Assembly: GCF_963675165.1 (NCBI RefSeq)
Contig: NC_087379.1
Location: 1,864,201 to 1,928,200 of the forward strand
Direction of reading: 5' to 3'
Source of the DNA: Halichondria panicea
Taxonomy: Eukaryota > Porifera > Demospongiae > Suberitida > Halichondriidae
Length of the DNA: 64,000 bases
The notes below the pieces were generated by a model. The model was given only the letters and a program-made list of their open reading frames with translations. It was not told the origin of the DNA and did no database searches. A program made the translations under genes and the position numbers. Position 1 is the stretch's first letter. Each line of letters begins with the position of its first letter. Positions 1 through 64,000 of the stretch are shown piece after piece.

Positions 1-43
1 GTAATATGGTACTTGATCTACTGCGTACAGTTACCTTGCTGGT

Positions 44-568
44 GCTTTGTCAGTGTCTATCTCCTGTAGTCAAAGGTATACCTCAGCCAGCTCATCAGAA
101 GCGCTACACATACAGAGGGAGGGGCATATGAAAGGTAAATAAAGTACTGAAAATAAGTACTGAAAATTAATATGCACACAAACCATAAATCATACAAATG
201 CTCACTAGCAGTCAAACACACAGGACACTATACACACTAGGACACCTACATACTGCATGGTAACCCTAATTATAGCTGGATACCAATATGGTAGTTCTTT
301 TCATTTGTAATTTTACTATACTTAAAACACCCACCCCTGGTACACAGAGCTGCCTGCTGCTGTGTCCTTGTCCCCTGAGGCCAGTAGCTCCCCCTCTCTA
401 GCGAGCAGCTGCACTCTCTCAGTGTCACACTCGAGTACACTATCAAGTGCTAGTGTGTTGTCCCCGGTGACCTCTTGCTCCACGTGTAGTACACTCACAC
501 CAGCTGGTAGACACAGCTCACGACACGCCATAGAGCGGAGGAGGGTGGACTTGCCAACACCTGCACGT
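44..568 (-). pseudogene. ABCF3: ABCF3 exon fragments, copy 1
   Basis: Two exon-like blocks read on the minus strand. 322-568 carries a Walker A region (GVGKSTLLRSM) followed by VSVLHVEQEVTGDN and a block ending REGELLAS, which matches the first nucleotide-binding domain of ABCF3, a soluble ABC-F ATPase without membrane segments. 44-115 encodes SASDELAEVYL, then a stop codon, then LQEIDTDKAPAR, the part that follows in ABCF3. The in-frame stop and the absence of the rest of the gene make this a pseudogene fragment. Copy 2 at 11130-12022 is closely similar and broken elsewhere, so both derive from duplication of one locus. Family assignment is from recalled ABCF3 sequence. Confidence 0.72.
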
Positions 569-575
569 GTGTGAG

Positions 576-889
576 GGGGTGTGGTTAGGGCAGGGGAGAG
601 ATATGTATCACTACAAGTATGCTAGCTGCATGGTTAGATTTGTGACACTATGTCTGGTTTAATGCTCAACCTGTGGGTGGGTGGGAGTGTGTGTGTGGTT
701 GGGCATGGGAGTGTGTGTGGATCAAGGGTGTGTGGGTGGCATATACGTAATCATTAAAAATTATTTATTGCAGTGCACTATAACTATTGGACGCTGGAAT
801 TCACCGAATAATAATTATTAAGCCATGTTACAATTATTTTTAGGCCTTGCATTTAATTACACCAAGCTTAATTAACTATTGACTGTAAC
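576..889. other. Gap without a gene
   Basis: GT-rich and AT-rich spacer between the ABCF3 and NUP210 fragments. It recurs in shorter form at 12040-12300 and partly at 50420-50600, so it belongs to the duplicated block. No coding signal seen. Confidence 0.6.
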
Positions 890-1105
890 TCACGTCACAG
901 CTTGCACCAGTATCCCCCCTCCCCTACACACACACAGTAGGTACACTGACCAAAAGAAGCAACCTTGAGGGGAGCTCAGAGTGAAGTTGACGTTGACTCC
1001 AGTGCTGGAGGGGAAGGGAAGTAAAACCTTCAGCTTCCCCAGAGAGCTGGCTTTATGAAGGAGCAAATGAGTGTGCATGAGGACCGTGGCTGCTATCAAG
1101 GCTGC
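890..1105 (-). pseudogene. NUP210: NUP210 first-exon copy 1 (signal peptide exon)
   Basis: Minus-strand block matching the N-terminus of the nuclear-pore membrane glycoprotein NUP210 (gp210): a hydrophobic leader, then a Lys-Leu-(Asn)-Val-Leu-Leu-Pro core and VNFTLSSPQGCF. In human NUP210 the matching stretch follows the signal peptide. In this copy a stop codon follows the ATG directly (the better copy at 38205-38390 has MKAALIAATV), so it cannot start translation. It lies downstream of later NUP210 exons (2006-4085), the wrong order for one gene, so it is a displaced duplicate. Confidence 0.7.
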
Positions 1106-1304
1106 CTACATCTTGATATCTGAAAGTATAGGAGAGATAGTTCATAGCTTTCAGTGAGTGGCTTTCTGATCTCTGACCCCATGCAACACCCCCGCATCTT
1201 GAGCAGCCCCTCCCCCACTTTGTTTGCAGAATAAGGTAAAAAATATGTCTTCATAATATTTATTCTTTACATAATAACACACTCATGCACCAATGCTAAG
1301 ACTC

Positions 1305-1560
1305 AGAGTCCAATTGTTTGATGTGGTGTAGCACAGTGTCCATGGAGGGTCTGTCCTGAGGGGACACAGGAGGTGATGAGTGGGTGGAGCTCCCGCCATA
1401 CACCTTCCATACTCGATAGCAGACCAAGAAATACAGCAGCTTCAAGAAATCTGGCATTCACCACTTCACAAGCAAGCACTCCAAAACTCTTCACATCATC
1501 TTTGTCCATGCACGAGACTGTGGGGGGAGGGAAAATTGGTTCAGGAAGTTGATCACATAA
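1305..1560 (-). pseudogene. Tyrosine-kinase-like domain C-terminal fragment, copy 1
   Basis: The minus strand encodes KSFGVLACEVVNARF (kinase subdomain IX) and, in another frame, PQDRPSMDTVLHHIK (subdomain XI), ending at a stop. The switch of frame between these motifs shows breakage. The same block recurs at 12700-12915, 39885-40120 and 50850-51065; only the third is preceded by HRD and DFG exons. RPSM-type endings are typical of TKL and tyrosine kinases. Confidence 0.65.
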
Positions 1561-1748
1561 AAGTAACACAATCTTGATTTGCTATTTCATACCAAATCTC
1601 ATTCTCTATACTCTCAAGCAAGTCCTCTCCTTTTTTCTCCTAAAATATACAACCCGTGGCTAATCATGCATGTGCGTACATATTAACTATTATACACTTC
1701 TACAAAATCTAGCACAGATATCTGAGAATCTAATCTACCTGATTGGGG

Positions 1749-1793
1749 CAAGTTGGGTCGTCGCCCGATGAAACCGGGTCACGACCCAACTTG
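1749..1793. repeat. Short hairpin
   Basis: Thirteen-bp perfect inverted arms (1749-1761 and 1781-1793, CAAGTTGGGTCGT) around a 19-base GC-rich loop, just beside the tRNA-like block. No function assigned. Confidence 0.6.
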
Positions 1794-1861
1794 ATTATGT
1801 ACTTGACAGAAGCATGATGTATTTAAAAGTTAGGGAAATTACTTAAAGAAAGGAAGAAAAG

Positions 1862-1942
1862 TCCTCAGAAGGGAATCGAACCCACACCTTATCTATCATT
1901 TGATCTTCTAAGCCACCACCCTAACCACTAAGCCACACTTAT
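1862..1942 (-). repeat. tRNA-like / SINE head with Pol III boxes
   Basis: The minus strand reads TGGCTTAGTGGTTAGGGTGG (A-box-like) and, about 35 bases on, GGTTCGATTCC (perfect B-box), followed by a T-run. A full cloverleaf with a paired 7-bp acceptor stem could not be folded by eye, and the D-to-T-arm spacing is long, so a tRNA-derived SINE head or tRNA pseudogene is more likely than a working tRNA. Confidence 0.5.
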
Positions 1943-2005
1943 TATGCTTATATAATTATTTGTATTACCAGAATAATCCATGTACAAGCCTATGTAGCTG
2001 GTACC

Positions 2006-4085
2006 CTACATAGGCTTAGCTCTCAACAAGCTAGCTAGCTCACTCACATTCAATTGGTGCTGGTATTTGGGCTCTGTTTGGGAGTCCCAGAGAATGACGA
2101 GGTGTTTGGGGGTCACTTGCACTGGGTCGTTGATCTCCACCACCTGGTGCTTGGTTATGAGGGTCGGGAGGTCATGAACCTCACCAGTGTCTGGGAACTG
2201 CAAACAGTCAAGTAAGTCAATGACATTATCAGGAATGATCATAGCCGTGGGTTATAGTGAGAGCACTCTTATTTAGAGGGTGATTGAAGAAAAGTATTTC
2301 GTTAGACGTCAGTTCTGGTGGATTGCAAAGGAGGAGAGAAAAAAGAAAATTGACTCCGGGAGAATATTGCCGCTGTGTGTGTGTGTGTTTGAGTGGGTGT
2401 GTAGATAAGTACAGTAGTGGTGTGCAGTATAACAAAGGATGTACTGTGTACTAGTATACACGTTGCATGCAGTCAACACAATTCCACCAACCTTATGATA
2501 CTGGGATACCGTACTACATTATGTTCTGGTGGTTCAATTTCAATGGCTTCATGAAAGCTAAGAAGAAGCTCTATAAAATAGCACAATCAACCCCCACATT
2601 ATGAGCAACAACATTTCAGAAAAAGACCAGGACTGCATGTAGTCCATGGTATTTAACTGAAATCTGGCTATAATTATGAGCATATACCAAATGAATGAGC
2701 TCCATTTAACTTTTCAGAAAATTGAAATCAGACTACTGAAATTCAAGTTACAGGCTCTCAAATTCGTACAGCCACCACTGTACACATGTAACTCTTATAG
2801 GATTCTATCAAAGTAATGGTATGCTAAATTCAGTGGCAAAAGTTGTCCCCCTCAACAACACACTTACTATCTGAGTCCTTGTGTTGTAGTGAGGTCTGGG
2901 GGGTGGGTAGAGCATTCTGATTGGACGATCCCCACGTCCATTGCAGTAATGTGAAGTTGTAAACGTCCTACCCACATTGTCATACAGCATTATTTCAAGG
3001 TTCAAAAGTCATCCACTCCGCACAGGAAACTGCAGACCAACACAATAAAGACAATTAATTAAGACATTGATTCAGAGTTTGAAAAACAAATCTACCTGTG
3101 AAAATATGTCCCCTTAAGGTAGACTAAATCTTAGTACTTAACTAATGAGTGTACCTGAATATTGTGATTGTTGGTCTGAGTCAATAGAGGGCCGTCTGGC
3201 ATATGACCAATCACTGGTTGTATCGTCATGGAAAAACAGGCTCGACACAAGAGATTCTGCAAGGACAAATGTAGTTCCGTATTATTTAGCAACGAGACAA
3301 TGATCCATGCACTATCACGAGCATGCACGTGGTGTGGCTGTACGTGCCTGGCTATAATTATCCAAACTCATGGAATGGAGTATACCTAGCGTTATCTTGC
3401 ATAATTATAATAATTACAAACAAGTGTGTGTGTGTGTGTGTGTGCATATGTGTGTGTGTGTGTGTGTGTGTGTGTTGGGCTGACCTCAGTGATGATAATC
3501 TTGTGGTTCATTTTATCGAACACATTCACAGTAATGGCGTAGTCTCTACCCATCTCCAACATCCAGCTGTTGCCGGGGGCGATGGAGAAACCTGGAGAAG
3601 GGAGAATCATAAGAATGCACAATCAGCATTGTTTGTTTAACCCTTTGCTCACCAAGGTGATGAGGAGGGACGACGTGTATTCCAGCACTTGGTTTAGAGG
3701 CTGCATGATGGAGTGTGTAACATGTCTGGAAGGTGGCCAAGAAAATGGTGACATCATCGACAAAGCCTCTAAGCAACTGCACACACACACACAATATTAG
3801 GATACTGATGTCTTGTAGGATGCTTCAGTGTAGCCCACCATCAGTCCGGTGACCCTTAACCTCTGAGGGTGGAGTCTCTCCACTGTCGTATTGGTCAGCT
3901 CCAATGAATACTGCTCTGATGGCATGGTGATGACATCTGACCTCCCATGCTTCCCGATACTCGACAAAGGACAGTGGCAGAATCTATGGATGGAGGGTTG
4001 TAGCGTTATAACAAGTAGCTTGATGATATCAGGCTCCACCCACTGCCATAACGGACCTTGACCTTGGCCATACATGTCACCATGG
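2006..4085 (-). pseudogene. NUP210: NUP210 exon block, copy 1
   Basis: Series of exon-like blocks on the minus strand, in gene order from 4085 downward. 4075-3810 carries ITMPSEQYSLELTN and VTGLMVGYTEA. 3622-3480 carries APGNSWMLEMGRDY followed by VFDKMNHKIIITE. 3010-2830 carries LEIMLYDNVGRTF. 2240-2030 carries DTGEVHDLPTLITKHQVVEI followed by WDSQTEPKYQHQLNV. These align with recalled human NUP210 stretches ([51 protein letters not shown]), the Ig-like repeats of its lumenal part. Exons upstream and downstream are missing or out of order, so this is a partial gene copy. The block recurs at 42590-44400. Confidence 0.65.
3424..3476. repeat. (GT)n microsatellite
   Basis: About 50 bases of GT repeat with one interruption (GCATA), within an intron of the NUP210 block. 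Confidence 0.95.
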
Positions 4086-4246
4086 AGACTCTGCAGCGGA
4101 GGGGGTGGTGGTGTGAGGTACGATACTAAAGGTACGACTATAACAGGAGAGACTCAGTATACACACGTACACATGCAGGGACAGCATGCATGGGCAAAGA
4201 ATTCACTGGTTTATATTTCAATATTCATTAGCAATGTCAACAAAAT

Positions 4247-6487
4247 TTAAGAAAATATTTGCACTCTATTGTTGCCATGATCAGACACATACACCACACC
4301 ACACTGGTCTACTGCTATGCCATACGGGTCTTTGAACTGTCTTGATCCAGATCTCTTTGATCCAAATGACTTGAGAAACACTCCCTCACACGTGAACACA
4401 GAGACACGATTGTTCCCATTCTCCCCCACATACACCAGGTCATCACTGTCCACACAGATGCTGACAGGATAGTTAAGTTCTCCATTTCCACTGCCATTCT
4501 TCCCAAACTGCCTCAGATAGACACCATTGGGTGTGAAGACATGCACTCGATCACTAATATATTCAACCACATACACGCAACCACTACGATCGGATGCAAC
4601 GTCATAGGGAGAGCTAAACTGTCCATTACCACTGCCTTCACTGCCGAACTTGCTGGAGAAGGTAAGGTCAGAGTTGAAGATCTGAACACATTCAGCACAC
4701 CAATCAACCACATACACCTTCACATTGACACTGTTGACACAAACACCAATCGGATCGTTAAACTGTCCAGGACTATTGCCATGACTCCCTACTGCTGCTA
4801 TCTGGTCTCCTCCACGTGAGAACTTCAACAGTCGATGATTACCAGCGTCCACCACCAGAATATTGTCATCACCGTCCACTGCCACACCACGAGGACTCTT
4901 CATCTCCCCAACAGCTGTGCCTCGAGTGTCTAATGTTCGCAGCTTGTCTCCTGTGGGGCTAAATATCGAGACAATACCAGCTCCTTCTTCAGCCACAATT
5001 ATCTCCCCAGCTTGGTTGAGAGCCACTCCCCAAGGTGACTTAAGATCATTGATAGTCTTGATAACAGTTCCTAGTTTATCGATCGGGGTCTTGACTGCCA
5101 CAGGGAATGGACTTCCTGCCACCTCCTCTCCACCCACTCTCACGATCATCTCACTGGCCCCGCCCACTGTCGGCTGGTAGGAGATCTCGTACTCTCCCTT
5201 CCCTCGTTCCTTCACAACACAGTATGTGGGTTTGTTCGTCAGCTTAGAGAAAAGTTTGGCTTCAATGTTTGAGGATGGAAATTGGATCAGTTGATGATTT
5301 GTGTTTGAAAATCGAAGACTGGCAGCTTCTTGTACTCTGGTTTTGTCGAGTCTTTTTGTAGGGGTGGCAGTTACTGATGTTGTACAAATTGTTCCAGACT
5401 GCTTGCAATCTTTGACCAGCTGAGCAGAAGGCACAAAAAAGGTGTTTGTTGTCTCACGAGGCTCTAGGGTGTTGGGGTCAAAGGTGTCCACCAGCTCTCT
5501 CACTTGCTTCACCACACCTTGCTTCATCTTGAGCACGTCTCCTGGAGAACCGGTACGAATGCTCTCCCTCACGAAATGCAGGCAGCTGCTACGTTGGGTT
5601 TGAAGGATCTCCACTTCCTCTCGCTGAGCAGACAGGCTCTTGAGCTGTTGTTGGGTGTGGCCTTCCAACTCCGCCATAAGCTCCCCCTCACGAGCATACA
5701 GAGCTTGATGGATTTCATCGAATTTCGAGTGTATATTGGTCGCAAGTTTTCCACTGTGTTCAACAAGTTCGGCATGTCGCCCATCCAGATTGACGAGAGC
5801 TGTGTCGGTGGCCTCTAGCTGTTTATCAACGGGTCCCAGAGAGTCCAGGATCTCTTTCTTGTGGCTCTCAAAGGTGTCGGCAATCACACAGTACTTGTGG
5901 TTTTTGTGTATTTGGACAGTGCAATTGATGCAGATCAGTTCTCCACAAGTTTCGCAATAAAGTCTCATTATATCGTCATGTTTGGGGCAGCGAGGGGACG
6001 TCTTCTTTGGGGAGACCAAGCGAATCAAATCTCCTTCCAATTTTTCGATAGTAACGACTTCGTGACCTTCGAACTCCTCCTCCCATTCTTTGTGCGTATC
6101 CGTACACTTCTCGCAGATGAACTTGGTGCATTGTCGGCAAAAGCTGGTGGCTTTACGAGTCGTCTTCACACATTTTTCACAGGCCAATTTCTGAGGCTCT
6201 TTCACCTTCTTGAGTGTTTCCTGGATGTCAAAGAGATGGTGTACATGGAAGGCAGCCTGGAGGCCACTCACACCAGTGGGGGGTAGGGGGGTGGGCCGGC
6301 GACACTTCGGGCATTCCAGCTGGCCATGTCGATTGTGGGCAACTATATCCTCGAGACAATGTTGACAGTAGACGTGGAAACAGGAGAGCAGTCGAGGGTT
6401 GGTGTAGGGCTCCAGACAGACTAGGCATGACAGCTGGTCCTCCACTTTGGAGAGAGCTTCTTGAGCAGCACTCGGCCTCTCAGCCAT
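4247..6487 (-). CDS. TRIM-NHL protein, full length (copy 1)
   Basis: 746-residue, single-coding-exon protein. RING finger 21-62 (C3HC4), B-box 1 at 103-142, B-box 2 at 167-198, coiled coil about 200-320, filamin/Ig domain about 385-465, then six NHL repeats to the C-terminus forming a beta-propeller. This is the TRIM2/TRIM3/TRIM71 architecture: RING for E3 ubiquitin ligation, coiled coil for dimerisation, NHL for target protein or RNA binding. The start is the ATG at 6487 (MAERPSAAQE), shared by copies 2 and 3; the frame extends two codons upstream only through non-ATG triplets and meets a splice acceptor. Cytoplasmic by family. No stop or frameshift. Substrates cannot be told from sequence. 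Confidence 0.92.
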   Translation of the reverse strand: MAERPSAAQEALSKVEDQLSCLVCLEPYTNPRLLSCFHVYCQHCLEDIVAHNRHGQLECPKCRRPTPLPPTGVSGLQAAFHVHHLFDIQETLKKVKEPQKLACEKCVKTTRKATSFCRQCTKFICEKCTDTHKEWEEEFEGHEVVTIEKLEGDLIRLVSPKKTSPRCPKHDDIMRLYCETCGELICINCTVQIHKNHKYCVIADTFESHKKEILDSLGPVDKQLEATDTALVNLDGRHAELVEHSGKLATNIHSKFDEIHQALYAREGELMAELEGHTQQQLKSLSAQREEVEILQTQRSSCLHFVRESIRTGSPGDVLKMKQGVVKQVRELVDTFDPNTLEPRETTNTFFVPSAQLVKDCKQSGTICTTSVTATPTKRLDKTRVQEAASLRFSNTNHQLIQFPSSNIEAKLFSKLTNKPTYCVVKERGKGEYEISYQPTVGGASEMIVRVGGEEVAGSPFPVAVKTPIDKLGTVIKTINDLKSPWGVALNQAGEIIVAEEGAGIVSIFSPTGDKLRTLDTRGTAVGEMKSPRGVAVDGDDNILVVDAGNHRLLKFSRGGDQIAAVGSHGNSPGQFNDPIGVCVNSVNVKVYVVDWCAECVQIFNSDLTFSSKFGSEGSGNGQFSSPYDVASDRSGCVYVVEYISDRVHVFTPNGVYLRQFGKNGSGNGELNYPVSICVDSDDLVYVGENGNNRVSVFTCEGVFLKSFGSKRSGSRQFKDPYGIAVDQCGVVYVSDHGNNRVQIFS

Positions 6488-6497
6488 TGACACAAAA

Positions 6498-6700
6498 CTG
6501 AGGGGGAAGAGAAAAGGATAACAATAGGCTAAAAAGGGGGCGTGGAAATCTTTATAATAATAATACCGAAGGAATAAACAAATGTATCAGAATGTGTACA
6601 ATAATTATGCTCACCTTTAGATAAGTGTTTAGTAGTAGAAAGAAAAACTCAAAGCTTGGAAAAAGACTGACAGCTCTCACAGTGACAGGTCAGGTGATGC
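6498..6700 (-). promoter_or_regulatory. 5'UTR exon and intron of TRIM-NHL copy 1
   Basis: Intron at 6498-6614 (minus donor AAG|GTGAGC, acceptor CCTCAG|TTTTGTG ten bases before the ATG). The leader exon lies upstream from 6615. The same donor, acceptor and leader (TCTCACAGTGACAGGTCAGG) recur at all five TRIM-NHL copies, so this is the ancestral gene structure. Transcription start not located. Confidence 0.6.
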
Positions 6701-6769
6701 ATGCACAACAATATTCATAGGATCAAAGTATCGATTATGGTTAGACCATAATGGTACACACATACTTGT

Positions 6770-7444
6770 GGCTATATTGCCTAGCAACATTCTACACCCA
6801 CTCTATTGTTAGCCCTCTGACCAGTTGCCTGAGATACAGACAACACACACTCATACAATGTCACCCTCCATGTTAACAAAACTCTATACCATGTTGAAAT
6901 TGATCTCACATCATGCACCCAATGCACACACACAAGATCACAAAATGTATTCAAATTCATCATCATACAAAACATACATACATACATATACGGATGATAA
7001 TCTCTGTGTGTATAATTATGTTAGAACACTCTTAATTGGGTGAACGAAATGCATGGTTGAGTGGACTCTATTGCTCCACCCACTCACACCACCGGCCTTC
7101 TCTTGTGGTCAGGATATTTACGTATCCGGCAAAACTTTTCTTACTAATGACAACAATCCAGTGTTGAAGGGATGAGCAATATATACAAGCTCAATAACGC
7201 ACCAGGAGATACCCAGCGAGACAGAGACGAAACAATCAACACTAGGCAATTATTTCCAAGTGCTCATTGTCCATCACAACCCAATGCCCATACGAGCAGC
7301 CTGAGATCACTTGTGTACCAGGAACAAACATCATTATTGAGAGGGATTGAGAATACACACATTGATTAAGAGTTGCAACTGAAACCCAGCCTTCAAGAGA
7401 AGCTCTAAAACTGGTAGACAGTGGACTAGTGGACCTGCTAGACC
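6770..7444. repeat. Duplicated upstream flank of TRIM-NHL copies
   Basis: Non-coding block closely repeated at 47860-48620, including the GAAGGGATGAGCAATATATA stretch. Shorter parts recur at 27560-27627 and 53150-53240. It marks the boundary of the duplication unit. No gene seen. Confidence 0.75.
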
Positions 7445-8165
7445 CAACCCACACACACAGAATCAATCACTTAAACCAATCTACACACACGCAGTTTCCA
7501 AACCGAACATAACACCCACCAACCTGAACAATCCCTTACAGATAGACCATAATTATATCTACAGACGAATTAAGTTTTTACAGAAATTGAATTATGTAAC
7601 TTACACTCAAGTATATTCACGAATGCCCACTTTAGAAGCGTACATTGACCAAACAAAAAACAGAATTGGATGAAAAGCTACCACTTATATTTAACCAAAC
7701 AACATCCAACCTGAACAAACACACGATATGCCCTCGCCAAACTTAATAAACAAAGACCCAAAGTCACGTACTATAAAACCAGCAGACATAAATCTTGGCA
7801 TAGATACGGACGACTACATACAACAATTAATGCTCTCTTGTACTCTGTGACCAAAGTACGTACAGATTAACATAACAACACCAACTCAAGATATAGAACA
7901 TCAACTACAAGAAACCACCAGACATTTTTCACCACAACTAAACGCAATACACAAAAACCTCAAAAAATGTTCACTTCCCAACCCCAAAAATACACAACCT
8001 CCCAAGTTCTACAGAATACCCAAAATCCACAAAATATGTACGACACTACCCCGGTACGACCAACAATTTCCCATTCTAATTCCATGCTCTCCCCTTCTGC
8101 CCACTTCATGGATCACGTACTACAACCACTCGCATGCTCTTACACAGATTACATACAAAACTAAA
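7445..8165 (+). mobile_element. Penelope-like retroelement remnant (RT part)
   Basis: Recognisable plus-strand coding remnant with PPKFYRIPKIHK, the conserved N-terminal motif of Penelope-like reverse transcriptases, preceded by the upstream linker and followed by a short stretch of the RT core. It interrupts the duplicated flank that continues uninterrupted in the copy near 48610. Broken, with many breaks, and truncated at both ends; old. The related remnant at 37468-38115 carries the endonuclease end. Confidence 0.6.
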
Positions 8166-8971
8166 GTATATTTGCGTTGAGTTAGACCCTGGAAGTTATG
8201 TGGTAAATCATGGCTTCATTTATGCTTTATGTAGTGGACAAGTATGCCTGGGACTTCTACATGGAAAATGCTAACTTTTAGCTGGTTGGAGCTTACCAGC
8301 TCTACAGCATAATTATAGATAGAAGCGCTTTTTAACAAGGAATCTAATGGTATAATTATGAAACTTTGAAGTATGACAAAGTTAACAACTTTATGAAGGT
8401 CAAACTCAATAAGAGTACTCTTATCTACTCTCGACTTTACAGCATCTACATGTATTTTATTTTGCAAATCCAACCGAGGTTAGATCTTATACATACCCCC
8501 TTTCCAAACACACACACACACTAACAAATCCACATACACATGTACATCCTCAGAACTGAGGTTAGATCTTACACTGATTGTAAATGTAGCTACAACACCT
8601 AAACGTAAGATGATACCCAGATATGGGAATCACATGAGCCTAAACACAATCGGCATGGTATTAAAATTAGCTCAAAATGGAAAAGAGCTATAACTACTAC
8701 ACCAAACAATAGTACAATCAAACAATTAACAATCAATTGTATAGGGACTGTTTCAGCTGCCATAAAACGCATTCAATTTCAACTAGTTTCATGAAAGATA
8801 CCTTTCAAATGGTGCCATCAAATGTCATGAGCTACAAAACTATTTACCAATTATTTTGGCGACACCATGGATCCATGGTCCAAGGCCGAAAAGTTACAAA
8901 TTCTGACACCAATTTAAACATATCATTTGAAAGTCTCTTTAAGACATATATTGGATCAACGGTACTAAAGT
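8166..8971. repeat. Dispersed repeat, member 1
   Basis: AT-rich repeat containing CATTTGAAAGTCTCTTT and GGATCAACGGTACTAAAG. Related sequence lies at 10200-10650 (both orientations) and 14090-14270. Family not recognised, no coding capacity. The MITE at 8972-9280 is inserted at its end. Confidence 0.6.
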
Positions 8972-9280
8972 CAGTGGCGTAGCCAGGATTTTGGGAAGGG
9001 CAGGGCTCAAATCCATTAGCAGGGCCAGAGTGCAGGCGCTGAATAGCTTGGAATTTTACCTAAAAAAAAAGGTCATCACTTTTCATCAGCAGTATGCGCA
9101 GTAGATGACCCTGCCCACGCACATTTCCATTGAATGACATCATTCTAGTAACTACGCACGCAGTGCAGTGCAGTGCAGAATAGATTGACAGATCAAGGTG
9201 ATTCAAGCTGGTTTAGAGTTGATGAAACACAAAAGGGGGGGGGCTCTAGCCCCGTCAGCCCCCCTCTGCCTACGCCATTG
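8972..9280. mobile_element. MITE with CAGTGGCGTAG ends and AAAGT duplication
   Basis: 309-bp non-autonomous element. The left end CAGTGGCGTAGCCAGG and right end CTACGCCATTG are inverted; AAAGT lies on both sides (8967-8971, 9281-9285). The uninterrupted sequence of related copies (near 14230 and 10600) shows the pre-insertion site. The ends resemble hAT termini but the duplication seen is 5 bp. Confidence 0.7.
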
Positions 9281-9383
9281 AAAGTTATGGCTGTTTAGTG
9301 TTTAACTACCCCTCCTCTAAAAAGAGTACGTTCTTTAATGGTTACTAAAGCACCCTAAATACAAACAAAAGGATTATATGTAC

Positions 9384-9422
9384 TAGCCTCGTTCACCGGC
9401 CTACCCTGGGATCGAGGCTATA
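9384..9422. mobile_element. Short TAGCCTC-family relic
   Basis: 39-bp remnant with TAGCCTCG at one end and CGAGGCTA near the other, flanked by the direct repeat ATTATATGTAC (9373-9383, 9423-9433). Same terminal motif as 20094-20996, 40872-41046, 41122-41209 and 48791-49229. Confidence 0.55.
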
Positions 9423-9529
9423 ATTATATGTACATGACATGTGTACAGTACATGACCTTGCAGTATTGACCCTAAACACACACCTGGGTACATACTGTCA
9501 AGGAGGTCAAGATGAACACACACTAACCT

Positions 9530-10975
9530 AAGGAGATAGGTTCTCCCTGGAGAGTACGGAGGGCAGGTACTGGTTGGAGGAGGCCGTGAGAACAGCTGCA
9601 CCAGACACACCTCCTAGTTTCACACACACTAGAGCTGCACAACAGACACACCAGGATGGAGCACACCCAGTTTCCTGATCACCTTCCCACGTACACACAC
9701 CTCTGCACAACGGCCCGGGAAATAGGTAGAGTCTGTGGAGTGTGTGTGCAGGGGAGGGGGCGGTAAACACAAGCAGTGAAGAAGTGTGGGCAGTGAGCAA
9801 GTGTAGTTTTAGGAATTAATTTTCTGACAAAATAATCTTCCAGTGGATTCAACAAACGCACTTCAAAAAACCTCAAGGCCACTAATTCCCAACTAAATTT
9901 ACAACAAACTGGACTGAATGCATATACAGTAGTTCCTTCACAAGTCCCTATAACACACATACACAGCTGTGCTTAAATGCAACCCTCACCTTTAGCTGCC
10001 TTGAGGAAGTATCCACTGCCATCTTTGGTGAAGGACACCTCCAGCAGCTGCATGACAAGGTCCAGTAGTCCATGGATCACTTCAAACCCGGGGGTACGAC
10101 TATAATACACTGCACACAACCGACGATGGTTCCGTGTTCCCACATCTACAACATAGGACACACAAATTAGTGAGCTTTGGCACTGCGAGCAATTAGCGGT
10201 TTTAACACACTTTAATCATGCAGTGTTTTCTCAGAGCTACAGAATGCGTGTTTGAGGTTTTTAAATAGGACGTTCCTAACACAAGTTATGGCCTATAAAA
10301 GATAGCTCTAAAGACAAACATGATTCTTCAATAGGCATTAACTTTAATACCGTTGATCCAATGTCAAATATTTTATGATTTTATGAAAGCTTAGAAAGAG
10401 ACCTTTCAAATGATGTGTTTTAATCCGAAATTTTTTTGTGGCCCTAATTTGTCATTTTTCCGCCTTGGACCATGGGCTATTATTATTCATGGTATGGCCA
10501 AATTGGCAAATACTTTTATCTCTCAAATATAAACTTTGATGACACCATTTGAAAGGTCTCTTCTAAGCTTTCATAAAATCATAAAATCATTAGAATTGGA
10601 TCCACGGAATTCAAGTTATGGCAGCTAAAAGATAACTCTGAAAACAGGCTGATTCTGAAAGAACACCCACGCCTTCCCCCAGAAAACAGAAGATTTGGGC
10701 CCGAATGCAATCACTGATCTTATAAGCACACCATTATTATTGTAGCACTACCAAACAGCTACTAAATATCTTTTAGTTGGAAATTGGACATTCCTACTCA
10801 GCTATCTACCGTGACTATTATAAGCCTATACTTGCATGTAACTTCTTCCCACCTTTCTCTGTGTCCTTCAGCACAATGTCAGAGATCTCAAAGATCTTCA
10901 TGGGCAGAGGCATCTTCTTGTTGGCTGCCACAGTCTTGAGTAGTCCAGAGAGTAGGGTGGTCCGGGCCACTTATT
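9530..10975 (-). pseudogene. FARSB: FARSB (Phe-tRNA synthetase beta) exon fragments
   Basis: Three minus-strand exon blocks. 10975-10850 has [19 protein letters not shown] and [12 protein letters not shown]. 10147-9985 has [22 protein letters not shown] and [11 protein letters not shown]. 9735-9530 has YFPGRCAEV and, in a shifted frame, GKVIRKLGVLHPGV. These align in order with the C-terminal half of cytosolic phenylalanyl-tRNA synthetase beta subunit (recalled human VARTTLLPGLLKTIAANRK, CAVYYNKNPGFEIIHGLLD, FFPGRCAEIF, GKLGVLHPDV). The frame change in the last block and the missing remainder indicate a decayed partial copy. A scrap of the last block lies near 53330-53430. Confidence 0.78.
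10200..10650. repeat. Dispersed repeat, inverted pair
   Basis: Two inverted halves. TTTTATGAAAGCTTAGAAAG near 10380 is mirrored by AAGCTTTCATAAAATC near 10565, with CCTTGGACCATGG between. Same family as 8166-8971. No gene. Confidence 0.6.
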
Positions 10976-11129
10976 AGGATGACAAAGGTTTACAACAGCG
11001 GAGGGCTAAAAAATTCTTGAAACAGAAGTTTCAACAAGATTAATAACTTAATACAGTATTTGTTCTTATACCTGAAACTCTAGAGTCTTTGGGTTGCTGA
11101 TTGCACAGCAGGTATGTCTTTAATATCCT

Positions 11130-12022
11130 TCCGTACGAATACATTTTCAGCAGCTATATTAACCCTAAAAGAACGTCAGGTCTGCAGAAACACAAAATAC
11201 CAATAAAAGTCAGCACTTCAGTCTCTCCAAAAACTGCTTACCTTGCAAACAGTGTCGCCAGAGCAAATCTTATTCTCCATACTCCGGAAATCTCTCTGTA
11301 TAAAATGGGCGGGGTCAGCTCACACAATGTGATCACACCTACTAGCCACTCCCCCTCACCTGGTCTGCATTCCTTGCATCTCCGGAGTGAACCCCAGACC
11401 AGCCAGAATACAGCCAGCTCTGTGAGTGAGTGAGCACAGTGTGTAAGATGGTACTTGATCTACTGGGTACAGTTACCTTGCTGGTGCTTTGTCAGCGTCT
11501 ATCTCCTGTAGTGGAAGGTATACCTCAGTCAGCTCATCAGAAGCGCTACACATACAGAGGGAGGGGCAGATGAAAGGTAAATAAAGTACTGAAAAAATAA
11601 GTACTGAAAATATACACACAAACCATAATCATACGAATGCTCACTAGCCGTCAAACACACAGTACACTACACACTAGGACACCTAACCACTGGTAACCCT
11701 AAATTAATTATAGCTGGATACCAACTGATTTGGTAATAAAATAACTTGTAATTTTACTATATTTAAAACATTTCCCCCCCTCCCACCCCTGGTACACAGA
11801 CCTGCCTGCTGCTGTGTCCTTGTCCCCTGAGGCCAGTAGCTCCCCCTCTCTAGCGAGCAGCTACACTCTCTCAGTGTCACACTCGAGTACACTATCCAGT
11901 GCTAGTGTGTTGTCCCCGGTGACCTCTTGCTCCACGTGTAGTACACTCACACCAGCTGGTAGACGCAGCTCACGACACACCATAGAACGGAGGAGGGTGG
12001 ACTTGCCAACACCTGCACGTGT
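11130..12022 (-). pseudogene. ABCF3: ABCF3 exon fragments, copy 2
   Basis: Minus-strand blocks in gene order. 12022-11795: GVGKSTLLRSM and VSVLHVEQEVTGDN, with a stop codon after CDTERV. 11555-11475: SASDELTEVYLPLQEIDADK. 11400-11345: CILAGLGFTPEMQGM. 11300-11240: REISGVWRIRFALATLFA, the ABC signature region, where the family has SGGWRMRLALARAL. Near 11180: RPDVLLG, the start of the Walker B strand. It is more complete than copy 1 but has its own premature stop and a degraded signature. Confidence 0.75.
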
Positions 12023-12319
12023 GTGAGGGGGTGTGGTTAGGGCAGGGGAGAGAGACAGACATGTATCACTACAAGTATGTTAGCTGCATGGTTAGATTTT
12101 TGACACTATGTCTGGTTTAATGCTCAACCTGTGTGTGTGGGCGTGGCATAATAATTAAACGGCATTAATTATTTATTGCACTATAAATTATTGGACGCTG
12201 GAATTTACCGAGCAATAATATTATTAAGCCACGTTAAAATTGTTTCTAGGCCTAAATCTTTGCATTTAATTACACCAAGCTTAATAACTATTGACTGTAA
12301 CTCACGGTCACAGCTTACA

Positions 12320-12535
12320 CCAGTATCCCCCCTCCCCTACACACACAGTAGGTACACTGACAAAGAGAAGCAACCTTGAGGGGAGCTCGGAGTGAAGTTA
12401 ACTTGACCCCAGTGCTGGAGGGGACATAGGGAAGTAAAACCACCGGTACGTTCAGCTTCCCCAGAGAGCTGGCTTTATGAAGGGAGCAGACGAGTGTGAG
12501 GACCGTGGCTGCTATCAAGGCTGCCTTCATCTTGC
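12320..12535 (-). pseudogene. NUP210: NUP210 first-exon copy 2
   Basis: Minus-strand MKAALIAATVLTLVCS leader, then GKLNVPVVLLPYVPSSTGVK. The frame shifts before the NFTLSSPQGCF part that is intact in the 38205-38390 copy. Stand-alone exon duplicate. Confidence 0.68.
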
Positions 12536-12699
12536 ATGATGTAGTACAGTTTTCAGTGAGTCCACATGCTTTCTGATCTCTGACCCCATATGCAACACCC
12601 CCTCATCTTGAGCAGCCCCTCCCCCACTTTGTTTACAAAATAAGCTAACAAAATTTCTTTACACAAATTAATAACAACACACTCATGCACCAATGCTAA

Positions 12700-12915
12700 G
12701 ACTCAGAGTCCAATTGTGTAGCATAGTGTCCATGGAGGGTCTGTCCTGAGGGGAGTGAGAGACACAGGAGGTGATGAGTGGGTGGAGCCCCGCCAAACAC
12801 CTTCCATACTCATAGCAGACCAAGAAATACAGCAGCTTCAGGAAATCTGGCATTCACCACTTCACAAGCAAGCACTCCAAAACTGTACATATCATCTTTG
12901 TCCATGCACGAGACG
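12700..12915 (-). pseudogene. TKL kinase C-terminal fragment, copy 2
   Basis: Minus strand: YSFGVLACEVVNARFPEAAV, then a shift before the DRPSM region, which lacks a few codons. Together with ABCF3 and the NUP210 exon it repeats the order seen at 1-1560. Confidence 0.6.
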
Positions 12916-13120
12916 TGGGGGGAGGGAAAATTGGTTCAGAAAATTGATCACATGAGTAATCTACAATTAAATAGACAGTAGTCTACAATACAGGAATAGG
13001 GACAGTACTATCGAATGCGAGGTTAATCGATTGTGAATGACATTGTACAAGCTTGATTGCGTTTTAACTATTGCAAAAAGTGATATTGATCAATCAAAGT
13101 TTATAATTGTTATTATAAAC

Positions 13121-14082
13121 GGCTGTCTGTAATCAGTGGACTGGACTACTGGACTGGACTGGACTGGACTTTGACCTGACTATTGCAACACCAATTACAT
13201 TCCTTTTCCTCATAACAAGACCACAATGACAAATGATTGTAAACATAAAAAAACAAAAAACACAACATAGATATCTAGCTATACATGACTATTATAAGAA
13301 CACAATGATAAGCAGCATTCTTGCTTGCACAACAATTGAACTGTTAAACATAGGCTCAAAGTAGGGGAAATTACACAAACACGGAAACGTTACAGATAGA
13401 TCTACAGTGAGTAAACAGTTCCCAAGTGTGTCTCTAAACATTCATGCCCTTTTTTCAAATCCCTCCTGAAACAGCACCTTTTTCAAGTGATTTTCCTTGT
13501 ACAGGATAACATCCTTTGTATCTACTACGACCGGATCTGATACAAATAGCAGGGGGGTATGCTCATCCGTCTTGTTTGTGGTTTATAATTTACTAGAAAA
13601 GATAAGTGTGTATGTGCAACGGCTTCATGGAAAGTACGACAGGGGTATACACACAGAGCATGCACATAGACTCGATCTTCGTACACTATGAAAGATGGCA
13701 AATATTCACTCTCCACGGACAACAATGTACAGACAATCAATGTACCATTTTCAATTTAACCTACGTTTGAGCCTAAAAACTATAATAGATGCTCCAATTG
13801 TAGTTCAATTAAGCAAGAATGCATTATGGTCCCAACCAGCTAGGCCAGTTACCTGTCCTCCTATACAGAAAGCTAACTCCATCATGCAAACCTAAAGACA
13901 TTAATTTTTGTTCTTGCCACAGTAGGCGTTTTGTAATGTAGCTATAGATGTACATGTGTTAAGTTTTTACAATCTTATTGTGGTCTTGTTATGAGGAAAA
14001 GGAATGTAATTGGTGTTGCAATAGTCAGGTCAAAGTCCAGTCCAGTCCAGTCCAGTAGTCCAGTCCACTGATTACAGACAGC
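13121..14082. mobile_element. 962-bp element with ~107-bp near-perfect TIRs
   Basis: Arms 13121-13227 and 13976-14082 are inverted copies in which I see no mismatch, including a GGACT tandem run (GGACTGGACTACTGGACTGG). The interior is AT-rich without a recognisable protein. No target duplication could be identified. The identity of the arms points to a young insertion or recent arm conversion. Confidence 0.8.
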
Positions 14083-14399
14083 CTAATTATTATTTTGAGA
14101 GATAAAACTTTTGGCAACACCATGGTCCAAGGCCTAAAGTGACAAATTCTAGCTGCAACGAATTGAAACACATCATTTTAATGTCTCTTTCTAAGCTTTC
14201 AGAAAATTGCAACATTTCATTAGATCAACGGAACTAAACTTATGGCTAATGAAAGATATTCATTCCAATTTCGGCTAAATTTTTACTGAATTTATTGCTA
14301 AACAGGAGATTAGAATGGACTGTGCGTGGGAGTTGGATAATCCTCTTTATGAGCTCCTAGCAATACATACTGCATAATGTACGGTATCTCTGTTTTATC

Positions 14400-14502
14400 A
14401 AAGTGAGCCGAGTCTCATCAGTGTCCGGGTGCTGCAAACAGTTGTAACATGTCTGGAGGGTGGCTAAGAAAATGGTGACATCACCGACAAAGCCTCTAAG
14501 CA

Positions 14503-14548
<46 letters not shown>

Positions 14549-14830
14549 AATTATTAGGATACTACAGAGAGACTGCTACAGCTGCTTAAGGATCAATGAA
14601 GTGCACGTAAGAGTTTCTATAGGCTTCTATGATGTCTTGTAGGATGGCTTCAGTGTAGCCCACCACCAGTCCGGTTGCCCTTAACCTCTGTGGGTGGAGT
14701 ATCCCCATTGTCGTGTCGTATTGGTCAGCTCCGTTGAATACTGCTGATGGCATGGTGATGACCTCTGACCTCCCATGCTCCCGTCTCTCCACCCGATAGG
14801 ACAGTGACAGAATGTACACATCCATGGAGG
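14400..14830 (-). pseudogene. NUP210: NUP210 exon fragment, copy 2 (interrupted by transposon)
   Basis: Minus strand: MDVYILSLSYRVERREHGRS, VITMPSAVF, LRATGLVVGYTEA. The human counterpart is YDVYLMVGTSIHYKV followed by SMPSDQYELQL. The 9-kb transposon at 14838-23833 splits this block; its other half resumes at 23834. Confidence 0.65.
14507..14546. repeat. (CA)n microsatellite
   Basis: About 40 bases of uninterrupted CA repeat. Confidence 0.95.
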
Positions 14831-15120
14831 GTTGTAGCTAGCTGGGCGTAGCCCGGCACACGTTCCCAACAGGTGGCCGGGGGACACGCTTATGTAGGAT
14901 TTGTACTGCTGTGTTATGCAATACTGCTCTGTAAGCATCTAGTCTGGCCACGCCCTCCCATACTTCGTATATGGTCGGGTGAACTTGCAATGAACAGTTC
15001 GTGCAGACACCCCAAGATTTTCTTGGGGTGTGAAACCGCTTGTCAAGTGCCTTGTGGGCCGTTGTGGCCTGTTGTGTAAACTGTTACGTAAGCTATTGCA
15101 TCACGAAAAAGTAGCTAGAT

Positions 15121-18100
15121 ATGGGCCTCTACTGCTGTTTGTGTGCAAATGAGTCTCTGGACAACCGAAGGCGAAAGAAGCTCAATGGTCATAGCTGTTC
15201 TGAAGCAAGAGAAGTACTTGTGCAGCTCCTTCCAGTACCTCTGCATTGCATCCCTGAAACTAGTGCTATAGTGACAGTATATTGTGTCACCAGTGCGAGA
15301 AACAACTGAAGAATGTCCATGCTCAACAAGAAAAGCTATGCAAGGTAAAGAAGGAAGCAACAGAGCTAATAAATGGTCTGCTTTCAAGACATGCAGAAGA
15401 TAACTTATTACCACCACCGCCAAAAAGAAGTAGAGTTATGCAGGAACCCCCCACACCACCCATTCCATCATCTGTTTCAGTACCATGCAACCATTCCATC
15501 AGTGTCAGCAGCAACCATTCCACCAGTGTCAGCAGCAACCATTCCATCAGCGTCAGCAGCAATGTCAGCAGCTAATCTACGAACAACTGCAGCCACTCAG
15601 CTACCATCATCTCAGATACCGCAAAGCAGCTCTAATTTTCCCAGTTTTGAGGTACATTGATCACATGTATCTCGACAGACTGCCATTAGGCGTTTGGTCC
15701 GAAAGAGTTACACCGCTCTTACCTCTGGTACCATAAACTCTCCTAGGGCAAAGAGGGCATTGTTATCACAGTTGGCACTGACAATCAAAAATGAGATGAA
15801 GAAGATAGGTACAAATAAACATGATTCAATTTTAAGGGACAACAATGAAGCAGTGAAACGATTCAGCTGGGAGACAGTGAGATTGGAGCTTTATAAGATG
15901 GTTCCAACTCTCATGTCACTAGTCTGCTTTCGCTGCTGATACCAAACCCAGAAAACCGTATACCCCTTATTTGCACTATTGCATCCCAATTGTTGAAGTG
16001 CAGGCATCAACACCTATCGTTAGTCCAGAGGGTTGTTTCCGTCATGTTGTATGGACATGGAACTCACAAGCAGGTATTAATTAATTGTTATCATAACTCA
16101 ATAATATTAACACATATTGTTTAATTCCAAGGTGTTCAGCAATCTGCAGCCACTGAACTTATGCCTCTCCCACAAAGGATCGCTGAACATTGTGAGAGGT
16201 ATTTCTCAAGACTATGACGTTGAAGTACAAGAGTGGCGGGACAAGTTGATTGAGAGAATCCCCAAACCCACTGCGGATGTATCGGTAAAATTTGTATCAT
16301 TTAGTAATTTTAGCGTATATAGAATACTCATATCACAGTATCGATCGCTGACACTACCATCACAAACCGCTACTGATGCGGACTACTCCCTGACAGAACA
16401 GGATGTACCTCTGAGCAAGCTTAACGCAAGCTTCTCATCTGATGACTATAGTCATCCAGATTTTAGTCCGATTACATCTGTTGAGGATAATGAGGTGGAT
16501 GAGAACGTAGCAGATGATCTGGAGACCAGTTTAATCGTTGATGATCCTCAGGTAGGTTAGAATAAATACTGTAGGCCCATCTAAAACTGACTTCTTCAGA
16601 ATCAAAGTGACCAGTCCCAGCCAACATCAAGTTCCACTTTCACCTGGACTGGATTTAAATTTGTTGGGGACAACCTCGATAAGAGGGTGAAGCCACGGTA
16701 TCAAAGAGCAGATATGAGAGGCCATGAAGGGCACTATTTTCATGGTTTTGCTGTTCGTGATAGAATAGATATGTGCAGGTTTTCAGAAGAGAAACCATCT
16801 CGAGTTGAACCACAGGCATCAGAGCTACTAGCCTCCAGTGATGACGTCTCAGCTTACAAAACGGAGTTGGAGATACTAATTTCACGGTAAAGTATCAGCA
16901 AATAATTATTGCGTTCCATTAGGTTATTTGTATTATAATGCAGAATACTAGTTGAGCACATGGGAGATGTATTTGACAGTGAGAAGAAAAACGTCATGAA
17001 ACACATCCCCAGTAAATACTCGGAGGAAATGGCATCTTCATCAAAAACGGTATGAAGCGTACAAAGAAAGTGCACTAGTATACATTTACTCATGCATGCA
17101 TATACTAACACTTTGCCTCTCTTAACTTTTTAATTAGGTTCCGCTTAGTGTATTGCTTCTTAATGAGAATAAGCTGGAGGAGATGAGCCAAATTTTGAAG
17201 CACTACATGGAGCTGGTCCCTACTTTGTCTTGTGAAAGCAAATTTACTCTTGGGAACGGAACCACTATCACGTTCGACGATACAAGGCTATAGGAAGTGC
17301 TTTTTGGAGGAGATCAATTAACGGTAGCCAGAATTCGTGGAACACAGACTCTGAGGGACACTGAGGAAAGCCCTGGAGATCGGCTTGAGGGCATCATCCC
17401 TGTGGTGGAGGACTGGCACACTAGGATGACCTTCTTGAGGGTACAGCAAAGTACAATAATTATATGTGGATGCATGCATGCATGCAATAATTATACCCTC
17501 GAATGTTGCAATAAACTTTTTATGTTTGTTGCCACAGCTTGTCTGGGGGCGTCACTATAGTAAAGAGTCTACCCGGGAAGTAGGCACCATGTATCAGCTT
17601 CGAAATCTAATATGCAGGAATGTTGTACCAGCTGACCCGGAGAAGAACATGAATGCAGCCGAAGACTTTATGCTCCTCCTTGTACATTGCCATGTCACAG
17701 CAGCTGCACATCATTTAATGCAAAAGAAAGCTCACAATTTGGCCACGTTAACCAAGGAGATAATCGATACGTTTGTGCATTTTCAAGATGTTTCTCAGAT
17801 TGGTCAAACAACACCCGATTCTAATGATAAGGTGCACCTATACGCCACAGAGCTTCTCTCGTTGGGTCTTCTTTGGTACGGGTTTCACGATGCTGTAAGG
17901 GAGGCAGATGGAGACCGCATATTAAGATACTGGAAGCTGCTTTTGGTGCCTTTCAAATCATCAGCGCATAGGAATTATGCCAAAGAAGCAGTGAATATTC
18001 TTTTTCAGTATCATTATGTATTTTCTGAGAGGCAAAAGATGCAGTTGCTGTGGAGCAGGTGTATTAACACAAGAGGTTACAAAGGTGCTAACATACCATG

Positions 18101-18455
18101 TGATTTATACATGGAGCATCTCAATCGAAGATTGAAGACAGTTGTTCGTGGCATGGGCTCCAATGTGTCACCAGATAAAATACAGAGAGCTGGGAAAACA
18201 CTACAGCCGATACAAACTGTGTGCGAAGCATTTGAGAAAGAGACTACCAATGAAATACGAAGTGATAGGCATCCCTATCCATCTTTTGAAAAAGATTTTA
18301 AGCTAATTTTTGATACACTGATCAAAAACAAAGTGTTTAGCAATGTTCCTGGCCGAAACCATCCCAGTTATAAATTCAAGAAAAGTATTTTCAAACTGAA
18401 CTCCAGAAATGAACTTAAAAAAAAAGTTAACACAACCTTAAAGAAGCTAGTCTAG
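15121..18455 (+). pseudogene. DUF6589-family protein, putative transposase
   Basis: Exons by GT-AG reading: 15121-16073, 16132-16551, 16600-16886, 16944-17049, 17138-17440, 17538-18455. The N-terminus has paired cysteines (CCLCAN, later CHQCEKQ) suggesting a zinc finger, then a Pro/Ser-rich linker. The conserved core has YGHGTHKQ, SQDYDVEVQEWRDKL, LFGGDQLTVARIRG and VVEDWHTRM, the hallmarks I recall for DUF6589; the last exon is helical and ends SRNELKKKV. The acidic residues in GDQLT and EDWH are candidate catalytic positions of an RNase-H-like fold (inference). Defects: a frame shift within the zinc-finger part of exon 1 and a TAG just before EVLFGGDQ. The family is of unknown function; being enclosed by matched TIRs argues that it is the transposase. 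Confidence 0.7.
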
Positions 18456-18486
18456 AATAATACTTTGCATGTTGTGTGTAATGTAA

Positions 18487-19823
18487 TCATGAGTTCGTTG
18501 CAATAAAGCCACAAATGTCACAACCACTACTACCTTCTACGTTAATACTGTCTTCTTTGTAATATAAAAAATCTTTAAAAAGTAAACGACGTCTACACAT
18601 GCTACTGTTTAAAACATAGTCTTTCATTTTCTTACTAGCATATCTTCCTCCTTTTCCTGCAAATAGTATTGCTTGTGAGGGTTGTCCATCCCTGCCACTA
18701 CGCCCAGTTTCTTGTACATACTCCTCAACTGATGAAGGCATACCCCAATGAATAATGGTTCGTATGTCTGGGCAGTCAATACCCATTCCGAAAGCTGTTG
18801 TGGCAATCACTAAACGTAATGTGCTGTCAACTGAGGTGAAAGAATTCAACACATCTTCTTTTTTGCTAACAGAAAGCACTCTAGTAAACATGTCAACTAG
18901 TCGATGACCTTTAACATTGGGACATCCAGGTGGATCAGTTATATAGGATCCGAGACTGCACTTAATCACCATATATAAAGATGAGCAATCGGCATAACTT
19001 CGTACGTAAATTACTGTTTTAGGGTATGACTTCCGTTTTTCTCGAATTTCATCAGCAATTTTTTCACCAAGGCTTTCAACGTCAATCTTAGAGTGAACCT
19101 CATAAGAAATATTGTCTCGGAAAGGAGGGGAGGCAATTAAAGTAGGATCGTCCATACATAACCTTCTACTGACAATGTAATATGTTTCTGTTGTAGAGGT
19201 AGCAGTAAGTGCGTGAACACCGACATTGTCTGGAATGAGGCTCCTAAATCTCCAATCTCCGAAAAAGCGACTCGAAAATCATCTCCCCAGGTTTTAACAC
19301 AGTGGGCTTCATCAACTACTACTGCAACGAGATTCTTTATATACGGTGGTGACAGAAGCATATTTTGAAAAATACCCTTCGCTAATATGCTCTCTGGGGA
19401 GATGAACACCAACTGAGCTTCTCCTTTCAGTACTCTGTTAATAGCACTACGGTCTGTCTAAGCTTCTCCAACGTATTCCACTGTCAATCCTCCAGCTGCA
19501 TACTTTTTTTGTTGATCCATCATCAGCGAAGTGAGGGGACTAATACAAAGTACAATGCTTCCAGATGTTCCTGCAAAACAGAAAAAGGCGTATATATAGG
19601 TACACTCATACAGCAATTTTAGTTCACCTTTCAATTGGTCAAAGGCCATAGGTAATGCAGCAAAGATTACTGACTTTCCATAGCCGGTTGGCAGTGACAC
19701 AAATGTGTCCTTTCCTCCAATGATCGAATACATTGCTTTCATTTGCTCTGGCTTTAAATAATGGATCCCAATTGCTCTAGCACTCTCAATTATCACGTCT
19801 TGCATCTTCATGTGTCTTTCCAT
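18487..19823 (-). pseudogene. RecQ-like DNA helicase of the transposon
   Basis: SF2 helicase with most RecQ motifs: LKPEQMKAM (motif 0), SLPTGYGKSVIF (Walker A), SPLTSLMMDQ (Ia), VVDEAHCVKTWGDDFR (II), TTAFGMGIDCPDIRTIIHWG (V), QETGRSGRDGQPSQAILF (VI), and a C-terminal Cys cluster (CRRRLLF, CDIC) like the RecQ zinc-binding region. A 57-nt intron (19571-19627) has good splice signals but is also open in frame. One in-frame TAG lies between VEYVGEA and TDRSAIN, and a frame shift precedes motif III. No HRDC domain, so it is shorter than cellular RecQ enzymes. It is probably used during transposition to unwind or process DNA; that role is inferred from position. Confidence 0.78.
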
Positions 19824-20084
19824 AGTCTTGCACTATAATTATGTACTAAATCTTGAAAGTCATAAACTAAATGTTCCACACTGATTTTTGGCCACACCTA
19901 GTACCTGTACCCATTCAGTGATTGCATGAATTTCACCACACAGTGGGTAACACCCACCACTACACTATTTGGTTAACACCCAATTATCACTACTAGGTTA
20001 TCTAACCGCGGCACTTAGGGCCTGACACGAGTGGTGATAGTGAAGTTCACCAGACTCTTGCAAAGAGGCTGGAAATCGAGACTA
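19824..20084. other. Promoter-side spacer of the RecQ-like gene
   Basis: AT-rich non-coding interval upstream of the helicase start, up to the nested MITE. No other feature seen. Confidence 0.5.
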
Positions 20085-20093
20085 GTAAGCATC

Positions 20094-20996
20094 TAGCCTC
20101 CTTCACCGGCCTTTGAAAGAAGGCCTGCTATCGACTGCTTGCGCATGCGCCAAATTATTGGATTTTTTCCCGTAAATATTTCTATAATACTATAATATTG
20201 GATTTTTTACCGGTAAATATTTCTATAATACTGGATACATCAGAGAAAATAATTATTCTAAAGTCATACACAGAGCTATCTATATAGCTAGCTAGCTAGA
20301 AACAGAGCTGTGTAGGTTTGTTGTACTGCTATTTTCTTCTGATAGAATCAGTAGCAGTAGTATAGTAGACTTTCACCAAAGTTAGTGTTAAATGGGCGTG
20401 GCTTGTCCATATAGGCTGTTATCAGCCGTCACTCCTTTCAGACGATCGTCATCCACACTGTTGCAGGCTGTGAGTCTTTTGTTAAGGCCACTCCAAGTGA
20501 TACTCTGGTTTCTGGTCCACCGCCCGCATCAGATTTTATTCTTGGATTTCTATCTCATTATTGGATTTCTATCCCATTATTTCTACTACGCATGCGCAGA
20601 ATGGTCCATGTGGTACAAAATAGTGTGATAATGATATTCATTTGCAAAATAATGAGATTCATAAGGTGAAATTGATAATGACATAATGAGAAAAGCCGCC
20701 CGCCCGCATGCAATTAGAAAAACTTCAGGACCAGAAACCAGAGTGTCACTTGGAGTGGCCTAACATAGCAGGCTAAGGGTAGCTATCAGAGAATGCTATC
20801 CGATGGGCTAGAAACCTTCAATCGAACTTTCTATCTACTTCCTTCAATCCACTTCCTTTCGTTGTGATGTCATAGTTTTACTGAGCATAAACGATGTTAT
20901 CCAAAGCCCCCAGATACCGGGGGATATTAGCGCATGCGCAAGCAGCGATACCAGGCCCACATCCCTAGCGGGAAGTGCGGCCTGGGATCGAGGCTA
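20094..20996. mobile_element. Nested TAGCCTC-family MITE with 9-bp target duplication
   Basis: 903 bp. The ends TAGCCTCCTTCACCGGCC and GGCCTGGGATCGAGGCTA are inverted; GTAAGCATC is duplicated at 20085-20093 and 20997-21005. Nine-bp duplications are typical of Mutator-like elements. Near each end lies the palindrome TTGCGCATGCGC (NRF1-like). It carries no recognised protein. A truncated relative is at 48791-49229. Confidence 0.82.
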
Positions 20997-21164
20997 GTAA
21001 GCATCGTGAATAAACCACAGAATGCTGCTCTGTTTGCTTATGAATAAAATTATAAACCAGGGGCGTAGCTTAATGGTTTCCTAGTTGCCCAGAAACCCCC
21101 TTGCTTGCTGAAAAATGGGTGAGGCTGATCATGTGCTGAAGTTAATATTGACCACAAGTAGATT

Positions 21165-21470
21165 AATATCCAGTCTGTATTTATTGTGCCTATTAGTTAC
21201 CTTCTGCAATCCAAGATAAGAGACCAAGATCAGCCCAGTTCCTCTATTACTGCTCAGAGTCAGACTCCAGACTGTGTATACTGCTTATCGGCTGGAGACT
21301 AGCAAGAGTGTGCGATTGATATCTAGCCTGGATTTATTTCAATGCCTATTATTAATACTAGTTTAGCTTCTGCAATCCAAGATAAAAGACCTGATTGTCA
21401 GCCCAGTTCCTCTACTGCATGCTCAGACTCCAGACTGCATGTATATGCAGTCTCACCACAATCTGATTCT
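21165..21470. repeat. Imperfect tandem duplication, about 160-bp unit
   Basis: Two direct copies containing CTTCTGCAATCCAAGATAA and AGCCCAGTTCCTCTA, spaced about 160 bp. The second lies in a short open frame (to 21560) rich in Ser/Pro/Gln with no recognised domain. Confidence 0.6.
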
Positions 21471-22224
21471 CAGCCACCAACCTCAGAGCTCATGCCCACT
21501 GTCAATGCCAATGGTACTGATCCTGGTAGTACATTTGTACTTATAAACTATAAAGTTTAGGAGATGAGGCCGAGGAGAACTGAAGCTATGACTTATCAAA
21601 AAATGTAGCCATAAGGGGTGTAACCGGCATAATTAAGGGGCGCGGCACCGGAAGTGGGCGTGGCTTAAAAAATTTCGCTATCGCGCCGCCTTATACCTTA
21701 GAAACCCCTCAGAGGAGGTAAGACACGGTCACATGACCAGCCAAAAGGATTATGAATCTCATTAACTTGTGCATGAATATCATTCAAGACTGTGTACTTT
21801 GATAGTGGATTTGGTTTGGCGTGTATCTTTCAAGAAATACACTTGATATTTCTAAGATCAGGATGGTTGATTGCTGGGCTTATACTGATGTGAAATAGCT
21901 TTTCAACCAGTTTCAACCACCACTTAGATTTTGAGATATTATTGTTTTTAGTGTAATTCTGTTTTAGAGTATCAGTAGGTTTTACATAGGATTGGCAGTG
22001 GGTTTGCCTGTGTTTAGCAATATTTCAATTATTTTGACTCATGTTCAAACTGTTCTATCTCTGCAGGGAAAGGCCACATCAAGAAACTGGCTGAACAGAT
22101 AGTTTATTTAGCCTTTTCTCTCTTTGTATCTCTCATTTCATAATCCATAAACATTTTAACGAATGAATATTTTCATTTTAAAAATTGCACTATTTCGACG
22201 TTTCACCGCTCTTTGTCTGACTGA

Positions 22225-22225
22225 C

Positions 22226-22258
<33 letters not shown>

Positions 22259-22275
22259 GAGTAAGTAAGTAAGTT
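22225..22275. repeat. (TAAG)n microsatellite
   Basis: About twelve tetranucleotide units with one GTGAG variant. Confidence 0.95.
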
Positions 22276-22827
22276 TCTTGCCCAGCATTTACTCCAAGTA
22301 CAGCCATCTCCAGGACATTCTGCACAGGGTTTCCAAACGACTACAACCTGGATTACAAAGCGCTTCTTCAGATTTGCGATTGCTTCCACGAGGCAGATGA
22401 CCTCTCAGTCTCTATTTCTCTTACCTAGACAATTCCGCCATCTTTAATGACTCAGCAATTGCGTTGTGGCCAATAATAATAGATAGGCATGGCTAATAAA
22501 CCGTGTGCCTAAAATCAGTGCAGCAGTGCTTTTCCAGAGCCTGAGGTGTTCCTTTTCTTCACACTGTTCAGCTCTAGCTCCCTTTCTCTGACAGGCATGC
22601 TATATGCACTGGCTAGATATCATGCTCTTAAAATGGCTGTCATTTAATACTGATTCGCAAATTCAACATAATTATCAAGCAATAAATTATTACTCATTAC
22701 ACAATAATTATTAGTCCAGAGATATTCGAGAAGATATCTGATTAGTCCTGTCTTCTCTTCTTGTACTGCCTCTTGACGTTCCACTTATGCATGTCATGAT
22801 ACGTAAACTGTACTGAAAAAGAAAGGG

Positions 22828-23385
22828 AATCCGACTAGAAAAACATTTGCAATGTGAAAAATTGCTAAGATTGGCCAGGGGAACCACAAAAAAGTGTGGG
22901 AACAAGAAATCAGACGAGAGCATAACTCCAATCTGTTACAACGTCATGAACATGTACAATACATAGTATATTAAATAATAGACTGTGTTCCAGATCCACC
23001 TATCAGCTTCCTTCCACCACATCATTCCATGCAGTCACCAGTACGGTCCGTGCATGTTACTACGCATGGATGGACTGTGTGTACCTGTGCTCAACACTGC
23101 ATGTATTAGGAACATCAATTCATCACAAATCATCATGATTATGTGCCCCACATTCTAAAATGGATGTATAATAAATATATATAGGGATTGGTCATCACTC
23201 CACCAGTAAAAATTGCGTGGCATATTGGCTGGGAAAACATGGGAAAACTACCAGTATACATGTGATTGACGTTGTAACGGATTGGAGTTATGCTCTCGTC
23301 TGATTTCTTGTTCCCACGCTTTTTTGTGGTTCCCCTGGCCAATCCTAGCAATTTTTCACATTGCAAATGTTTTTCTAGTCGGTTT
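22828..23385. repeat. Foldback with ~120-bp arms
   Basis: 22828-22955 and 23259-23382 are inverted copies (for example GGGGAACCACAAAAAAG against CTTTTTTGTGGTTCCCC) with few differences, around a 300-bp spacer. Non-autonomous foldback element nested in the 9-kb transposon. Confidence 0.75.
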
Positions 23386-23833
23386 AATAAGTATTCTGTG
23401 CCTGCATTCAGGGTAGGATCACTGCCAACATCTGAGCCTTGGTTCTTACAACAAATCTAATCTCTACTTGTAAAACTCTAGCTACTAGCCAGCAACAAAT
23501 TCACTGAGTTTTATGCTCTCAACTTGTTTCTTTATGGCGCTTACTTGCCACCTGTTGAATGTCGTCATTGGAATGCATTTTTAACGACTTCTTTGTCTTT
23601 CTTGCCTCAATCAAGACATACCAGCCACGTGAGCTTACCGCATGTCGTACCTCCTCTGGAAACCCCTTTAGTTAATGTCTAGCTACGCCCCTGCAAAACC
23701 GCATGTCCGGTTATGAATATCGTTATCTTAGAAATACTGCAACCTGATTGGCCTCAGTGCAGCAGTACAAATCCTATATAAGCATGTCCCCCGGCCACCC
23801 GTTGGGAACGGATGCCGGGCTACGCCGAGCTAG

Positions 23834-24010
23834 GTTGTAGCATCATGTTCTCAATGACTGTATTAGAGTAGCTTAATGATATCAGGCTACACCTCCTGCC
23901 ACACCCTCTCCCTCAGACGAACCTTGACCCTGATCGTACCAGTGTTGACGCCCGCCACCAGCACCATGTCCCCATGGAGACCCTACAGCGGAGGGAGGGT
24001 GGGGTGAGAC
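23834..24010 (-). pseudogene. NUP210: NUP210 exon scrap beside TRIM-NHL copy 2
   Basis: The minus strand reads GDMVLVAGVNTGT followed by a short degraded Lys/Val/Arg tail, the counterpart of human GDTILVSGMKTGSSKLKAR. Homologous scraps lie just downstream of every TRIM-NHL copy (4020-4085, 44330-44400, 53990-54065). Confidence 0.6.
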
Positions 24011-24119
24011 AGGAGAGACTCAGTACACACGTACACAGGGACATGCAGCATGGGCAAAGAATTCAATTTCAATAATTTATTTATAAGCAAAATTAATAGT
24101 ATATATGTTACAATAACAA

Positions 24120-26327
24120 CTAGGAAAATATTTGCACTCTAGTGTTGCCATGATCAGACACATACACCACACCACACTGGTCTACTGCTATGCCATAAGG
24201 TCCATTGAACTGTCCTGGTCGAGATCCAAACGATCCAAACGACTTGAGAAACACTCCCTCACACGTGAACACTGAAACACAATCGTTCCCATACTCCCCC
24301 ACATACACCAAATCATCACTGTCCACACAGATGCTGACAGGATAGTTAAGCTCTTCATTTCCACTGCCTTTCTTCCCAAACTGCCTCAGATAGCCACCAT
24401 TGGCTGTGAAGACTTGCACTTGATGATTAATAAAATCAGCCACATACACACAACCACTACGATCGGATGCAACGTCCCGAGGATCATTAAACTGTCCATT
24501 ACCACTGCCTTTACTGCCGAACTTGCTGGAGAAGGTGAGGTCAGAGTTGAAGATGTGAACACAGTAAGCACCATAATCAACCACATACACCTTCCCATTG
24601 ACACTGTTGACACACACACCAATCGGATCGTTAAACTGTCCAAGACCATCGCTATGACTACCAACTGCTGCTATCACGTCTCCTCCACGTGAGAACTTCA
24701 ACAGTCGATGATTACCATTATCCACCACGAGAATATTGTCATCACCGTCCACTGCCACACCACGAGGTTCCTTCATCTCCCCAACAGCTGTGCCTCGAGT
24801 GTCTAATGTTCGCAGCTCATCTCCTGTGGGGCTAAATATCGAGACAATATCAGCATTCCATTCAGCCACAATTATCTCCCCAGCTTGGTTGAGTGCCACT
24901 CCACGAGTTTTCTTGAGATCATTGATAGTCTTGATAACAGTTCCTAGTTTATCGATCGGAGTCTTGACTGCCACAGGGAATAGACTTCCTACCACCTCCT
25001 CTCCACCCACTCTCACAATCAGCTCGCTGGCCCCGCCCAGTGTCGGCTGGTAGGAGATCTCGTACTCTCCCTTCCCTCGTTCCTTCACAACACATTTTTC
25101 AGCTTTATTAGTTATTTTAGAGACGAGTTCGGCTTCTGGCGGTGCTGAATTTTTGGCGGAGAGGAATCGACAATGTGCATTTATTTTTTGTCCAGCGATT
25201 GCTTTTTGAGGAATATTAACAAAACACAAGGCACCAAATTCTTTGCAATCTTTGACTAGCTGAGCAGAAGGCACAAAACAGGTATTGGTTGTCTCACGAG
25301 GCTCTAGGGTGTTGGGGTCAAAGGTGTCCACCAGCTCTCTCACTTGCTTCACCACACCTTGCTTCATCTTGAGCACGTCTCCTGGAGACCCGGTACGAAT
25401 GCTCTCCCTCACGAAATGCAGGCAGCTGCTACGTTGGGTTTGGAGGATCTCCACCTCCTCTCGCTGAGCAGACAGGCTCTTGAGCTGTTGTTGGGTGTGG
25501 CCTTCCAACTCAGCCATAAGCTCCCCCTCACGAGCATACAGAGCTTGATGGATTTCATCAAATTTCGAGTGGATATTGGTCGCAAGTTTTCCTCCGTGTT
25601 CAACAACTTCAGCGTGTCGTTCATCCAGATTGACCAGAGCTGTGTCGGTGGCCTCTAGCTGTTTCTCAACGGGTCCCAGGGAGTCTAGGATCTCTTTCTT
25701 GTGGCTTTCAAAGGTGTCGGCAATCACATAGTACTTGTGGTCTTTGTGAATTTGGACAGTGCAATGGATACAGATCAACTCCCCACAAGGTTCGCAATAA
25801 AGTTTCATATTTTCGTCGTGTTTGGGGCAGCGAGGGGACATCTTCTTTGGGGAGACCAAGCGAATCAAATCCCCCTCAACTTTTTGGATACTAACAATTT
25901 CGTGATTCTTGAGCTCGTCCCATTCTTTGTGCATATCGGTACACTTCTCGCAGATGAACTTTGTGCATTGTCGGCAAAAGCTGGTAGCTTTACGATTGGT
26001 AACAGAACACTTCTCACAAGCCAATTTCTGAGGCTCTTTAACCTTCTTCAGTGTTTCCTGGATGTCAAAGAGATGGTGTACATTGAAAGCAGCCTGGAGG
26101 CCACTCACACCAGTGGGGGGTAGGGGGGTGGGCCGGCGACACTTGGGGCATTCCAGCTGGCCTTGTCGATTGTGGGCAACTATATCCTCGAGACAATGTT
26201 GACAGTAGACATGGAAACAGGAAAGCAGTCGAGGGTTGGTGTAGGGCTCCAGACAGACTAGGCATGACAGCTGGTCCTCCACTTTGGAGAGAGCTTCTTG
26301 AGCAGCACTCGGCCTCTCAGCCATTGA
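24120..26327 (-). CDS. TRIM-NHL protein, full length (copy 2)
   Basis: 735 residues with the same order as copy 1: RING 21-62, B-box 1 (CEKCSVTNRKATSFCRQC), B-box 2 (RCPKHDENMKLYCEPCGELI), coiled coil, filamin, six NHL repeats. The ATG at 26327 is chosen because MAERPSAAQE is shared; the frame runs further upstream but that part is the 5'UTR intron in all copies. The linker between coiled coil and filamin domain (about 355-395) is unrelated in sequence to that of copies 1 and 3, so this segment diverges fastest. No disabling change seen. Likely a cytoplasmic E3 ligase; target unknown. Confidence 0.92.
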   Translation of the reverse strand, partial: SMAERPSAAQEALSKVEDQLSCLVCLEPYTNPRLLSCFHVYCQHCLEDIVAHNRQGQLECPKCRRPTPLPPTGVSGLQAAFNVHHLFDIQETLKKVKEPQKLACEKCSVTNRKATSFCRQCTKFICEKCTDMHKEWDELKNHEIVSIQKVEGDLIRLVSPKKMSPRCPKHDENMKLYCEPCGELICIHCTVQIHKDHKYYVIADTFESHKKEILDSLGPVEKQLEATDTALVNLDERHAEVVEHGGKLATNIHSKFDEIHQALYAREGELMAELEGHTQQQLKSLSAQREEVEILQTQRSSCLHFVRESIRTGSPGDVLKMKQGVVKQVRELVDTFDPNTLEPRETTNTCFVPSAQLVKDCKEFGALCFVNIPQKAIAGQKINAHCRFLSAKNSAPPEAELVSKITNKAEKCVVKERGKGEYEISYQPTLGGASELIVRVGGEEVVGSLFPVAVKTPIDKLGTVIKTINDLKKTRGVALNQAGEIIVAEWNADIVSIFSPTGDELRTLDTRGTAVGEMKEPRGVAVDGDDNILVVDNGNHRLLKFSRGGDVIAAVGSHSDGLGQFNDPIGVCVNSVNGKVYVVDYGAYCVHIFNSDLTFSSKFGSKGSGNGQFNDPRDVASDRSGCVYVADFINHQVQVFTANGGYLRQFGKKGSGNEELNYPVSICVDSDDLVYVGEYGNDCVSVFTCEGVFLKSFGSFGSRPGQFNGPYGIAVDQCGVVYVSDHGNTRVQIFS

Positions 26328-26763
26328 CACAAAACTGGTGGAGAGAAAAGGATAACAACAGGCTAAAATGTGGCGTGTCAAGCTTTATAATAATAATAGC
26401 AAATAATTCAAGCAACGAAAACTACAAACGAATGTATAGCTATAATTATAGTGTACAATAATTATGTTCACCTTTAGAAAAGTGTTTAGTAGTAGAAAGA
26501 AAAGCTCAAAACTTGGCAAAAGCAGCTATAGACTCACAGCTCTCACAGTGACAGGTCAGGTGATGCATGCACAACAATAGCATTGATCAATAGTAATGAT
26601 TAATGGTCCATACAAACGTACAATAATACTTGTCCTACTTACAATACATACAATACATAATTATAGACACAAGTATTATTGTACATTTGTATGAATATAT
26701 GGAACACTATATAATCATTACTATTGATCAAGTAGTACACCCACTCTCTATTGTTGTCTGTTA

Positions 26764-26963
26764 TACCGTATAGCGGGTAAGTTTCGTGGGGTAAAAAATT
26801 CGTTCAACTCGAGAAACGGTAGTTTTCGTGAGTAAAAATTTCGTTTAGTCTCGTGGCTGCACGGCATTCCTACGTTCAGATAAGCCACGCCTACGATAAA
26901 ATTTCGTGGAGGTCACGAAAATAACGAATATTTTACCCCACGAAAATTACCCGCTATACGGTA
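26764..26963. mobile_element. MITE with TACCGTATAGCGGGTAA ends
   Basis: 200-bp element with inverted termini TACCGTATAGCGGGTAA / TTACCCGCTATACGGTA and inner inverted GTTTCGTGGGGTAAAA, flanked by TA-rich sequence consistent with a 2-bp TA duplication. Related to 36643-36880. Confidence 0.78.
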
Positions 26964-27175
26964 ATAAATTTGCTGAGGTCATAATTTCCTTTAATTGTGG
27001 GCACAATCTCTGATTCTCTGTGGATCACTTTCTGCACTGTTCGCATTTTTGGGTCCATGCGGTTTTGGTACGGTCCATCTAAATATACACGTTTGAGATT
27101 GATTCACACCATAGATTAATTAACAAAATCAATGTATTGCAATCATAATAATTTTATTACAAAAATCAACACACA

Positions 27176-27564
27176 TACCGTATATGCTCGATCAGAGGCC
27201 CCTCTTGTATAAAGGCCGCACTCAAATAGTAGCCTCCCTTGCTAGCAAAATGAGTAGCTGCTCTCAAATAGTAGCCTCAGTGAACTTTGACTCTAGCATT
27301 TCTGCACGTGGCAGCCAAAAAAATTATTACTAGCAGCTAGCTACATGTACGTAGCTATGAGTAGCAGCTTGTTAGTGCTTCACAAAGACTTTCTCATGGC
27401 AGAGTTCAAGTTTATGCAGGTGAAAACAACTTTTGATGACAAACTAAATTATCTGGAGCTAATAAACGCCGCTCTTGAACAGTGGCCCCTCTTGAATTGT
27501 AGCCTCCTCTTCCAGCAAAATGAAACATTTAGTAGCCGCGGCTCCTGATCAAGCATATACGGTA
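27176..27564. mobile_element. MITE with TACCGTATATGCTCGATC ends
   Basis: 389 bp. Left TACCGTATATGCTCGATCAG, right GATCAAGCATATACGGTA. The interior contains GCGGCCTC-type tracts and a stretch that recurs inverted in the copy at 49290-49628. Short open frames inside are not taken as genes. Confidence 0.78.
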
Positions 27565-27642
27565 CATACATACATACATACATCAGGACTCGATTGCCCC
27601 ACCCACTCACACCTTGTGGTCGGGATATTTAGTAACTACTAT

Positions 27643-29397
27643 GCAATACCGGCGTCTTTTCGTTCATATTGTGAGGCAGCTCTAAAAGCAGAAAAATCAG
27701 GCAGCACAGACACTGTTGTCCCCTCGGCTGATATATATAAGTTCAGGCACTGCAAGGCTTATGTGGTCGAAGGGGATGCAGCAAACATGTGCTGCCAAGA
27801 TGTTAGGGATGTCTACCCTACATTCATGGGCTCAAATCTCTTCCTGGCTGACATACCCGTGGTATAATTATGTGCATGCATGCACGTACAGCTATAACAC
27901 ATGTATATGTTATAGCTACGTATATAAACACTCCTGATATTATACTTACATGTTGTTCAACTTCGTGCAGGCGTGGACAACAGAACAAATTCAAAGCCTT
28001 GTGTACACCACAAAACAGCTGAATACAATACCCGAGAAAACTGTGAGCACATTTAATGTTGCATTGATTAGCACCAGTCTCTCAAAAATTGAAGAACTGA
28101 AGAATTGTTTGTTGAAGTGCTACGAACACGTCAGTGCATGTGTGCTACTGGCAGACAGCGTGCACAGGTAAACTATGTTCAATAATAATTCATCGACATT
28201 ATACATTTAACAACTTGTGTCACACGGTGTGTGCAAATCCATCGGTTTTTTGCCTCTGCTATAATTATACACTCAAAATAACAACGCTATAAATATTTCG
28301 CATGACTGTATATAATATTTATCGTGTAACAACTGTATAATAGCGTGAACTTTTTCGAGGTGCTTAATTTTTCCTGATTTCGTGGGTTAGCAATCCTACT
28401 AATTATCTGCTATAACTCGCAAAGATTTAAGGTGTGGCTTCTGGTAAGCACGAACATTGTGCAACGAATTGCTTTTAGAGGCCTTTACAAAATATATAAG
28501 CACCTCGAACATTTCGCACTATTATGTACACATGCAGCCTATTATATCGTACATAACTATAAGCATAATAATTATTATACAGCCCATAACATTATTGTTA
28601 TAGGTGGCTTAGATTCCACTCATCCACTGGGATTTATCCCATCAATTGGATGTGTGGTAGTGGGACACTACTCACTCAGTGGAAAGCTGGAGGAGGACCA
28701 CTTTAACTTCGTTGAGGAAGGGCGGTCCAATTTCTTCCCCTGTATTGATCAATCCACTGCTAAGATTCCGATTTGTGTGCTGACAGGCATTATAAAGAAG
28801 CTGTCTTTTGAAGGGAGCACTGTTATTGATGCCACAAGTGAATCTGGTAATTATTATAGGATGACAGTGCATGCATGCATGATTACTATTTTATGTTTTA
28901 GATACCCAGCATGATTGTGATGTACAAACAACTATGGACCACCTGCCATGATAGTCAGATAGTTTCGGCCTTGTTGGGCCTCGTCAGCATAGCGTAGTTG
29001 TATATATGTAATGAGTACATGTAATAAGATTACATGCATAATATTATATACATGCACATACATGTAATTATCATGTGTATAATAGTGCATGGGAATGTAT
29101 CTATGCATGCACATGTACACAAGTAGAGTTCATGTATATGCATGCAGTTTACCTAAATTTAGGTATTATTATAATGCAACTGTCTCTAAATTTAGGTACA
29201 ACGTACAAAGTTAATGGTACATGTATACCTAAATTTAGGTAGAATTGCATAACACATCGTTTCATGCATGCATGCAGGTAACTGTGCAATCGCCTCACTA
29301 CAAGCAGGAAGAGATGTGGTGGTACTCAAGGCATTGGCCCAAGCAGCACTTGCAAGAAGCCAGCTTGCAGAACTGTCAACAACATAGCTAGCTATGG
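27643..29397 (+). CDS. DNA N4C/N6A methyltransferase-like protein (C-terminal half)
   Basis: Exons 27643-27861, 27971-28167, about 28604-28846, 29278-29397. Exon 1 ends in NLFLADIPV and exon 2 begins AWTTEQIQSLV, the position of the catalytic DPPY motif (IV). The last two exons give STVIDATSESG then NCAIASLQAGRDVVVL, which fits the AdoMet-binding motif I (normally DPFxGSGTT). Motif IV before motif I is the order of beta-class amino-methyltransferases. Both motifs are altered (DIPV for DPPY, SESGN for GSGTT), so activity is doubtful. No start codon belongs to the first exon: the N-terminal half appears to be the ParB-like gene at the other end of the element. The phase between exons 2 and 3 is uncertain. 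Confidence 0.55.
28335..28530. repeat. Decayed MITE in an intron of the MTase-like gene
   Basis: CGTGAACTTTTTCGAGGTGC at the left is inverted at the right as GCACCTCGAACATTTCGCAC. Same inner motif as 36643-36880, without the TACCGTA tips. Confidence 0.55.
29151..29240. promoter_or_regulatory. Palindrome cluster A (ACCTAAATTTAGGT), 3 copies
   Basis: Copies at 29151-29164, 29186-29197 (one arm shorter) and 29227-29240, in the last intron of the MTase-like gene. Perfect 14-bp palindromes at regular short spacing suggest a dimeric DNA-binding protein. Candidate binders are the element's own ParB-like protein or transposase (inference). Confidence 0.6.
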
Positions 29398-29609
29398 ACT
29401 AGACTATACTATACTGTTTCAAGCGTTCCGTTAACTTCTATGTTACTTTGTATATGCGGAGTATATGACTCGATCTTCATCTTATTGAATGTTCATCTGG
29501 TTAAGCAAGTCAATGGGTATCAATAGAAAATAATTGGTGTTTTCTAATCTTTGAGAAATTAACAGGGATATTAAACTGATTATGAACAAAAAACATAGCA
29601 TATTAAAAT

Positions 29610-29680
29610 AAAAGAGAAAAGGAACTTTTAACAGTGAATGTGTTGAACACATTCACTGTTAAAAGTTCCCTTTCTCTTTT
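29610..29680. repeat. 71-bp near-perfect palindrome between convergent genes
   Basis: Arms 29610-29644 and 29646-29680, 35 bp each with one mismatch, separated by a single G at 29645; the half-site begins AACACATTCACTGTTAAAAG. It lies between the 3' ends of the MTase-like and transposase genes. It may be a hairpin, or two terminal inverted repeats joined end to end. Confidence 0.8.
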
Positions 29681-29859
29681 GCAGGATCAGAATAGAATTC
29701 ACTGTTTTATTAGTTAAGTGAAACAAAAATTGTTTGATTTTTTGTCTATTTGTAAATCTTATCTGCATTGTTGTTGTATTCCATGGTTGTGTTAACTTGT
29801 TTTTATTGACTCTGTTTAGCATACTAGATTTGGAGAAGCTAACAGAGATATATTTTGTA

Positions 29860-32800
29860 TCACGATAAACAGAATGAAATATACACAACATTAGGTGTTA
29901 TACTTTGCTTTAGCTCTTGGTATACACTCTTTAAATGTTCTATTGTCTTTTTACGTAGATGACCGGTGGACGTCAACTGGAAATCGTACAAGAGTATTGA
30001 GGATTTCGTGACTGAATCTTCCCACTCAATTCGCTTCCTCTTGTTTTCTGGATCCTGTCTTCTTGCCACTTTCCATTTGCTGTTGTACTTCCCTTCCATC
30101 CAGACAACTCCTACCTCTGAATCTGAGATTGATCGAAGTTGAGCAATCCATGGCTCGATGTTACTGCTTGGACAGCTTCTGACTGCCAGCAACTGATCAA
30201 TCTTGAGACCTGCTAAATCCTGCACCTCCCTAACGTCTGTCCGTGATTGCTTTCGGTAGGCCCCAGTGTACACCTGTATGACATTGAATTTGAAGGTAGA
30301 TACCATGTGAACAAAGCAACCTAAATTTAGGAAGCCTACTCAGTGACCTAAATTTAGGGATGGTATAATTTGTGTGTGTGCATGCACACATTGACCTAAA
30401 TTTAGGGAATTGTGTGTATATACTTATGCATTACGTATATACCTAAGTTGAAGAATTATGCAAAGTGACCTAAATTTAGGTTATTATAAATTTAGGGAAA
30501 GTGCAATAGGTGTGCTGAACTGTCGTATAATTATTGCTTACATTGCACTCTTCATTCTCTGCAGCAAATAGAGCTTGAAGCTGGGTATTCTGAGGCGCAT
30601 CACAGCTCATATCTGCTGATCCTGAGGCTGGGAGTTGGGCCAGTTGACGAACTGTGTAATAATTATTAGAATATAAGTGATATACGTAATGTAAAGTATA
30701 TTATGGTGTTACGTATATAATTCTGATTGAAATGAGAGTTTGCTCACCTTCTTGGAGATGTAGCAAGGGCCAGGGGGTAATTCCAAATTCATCATCAGAG
30801 TAGACAGCGTCCATATCAAATTGCTCCCACCAAATACGAGCATCATCAGAGATCCAAGAATAAAACTTTGGAATATCTATGTGTAGACGTGGCAGGTCTA
30901 TCTTGTTGTCAGACAGGTGAACTCTATTTGGAATGCCACATGGAATCTCCTGCACAGTAAACATTTTGCATGTAAAGTTAAAAGCGTGTAATTTGATCTA
31001 TACGAATGCATGAGCTTAATTTATAGCCATAAGAGGTGTAGGTCGATAAATACATTGTCCATTTTTGTTACAGTAAAATGCACGAATCAGCAAAAATTTA
31101 ACCCTCAAAAATGTTACGCTATATAGTGCAAAATCCAAATTTTTATGAACATAATAGGCACATTAATTTTTTAAAGAATTCAAGAATCGAATGGGTGTAT
31201 TATCAGGGCCTAGAGAGCTGTAGAATATACTTATGGTTCGAACTTCAGCGTCTGTAAAAAACTGCTATTAATTATTATAACAACTGCATACACCCTAACA
31301 CAAAGTGTGTTGCCATACATAATGTAGTATGCATGTGCTTGTACGGTATTTATTATGATCACTGACAAAAAAAACGTTATTACATGCGGACTTGCCAGAA
31401 GTAGTTTCACTGCTACATCAGCATTGCACCAAGCATCACTGCTCCAATGCCGAAAATACATCACAGCTTTCCCATCTTCTAAAAAGAATTTGAAGCAATG
31501 TGGAAGAGAGTGACCATTTAGTCCGTCAATACAAGGTTCCAGCCACGACCTCACATCAGAAATAGTATTGAGTACCTCAACCGTTGGGGTAGGTGTGCTT
31601 GACTGTGTAATCTGCTTTTGGAGATCTGTACAATTATACATGCAACAATAATTATGTAATGTCACAATCAATTCAAAACCAACCTTAATAAATTTATAGG
31701 AAGTATAATTATAGCTATAATTATAATTGACCACCATGCATAATACCTACATACTACATGTATAATTATGAATGCATAATTATTACCTGGTAAAGATTCA
31801 GCTCCTTTTAGAGTGAGCTGCTTAGATATCCTTGAGAAAAGCTGGTCAATGTCCTCATGAGTATGACCAACAGGTAGGAAGTTTACCCGCACCTATTATA
31901 GCACAATGTATACAGTGTCTTATGCATGCATGGGCAACCATGCATTGACAATGTGTGCATGAATGATTATAATTATAGTCATTAGGGCAGGGCAGTGCAT
32001 GCAGTTGCTATGTAATAATTACTATAATGATACCTTAGTGAATATCTTTCGTTCTACCAACAATGCGCAAAACCCCAGGAAGAACTTGTTTTTGTTTTCT
32101 TTTGCTGTATTGTCCAGTTGGATGTTGAGAACTGGTGGGAGATGATCTAGAGCAATCAAGGATTTGAGCAGCACATGAATCGTAACGTTGCAGTCATGAG
32201 GGAATTGCAGCATGTCAATGTAGACGTGAGCTAACTTTCCATGAGGTACCCGGGTGTGTACTAGCACTCCAGTGACGTGTGTTCTGAGAGGAAGCAATCC
32301 CTGCACAGACTTTGGGATCTTTGCGAGGCGAGGAAGATTGGTCTTGTGCTGATCCATGCCATCAATGATGATGGTAACACTGTGTTGTGGATTTGTTCTA
32401 GATTTTTCCCGATGACCATAATACTTCCGCCTTTCTTGCCTGTCACCATAATAATAATAGCAAGATGGAATAAAATTCGTATGCATATAATTGTGAGTCC
32501 CATGCACCCATGCATAATTACGTTTTGGATGTATAATTATGCACATGGGACGAGTAATTTAGGTACATTTTATTGCTGTCTGACTAAAGGCAAAGAATTA
32601 ATTGCGTGGAAATGTAATGTGTACTCGAATACAAGGTAAAGGCTTGCAGAGTCACTTACTGAACAATCTGTAGATGTTGATCATACTCCTCCTTAAATCC
32701 ACACCTCCATCCACTCTTCATTCTTTCCTGGTCAAACTTAGTGCAAATATCACACTTGCTGAAAGCGCTTTGCTGTAAATTGGATAATTATATGGTTATG

Positions 32801-34048
32801 GTTATATAATAATAGTATAATAGAATTAATACTTACACTGGGAATGAGCACCTTCGAAAAATCTTCTTTCCAAAAGCGGTAAAAGGTAGAAACTTTCACA
32901 ACAGCATCTTCTGGGATTCCTCCAGCCATGAGCTCCCTCTTCATCCTGACATACACATCGTACTTAGTGAGGAAATGAGGAAGGTGTACACGATCGATGT
33001 TAGGCATCTGATCTCCAATGAGATTAAAGTATTGCCTCATCCAAGTCTTGGCTTCAGACGTTTTTGAGGCCTCGGCTCTCACGTGGGGTTTTCTAGTGGC
33101 TTTGTGAATGCCATTTGAGAATTATTCGGTTACTGTTTTGAATCTCTTGTTTGAAATTCCAAGAATATTCAAGAAGGCGTTCTTGCATACATGCTTTCCT
33201 TCGAGCATCATCGTAAGCTTGCTTGAGCTCGATGATTGTCTGCTTGATGAGGGAATAAATATCAATGAGGTATCAAACAGAAACTGTTTCTGGTCAGCTC
33301 TTCTCTTTTTGTTAAAGATACCTCTAACTTTCTGTACTTCCTGCTGAGTAAATGCAGCAATACACACCCTTCCACAACATTGAAACCGATGAGAGCTTAC
33401 AGGAGATTCACTCTCATATTCCAAAGGATCTTCTGTCCTTCGCTTCTTGACAGGTGTTGAATTCAAAGGAGCTTCAAATTGGGGATCAAAATCCATGAGT
33501 TCGAGTAGTTCGGAGTCAGCATCACAGTTAGTGAAGCTGGAGGACACAAACAACTCTTGGCTGCTGTCTACAACAGGAGATAAGAGCAGAGAGTTTTGCG
33601 TGTTGGTAGTCATGCTTGTCTCTGGAGACACAATAAGAAGGGAGTCTTGCGCTATGCTTGTTTCGAGTTCTGGTGACACAAAGAGGAGGGAGTCTTGCGC
33701 TATGCTTGTTTCGAGTTCTGGAGACACAATGAGGAGAGAGTCTTGCGCTATGCTTGTTTCGAGTTCTGGAGACACAATAAGGAGAGAGTCCTGCGCTATG
33801 CTTGTTTCGAGTTCTAGTTCTGGAGACACAATGAGGAGAGAGTCTTGCACTATGCTTGTTTCGAGTTCTGGAGACACAATGAGGAGAGAGTCTTGCTTGT
33901 TGTTAGCTATGCTAGCAGGAGTGCATGCACCCCTGATGCTAGTTTGTGAGTCTTGCTTACTGCTTGTCCCTGGTGACACAATAAGGAGAGAGTCTTGGCT
34001 ATAACTGCCATCATAGAGAGGACATGAATCATTCATCATTGCATGCAT
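29860..34048 (-). CDS. DUF7869-type transposase-like protein, multi-exon
   Basis: Exons read on the minus strand: 34048-32837, 32772-32660, 32439-32034, 31892-31786, 31625-31396 (GC donor), 30949-30748, 30651-30542, 30273-29860; about 930 residues. The N-terminus has about ten imperfect SLLIVSPELETSIAQD repeats, then CCGRVCIAAFTQQEV and KTVTE (DNA-binding-like part), then CDICTKFDQERMKSGW. The core has IIIDGMDQHKTNLP, LDNTAKENKNKFF and FLPVGHTHEDIDQLFS, whose spaced acidic residues fit an RNase-H-fold DDE/D nuclease. The C-terminus has VGVVWMEGKYNSKWKV. One in-frame TAA follows KTVTE in exon 1; otherwise the exons are open. The first ATG is at 34048. Family named from memory of the GHTHEDIDQ signature. 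Confidence 0.72.
30319..30497. promoter_or_regulatory. Palindrome cluster B (ACCTAAATTTAGGK), 5 copies
   Basis: 30319-30332, 30346-30359, 30394-30407, 30468-30481 and a partial at 30487-30497, plus a degenerate ACCTAAG at 30441. Three are preceded by GTG or TTG. The cluster lies in the last intron of the transposase gene, so clusters A and B stand on either side of the palindrome at 29610-29680. Confidence 0.6.
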
Positions 34049-34229
34049 GCAAGCCACAAATCATGCGCACTGAACTATCACACCTGCGGGTTCACGCATG
34101 GCTACTTTATTGCGCATGCGCCGATGGACTAGCACTATTCAGCTGCATTTAAAACTGCACTGCACTGCGCTGCACTTAGTAGTACGTGCTTAGCTACTGT
34201 AGCTCCCTAGTTTACAGCATAGGTGAAGA
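34049..34229. promoter_or_regulatory. Divergent promoter with NRF1-like site
   Basis: 181 bp separate the first ATG of the transposase (minus) and of the ParB-like gene (plus). It contains TTGCGCATGCGCCG near 34112-34125, a strong match to the NRF1 consensus, and a CTGCACTGCACTGCGCTGCA run. No TATA box obvious. A shared bidirectional promoter is inferred. Confidence 0.55.
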
Positions 34230-37200
34230 ATGCCTGCAACCAAGAGGTGGCACTTTGAGTTTCTCGTGGGTGGAGTCAGTGGTATCACTGTGTACAAGAA
34301 TGGTGCAAGGATTAAGAGCTACAAACTCCCAAATCGCCCAGTCTTGGAAAGTGTATATTCAATAGGTACTCCTTCTACTAGAAAGACTTGTGATAAGGTT
34401 AAAGAATACCTAGATCAAGCCATTGAGGTAAGCTATAATGTATAACAATGTTGTAATTTTAGTAATAAGCACCACAGATATAATCCTGGTTTTTATTGGT
34501 CATACAGGTCACATTTAAATGCAAGACTACTGTGCTCCTGAACCGGAAGGAGTTTGAATGGAATAAATCAGCATTTTGTCGACTGTTGAGGCTGTCTCCT
34601 GGGGCGAGAGCAGTCGACTTCATTCAAGTCTTCAACCAACTGACAAAGGTATCATAATAATGTGTCTTGCCCATTTCTGCGTGATTGCTAAGGTGTACAA
34701 CAGTTGATACAGTCCCTGTTTTCACATAGGAATAATGGGGGGGGGGGGGTCATATAGATCCTTGTGATAGGGAAAATGTAATAATTGATGTACAATGCGT
34801 TTTTCATGTACATCACTTGTTTACATACATTGTACATAAAATTAACATAATAATAACTCTATATAATTATAAAGTTTACTTAATAATTATAGTATAGAGT
34901 TCATATATGATCGCTAACCCACCAATATATAACCGTTTAAATTGCTGTCTGCATGCATGCTTATAATAATTATTATATACCCATGCATGCATCATGCGTG
35001 GGAAAACAGTTGAACATACAATCAGTGCATGGCAATCAATGTTTGTACGTGTGAATTCTATATCTTGACATCATGCACTGTATACAAACCTCGTGTTTAT
35101 AATCTACACTAGCTAACCTGATAAGGTATTAAAATTGTTACAGCAGCTATATGTATGTACATATTCTTACTTTATCTACAGTTCAATTCTGACCGAGGCT
35201 TCTTAGTTCCTGTAAGCCCCCTGCCAACCAGTTCGGAGTTGCTAACTGAGGAGGCGTTGTCTGATGGTGGTGACTCTGAGGATGACCACCCGCTGTCTTC
35301 ATTGACAAGTACCCAAAGCATAGACGGCAGCCACCAACTTGGAGAAAAGAGAAGTCAGCAGGAGGAGGAAGTATCGAGAAAGAGGATGAAGCACAAAGAT
35401 ACTATGGACGATGCGATCTTCACCAAGAAGATTGGTAAGCTGCATGTGTGCCAACTGTATCACACATGCAATTTCAACCTTGCTTGCGCATGCGCACCAA
35501 GGCACAATTGAACTTCTCTCACTTGATATTGTATATGCATGCATGCAGGAACTATTGATCTCCAGCTGAGAAACCTCTCAGAACCCAAAACACAATGCTG
35601 TTTAAGAACGGTTGACACTGTATTTGTGGAGGAACTAGTGAAGAAGTTCACTAAGAATCCCTCTGCTCCAGGTGTACCTCCGATTGCTGTTCTGTGCATT
35701 TCTGTTGAGAGCATAGATGTGTTTGACACCAACAGAGTGGACGCCTATAAGTACGAGCTGCTTGGAGGCCAGCATACAGCCTTGGCAAGAAGGATAGTAG
35801 CAGCCAAGTCTCCAGACAATACGTTGCTACAGACTGTCCTTGCTGAGGTGTATGTTGGTCTGACAGACGATGAAGCACTTAGGCTCGCCTCTCGCCACAA
35901 CACAAATAGTCATTTTATCCACAAGATGACACATCGGGACTATGTAAGTTAAAGAATTCAAAATTCCTCTAAGAAATAAGCTGTGTTCATTCATTTTGCT
36001 ATGATTATAGCTTGAGGCCTGCCGATCGAAACTGTTTTCAATGTGCGGTAAGGCTCCTGAGGAGGAAACCCCAAAAGACTCGGTGGAATGGAAGGATGTG
36101 TGCAAGCGATGCATTTTACCTCAGGTATTATACTATTTCGTCTGTTAATATACATTGTACTTTACAGAACTGATCCATGCATGCTCATAATATTTGTCCA
36201 AATCTTAGGATATGGGCCGCTGCACAATGGAGAATATCTTTAAGCAGGCAAGCTTTACTAAGGAAGTCTGGGCATTGGCCATATCGGTCATGAACTTGTA
36301 CGAGGAGGGGGAGCTGAAAGACCAGACCCTCTCAACAAAATCTCTGACTACAAAGCCCGAGTTTAAGCAGCAAAATTTTAGCCCAATCCAGTGCCTTCCT
36401 GATGAGTTCAAGCTGGAAATGTTATCAAAGGTATACAAGCGCTTGAGAAGATTTTCTATAGACAAAATAATATTGTTACGTGTAAAGAAGCACATGCAGA
36501 GGTATAATATAGGAGCCTGACAGCGTAATCTATTTATATCTGCATTGAAGTTGTTATGAATTAATAGTAACAGTTTTTTAGATCATGTTTGCCTGCAATC
36601 TGATAGGCTATAGAGGAAGTGTTCTATCCAACTTAGTATACTTACCGTATAGCGCGAAATTTTCGAGGCACTTATATTTCGTGGATTGGCCTCTAAAAAC
36701 CATTTCGTTGCACAATGTTCGCGGAATGACTGCTTACGGGAAGCCACGCCTTTAAATATTTGCACGATAGCAGGTAATTCTAATTAAAGAACAATTTTCG
36801 TGGACTTAATTTTCGTATAGAATTCTAACCCACGAAATCCGCGAAAATTAAGCCCCTCGAACATTTCGCGCTATACGGTATTTACTTCACTTATGTAGCA
36901 AAGATTAGATAAGAATAGTGCATGATTGACTAAATTGAGAATCATGGTTGCTATATTATGCATGATCTATAATCAGGGCTAGTAGAACCCTCTCTACACG
37001 TTCGGGATACTACAACCATGCAGCTCTAAATATTAATTATTAATTTTCCAGGTTTCAAGCAGTGAGCTAAGCCTTGCCGAATTAAAGGAAGAAGCTACCA
37101 GCTACAGATCAAGAAAGTCTCTGCAAAGGGCTTTCTGCAAGTAAATTAACAATCACATGCATGCATTTGTATAGACACTGTTTAGGAAGTTTCTAGAAGC

Positions 37201-37467
37201 CCAAAGGGCTGGTAATTGTAGTATCCCGAACACGGTGAGGGTTCTACTAGCCCTGACTCGTGAGGACTTCTAAATCATGTGGAAACTTCCTTTTTTTGAT
37301 CTAAAGTGTATTATTTCTATAATCACATTTTTTAAGTCAAGTATAATTCCATCCCAGGATAACTACTTCCAGTACGTGGTGCGAGGCAAAACGTAGATTT
37401 CCTGCCTTCACTACCCCAGAGCGTCTGAGGACATTCCATCAGATATGTTTAACCAATACCGGCGTCT
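34230..37467 (+). CDS. ParB/Srx-like domain protein (N-terminal half of a ParB-MTase?)
   Basis: Exons 34230-34427, 34508-34648, 35182-35434, 35549-35943, 36011-36124, 36209-36430, 37052-37140 and probably 37358-37467; the first six keep phase exactly. Exon 1 starts MPATKRWHFEFLVGG (no family recognised). Exon 3 is acidic with a basic KRSQQEEEVSRKRMKHK tail, likely nuclear targeting. Exon 4 has the ParB pattern: FVEELVKKF, PPIAVL, YELLGGQHTALARR (the GG-H box), TVLAEVYVGLTDDEALRLAS and RHN near the end, as in ParB N-terminal/Srx-fold domains. ParB domains joined to DNA methylases are known from bacteria and phages. Here the methylase half lies 8-10 kb upstream, at the other end of the element. 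If exon 7 is last, a stop follows directly at 37142. Confidence 0.6.
36643..36880. mobile_element. MITE with TACCGTATAGCGCGAAA ends
   Basis: 238 bp, inverted termini TACCGTATAGCGCGAAATTT and CATTTCGCGCTATACGGTA with inner TTCGAGG/CCTCGAA. Inserted in the intron between exons 6 and 7 of the ParB-like gene. Confidence 0.78.
36976..37257. repeat. Inverted repeat around exon 7 of the ParB-like gene
   Basis: GGGCTAGTAGAACCCT near 36978 and CGTTCGGGATACTACAA near 37005 are inverted as TTGTAGTATCCCGAACACGG and AGGGTTCTACTAGCCCTGA at 37217-37257. The right arm abuts a scrap of the 59383-59497 MITE (AGACACTGTTT near 37173). Confidence 0.6.
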
Positions 37468-38115
37468 ACACTACTCCAACAAAGACTATTACAACGAGGA
37501 TACCCCAAAAAACTTATCAACAAAACAATGAAACTATAACGTACAAAGATAGACAACAATACCTTTCACCAACACCACCCCAAAACTCTACGCGACCACC
37601 AATCTTAAAATGTCTACCTCCACCAGTATTTAGTCTGTTAAAATCCATGATTTTACAAAACTTCTAAATACGTAGCGTATCCACGATTTATTACTTTAGG
37701 CCACAAAACTCTACGCAATGAATTAGTGGTAGCACGAATCAACCACACAGACGAGCAAATTATAGATATTATTCTTATGCTAGGTAATGAAGGAGCTTGT
37801 CAACCACACACGACTGTGCAGGTATGATGCCTAACCTCGTCAATACTAAAACAACAATCCAAACATGCAAGCATCTGAGATGTGTAACCTGCAAGCACTG
37901 CAACACGGGTAATTCATTTAAAAGCACATCGACAGGTCGCCAATACACCATTAGAAACTCATTCACCTGTAACTCAAACAACATTATCTACCTAATAACC
38001 TGCACTAAATGTAAGAAGCAATACGGAGGATACACCCGGACAACACTCAAGGACACAATAAACCAACACCAAACGAACATTAAAAAAATTCACCGAGCAA
38101 TACTTATTAAGACAT
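37468..38115 (+). mobile_element. Penelope-like retroelement remnant (GIY-YIG end)
   Basis: Plus-strand remnant carrying the C-terminal GIY-YIG endonuclease pattern of Penelope-like elements: CKHLRCVTCKHCNTG, then NIIYLITCTKCKKQYGGYTR. Upstream is the RGYP-type linker of the same family. Truncated at the 5' side and broken, with several breaks. It lies between the ParB-bearing element and the NUP210 first-exon copy. Confidence 0.7.
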
Positions 38116-38204
38116 GTTAGAATTATTTTTAGGCTTAAATCTTTGCATTCAAACTATCGACTGTAACTCAGGGTCACCGCTTGCACTAGTATCCCCCTCC
38201 CCTA

Positions 38205-38390
38205 CACACACACTGACCAAGAGAAGCAACCTTGAGGGGAGCTCAGAGTGAAGTTGACCTTGACTCCAGTGCTGGAGGGGACATAGGGAAGTAAAACCAC
38301 CGGTACGTTCAGCTTCCCCAGAGAGCTGGCTTTATGAAGGGAGCAGACAAGTGTGAGGACCGTGGCTGCTATCAAGGCTGCCTTCATCTT
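38205..38390 (-). pseudogene. NUP210: NUP210 first-exon copy 3 (best preserved)
   Basis: Minus strand, open from the ATG: MKAALIAATVLTLVCSLHK is a typical signal peptide, followed by LNVPVVLLPYVPS and VNFTLSSPQGCFSW, matching human KLNIPKVLLPF and VNFTLEASEGCYRW. It is intact as an exon. The next NUP210 exon (seen at 50295-50425 for another copy) is not found downstream here. Confidence 0.75.
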
Positions 38391-38549
38391 GATATCTAGT
38401 AGTATAGGAGAGATAGTTCATGTAGTTTTTTATATAGCTTTCAGTGATTCCACATCGCTTTCTGATCTCTGACCCCATGCAACACCCCCTCATCTTGAGC
38501 AGCCCCTCCCCCACTTTGTTTGAATAATAACACACATACATGCACCAAT

Positions 38550-39757
38550 GTTTTTTTGTTTTTTTGTTTTTTTGTAGGCCCCAGGTGGGGTAAAAATAAT
38601 TATTAGAGGAATGGCATGTACAGTGACAAGGGTACGCGTAAAATAGTAGATAACTATTGTTAATATTAATTACTGTCCTGTGAGATGGGATTCTGCTGAG
38701 ATCAGGTCGATCTCAATGGGTGTCCTGGCTGCATGTCCCACCGACATCTTGCACCTCTAATTGCTTGGATGGCTGAGCGTAGGAGGGAGAAGGTTAGGCG
38801 ACATCTTAGCCAGCATAGAGTTTTATTGTAGGTGATGTCCCATTTCTGGGCAAGTAGTGAGCTCAGGCGTTTGTAGAAGAGTGATGCTTCTACGCCCATG
38901 CCTCCTGTAACGGATAAAACTAACGGTGTGAAAGAGGAGTGTTCAACTTCCTGGACTCTTTGCTGATAAGCCCGTTTCTTTTCCAGTTCGTGTTTTCTGT
39001 ATGTTGCTGCATGTACATGTGACTGGTTTCTGTTGGAGGGGGCGAGGGGGTTGAACACTCTCACATCAAAGTATGTTTTTTGGAATCTTCCCCCCAGACA
39101 CCATTGGCCGATATATCCAAACGTGCGTTTTCTTGGCTGTTCGCTGAGGCCCCGTTGAGTTGGTCCGTGCTCACAGGTTGTAGGTTGGGCTCCACACACA
39201 CTTCACTGCATACTTCCGTGAGAAGGGATGCTGTGGTATCTCTTATTTCGTTGTGCCTTAACGTAGGAAACCCTCCTTTGGCACAGGAGAGGGCGTGCTC
39301 CACATTGAAATTTTTGCCACAGTCGCATTTGGAGGGCAAGCAAGTTGGGGTTCAGCCATAGCGTAGTGCCAGGGCATCTTGGAAGGCCGACTTGTGTAGT
39401 GTGAATCCATGTTCCGATAGTGGGAGAACCGTGAGCCAAGTGGAGGCTACAGAATAAGCAGTAATGTCGAAATGTCACGAATCATCAATCTAATTAGAAC
39501 CTTGGCCATTGTCTAGCTTATGAGCAGAACGCTTGAAAAAGGGCCTTCTGAGCTGTAGAATGCAGCTCAAGTGTCCTCAGTACAATCACTAACACGTCCT
39601 CCAACCAAGTCGAACCGTTACGGTCTGCAGCAACCAGAGCCACTAGTTCTCTTGAAGTGTCCGACGTCGTCCACTTTTTTTTCTTCTCAACATGACCCGA
39701 TTAGAGCCTCGCTTCGCTCGGAATAATTCTTATAAAGTAGACAAAAAAATAATTATG
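38550..39757 (-). mobile_element. Retroelement remnant with RLE-like C-terminal domain
   Basis: Minus-strand insertion flanked by CATGCACCAAT on both sides (38539-38549 and 39758-39768), with an A-rich tail made of (A7C) units at its 3' end. Coding remnants include a CCHC-type finger (CDCGKNFNVEHALSC), then ARLDISANGVWGE and YFDVRVFNPLAPSN, resembling the restriction-like endonuclease of early-branching non-LTR elements. 5' truncated and broken, with a few breaks. The exact clade is uncertain. It split the NUP210 exon / TKL unit. Confidence 0.65.
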
Positions 39758-39884
39758 CATGCACCAATATAATGCTAAGACGGCCAAACATTAATAATAA
39801 TCACATAAATAAAATAAGTACAAAAATTAAAACAAAAATTAATAATGATTAACATGGGGTAGTCGATCGCAAAACTATTTCACA

Positions 39885-40820
39885 CGTTTAGAAATGATGC
39901 TAAACGTTCTAAGGCTCCGAGTCCAATTGTTTGATGTGGTGTAGCACAGTGTCCATGGAGGGTCTGTCCTGAGGGGAGTGAGAGACACAGGAGGTATTGA
40001 GTGGGTGGAACTCTCGCCATACACCTTCCATACTCGATAGCAGACGAAAAACAGTTCAGATTTCGGAAATGTTAGAGACACCACTTCACAAGCAAGCACT
40101 CTAAAACTGTACACATCGATCTTTGTCGTCTGTTGTGGTGCTGGTTGTGGGGAGTATGGAGATTGAGGAAATGCCTCAGGGGCAGTGTACAGGATAGCAC
40201 CTTCTCCAGGAGTAGTGGCATCTCGAGCTAGGTTGGCTGATCCAAAATCAGAGAGTTTGGCAAGCCATCTGTTGTTGGGTAGAGAGAGGAGAACAGAACA
40301 GAACTCACATCTCTGTGGATGATGGGTTCCCTAGCTCTGTCGGTGGAGATAAACCAGAGCTGAGGAGATGTCTCCAAGGATCCTTTGCTTGTTGGGACCA
40401 ACACGATTGTCCTGGTAGGCAGAACATAGATAGGTATAGTAGACCTGTTTACTCGTTGAAGGTGGCAGCAACATAAGAGGACAAGGTTGGGGGTGGCGAA
40501 TCTCACGTCGAATTGGCTGCTATGATTGGTGGTTGAGAGAGAGGCCACTCTTCGTTGGAGGACGTCTACTTGTCCTCTGAGGGTCTCTATCCGCTGTTGG
40601 TTCTTTGTGTCAGATCATTGTCGTTGGTTGTTGGCATGTGTGAGCTGATGGTTGGCTCTCGCCCACTGTTCATTAGAGTGTGTTAGCTGGTGCTGTAGTT
40701 GGTCATTTTCTGAACGTAATGTTGAGACTGTTTCAGCGGCACAGGTCGATCCAATCCCTTGTTGCAATTGTAAATATGACTGTGGTCCCATTGTTTCAGG
40801 TATCGTAACCAGTCCCATCT
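39885..40820 (-). pseudogene. Tyrosine-kinase-like gene fragment with catalytic core
   Basis: Minus strand from 40818: a coiled-coil-like segment (LRSENDQLQHQLTHSNEQW, ANHQLTHANNQ), then the kinase: ILGDISSALVYLH, EPIIHRDVSS (catalytic loop, HRD), DFGSANLARDATTPGEGA, LYTAPEAFPQ (APE), VYSFRVLACEVV, and DRPSMDTVLHHIK to a stop. A stop and frame changes around the HRD exon show decay. This is the most complete of four kinase copies in the window, and the only one with HRD, DFG and APE. Confidence 0.68.
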
Positions 40821-40871
40821 CTCTCAGCTCAGAGTGTCAGAGTGGAGTTCTCTCCGGTGAAACCAATATCC

Positions 40872-41046
40872 TAGCCTCCTTCGCAGCCTCTTCTGTCCTT
40901 TATCACAGTTCAATAAGATAAAATACGGGACTAATTGGAGGAACAAAGAAAGAAAGAAGGAAGAGCTTCCTTCGTTCTTTCTTTGTTCCTCCAATTTTCT
41001 CTTCTGTGACAAAGAACAGAAAAAGGAGAGGCTGCGAAGGAGGCTA
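40872..41046. mobile_element. TAGCCTC-family foldback MITE, 9-bp duplication
   Basis: 175-bp hairpin-forming element with ends TAGCCTCCTTCGCAGCCTC / GAGGCTGCGAAGGAGGCTA and CCAATATCC duplicated on both sides (40863-40871, 41047-41055). Arms almost fully paired (AAAGAACGAAGGA region in the middle). Confidence 0.85.
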
Positions 41047-41121
41047 CCAATATCCTGCCAGAGAGCAGTATAGATTGATTTTATGACAGGTATTGTGATA
41101 AACAAGCAATGCACACACCAC

Positions 41122-41209
41122 TAGCTTCGACCCCAGGCCGATCGGTCTCCAATTGCTCGGAGGCGACCTAGCGTTCAATTGGAGACGGATCGGCCTGGGG
41201 TCGAGGCTA
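41122..41209. mobile_element. Small TAGC(T/C)TCGA foldback
   Basis: 88-bp near-palindrome, TAGCTTCGACCCCAGGCCGA / TCGGCCTGGGGTCGAGGCTA, with CAATTGGAGAC or its complement in both arms. Target duplication unclear. Confidence 0.65.
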
Positions 41210-41214
41210 ACACC

Positions 41215-41480
41215 GTCACATGAACTCTCACCATTCCACCAGTCCAATGTACCAGTTGATTTCTCTTGAAAGATGGATCTTCTCCCTTCTCTGTCATAGT
41301 GACCGTGAGCATCTGTCCAACAAGTAGTGGCTCACTGGTGAACACTACACCATAGTCGTGGTCCCTCACTCTAGTGGCTACTGTGTTGCTCTGTGTTATT
41401 AGCAACCCTTGCTCCTATGGAATTGAAGGTAACAAGAGAGCTGCTCCATTCCACTCTAGCTCTACCTATAAACAAGGCAC
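41215..41480 (-). pseudogene. Neuralized homology repeat (NHR) fragment
   Basis: Minus strand: FIGRARVEWSSSLVTFNSIG, then NTVATRVRDHDYGVVFTSEP, LLVGQMLTVTMTEKGEDPSF and VHWTGG, fitting the NHR domain (xxATR, GxVFS/T, PL.VGE pattern). NHR domains bind Delta-like ligands or centrosomal partners in neuralized proteins. Only one partial domain is present, with no start, so a fragment of a duplicated gene. Confidence 0.6.
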
Positions 41481-42129
41481 CAGTAGCCATCTTGCATCCA
41501 TTACCACCCACTTCAGACCCTCCCTTTGTTTACACACAACGCCCCCACATTACATTCCAATAGAGAAACATACAACACACAAAGTACAGTCCTATCAGAG
41601 TCAGTGAGGTAATTTTTGTCTTGGGGGCACTTTTCCTTGCTCTCTCTTTGGGTCTCTCTTCCGCCACAGCACAATCTCCTGCAGGGGAGGAGTTCACGTC
41701 AATCATGCAATCACTTAATTTACATAACATCAAAAATTAATAGCATACCGGTATACCCGGAAAATTATGCGGATTATAATTATTCAAACTGACTTCTAGG
41801 GTTTTTTTATTTGGCATCTCAGATCATGCAGGCGTGGACACTGCTGCAATGACGTTGCGTCCACCGGAAAAACTTAATTTAAAATGGGCAAGCCATTTAA
41901 CCCACCAAATTTTCCAGTAATAACGGCACTGCAATTGTTATTCCCTATCCTAACCCTCTCGTTCTAACGTCTACTCTACTATAAGTTACACACATAATTA
42001 TTTAACAATTTTAATGTATAATTATTATTATAGCCAATTTAGTCAGTCTCATGTACACTAGCTACACCACACCCCACTGTTACCAGTAGCTACCCCCTAG
42101 CTAGCAACCCCTCTAACAACACCACGCCC

Positions 42130-42350
42130 CCTCACCTGCTGTTTGAAGTATCTCCTCTCCTCCTCATCCACTATAGCACGAGGTTGAGGTAGTAGCCAAC
42201 ACTAAACTTCTTGTTAATGTCCCTAATAGTGGGAGTGAGGTCATAGCCTGCCAGGAACAGACGGATGGGGATGGGCTCCCCCCTCACTGGAGCACCATCC
42301 CGGCATGATCTCATACTCGGCCACCTGCTCATTCTCAGTGTAGATATTAG
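42130..42350 (-). pseudogene. VPS26: VPS26 (retromer) exon fragment
   Basis: Minus strand: TENEQVAEYEIMPG, then in a second frame GAPVRGEPIPIRLFLAGYDL, TPTIRDINKKFSVGYYLNLV and after another shift DEEERRYFKQQ. This matches the C-terminal arrestin-like half of retromer subunit VPS26 (recalled human AKYEIMDGAPVKGESIPIRL). Two small indels break the frame. Residue identity to the human protein is very high, so the copy is recent. Confidence 0.82.
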
Positions 42351-42589
42351 GAGCTGTGTGTGTGTGTGGGTGGGGGGTAGCTAAACATAACAATCAATGA
42401 ATTATTGCTAGAAAACTGGTGTTTTAAATGTACAATTGTAGCTTGACGTGGACCTGTAGCCATGATGTTGAACCTATTGCGATATAGAATAACTTCGCAG
42501 TTTTAATTTGAAGCTCTACAATACGAAAAATACGTACATTTCTATACGAAAATAACCCGCTATACAGTATTACAAGCCATGTACAAGCC
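42351..42589. other. Gap without a gene
   Basis: Spacer containing a decayed TACCGTATAGCGGG-type MITE tip near 42545-42572 (AACCCGCTATACAGTA). Nothing else seen. Confidence 0.5.
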
Positions 42590-44400
<1,811 letters not shown>

Positions 44401-44588
44401 CATGGAGACCCTGCAGTGAAGGGGGGTGGGGTGAGCTATCGAGGTACGATACTAAAGGTACGACTATAACTGGAGAGACTCAGTACACACGTACACAGGG
44501 ACAGCATGGGCAAAGAATTCACTGGTTTCAATTTCAATATACAGTAGCAATGTTACAATAACTCAACAAATTTAACAACAAAAATTAA

Positions 44589-46838
44589 CTAGGAAAATAT
44601 TTGCACTCTATTGTTGCTATAATCAGACACATACACCACACCACACTGGTCTACTGCTATGCCATAAGGATAGTTGAACTGTCCTGGTCCAGATCCCTTT
44701 GATCCAAACGACTTGAGAAACACTCCCTCACACGTGAACACGGAGACACGATTGTTCCAATACTCCCCCACATACACCAGATCATCACTGTCCACACAGA
44801 TGCTGGCAGGGCGGTTAAGTTCTCCATTTGCACGGCCTTTCTTCCCAAACTGCCTCAGATAGCCACCATCGGGTGTGAAGACTTGCACTCGACCATTAAT
44901 ATAATCAGCCACATACACACAACCACTACGATCGGATGCAACGTCATAGGGAGAGCTAAACTGTCCATTACCACTGCCTCCGCTGCCGAACTTGCTGGAG
45001 AAGGTGAGGTCAGAGTTGAAGATATGAACACAGTTAGCATCATAATCAACCATATACACCTTCCCATTGACACTGTTGACACAAACACCAATCGGATGGT
45101 TAAACTGTCCAGGACCATCGCCACAACTACCTACTGCTGCTATCAGGTCTCCTCCACGTGAGAACTTCAACAGTCGATGATTACCATTATCCACCACCAG
45201 AATGTTGTCATCACCGTCCACTGCACTGTCCACTGCCACACCACGGAGACTCTTCATCTCCCCAACAGCTGTGCCTTGAGTGTCTAATATTCGCAGCTTG
45301 TCTCCTGTGGGGCTAAATATCGAGACAATACCAGCATCGCATTCAGCCACAATTATCTCCCCAGCTTGGTTGAGTGCCACTCCATAAGGTGTCTTGAGAT
45401 CATTGATAGTCTTGATAACAGTTCCTAGTTTATCGATCGGAGTCTTGACTGCCACAGGGAATGGACTTCCAGCCACCTCCTCTCCACCCACTTTCACGAT
45501 CAGCTCGCTGGCCCCGCCCACTGTCGGCTGGTAGGAGATCTCGTACTCTCCCTTCCCTCGTTCATTCACAACACATTTTGTCGTCTGATTCGTTGATTTT
45601 GATATAAGTTCGGCTTTAATGGTTGAGGATGGAATTTGAGTCAGTTGATCATTTGTGTTTGAAAATCGAAGACTAGTGGTTCCTTGTACTCTAGTTTTGT
45701 CGAGTCTTTTTGTAGGGGTGACAGTTACTGATGGTGTGCCAATGGTTCCAAATTCTTTGAAATCTTTGACTAGCTGAGCAGAAGGCACAAAACAGGTGTT
45801 GGTTATCTCACGAGGCTCTAGGGTGTTGGGGTCAAAGGTGTCCACCAGCTCTCTCACTTGCTTCACCACACCTTGCTTCATCTTGAGCACGTCTCCTGGA
45901 GACCCGGTACGAATGCTCTCTCTCACGAAATGCAGGCAGCTGCTACGTTGGGTTTGGAGGATCTCTACCTCCTCTCGCTGAGCAGAGAGACTCTTGAGCT
46001 GTTGTTGGGTGCGGCCTTCCAACTCCGCCACAAGCTCTCCCTCACGAGCATACAGAGCTTGATGGATCTCATCGAATTTCGAGTGGATATTGGTCGCAAT
46101 TTTTCCTCCGTGTTCAATAATTTCAGCATGTCGTCCATCCAGATTGACGAGAGCTGTGTCGGTGGCCTCTAGCTGTTTCTCAATGGGTCCCAGGGAGTCT
46201 AGGATCTCTTTCTTGTGGCTCTCAAAGGTGTCGGCAATTACACTGTACTTGTGGTCTTTGTGTATTTGGACGGTGCAATGGATACAGATCAGTTCTCCAC
46301 AAGTTTCGCAATAAATTCTCATTTTGTCGTCGTGTTTGGGGCAGCGAGGGAACGTCTTCTTTGGGGAAACCAAGCGAATCAAATCTCCCTCCACTTTTTC
46401 AATACTAACAAGTTCATGATTCTTGAGCTCTTTCCATTCTTTGTGCATATCGGTACACTTCGCGCAAATGAACTCGGTGCATTGTCGGCAAAAGCTGGTG
46501 GCTTTACGATTGGTAACAGAACATTTCTCACAGGCCAATTTCTGAGGCTCTCTCACCTTCTTGAGTGTTTCCTGAATGTCAAAGAGATGGTGTACATGGA
46601 AAGCAGCCTGGAGGCCATTCACACCAGTGGGGGGTAGGGGGGTGGGCCGGCGACACTTGGGGCATTCCAGTTGGCCTTGTCGATTGTGGGCAACTATATC
46701 CTCGAGACAATGTTGACAGTAGACGTGGAAACAGGAGAGCAGTCGAGGGTTGGTGTAGGGCTCCAGACAGACTAGGCATGACAGCTGGTCCTCCACTTTG
46801 GAGAGAGCTTCTTGAGCAGCACTCGGCCTCTCAGCCAT
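44589..46838 (-). CDS. TRIM-NHL protein, full length (copy 3)
   Basis: 749 residues, closest to copy 1 in the linker (TPTKRLDKTRVQ shared). RING 21-62 (C3HC4 complete), B-box 1, B-box 2 (RCPKHDDKMRIYCETCGELI), coiled coil, filamin, six NHL repeats. One small in-frame duplication in the NHL part (AVDSAVDGDDN, four extra residues) relative to the others. Start at the ATG at 46838. Intact frame. Its 5'UTR intron is enlarged by the MITE at 46918-47660. Confidence 0.92.
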   Translation of the reverse strand: MAERPSAAQEALSKVEDQLSCLVCLEPYTNPRLLSCFHVYCQHCLEDIVAHNRQGQLECPKCRRPTPLPPTGVNGLQAAFHVHHLFDIQETLKKVREPQKLACEKCSVTNRKATSFCRQCTEFICAKCTDMHKEWKELKNHELVSIEKVEGDLIRLVSPKKTFPRCPKHDDKMRIYCETCGELICIHCTVQIHKDHKYSVIADTFESHKKEILDSLGPIEKQLEATDTALVNLDGRHAEIIEHGGKIATNIHSKFDEIHQALYAREGELVAELEGRTQQQLKSLSAQREEVEILQTQRSSCLHFVRESIRTGSPGDVLKMKQGVVKQVRELVDTFDPNTLEPREITNTCFVPSAQLVKDFKEFGTIGTPSVTVTPTKRLDKTRVQGTTSLRFSNTNDQLTQIPSSTIKAELISKSTNQTTKCVVNERGKGEYEISYQPTVGGASELIVKVGGEEVAGSPFPVAVKTPIDKLGTVIKTINDLKTPYGVALNQAGEIIVAECDAGIVSIFSPTGDKLRILDTQGTAVGEMKSLRGVAVDSAVDGDDNILVVDNGNHRLLKFSRGGDLIAAVGSCGDGPGQFNHPIGVCVNSVNGKVYMVDYDANCVHIFNSDLTFSSKFGSGGSGNGQFSSPYDVASDRSGCVYVADYINGRVQVFTPDGGYLRQFGKKGRANGELNRPASICVDSDDLVYVGEYWNNRVSVFTCEGVFLKSFGSKGSGPGQFNYPYGIAVDQCGVVYVSDYSNNRVQIFS

Positions 46839-46917
46839 TGACAAAAAACTGAGGGTGGAGAGAAAAGGATAACAATAGGCTAAAAAGGAGGCGTGTCAAG
46901 CTTTATAATAATAACAA

Positions 46918-47660
46918 GGGCGTATGAAGTGAAGAGGGCATGCAACTACAATCTATCATAAATTATTATAAATGGGCAGGGTCTTATATGTAAAGAATGC
47001 ATTGCACATGCATGCACCGTTTTTGTGCGTGCATACGGAAACTATTCTAGCTAAGCTAACATGATTGTAGCAGTCTATACTAGTAGTAAATGATGCTAAC
47101 AATACTCAGTGACACTAGAAAGTGAGTAGCATAGTCGTACTAGAAGCAACAAACCAGAAACCACAAACTTTGAGTTGTTGCCTCAAATCATAGGTTTCTT
47201 TGACTCCTGTCTTGATGTAGCAGGTATAGCAATCATAGTGTTAAACTACTACGACTCGTATGAGAGACAAACCAGCTAATGGAAGAAAGCAGATCAAAAG
47301 TGCCGACTCAGCAGTTATGGGTGATTATCGCCAAAATTAGCAGTTAAAAAAATGATGCTGTTTTTTTACAGGTGTGTTTTAAAAAATGGTACTGTTTTTT
47401 TACAGAGGGTTTTTAAAAAATGGTGCTGTTTTTTTCACAGGTGTGTTTTAAAAAAAATGTTGCTGTTTTTTTTACAGAGGGTTTTTAAAAAAATGGTGAC
47501 AAATAATAATAAGAATAATCTTAATTAATCGTGACTAACCTCCTCTAGTGGGCGGTTGGCTAAATATAGCATATCCTGCTGACTCATTAATTATAATATG
47601 ATGCATACACAGCATACATATAGTGAGTTGAATGCCCTCTTCTCTTCGTACGCCGATGAT
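46918..47660. mobile_element. MITE (AAGGGCGTATGAAG ends) in 5'UTR intron of TRIM copy 3
   Basis: About 743 bp. The left end AAGGGCGTATGAAGTGAAGA is inverted at the right (CTCTTCTCTTCGTACGCC). It is inserted between ATAATAATA and ATAATAGC, contiguous in copy 2 (26388-26402). The interior has four tandem units of AAAAAATGGTGCTGTTTTTT type (47340-47500). Same family as 60654-60903. Confidence 0.75.
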
Positions 47661-48790
47661 AATAGCAAAGAATTCGAAAACTACAAACGAATGTATCAGA
47701 ACATGTACAATAATGCTCACCTTTATAAGTAGCAGAAAGAAAAGTTCAAATCTTGGCAAAAGCAGCTATAGACTCACAGCTCCCACAGTGTCAGGTCAGG
47801 TGATGCATGCACAACAATATTCATAGTATTAATTATGGATTGGTACACACATACTTGTGGCTATATTGCCTAGCAACATTCTACACCCACTCTATTGTTA
47901 GCCCCTGACCAGTTGCCTGAGATACAGACAACGCACACTCATACAATGTCACCTTCCATGTTAACAACACTCCATACCATGTTGATTGATCTCACATCAT
48001 GCACCCAATGCACACACGAGGAGGTATGACAGGTGGGTGCAGCTCTAGCAATTAGTCTTTGATTGAGCAATAATTATCTGCCCACACACAAGATCACAAA
48101 ATTTATCATAATACAAAAATCAGCATACATACATACATACATACATACATACATACATACGGATGATAATCTCTATGTGTATAATTATGTTAGAACACTC
48201 TTAATTGGGTCCATGAGATGCATGGTTGACGTGGACTCTATTGCCCCACCCACTCACACCACCCACTCACACCACCAACCTTTTTTTGTGGTCGAGATAT
48301 TTACGTATCAATTATTGATAATGACAATAATCCAGTGTTGAAGGGATGAGCAATATATACAAGCTCAACAACACACCAGGAGATACCCAGCGAGACAGAG
48401 ACGAAACAATCAACACTAGGCAATTATTTCCAAGTGTTCATTGTCCATCACAACCCAATGCCCATACAAGCAGCCTGGGACCACTTGTTACAAGGAACAA
48501 ACATCATTATTGAGAGGGATTGAGAATACACACATTGATTAAGAGTTGGTGCAACTGAAACCCAGCCTTCAAGAGAAGCTCTAAAACTGTTAGACAGTGG
48601 ACTAGTGGACCTGCTAGACAATTAGCAAATCCACATTGACACAATCGATCAAGTGAGTTGCCCAAGTGATAAATGCATGCTGTCTTAAGACACACAAGTA
48701 CTGCCTCCGGCCCACCCTTACAGGAGGCTACACGAAATTATCCTTCTTACATTTAACGACTGCTCATCTAATTCACTATAGACTAGAAGG
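47661..48790. repeat. Duplicated upstream flank of TRIM copy 3
   Basis: Leader exon near 47716 onward, then the flank shared with 6770-7444, with a (CATA)n microsatellite at 48124-48160. After 48620 it continues with sequence that the Penelope-like insertion interrupts in copy 1. No gene seen. Confidence 0.7.
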
Positions 48791-49229
48791 TAGCCTCGAT
48801 CCCAGGCCGCACTTCACTCAGGAAAGTGGGCCTGGTATCGACTGCTTGCGCATGCGCTAATATCTCCCTGGTATCTGGCTTTGGATAGCATCGTATATGC
48901 ATGCTCAGTAAAATAATGACAACACAGGTTTCTATAGCCCATCGGATAGCATTCTCTGATAGCTACCCTTAGCCTGCTATGTTAACAAAAGACTCACAGC
49001 AGTGTGGATGACGATGGAGTGAAAGCTGACAAGAGCCTGTATGGACAGGCCACGCCCATTTAACACTAACTTTGGTGAAAGTCTACTATACTGCTGCTCT
49101 ATCAGAAGAAAATAGCTGTACAACAAACCTACACAGCTCTGTCTCCAGCTATAGCTAGCTAGCTATATAGCTCTGTGTATGATATTTTCTCAGTACTATA
49201 GGACATTTTACGGGAAAAATATCCAATAA
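48791..49229. mobile_element. Truncated relative of the TAGCCTC MITE
   Basis: TAGCCTCGATCCCAGGCCGC and GCTTGCGCATGCGCTAATAT run parallel to the right part of 20094-20996 (inverted orientation), to a break near ACGGGAAAAATATCCAATAA. One terminus lost. Confidence 0.7.
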
Positions 49230-49289
49230 TTATCATGTCATGCAGGGATAAATGAATGATAACATGCATGGGAACGTTCTATTCATAAA

Positions 49290-49628
49290 TACCGTATAAT
49301 TATGCTTAATCAGGAGCCGCGGCTACTTTTAGCTAGAAGAGAGGCCATTGTTTAAGAGAGGCGTTTATTAACTCCAGCTAATTCAACAACCTTTAGTTTG
49401 TCATTAAAAGTTTTTTTTCACCTACATAAACTTGAACTCTGCCATGATAAAGTTTTTGCAATGCACTAACAAGCTACTACCTGTACCTAGTAGCTACGTA
49501 CATGTAGCTAGCTGTGCTGGTATTAATTTGTCTGCCACGTGCAGAAATGCTAGAGTCAAACTTCACTGAGGGTACTATTTAAGAGCGGCCTTTACACAAA
49601 AGCGGCCTCTGATCGAGCATATACGGTA
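49290..49628. mobile_element. MITE, second copy of the TACCGTATATGC family
   Basis: 339 bp, TACCGTATAATTATGCTTAA at left and GATCGAGCATATACGGTA at right, opposite in orientation to 27176-27564 (AACTTGAACTCTGCCATGA versus TCATGGCAGAGTTCAAGTT). TA on both sides. Confidence 0.78.
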
Positions 49629-49647
49629 TATTGCATAACAAACCTCA

Positions 49648-49750
49648 TGTGCTTTGAACTTGTAGAGGAAAATCTCTCTTGACCTGACACCACCAGTAGC
49701 AGGTAGAAGGTACGCAGCAATCACTGCATCATCCTCCAGAGCTGTTAACT
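49648..49750 (-). other. Exon-like block of unrecognised gene
   Basis: The minus strand reads LQLTALEDDAVIAAYLLPA, TGGVRSREIFLYKFKAHEV with no stop and lies between GT-rich intron-like DNA and a MITE. It fits the mosaic of exon scraps, but I cannot assign a family. Confidence 0.35.
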
Positions 49751-50294
49751 GGAGTGTGTGTGTGTGTGGGTGTGTGTGTGTGTGTGGGTGTGTGTGTGTG
49801 TGTGTAGTGTGTGTGTGGGTGAAGATACAAGTGTGTGTATTTGTGTAGGGTGGGAAGGTGTGTTGTAGGCCGGTATTTGAAACTTACTTCTCAAGTTATT
49901 GAATAATTGTTGTGTGTGGGTGCACTAACTACTTACATTAAGAACTCCAGATGAAACAGGTTCTTTATTTTGTACAATAGAGAGTTCTGGCCATCCATTT
50001 CTTCTGTGGAGCATCATGAGACATAGATCATAATAATCACAGCCACCAATTAACACCCCAAAAAGTACGAATTAACACTAATACCGATGGCCAAAGACTA
50101 ATAATGCCTTGTGTTCTTCTCCCTGTTCCAGTATAGCTACCTGGTAGAATGGTCGATTTATGTAGCTCCCAACATACTGTGCATGTGTAAATACTTGAGA
50201 GACCTAAACTCACTCTAATTAGTCGGGTCCCTATATAGGCTACCATTTGTCATAATGCATGGCATACAGGCGTCTTAGTTTGAAAGGTTAACCA

Positions 50295-50845
50295 CTTCTC
50301 TTCAGCGATGATGATGCTGCTCAATCTTATTGGCTGAGTGGACTGAGCCGTGAGCTCTGCCTCCCGAGAGCATCCAGGCTCCTCCTCCAAATACAGCGGC
50401 TTCACTAACACTATGTCCGGTTTAATACTCAACCTGCAGCTGTGTGTGTGTGGGCGTGTGGAGGGTGTGTGGGTGGAATATACGTAATTATTAATAACTA
50501 TTGGACGCTGGAATTCACCAAGCAATATCAAGCCACGTTAGAATTATTTTTAGGCCGAATTTTTGCATTTAATTACTCCAAGCTTAATTAACTATTGACT
50601 GTAACTCACGGTCACAGCTTGCACCAGTATCCCCCCTCCCCTACACACACACACAGTAGGTACACTGACCAAGAGAAGCAACCTTGAGGGGAGCTCGGAG
50701 TGAAGTTAACTTGACCCCAGTGCTGGAGGGGACATAGGGAAGTAAAACCACCGGTAAGTTTAGCTTCCCCAGAGAGCTGGCTTTTTTATGAAGGGAGCAG
50801 ACGAGTATATATATATATATGAGGACCGTGGCTGCTACCAAGACT
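50295..50845 (-). pseudogene. NUP210: NUP210 exons 1 and 2, copy 4
   Basis: Exon 1 at 50845-50660 has GKLNLPVVLLPYVPSSTGVK after a leader disrupted by an (AT)n insertion. Exon 2 at 50425-50295 has VKPLYLEEEPGCSREAELTA and QPIRLSSIIIAEEK, matching human IEPLGLDEQQCSQKAVV and PARLTSIIFAEDI. This is the only place where exons 1 and 2 are in the correct order and spacing, so it may be nearest the ancestral gene arrangement. Confidence 0.7.
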
Positions 50846-50849
50846 CAGA

Positions 50850-51065
50850 GTTTGATGTGGTGTAGCACAGTGTCCATGGAGGGTCTGTCCTGAGGGGGGA
50901 GTGAGAGACACATGTATAGGAGGTGATGAGTGGGTGGAGCTCCCGCCATACACCTTCCATACTCGATACGACGATAGCAGACCAAGAAATACAGCAGCTT
51001 CAGGAAATCTGGCATCCACTTCACAAGCAAGCACTCCAAAACTATATATGCACATCATCTTTGTC
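50850..51065 (-). pseudogene. TKL kinase C-terminal fragment, copy 4
   Basis: Minus strand IYSFGVLACEV then DRPSMDTVLHHIKL in another frame. An in-frame loss of the NAR-type residues leaves VDARFPEAAVFL. Broken copy directly upstream of TRIM copy 4's 3' flank. Confidence 0.6.
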
Positions 51066-51353
51066 CATGCACGAGACTGTGGGGGGATGGAAAATTAGTT
51101 CAGGAAATTGCTCGCATAAACATAAATAACACAATCTACAATTTAAATAGACATTAGTGTACAACATGCACATGCAGGAATAGGGACAGGGTGAGGTACG
51201 ATACTAAAGGTACGACTATAACAGGAGAGACTCAGTACACACGCACACAGGGACAGCATAGGCAAAGAATTCACTGGTTTCAATTTCAAGGTTTCAATTT
51301 CATTAAGCAACATGTATGCTACAAAAAAATATAACTCAACAACAAAAAATAAA

Positions 51354-52745
51354 CTAGGAAACTATTTGCACTCTTTTGTTGCTAAAATCACACACATACA
51401 CCACACCACAATGGTCTACTGCTATGCCATAAGGACTGTTGAACTGTCCTGGTCCAGATCCATGTGATCCAAACGACTTGAGATACACTCCCTCACACGT
51501 GAACATGGAGACACGACCGTTCCCAAGCTCCCCCACATACACCAGATCATCATTGTCCACATAGATGCTGACAGGTCCATAAAGTTCTCCATTTCCACTG
51601 CCTCTTTGCCCAAACTGCTTCAGATAGCCACCATCAGGTGTGAAGACTTGCACTCGATGATTGGAAGCATCAGCCACATATACACAACCACTACGATCGG
51701 ATGCAACGTCCCAGGAATTGTTTAACTGTCCATTACCACTGCCATAGCTGCCGAACTTGCTGGAGAAGGTGAGGTCAGAGTTGAAGATGTGAACACAGTC
51801 AGCACCGTAATTAACCACATACACCTTCCCATTGACACTGTTGACACACATGCCACAAGGATTGTTTAACTGTCCAGGACCATCGCCATCACTACCTACT
51901 GCTGCTATAAGGTCTCCTACACATGAAAACTTCAACAGTCGATGATTACCATTATCCACCACCAGAACGTTGTCATCACCGTCCACTGCCACACAACGAG
52001 GATTCTTCATCTCTCCAACAGCTGTTCCTCGAGTGTCTAATGTTCGCAGCTTTTCTTCTGTGGGGCTAAATATCGAGACAATACCAGCATCCTCTTCAGT
52101 CACAATTATCTCCCCAGCTTGGTTGAGTGCTACACCTCGAGGTTTCTTGAGATCATTGATAGTCTTGATAACAGTTCCTAGTTTATCGATCGGAGTCTTG
52201 ACTGCCACAGGGAATGGACTTCCTGCCACCTCTTCTCCACCCACACTAACAATCAGCTCGCTGGCCCCACCCACTGTTGGCTGGTAGGATATCTCGAACT
52301 CTCCCTTCCCTCGTTCCTTCACAACACATTTTGTGGTTTCGTTCGTCAGCTTAGAGACAATTTTGGCTTCAATGTTCAACAAATCCAAGCCAACAATTCG
52401 TTGTTTGGAATCTATTGCATTCAGAATGGCAACAGGAAGAGGTTGGGTTGTCTTCATTCGTCTTGAGGGCACCACTTTCAACGCACAATAGTTAGTCACT
52501 TCTTTACTAGTACAGATGTGAACTGAATCCTGACAAGCTTCAACAATTTGAGTAGAATATGCAAAACAGGACTTGAGCTGTTGTTGCGTGTGGTTTTCCA
52601 ACTCGGCCATAACATCCCTCTCACGAGCATCAAGAGCTTCACGAATATCATTGAATTTCAAGCGGATATTGGTCTCAATTTTTGTTTGGTGTTCAGCATA
52701 CTGTCCATTCAATTTGACCAGAGGCTGTTCAGCACTCTCAGCCAT
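51354..52745 (-). CDS. Truncated TRIM-NHL paralogue: coiled coil, filamin, NHL only (copy 4)
   Basis: 463 residues, uninterrupted. It begins MAESAEQPLVKLNGQYAEHQ: the first codons and the upstream splice acceptor match the full-length copies (MAERPS...), then the sequence jumps directly to the late coiled-coil region, removing RING and both B-boxes. Coiled coil about 1-70, a divergent linker 70-125, filamin 125-190, six NHL repeats 195-463 ending VQIVS. Without RING it cannot be a RING E3 ligase; it could compete with full-length paralogues for targets or dimerise with them (inference). No stop or shift, despite the deletion, suggests the frame has been kept. Confidence 0.85.
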   Translation of the reverse strand: MAESAEQPLVKLNGQYAEHQTKIETNIRLKFNDIREALDARERDVMAELENHTQQQLKSCFAYSTQIVEACQDSVHICTSKEVTNYCALKVVPSRRMKTTQPLPVAILNAIDSKQRIVGLDLLNIEAKIVSKLTNETTKCVVKERGKGEFEISYQPTVGGASELIVSVGGEEVAGSPFPVAVKTPIDKLGTVIKTINDLKKPRGVALNQAGEIIVTEEDAGIVSIFSPTEEKLRTLDTRGTAVGEMKNPRCVAVDGDDNVLVVDNGNHRLLKFSCVGDLIAAVGSDGDGPGQLNNPCGMCVNSVNGKVYVVNYGADCVHIFNSDLTFSSKFGSYGSGNGQLNNSWDVASDRSGCVYVADASNHRVQVFTPDGGYLKQFGQRGSGNGELYGPVSIYVDNDDLVYVGELGNGRVSMFTCEGVYLKSFGSHGSGPGQFNSPYGIAVDHCGVVYVCDFSNKRVQIVS

Positions 52746-52749
52746 TGAA

Positions 52750-53329
52750 ACAAAACTGTAATGGAGAGAAGAAAAGGATATAACAACAAGTTAAAAGGGC
52801 ACTTGTATCGACTGACCTATAGAGCTAAATGAAAACTACAAACGGAACGTGTACAATAATTATGCTCACCTTTATATTAGTAGCAGAAAGAAAAGCTCGA
52901 AGCTTGGCAAAAGCAGCAGCTGCTATAGATACTCATGCACAGCTCTCACAGTGACAGGTCAGGTGATGTATGCACAATAATAACATTGATCGATAATTAT
53001 AGTGGTCCATATTAATTTTGTACAATAATACGTGTGTCTAATAATTGTAGTATTATTGACGTTTGTACGAATATGGAACAATAATCATTACTATGCAAAT
53101 GATCACATTGTACACCCACTCTACTATTATCTAATAAATAAGGTTAGATGCATACAGTGGACTCCATTTTTCCCCACCCACTCACACCACCGGCCTTCTC
53201 TTGTGGTCGGGATATTTTACATATCAAAACTGGGGTCATAGTTTCCTTGTGTGGGCATAATCATCTCATTTTCTGTAGGTCACTTTCTGCACTGTCCGTA
53301 TTTTTGGGTCCATGCAGTTTTGGTACAGC
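52750..53329. other. 5'UTR intron, leader and flank of TRIM copy 4
   Basis: Splice acceptor CATTACAG|TTTTGTTTC before the ATG; donor near 52869 (AAAG|GTGAGC on minus), and leader with TCTCACAGTGACAGGTCAGG. Then a duplicated flank shared with 26960-27110. No further gene. Confidence 0.55.
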
Positions 53330-53430
53330 CCATCTACACTGGCTGGTTGGAGGAGGCCGTGAGAACAGCTGCACCGGACACACCTCCCAGTCTCACACAC
53401 ACTAGTGCTGCACAACAGACACGCTTTGAA
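53330..53430 (-). pseudogene. FARSB: FARSB exon scrap, copy 2
   Basis: Nearly identical to 9570-9650 (GGTTGGAGGAGGCCGTGAGA and flanks). It carries only the 3' edge of the last FARSB block, too short to be coding on its own. Confidence 0.45.
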
Positions 53431-53639
53431 CACAATCAAATACGGCAAATGACATTGTGCATATATGCATCTATTAAGCTAATTAAAAGTTAATTCCTAC
53501 ATGCATATAAGTCCTCATCCTTTGATATTATATGCCATTTCCGTCAATGACTTTATTCACTTCATAGTTGATTAATTAACTCACCGTTTTCAGACAGTTT
53601 AAAAAACTCTAAGACTTTTTAAAAATTGGACCACAGAAA

Positions 53640-54065
53640 ATCTAGTTTAATACAGCCTCTCAAAGTCGTACAGCGCACATTTAACTCTTATAGGAACCAT
53701 CTAATTGTATGCTAAAATCAGTGGCAAAAGTTGTCCCCCTCAACAACACATGCTCACTTTCTGAGTCCTTTTGTTGTAGTGAGGAGGTCTGGGGTGGGTA
53801 TATAGAGTATTCTGAGTGATGTATAGCATTATGTTCTCAATGACTACCGTAATTGTTCTAATTGTAAAAAATAATTAGCATGAAAAAATGTACGAAAAAA
53901 GTAAAATTATGGGCGTTATAAAAGAGGGCGTCCTAACCGAGCTGGTTCTATAATTAGAACGCTTATGGTAGTAGCTTGATGATGTCAGGCTCCACCTCAG
54001 ACAAACCTTGACCTTGGCAGTACCAGTTTTGACGCCCGCCACCAGCACCATGTCACCATGAAGAC
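53640..54065 (-). pseudogene. NUP210: NUP210 exon scrap beside TRIM copy 5
   Basis: The minus strand at 54060-53985 reads HGDMVLVAGVKTGTAKVKV, corresponding to human GDTILVSGMKTGSSKLKA; the rest of the exon is shortened. 53640-53780 repeats the 2760-2890 block. Non-functional. Confidence 0.62.
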
Positions 54066-54236
54066 CCTGCAGCGGAGGGGTGGGGTGAGGTACGATACTA
54101 AAGGTACGACTATAACAGGAGAGACTCAATACGCACGTACACATGCAGGGACAGCATTACTGCATAGGCAAAGAATTCACTGGTTCCAATTTCAATATTT
54201 ATTAGCAATAAATTATTACAAAACAAATTTAATAAA

Positions 54237-55088
54237 CTAGGAAAATAGTTGCACTCTATTATTGCCCTGATCGGACACATACACCACACCACACTGGTCT
54301 ACTACTATGCCAAAAGGACGGTTGAACTGTCCTGGTCCAGATCCGTCTGATCCAAACGACTTGAGAAACACTCCCTCACACGTGAACACGGAGACACGAT
54401 TGTTCCCATACTCCCCCACATACACCAGATCATCACTGTCCACACAGATGCAGACAGGGTAGTTAAGTTTTCCCTTTCCCTTGCCTCGCTTCCCAAACTG
54501 CCTCAGATAGTCACCATCGGGTGTGAAGACTTGCACTCGATTATTACTATAATCAGCCACATACACACAACCACTACGATCGAATGCAACGTCCCAGGGA
54601 TTGTTAAATTGTCCATTACCAGTGCCAGAGCATCCGAACTTGCTGGAAAAGGTCAGGTCAGAGTTGAAGATATAAACACAGAAAGCACCATTATCAACCA
54701 CATACACCTTCCCATTGACACTGTTGACACACACACCACATGGATTGTTAAACTGTCCAGGACCATCACCATGACTACCTACTGCTGCTATCAGGTCTCC
54801 TCCACGTGAGAACTTCAACAGTCGATCATTACTACCGTCAAAACTACCGTCCACCACCAGAATGTTGTCATCACCGTCCACTGCCACACCACGAGGACCC
54901 TTCATCTCCCCAACAGCTGTGCCTCGAGTGTCTAATGTTCGCAGCTTGTCTCCTGTGGGGCTAAATATCGAGACAATACCAGCATTGTATTCAGTCACAA
55001 TTATCTCGCCAGCTTGGTTGAGTGCCACTCTATAAGGTAACTTGAGATCATCGATAGTCTTGATAACAGTTCTTAGCCTCTCAGACAT
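54237..55088 (-). CDS. NHL-only paralogue (copy 5)
   Basis: 283 residues. It starts MSERLRTVIKTIDDLKLPYR: the conserved 5' end (upstream TTTTGTTTCA, MSER for MAER) is joined straight to the first NHL repeat, removing RING, B-boxes, coiled coil and filamin. Six NHL repeats fill the rest, with a short in-frame expansion (GSFDGSNDR). Frame open throughout, ending VQLFS. The product would be a bare beta-propeller, which could bind the same RNA or protein ligands without ligase activity (inference). ATG at 55088; acceptor just upstream near 55099. Confidence 0.82.
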   Translation of the reverse strand: MSERLRTVIKTIDDLKLPYRVALNQAGEIIVTEYNAGIVSIFSPTGDKLRTLDTRGTAVGEMKGPRGVAVDGDDNILVVDGSFDGSNDRLLKFSRGGDLIAAVGSHGDGPGQFNNPCGVCVNSVNGKVYVVDNGAFCVYIFNSDLTFSSKFGCSGTGNGQFNNPWDVAFDRSGCVYVADYSNNRVQVFTPDGDYLRQFGKRGKGKGKLNYPVCICVDSDDLVYVGEYGNNRVSVFTCEGVFLKSFGSDGSGPGQFNRPFGIVVDQCGVVYVSDQGNNRVQLFS

Positions 55089-55148
55089 TGAAACAAAACT
55101 GTGACGGAGAGAAGAAATGGATCACAATAGGCTACTTGTATCTTGACC

Positions 55149-55512
55149 TACCGTAAGACCTCGATTTAAAGCGACACTTTTTAATAATTACGAAGCCAGA
55201 GGTCGCTTTTTTGGAGTTGAAAAATTGTATTGAAGTCCTAGTGTCGCATATTTAGAGAGTTGCATCTAATTGGAGGTAAATTTACAGAGTCTATATGCCT
55301 CGATTTCAGGCCGCTTAAAAACACTGATTTTCCAGTGGGATAGCTAGCTACAATCGAGGCTAGGGAGTGGCTACATTTACCTCTATTTAGAACGCGACAT
55401 TAAAAAATAATTGTCAACGCAGCTGTCGCTACTTTTAGAGGTAAGAAAATTGCTGAAGCTCCTGGGTGTCGCATATTTGGAGTAGGTCGCCTTAAATCGA
55501 GGTCTTACGGTA
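55149..55512. mobile_element. MITE with TACCGTAAGACCTCGATTTA ends
   Basis: 364 bp; TACCGTAAGACCTCGATTTA at left, TAAATCGAGGTCTTACGGTA at right, TA-rich target. Located in the 5'UTR intron of copy 5 (leader donor near 55592). Contains a short TAGCCTC-type relic near 55300-55365. Confidence 0.82.
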
Positions 55513-55599
55513 TACTAGAGCAAATAATTAAAGCAACGAAATACAAAGGAATGCACCAGGCAAACAAATGTATCAGAACAATTATGCTCACCTTTGTTA

Positions 55600-56560
55600 T
55601 AGTAGCGCATGCAGGGGAAAAAACTCAAAGCTCACAGTTCTCACATGCAGTGACAGGTCAGGTGATGCATGCACAACAATATTCATTAGACCAGCATACT
55701 TGTGGCAACATTCTACACCCACTCTATTCAGTGCTAGCCCTCTGCCTGATACAGACAACACACACTCTCCAAACCATGTTGAAATTGATTGGGATTTAGA
55801 AGCCCAAAGGCACTAGCTGATTTAGTAAGTTTGATTTACATGAAAGTCCTCGGAAACACCTCCTTCTTAATGTCAACAACAGTGCAGCTTCCATGAAAAT
55901 AATGTGAGCAGCTGTTAATCACCTCATTAAATGATGTCAGTAACAGTTAATCTTCACAGTTCATAAATTCTTAATATGCATGGAGGTTGGAACCAACTGA
56001 TTAGATGCATCATGCAGGTCGGTGTATAGTTACGAGAATGTCCGACTCCATGCATGCAGGGAGTGGTACTACTCACGGTACAATGCTCTTTGCTGCATTG
56101 TTTATGTGTATTTGTTTTTCGAGGGGAGACGCGATCATTAAAACTGGGATAAGCTCCCACGCACCGGTATTGGTGGGTGTGGTTTCATGAGGTGAATACT
56201 AGAACTCACGAACATTTCTGCTGAGGGCTCTGGAGCCAAATAGCGAAAAATGTATGTGCACCCACGAAATTTCCCGCTATGGTAAGTTGCAGTATAGACT
56301 AAATTGTAAGTCCCATTAATAGTATACCTCCTCTGAGGCACTTTTCCCATGTACTTCCAATGCAGATCTTATCAACTCCAGTGTCTAATGATCATTTAAT
56401 AGTGATCAACTAGATCTACCATGGATCCAGATCCCCAGGGAAACGGCAACCAAACAAAAACAGCTCAACCACACAAACACCCAATGGAATTTCCCTGAGG
56501 CAACACAGAAAACTTATAACAGGGAACCTAAAAGAAACAATATCACAAGATCTATACAGT
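55600..56560. other. Gap upstream of LRAT gene 1
   Basis: Holds the leader of TRIM copy 5 (to about 55670), a scrap GGGATTTAGAAGCCCAAAGG near 55794, and a repeat 56315-56395 (TGAGGCACTTTTCCCATGTA) shared with 59625-59690. No other gene seen. Confidence 0.5.
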
Positions 56561-56570
56561 GATCTACACA

Positions 56571-57224
56571 ATGATGGAAGAACACAATTCCACAAATGAG
56601 GGCATTGATGTACTTCGAGAGAGATCTCCCAGCTGCCCTATGAGTGAAGATGACTCGGCTAGTAGAGTACACTTTGCCAGTCATCTAAAGCGACGAAGAA
56701 ACCTGAAACCAGGCGACCATATCTACGTGTACCGAGTCCTCCATTTATACCAGCATCACGGTATCTACACGGGGGAGGAGGGAGGAGGAGAGGTCATTCA
56801 TGTCAGTGGACACAAGTTCAGCAAGACTTCGGCTACTGTCACCTCCAGCAGTTTATCAGAGTTCCTTGATGGTGGACTGCTACATCTGGTCTCTTATAAC
56901 GATCCACGCACAAACTTTAAGATATATGGCACTAGTCACACGAGTTGCAGCAGACCAGCTGAAGATGTGGTGAGAACGGCAAAGGAACTCTTAAGCAATC
57001 CCATGAGCTGGGGAACATACAATTTAGTTCATCGAAACTGTGAAACGTTCGCTTACTACTGCAAAACAGGGGCAGAATCTTTGATCGTTAACTCCAGCAT
57101 CAACAGTGATCCTCGGGAATTCGTGATAAGTAACAGAGTTCAAAGTACGGGACCATTGGCCAGACGTATACTACCTCGTCGGGACAGTTCAAACGATGAC
57201 AAAGAAGATACAGGAGAGACTTAA
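56571..57224 (+). CDS. LRAT-domain acyltransferase-like protein 1
   Basis: 217 residues, single exon. After a 40-residue polar N-terminus comes the LRAT (NlpC/P60-fold) domain: LKPGDHIYVYR, YQHHGIYTGEEG (catalytic His), VIHVSG (second His), and HRNCETFAYYCKTG with the catalytic Cys. LRAT/HRASLS enzymes transfer acyl chains between phospholipids and amines or retinol, or act as phospholipase A. No hydrophobic C-terminal anchor is visible, unlike vertebrate LRAT; the tail is polar (RRDSSNDDKEDTGET), so probably cytosolic. The first ATG in frame is 56571. It shares NRVQSTGPLA near its C-terminus with the scrap at 61757. Confidence 0.85.
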   Translation: MMEEHNSTNEGIDVLRERSPSCPMSEDDSASRVHFASHLKRRRNLKPGDHIYVYRVLHLYQHHGIYTGEEGGGEVIHVSGHKFSKTSATVTSSSLSEFLDGGLLHLVSYNDPRTNFKIYGTSHTSCSRPAEDVVRTAKELLSNPMSWGTYNLVHRNCETFAYYCKTGAESLIVNSSINSDPREFVISNRVQSTGPLARRILPRRDSSNDDKEDTGET

Positions 57225-58437
57225 TACCAATATTCATTAGGACAACTGAGCTCTGCATGTTCAAGGCATATAATTACCATAATTATTGTCTTAGGAAGTT
57301 GTTGTAGTACGGTTTATACACCAAACTTTGTGATTGAGCATCATTGATATAAACGTTCATAATAGCAATGGGTGTGTGCATATGTGGCATTCGCTATAAT
57401 TATCACACTCACCACAAGGCCATTTCCTGAGACAGGAGTGATAATAATGACAGTGATAGAGACCACACACACACTAACAAGAAAAAATGGCAGTGGCTAA
57501 GGTGATCACATCTACGTCTATAGAAAGCTATACCTGACTATTCATCAATGCATGCGATATCATAATACTGCACATCATTATATAGTGTATAATTATACTT
57601 GTACATAAGTGATTAAGCTCTGTTGGCTGCTGTGTTGAAAATGTAAAAACTCTTAGCTTCGACGTGCCCATGTCAATGAATTTAAATTTTTTCTCCTGCT
57701 TTGTTCTTGCCAGCGTATAGATACCGTGATGTGCATACATCCCTATATAGTTATTACATGCAGCCGCAAGCATGCAGTTCAGCACATGAAGTAGTAATAA
57801 GTGGTCATTCAGGTATACGTATATATAGGCTTTGAAATCGCAAACAAATCTATCTGTGAAAATAAACTCTATAGCCATAGCCCCTGGACATAATAATGTT
57901 TCACAAAATTTTTCACTACAAGTTCAGTGCATTAGGCCATGCACTGTTAGTTGCATACTTGTTTCAGATGAGAATACTAGCTCGACCCCGATGAGGGAGG
58001 GAGGTCTTCATTACCCATTATTTGATGACGTCGTATCCTGTTTTTTTAACTGACGAAACTACACAAAAGGACAGAGTCTGAACAATAATTATATAAAAAT
58101 TAATGTTTTTTACGCACTGGCTCTTTGGTGCACAATGCAACTTTGCACATGGCGGCACATGGTAAAATAATGCAATGTCAAAAAAAAAGGAGGTTGGCCT
58201 CAATTAATGGCTGACATCAGCAATAATGACTTAATTGAGGAGGTGAGCAAAACCGAGGAGGGAGGTTGATCTGAAACAAGTATGCAACTAACAGTGACCT
58301 TAATGCATGTCATTTAATAACATCAAGGGCGTATACAGATACGCCCCCCTTGATAACATCCAACAATACACTATAGCACTTGTAGTCATTCTGCACAAGA
58401 TCTCCTAGGCCCATGGCCATGCAGGATCACTACAAGT
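57225..58437. other. Intergenic between the two LRAT genes
   Basis: AT-rich, no gene supported. Contains a short GGGCGTATACAGATACGCCC palindrome near 58327-58347, the core end-motif of the 46918/60654 MITE family. Confidence 0.5.
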
Positions 58438-58504
58438 GCCAATAATCTGATCAACTGTGAACCACAATGCGGCATTGTGGTTCACAGTTGATCAGATTAT
58501 TGGC
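58438..58504. repeat. Perfect 33-bp-arm palindrome
   Basis: GCCAATAATCTGATCAACTG begins the left arm, mirrored without mismatch, with one unpaired G in the centre. It lies about 225 bp upstream of LRAT gene 2. A cruciform-forming remnant or foldback; no coding content. Confidence 0.88.
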
Positions 58505-58728
58505 CTGCACCTGATCATACTGGCATTCTGAAGCTTTGATTTTTAGGAAGGACCCAAAAGTGCCAGGGGAGTACCCTATATAGCAGGTCCACCCATATTT
58601 AACACCATTCTAGTTATCACCTTTTTATCAGAGTGGGCGCACCCTTTTTAGTTATAATAGTCAACATCTATTACAGTAAACGTATCTGGTTACACACAAG
58701 ACAAAGTGCATACAGGTTTGGAATCAAA

Positions 58729-59286
58729 ATGGCTAATGATTCTGAGACAGATGATTCTAAAGACAGAGTGATAAGTCGCTATTATCATGGAATTCATCGA
58801 AACACCTTGAAACGAGGAGACCACATCTACGCCTACAGAGGGTGGGGAGTATATTCCCATCATGGTATCTACATCGGCATAAACAAGTCAGGAGTACACA
58901 TTGTAATCCACTTCACGGGAAATCCAGGGAAGATGAAATCAAAGTCCACAGCTAAAATAAGGAGAGCAAGCTTGGACGAATTCTTAGATAGACGTCCGCT
59001 GAGATTGGTAACTTACAACTCGATTGAATTATGTGCCGTATCACACAAACTGGAGAGTTTGACAAAGACTGAAGTACTACAAAGTGCTGAGTACTTCGCT
59101 GAGAATCCTAATGAATGGGATGATTACGACCTTTTGACTAATAACTGTGGACACTTTTGCATCCATTGCAAGACTGGATTAACTGTTTATGATATCATCA
59201 ACAGTAACATTCAAGATCAAGCTAAAGACCCGTTGGTTAAAATGGTTGCCATTGCACGCAAAAGTATATTGGCAATAACATCGTAG
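58729..59286 (+). CDS. LRAT-domain acyltransferase-like protein 2
   Basis: 185 residues from the ATG at 58729 (MANDSETDDSKD); upstream codons in frame start only with GTG. Domain: LKRGDHIYAYRGWGVYSHHG (catalytic His), GIYIG, VIHFTG, LDRRPLRLVTYN, then TNNCGHFCIHCKTG with the catalytic Cys. Paralogous to gene 1 but clearly diverged. No transmembrane anchor; the C-terminus ends VAIARKSILAITS. A polyadenylation signal AATAAA lies at 59308-59313. Same likely chemistry (acyl transfer or phospholipase); substrate unknown. Confidence 0.85.
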   Translation: MANDSETDDSKDRVISRYYHGIHRNTLKRGDHIYAYRGWGVYSHHGIYIGINKSGVHIVIHFTGNPGKMKSKSTAKIRRASLDEFLDRRPLRLVTYNSIELCAVSHKLESLTKTEVLQSAEYFAENPNEWDDYDLLTNNCGHFCIHCKTGLTVYDIINSNIQDQAKDPLVKMVAIARKSILAITS

Positions 59287-59382
59287 TCAATTACGTATGT
59301 ATAACTTAATAAAGGTAAAATTTACGTTTTATGACAATACAATCGTGATACAATCATAAAAAATTATGGTTACTATATAATA

Positions 59383-59497
59383 GTTAGACACTGTTTTGGA
59401 GGAGTCTATGGGATTTAGAAGCCCAAAGGCATTGATTTAGTACTAAAGTGGCTGAGGGCTTCTAAATCACATGGACACCAATAAAACAGTGTCTAGA
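59383..59497. mobile_element. Short MITE with TAGACACTGTTTT ends
   Basis: TAGACACTGTTTTGG at left and AAAACAGTGTCTA at right; inner GGGATTTAGAAGCCC is inverted as GGGCTTCTAAATCAC. Scraps occur at 37173-37290 and 55790-55815. Confidence 0.7.
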
Positions 59498-59699
59498 TAC
59501 TAGTGCGCATGCGCAAACCTTGCCCTCGAGGAGCAGCCTGGCTTAACAACAATACAATTACTTAACAACAGAATACTAGGTATACTAAGTAAGTTGCAGG
59601 TATACTAAGTTCCATAGTATACCTGCTCTGAGGCACTTTTCCCATGTACTTCCCATGTAGATCTTATCAAAATAGTGTCTAACACTATACAGAGCAACT

Positions 59700-60190
59700 T
59701 ACAGGGCTTACATAACATGGTATAGTAATAGCTAAAACAATTGCAAAAGACCCTCCCCCCTCCCCACAGCATCGTGAGAGTGCACCTTGATCACTAATAA
59801 CTGCAAGCGTTTACGGAAAATAAGTTAGGGACCGAAGTCAAGCATCATGAGCAGGCGTTTCGTTATAGCTGCTATTGGAGCTAGTGGGCGGGGGTGGTCT
59901 GTTAATCAAACATGCACTATCAACTTTAATTTCATGCACCTACAGTACTGCAAAACAGTACTGATATCGGTACACCAATATCAACTACATGACTGTATGA
60001 GGCTATAGATCGAGATAGCTCGGCAACGTACCAACAGAGTGCAAGGCACAGGACTATGGGCATGCAGGGGACATTATTTTTACTGAGCTACAGAGCTGAG
60101 GAAGGAAGGAGAAGACACAGTTTGAGCTATAATTATAATGTCACACACATGCCCACACATAATTATTCAGCATCACATGACTTGTCATCA
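59700..60190. other. Gap without a gene
   Basis: Mixed AT-rich sequence between MITEs. Nothing recognisable. Confidence 0.45.
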
Positions 60191-60194
60191 ACTT

Positions 60195-60530
60195 ACGTCA
60201 AGAGTATATGATATAGAGAAGAGAGTATCGAACGTAGGCATATACCGTGTACATCAGATGTATGCGGAGAGTAACGTGACTTCCTGTATCTATCACAAGA
60301 TTAAGCTTGGAATTTGCACACTGACCAATCCAAGCGTGGGTGATGTAATAATATTATCTATCTACAAGAAAGTAGATGACATCACCCATGCACACTTGGA
60401 TTGATCAGTGTGCAAATTCCAAGCTTGTGACAGATACAGGAAGTCACGTTACTCTCCGCATACATCTGATGTACAGTATGCCTACGTTCGATACTCTCTC
60501 TCTATATCATATACTCTTGCTTATACGTAC
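60195..60530. mobile_element. Foldback element with ~155-bp arms
   Basis: Left arm 60200-60353 and right arm 60369-60522 pair almost throughout (for example GGAATTTGCACACTGA against TCAGTGTGCAAATTCC), with a loop of about 15 bases. An open frame crossing it is a by-product. No target duplication determined. Confidence 0.78.
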
Positions 60531-60653
60531 AATGGGAACATTTGGACCATTAATTTTGTACTCCGTAACCTGGGATGTCCCTCAAGTAATGGTCGATCAG
60601 ACAATCGCCACATGCTTGGTTGGTAATTATTTCCCATTAACTAATTGGTACTA

Positions 60654-60903
60654 CCAAGGGTGTATGAAGAGAAGAGGGCATGCAACTCACAATGCATACT
60701 GTGTATAATATACGTCGTATTATATTGATGAGTTAGCAGGATATGCTATATATATATTTAGCCATGATTTAGCCAACCGCCCACTAGGGAATAAAGGCTA
60801 GTCAGAGTATAAAGTGCACGTGCAATACATTCTTAGAAATAAACCCCCGCCCATTTATAATACGTATATAGTTGCATGCCCTCTTCTCTTCATATGCCCT
60901 TGG
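60654..60903. mobile_element. MITE with CCAAGGG ends and TACTA duplication
   Basis: 250 bp. The left end CCAAGGGTGTATGAAGAGAA is inverted at the right (TTCTCTTCATATGCCCTTGG); TACTA lies on both sides (60649-60653, 60904-60908). Same family as 46918-47660. Confidence 0.85.
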
Positions 60904-61079
60904 TACTATACTAACCACCTCTGGCCAAAATAAAATAACCACCACTAGAAAAAAATAACTACCACTTATAATTAGGCCTATACATTTTACATAAAAGGGA
61001 GTGTGAGTTTGAGGTTTAAAATAGCCATGCACTATTTCAAAAATTATGGGCATATCACTGTTTTACTATAGTACTCAAG

Positions 61080-61500
61080 ACTTTAGAAATGCACACGTAT
61101 ATACTAAAGTTCGTTGCATCCATGTCTTGGTGTCTCTTATCGTCCACCGTCCTCAGGAACTTTGATACGCTCACAGATGCATTACTTATATACTTACTAT
61201 AAATCAGTCTTGTCTATCGGATTTAATTATTATTGGTGACTTCAATGCTAATTTCCATCCTTCACATTACATACATGTATGCGCACTTATGTAACTTTTC
61301 GTTGTCACAAATTGTTAAGTGTCCCACTCGGGGTTTTCAGGCACAGACCATTCATCAACTATACATTTAGTGCTGGTTTCAAGGCCGAACAATGTGAATT
61401 GTATATATACTTTCATGCCTGAATTGGCCAGTTCAGATCATTTAGGGTTATTCCTCACCCTGAACAATCAAGGACATTAAGAAACTTTTACGCCAGCGTA
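61080..61500 (+). mobile_element. LINE endonuclease fragment
   Basis: Plus strand: LSDLIIIGDFNANFHPSHY (APE-type motif GDFN) and, after breaks, PELASSDHLGLFLTLN (the SDH active-site motif). This is the C-terminal half of an AP-like endonuclease of a non-LTR retrotransposon of the CR1/jockey kind. Stops interrupt the frame; 5' part missing. Confidence 0.65.
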
Positions 61501-61756
61501 TGGTGCATGCTAATAGTCTGCTATTATATGCATGTAGTAGCTTTAAATTCATTGCTGGAAAGCCACGTGCACCGAGGCATCAGCACCCACCCGCGGTGCT
61601 TTCATTTTATGATATTGACTATCAAGTTAAACAGAATAAGCCAGAAAAAGCGGTAATGTTTACATGCATGCATTTAAACGTTAAGGTCTACACTATAGTG
61701 GCATGGTTTATGGAACCACTGATTGGTAACAGAAATCTTAATTATATGAGTTGAAC

Positions 61757-61828
61757 AGCTCGACAATTAACAGAGTACAAAGTACAGGACCATTAGCTAA
61801 ACATCTACTTACTCACATTGCATTATAG
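61757..61828 (+). pseudogene. LRAT gene C-terminal scrap
   Basis: Encodes TINRVQSTGPLAKHLLTHI, matching SNRVQSTGPLARRILP near the end of LRAT gene 1, at the DNA level too (AACAGAGT-CAAAGTAC-GGACCATT-GC). It lies between two LINE pieces, so a third LRAT gene was once here. Confidence 0.65.
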
Positions 61829-61854
61829 CTTGCTACAGTGAGCCTATATAATTA

Positions 61855-62745
61855 CATGAATTAAGGCGTTTCTCAATGATCGCCAACAACGCGTTGTTCT
61901 AGACACCCAAAGCTCTAAATGGTCAACTGTCACATCAGGTGTTCCTCAAGGGTTTATCCTAGGGCCTTAACTGTTTCTAGTCTATCAATGCCAACACGAA
62001 CTCAGAAACTAGACTATTCGCCGATGACTGTATACACTCTATGGAAATGTATCATGCAAACAGGACTACATTTCCCTACAGAAGGACCTCAAAAAAATCT
62101 TCTTGTGGTCACAAACATGGCAATTATCCCTCAATATCTCAGGTTCTATATGCATATCAAACAAACATTCACCCCCAGTTACACTTACATAATGAACAAT
62201 ACTCCAGTGGAATTTGTAGACAATTTTAAGTACCTATAGGAGTACATATAATTATAGACAGCCATCTAAAATGGAAGGACTATGCACCTCTCATCTGCCT
62301 CACACAAAGCCACCCGCATTCTCAACCATCTACGCAGATCAATGTACAGATGCAGGAGATCAGCCAATAAAAGAGCGTTCACAGCCCTGGTGAGACCTCT
62401 TCTGGAGTACGCTGCCACCGATATGGAGTCCCCATGCATGCGTACAGCTACTGGGAAAGCTGCCTTGGAGAAAGTTCAGAGGAGAGCAGCCCACTGGATC
62501 TGTTCCAAGTGGGACAAACATATAGTCACAGCTGGACAAAATCGTACAACCAAGCCCGAACTGAACTCCAATGGCTAACACTATCGCAAAGGCATGCAAT
62601 ACTGTCATGTTGCCAAACATAATTATAAGATCCTAAACTCTTTGGACTGCATCAATTTCGAGGAATATTTCAGACAACTACAACAAATACAAGGCATCAC
62701 CACCTCACACTATTTTGTGAACAATCGAGAATGAACTGTTATAGG
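61855..62745 (+). mobile_element. LINE reverse-transcriptase fragment
   Basis: Plus strand pieces: SKWSTVTSGVPQG (RT motif), NTNSETRLFADDC (FADD catalytic box), VEFVDNFKYL, then SSASHKATRILNHLRRSMYR, LVRPLLEYAATDMESPC and KVQRRAAHWICSKWD (the thumb/C-terminal block typical of LINE RTs). Several shifts and stops; no intact frame. Likely the same element as the endonuclease fragment upstream. Confidence 0.75.
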
Positions 62746-62749
62746 CATT

Positions 62750-63235
62750 CGTATTTCATTAATGCCCCATATACTTATGGAACACTCTTCCAGAAGACAT
62801 TGTAAGCTCAACTTCATTGAAGTTATCAAAACTAAGCTATTTGACGTTTCAAATTCATGTACATTAGAATGTGTTTGTTTGTATTCTCAGGGGAGTACTC
62901 TTATAGGTTTTTACTTAAACCTTCTGAACAACCCTTTCAGTTGATAAAATCTCAAAATAATTAAAGTAAAAATAATTAAATTAATGATATACGCATGGTA
63001 CCATGCATATGCATGTACACAAATAGAGCAAGTAAGTTTCATAACGATTAGCAATCATTATAGTATGGTTATTCGTGTACTTAATTATAAAACAAAGGGA
63101 AGCATTAATTATTTATTCCTTTTTGTTTAGGAGATAAAAATGCAATTAAATCCAGCAGTAACAATCGAAGTAAGTGTGTTGTATATTCAAAATTACTGAT
63201 AAATAAGCCAAAAACAAATATTTAATATTCACTGC
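62750..63235. other. 3' tail of the LINE remnant and AT-rich gap
   Basis: Residual LINE 3' sequence (EVIKTKLFDV near 62820) then AT-rich spacer. Nothing else supported. Confidence 0.45.
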
Positions 63236-63481
63236 ATGCTGAGGAAAACCACACATTCCAGACGGTATTTAAGGGGAGAAGCAGTGCCTGAACACATGCA
63301 TGCATCTACCAAAACAATGGCTGAGTCTAAAGAAATTAATGCAGCAGTTGGAGACCACGTTTGTGTCGAGCCCCATTATAACAAGCATGGCATCGTTGAC
63401 AAACTCAATGGCTATAATTATATACGTTCAGAGTGTTTCATTTTTCAAATGAGACGCAAAGATTTTGACAAGTCCTTTTAG
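63236..63481 (+). pseudogene. Possible LRAT N-terminal fragment
   Basis: Open frame with MAESKEINAAVGDHVCVEPH then YNKHGIVDKLNG, which resembles GDHIYVYR....HHGIYTG of the two LRAT genes (GDH box and the catalytic His position). It ends after 80 codons without the NCE/CKTG half. Either the first exon of a split gene running off the family pattern or a relic. Weak call. Confidence 0.35.
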
Positions 63482-63789
63482 TGAATTTAGCGAGGGAAAA
63501 CTACATAACTAGAGCACTAAAGTGCAAACCCTCGGCTGGTGACATGATTATAAAGAAACCATATAATGCAGTGCATTGCCATAATTATAGTGATGTTGTT
63601 ATCATCATCATGCATGCATGACTTGCACAGCAACTCAGGAGCAATAAAACTAAACCAGACTGGAGGCATGCTGAAACATTTGAGAACAGGTAGTAGTACT
63701 ATATAGATATATGCACTGTGGATTAGGATCACAGCAAAGAGAAGCCTGGAGTCTCAGAGAAGTATGGCTCCAGGTCCTGCTGGATCCCA

Positions 63790-63885
63790 GTCAGCTAAAG
63801 CAAGCTTTCTACTTTAGTGACCCTGTTCCATTGTTCCTGGTATATACAGCTTTCTACTTTAGTGACCCTGTTCCATTGTTTCTGG
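63790..63885. repeat. Tandem duplication, 43-46-bp unit
   Basis: AGCTTTCTACTTTAGTGACC and the following CTGTTCCATTGTTCCTGG occur twice in tandem. Confidence 0.85.
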
Positions 63886-63938
63886 ACCTGGTACAGGATC
63901 ACTTCAGTTATAAGTAACACATGTGCAAGTTCTGTTCA

Positions 63939-63941
<3 letters not shown>

Positions 63942-63980
<39 letters not shown>
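63942..63980. repeat. Poly(T) tract
   Basis: About 39 consecutive T near the window end; possibly the A-tail of a minus-strand retroelement lying beyond the window. Confidence 0.8.
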
Positions 63981-63985
<5 letters not shown>

Positions 63986-64000
63986 GTTTGATGCAGAGGA

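Follow-up and report, generated by a model that had tools for sequence, protein, structure and literature searches.

Known ParB-methyltransferase elements

DNA methyltransferases have been acquired by transposable elements of different kinds. Retrotransposons with cytosine methyltransferases are reported as retroelements with C5-cytosine enzymes (PMC5890265). Closer to the present case is Sola1-1_Ec32 of the brown alga Ectocarpus, a 21.5-kb DNA transposon in which, according to the published description, a gene for a 1104-aa ParB-like and DNA methyltransferase protein lies on the strand opposite the transposase; its predicted products are N4-methylcytosine or N6-methyladenine (PMC12477816). 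The same paper cites proteins from green and red algae that it describes as similar and carried by transposons (PMC12477816). ParB-methyltransferases are also encoded by phages: gene 206 of Gordonia phage RedWattleHog, gene 1 of Curtobacterium phage Elener, gene 1 of Arthrobacter phage Shambre1, and two more.

A sponge transposon, present in the 64,000-nucleotide stretch analyzed here (the window), is a variant of the arrangement known from Ectocarpus. It too is a large DNA transposon with the ParB-methyltransferase gene opposite the transposase, but it is smaller (9.8 kb, with a protein of 759-761 aa) and its methyltransferase part is degenerate. This likeness is one of gene arrangement, drawn from the published description (PMC12477816). 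A reading of the window made from its sequence alone had proposed a new lineage; the literature matches listed include no animal transposon with a ParB-methyltransferase gene, whereas the arrangement itself was already in print for Sola1-1_Ec32, as far as that paper's description goes (PMC12477816).

Anatomy of the element

Comparison of copies by blastn defines a DNA transposon of about 9.8 kb, dispersed in the same genome and bounded by terminal inverted repeats of about 35 bp, with one mismatch between the two ends. Perfect 4-bp target duplications (AAGA, ATAG, ATAT, and TTAA) flank four of the five complete copies read, each expected by chance at about 0.005; the remaining copy, c2, has no clean duplication. 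Terminal inverted repeats, a constant target duplication, and dispersed copies are the marks of a TIR DNA transposon. We infer from this anatomy that the element moves by cut and paste. Sola1 transposons likewise make 4-bp target duplications; because this length is common to other superfamilies, it is not specific to Sola1.

The element contains two genes in head-to-head orientation, one for a DUF7869 transposase and one for a ParB-methyltransferase-like protein. This pairing recurs at nine of the 16 transposase loci found, bearing out the expectation that the genes would co-occur in other copies; seven of the 16 lack the ParB partner, and the transposase partner is absent at 7/16 ParB loci. 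In the C12:4.44M lineage, a ParB-methyltransferase gene stands with no DUF7869 match nearby. Copies C11 and C12, both without ParB exons, carry target duplications that differ from each other, and the ParB part is therefore dispensable in cis. A search for inverted repeats beyond the palindromes of the C14 lineage found none, and Rfam had no matches over 27.0-38.2 kb of the window.

The transposase gene occupies positions 29900..34039 of the minus strand (start codon assumed). Its exons lie at about 32839-34039, 32660-32772, 32034-32439, 31787-31892, and 31392-31625, and their edges are accurate to within 1-2 bases; additional 3' exons that reach about 29.9 kb come from a reading by eye. When the window exons were joined by hand, the product matched PF25273 (DUF7869) with E 6.1e-68 and 228.6 bits, against a curated cut-off of 26, which agrees with the family first assigned to it. 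The motifs IIIDGMDQHK and LDNTAKENKN are in exon 32034-32439, and GHTHEDIDQ is in 31787-31892. Residues D26, D29, D109, and E114, candidates for the acidic catalytic residues of an RNase H-fold DDE transposase, are invariant across three aligned lineages. The window frame contains a premature stop, absent from the four other copies compared that span the stretch. An AlphaFold model made without relatives reached a pLDDT of 41, and a PDB profile search with a transposase exon returned four rows at E 0.4-0.53, consisting entirely of cell-wall or surface proteins, which we treat as chance matches.

One gene, not two

The sequence-only reading described separate ParB-like and methyltransferase-like proteins. 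These are halves of one 11-exon gene encoding an N-terminal domain, a ParB-like domain, and a degenerate methyltransferase-like domain: splicing of copies c2 and c3 yields uninterrupted frames of 761 and 759 aa, and every internal junction is GT-AG, in keeping with the good introns first remarked upon. Two separate genes are thereby ruled out. The halves lie apart in the window because this copy is circularly permuted. Exons 1-7 (34230..37140, plus strand, as are all that follow) comprise 34230-34427, 34508-34648, and 35182-35434; exon 4 (35549-35943), the ParB core, with LLGGQHTALARR, GLTDDEALRLAS, and RHN; and 36011-36124, 36209-36430, and 37052-37140. Exon 8, continuous in c2 and c3, is cut by the permutation: its first part lies at 37358..37467, and the remainder, at 27644..27861, ends in a degenerate motif IV (ADIPV). 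Exons 9-11 (27971..29387) follow at 27971-28167, 28604-28846, and 29278-29387; the second of these encodes a degenerate motif I, VIDATSESG. All motifs originally quoted are thus present, DIPV and VIDATSESG at 27.8-28.9 kb. Relative to c2 and c3, the window gene is frameshifted at the end of exon 9.

Nine exon comparisons all show the fewest changes at second codon positions and the most at third positions. This pattern is one of position-wise change and is no dN/dS, NG86 giving no value in 9/9 of those pairs; in another comparison set, the NG86 synonymous distance had no value in 18/21 pairs.

Ancestry of the ParB-methyltransferase protein

A ParB and methyltransferase ancestry is suggested by profile matches that are weak but colinear. 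Alignment to the five phage ParB-methyltransferases places motif I (P 0.0078; VIDATSESG against the phage VLDLFCGSG, on the C-terminal side) after the ParB box (P 0.053), the same succession as in the phages; with 10 phage ParB proteins as the template, a set that includes these five, the P value of the box is 0.0082. On these matches, transposon and phage proteins would have in common a ParB box and, beyond it, a methyltransferase part whose motif I lies on the C-terminal side. The transposon protein differs in its N-terminal extension, its longer spacer, and the lack of the DPPY that accompanies a GSG motif I in the phage proteins.

Taken as best and second-best, the match scores were reached in none of 200 column shuffles per template, a lenient control that also destroys local sequence patterns; for the five-protein template alone, the ParB score (23.6) was equalled as best score in 3/200. 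Seven aligned members of the ParB-like family, 36-62% identical to the first, share 19 invariant columns, including a GG.H box. Shuffles and conserved family together disfavor a chance origin of the ParB pattern. The motif I region weakly matches methyltransferase families (E 0.00076 and E 0.0094), and hhalign assigns probabilities of no more than about 5%.

The protein matched no Pfam family for either domain at E up to 1; PF02195, positive in 11 of 14 controls, had no match in the genome. PDB sequence searches gave nothing or one chance match, and an AlphaFold model of the ParB exon made without relatives was of low confidence (pLDDT 54). Among viral contigs scanned with a 170-aa ParB query, none of 14 pattern matches was confirmed as a relative. 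In tblastn of 50,697 phage records, the ParB part matched a single phage, present as two records with a ParB-like annotation, at E 8, and the methyltransferase part matched six records at E 3-9, which include a DNA adenine methylase; none was significant.

The proposal of a large DNA transposon with a prokaryotic-looking ParB and methyltransferase module is supported in part, through its recurrent pairing with the transposase, and is amended in that ParB-like and methyltransferase-like parts form a single fusion gene, arranged like the phage proteins in the domain order of ParB-beta-class methyltransferases.

Is the protein a methyltransferase? An active or recently active enzyme, which would methylate the transposon that encodes it in the way proposed for the algal elements, would be consistent with the weak family matches, with a motif I in which the D is retained (the C6/C4 lineage has GSG as well, IIDATTGSG), and with the activity predicted, in the published description, for the Ectocarpus protein (PMC12477816). 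Set against this, motif IV DPPY is absent wherever its place was read: ADIPV, ANV, ITS, TGLP, or LDTPE stands there, depending on the copy, with no aromatic residue seen. (The ANV, ITS, and TGLP readings end at possible exon edges, and the motif's place was not located in C6 or C14.) The methyltransferase half appears to have lost its catalytic motif. Because DPPY is missing where readable, marking of element DNA by methylation, one of the functions first suggested as possible, is not the likely reading, and we consider an active enzyme improbable.

Palindromes near both ends

In three lineages, palindromes of a lineage-specific sequence cluster 0.4-0.8 kb inside both element ends; the arrays include CCTAAATTTAGG and TACAAATTTGTA. 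The window contains seven matches to CCTAAATTTAGG, against 0.08 expected and with 0/100 shuffles equalling this: on the canonical right side (29152..29239) at 29152, 29228, and, with one mismatch, 29185; and on the canonical left side (30320..30480) at 30320, 30347, 30395, and 30469. By position, 22 of the 23 sites of ACCTAAATTTAGGT in the genome fall within this transposon family.

ParB reads parS, and the TnpA protein of En/Spm reads subterminal repeats. By analogy, the ParB-like and N-terminal parts may read the lineage-specific palindromes at both ends. Since transposon-encoded proteins that bind subterminal repeats are known, the palindromes could instead be sites for the transposase, leaving the ParB-methyltransferase gene a passenger that serves some other purpose, such as anti-silencing. 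ParB-less copies that moved, or were converted, after loss of the ParB exons fit such an arrangement; against it stand the persistence of the gene beside the transposase across lineages and its selected codon pattern. We regard this alternative as possible but not probable.

A permuted copy in the window

The window copy spans 27644..37467, its outer limits within 16 bases of the block (27628-37467) delimited beforehand. It is 98-99% identical to c2 and c3 by blastn, in permuted order: the canonical sequence runs 29646-37467, then 27644-29644. Its two canonical ends are joined internally, the right-end inverted repeat (29610..29644, minus strand) and the left-end repeat (29646..29680, plus strand) being separated by the single base 29645. 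Conversely, the 14-bp sequence CAATACCGGCGTCT, single and internal in c2, c3, and the divergent copy C1:8.305M, occupies both outer edges (27644..27657 and 37454..37467, both plus strand). Joined ends and permutation together suggest an excised circle, and the window copy looks as if it was re-inserted from one. It is broken in both genes, by the premature stop and the frameshift.

The insertion target was a Penelope-like repeat. The left flank, TAGTAACTACTATG (27630..27643), is a Penelope-like remnant whose empty site is readable in six other copies, five of them exact; the right flank (37468..38120, plus strand) belongs to a Penelope-like (GIY-YIG) repeat with 11 other matches, its Pfam GIY-YIG match (E 0.0043) being below that family's cut-off. 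The flanks rejoin to a normal site with about 5 bases lost.

DNA transposons can insert in tandem beside an existing end, so two head-to-tail copies, each truncated, might produce the same structure with no circle. Each of the two truncations would then need to coincide with one 14-bp stretch in 9.8 kb of sequence, and the rejoining of the flanks also argues against this history, which we think unlikely.

A model and its implications

We favor, with moderate confidence, a cut-and-paste transposon whose second gene encodes an end-binding accessory factor, the window copy being a captured, end-joined circle. The DUF7869 transposase would move the element between its inverted repeats, leaving the 4-bp duplications. 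The ParB-methyltransferase protein, most likely the accessory factor, would help to pair the ends or control the divergent promoter by reading the palindromes, with its methyltransferase half retained as a binding or scaffold domain. An excised circle, taken up where a Penelope-like element had broken, would yield the window copy. A bolder and rather doubtful version is a eukaryotic ParB-parS-like system at transposon ends, in which the dead-enzyme protein co-evolves with the palindromes and holds or partitions the excised circle, the window copy being the re-inserted product.

Together, these results extend an algal curiosity, the ParB-methyltransferase carried by a transposon, to a lineage whose transposase is of the DUF7869 type, in a presumed animal genome. 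They also provide handles on function: lineage-specific palindromes as candidate sites; an enzyme half that has decayed, in a gene that retains the codon pattern of selection; copies that lack the ParB exons and have target duplications of their own; and a copy that resembles a re-inserted circle.

A DNA transposon with many relatives

The ParB-like exon has at least 19 matches in genome G000 (131 Mb in 39 contigs; the window is C3:1864201-1928200), merged into 16 loci. Genome-wide counts here are lower bounds, with scoring restricted to the best candidates. Three further copies are 98% identical to the window exon: c2 (C8:5.63M), c3 (C8:3.31M), and c4 (C1:9.67M). In blastn comparisons the entire block is 98-99% identical in c2 and c3, with its order changed: there the segment 27644-29653 comes after 37467, whereas in the window it lies ahead of 29648. 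The c2/c3 order is shared by a divergent copy at C1:8.305M, whose longer pieces are mostly 81-86% identical; c4 is without a middle part and enters 200 N before its right end.

An inverted repeat of about 35 bp, beginning AACACATTCACTGTTAAAAGTTCC and with one mismatch, stands at both ends of the element, which measures 9,805 bp in c3. The 22-bp core of this repeat has at least 24 genome matches at up to two mismatches, versus none for the reversed control. Perfect 4-bp target duplications flank four of five complete copies: AAGA in c3; ATAG at C11:2.90M; ATAT at C12:5.02M; and TTAA in a divergent 8,247-bp element at C1:8.26M, whose repeat begins AACACTCTCTC. No clean duplication was found in c2, read as a complete copy. 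The inverted repeats and target duplications therefore mark the element as a DNA transposon of the TIR type; the difference of about 1% between copies suggests recent mobility.

Two copies of a MITE-like repeat lie inside the element in opposite orientation (28401-28522 and 36643-36880, about 75% alike by blastn). Separately, C13:5.50-5.98M holds seven terminal-repeat matches with one or two mismatches, all on the same strand; both of those read (L048, L049) run on into different sequence.

Genes of the element

The sequence-only reading proposed separate transposase, ParB-like, and methyltransferase-like genes. The motifs it quoted are present, and Pfam strongly supports its DUF7869 transposase (E 6.1e-68). 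A ParB-like and a methyltransferase-like stretch are there as well, but in c2 and c3 both belong to a single 11-exon gene rather than to two (761 aa in c2, 759 aa in c3), with GT-AG at every internal junction. This gene and the transposase gene are head-to-head.

Both genes are damaged in the window copy: the permutation cuts exon 8 of the ParB-methyltransferase-like gene, the end of exon 9 is frameshifted, and the transposase has a premature stop that is absent from all four other fetched copies containing the stretch (c2, c3, C11, and C12). Intact versions of the stop and frameshift stretches are found in other copies. Transposase exon 1 includes a 48-bp coding minisatellite (33621-33896, 5.6 copies, QDSLLIVSPELETSIA), inside which lies one breakpoint of the c4 deletion.

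Origin of the window copy

The terminal repeats of the window copy are joined at 29644/29646, one base between them. Both outer edges are CAATACCGGCGTCT, a 14-bp sequence that occurs just once, in the interior, in each of c2, c3, and the C1:8.305M copy; four bases beside it in c2 and c3 are missing next to the right edge of the window copy. The right flank belongs to a Penelope-like repeat with at least 11 other genome matches and a GIY-YIG Pfam match below the cut-off (E 0.0043). Across the insertion, five of six other copies of this repeat read TAGTAACTACTATGCAACAAT[CT]ACAC and the sixth has two extra bases; the window flanks of the same site are TAGTAACTACTATGCAA (left) and ACACTACTCC (right). 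Joined ends, shared edge, and site comparison together suggest that one Penelope-like site was opened, losing about five bases, and received slightly over one turn of the end-joined element, which would have been circular before insertion.

A short repeat at 27500-27577 adjoins the insertion (46 other genome matches listed, the best 40 of 448 candidates scored). Elsewhere in the window are a 754-aa open frame (24120-26384, minus strand), whose product on visual inspection resembles a TRIM-type (RING/B-box/NHL) protein, and a (TG)86 tract without mismatches (42979-43150).

Identity of the ParB-methyltransferase-like protein

Individual searches gave weak signals. Pfam searches, at E up to 1, gave no family for either part. 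DUF6551 matched two of seven ParB-exon members (best E 0.0046). PF02195, the ParB family, had no match in the genome and was detected in 11 of 14 controls. One PDB sequence search returned nothing, the other a single chance hit; AlphaFold models of single exons were uninformative. The methyltransferase part matched PHROG 18293 (methyltransferase, E 0.00076) and NF010253 (DNA methyltransferase, E 0.0094), both over motif I.

A profile of six transposon members (five retained by hhalign) was aligned with two phage templates. Five phage ParB-methyltransferases gave P 0.0078 for motif I and 0.053 for the ParB box, with the two matches ordered as in the phage proteins; with a set of ten phage ParB proteins that contains these five, the values were 0.0085 and 0.0082, respectively. 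Taken as best and second-best scores, the motif I and ParB box matches were not equalled in any of the 200 column shuffles run for each template; as a lone best score, that of the ParB box with the five-protein template (23.6) was equalled in three of 200. These alignments and shuffles make a good but unproven case for ParB-beta-methyltransferase ancestry.

No DPPY was seen where the motif IV place was read; at the C6 and C14 loci that place was not located. It is occupied by ADIPV in the c2/c3 gene; by ANV, ITS, or TGLP, all three of which may fall at exon edges; and by LDTPE in the C12:4440120/C1:15655501 lineage. This further lineage (L014, L015, L068, L069) has a ParB-methyltransferase-like gene with a similar N-terminal domain, and no DUF7869 match lies near the C12:4440120 gene on C12.

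Other transposons are described in PMC3627910 as carrying methyltransferases and Fanzor proteins; ParB did not turn up in a term search of PMC12730594. The literature searched yielded no mention of DUF7869, and in searches covering few subscription papers no animal case of a transposon-borne ParB-methyltransferase gene was among the papers listed.

Palindromes

The window has six exact occurrences of CCTAAATTTAGG and a seventh with a single mismatch, all inside the element, a count reached in none of 100 shuffles. In c3 the distance from the palindromes to the nearer end of the element is 680-830 bp on one side and 425-500 bp on the opposite side. ACCTAAATTTAGGT has 23 genome sites (reversed control, one): 22 in copies or fragments of the window-element family, as judged by nearness to the end repeat or genes, and one elsewhere (C10:6.56M). 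The C14 locus, whose own ends were not found, carries TACAAATTTGTA 14 times, split four and ten between the two sides of the gene pair. In the C1:8.26M element a near-palindrome, ACCAAGGACCCACGTGTGGGTCCTTGGT, is present close to one end in seven copies, six exact and one degenerate; diverged relatives of it lie close to the opposite end. No comparable repeated palindrome was seen at the C6 and C4 loci. The ParB-like protein would read the palindromes.

Pairing of the two genes

The transposase exon has at least 19 genome matches, merged into 16 loci. The pairing proposed from the window holds at nine of these, which have a head-to-head ParB match within 12 kb (window, C8:3.31M, C8:5.63M, C1:9.67M, C1:8.266M, C7:3.99M, C14:4.83M, C1:8.312M, and C1:8.426M), but not at the other seven (C11:2.91M, C12:5.02M, C1:7.05M, C5:5.15M, C5:5.55M, C1:8.278M, and C16:2.22M). 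Likewise, seven of 16 ParB loci are without a transposase partner (C6:5.85M, C4:2.47M, C1:8.373M, C1:8.433M, C12:4.44M, C1:15.66M, and C1:6.17M).

C11:2.91M and C12:5.02M share a deletion equivalent to window 34819-36318, which takes out exons 3-5 and part of exon 6 of the ParB gene. Their target duplications differ, so an element lacking these exons transposed, either in cis or with help in trans, if the deletion was not spread by gene conversion. PF25273 (DUF7869) has at least 57 genome matches, some on contigs without a ParB match (for example, a 683-aa frame at C2:4.68M); the pairing therefore belongs to only part of the DUF7869 family.

Identity to c3 is 56% (C14) and 59% (C1:8.26M) in the transposase exon, and 43% and 47%, respectively, in the ParB exon. 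Synonymous distances were mostly beyond calculation in the codon comparisons; in all nine exon comparisons, differences are fewest at second codon positions and most numerous at third positions. This pattern argues for purifying selection on the compared exons, those of the methyltransferase included.
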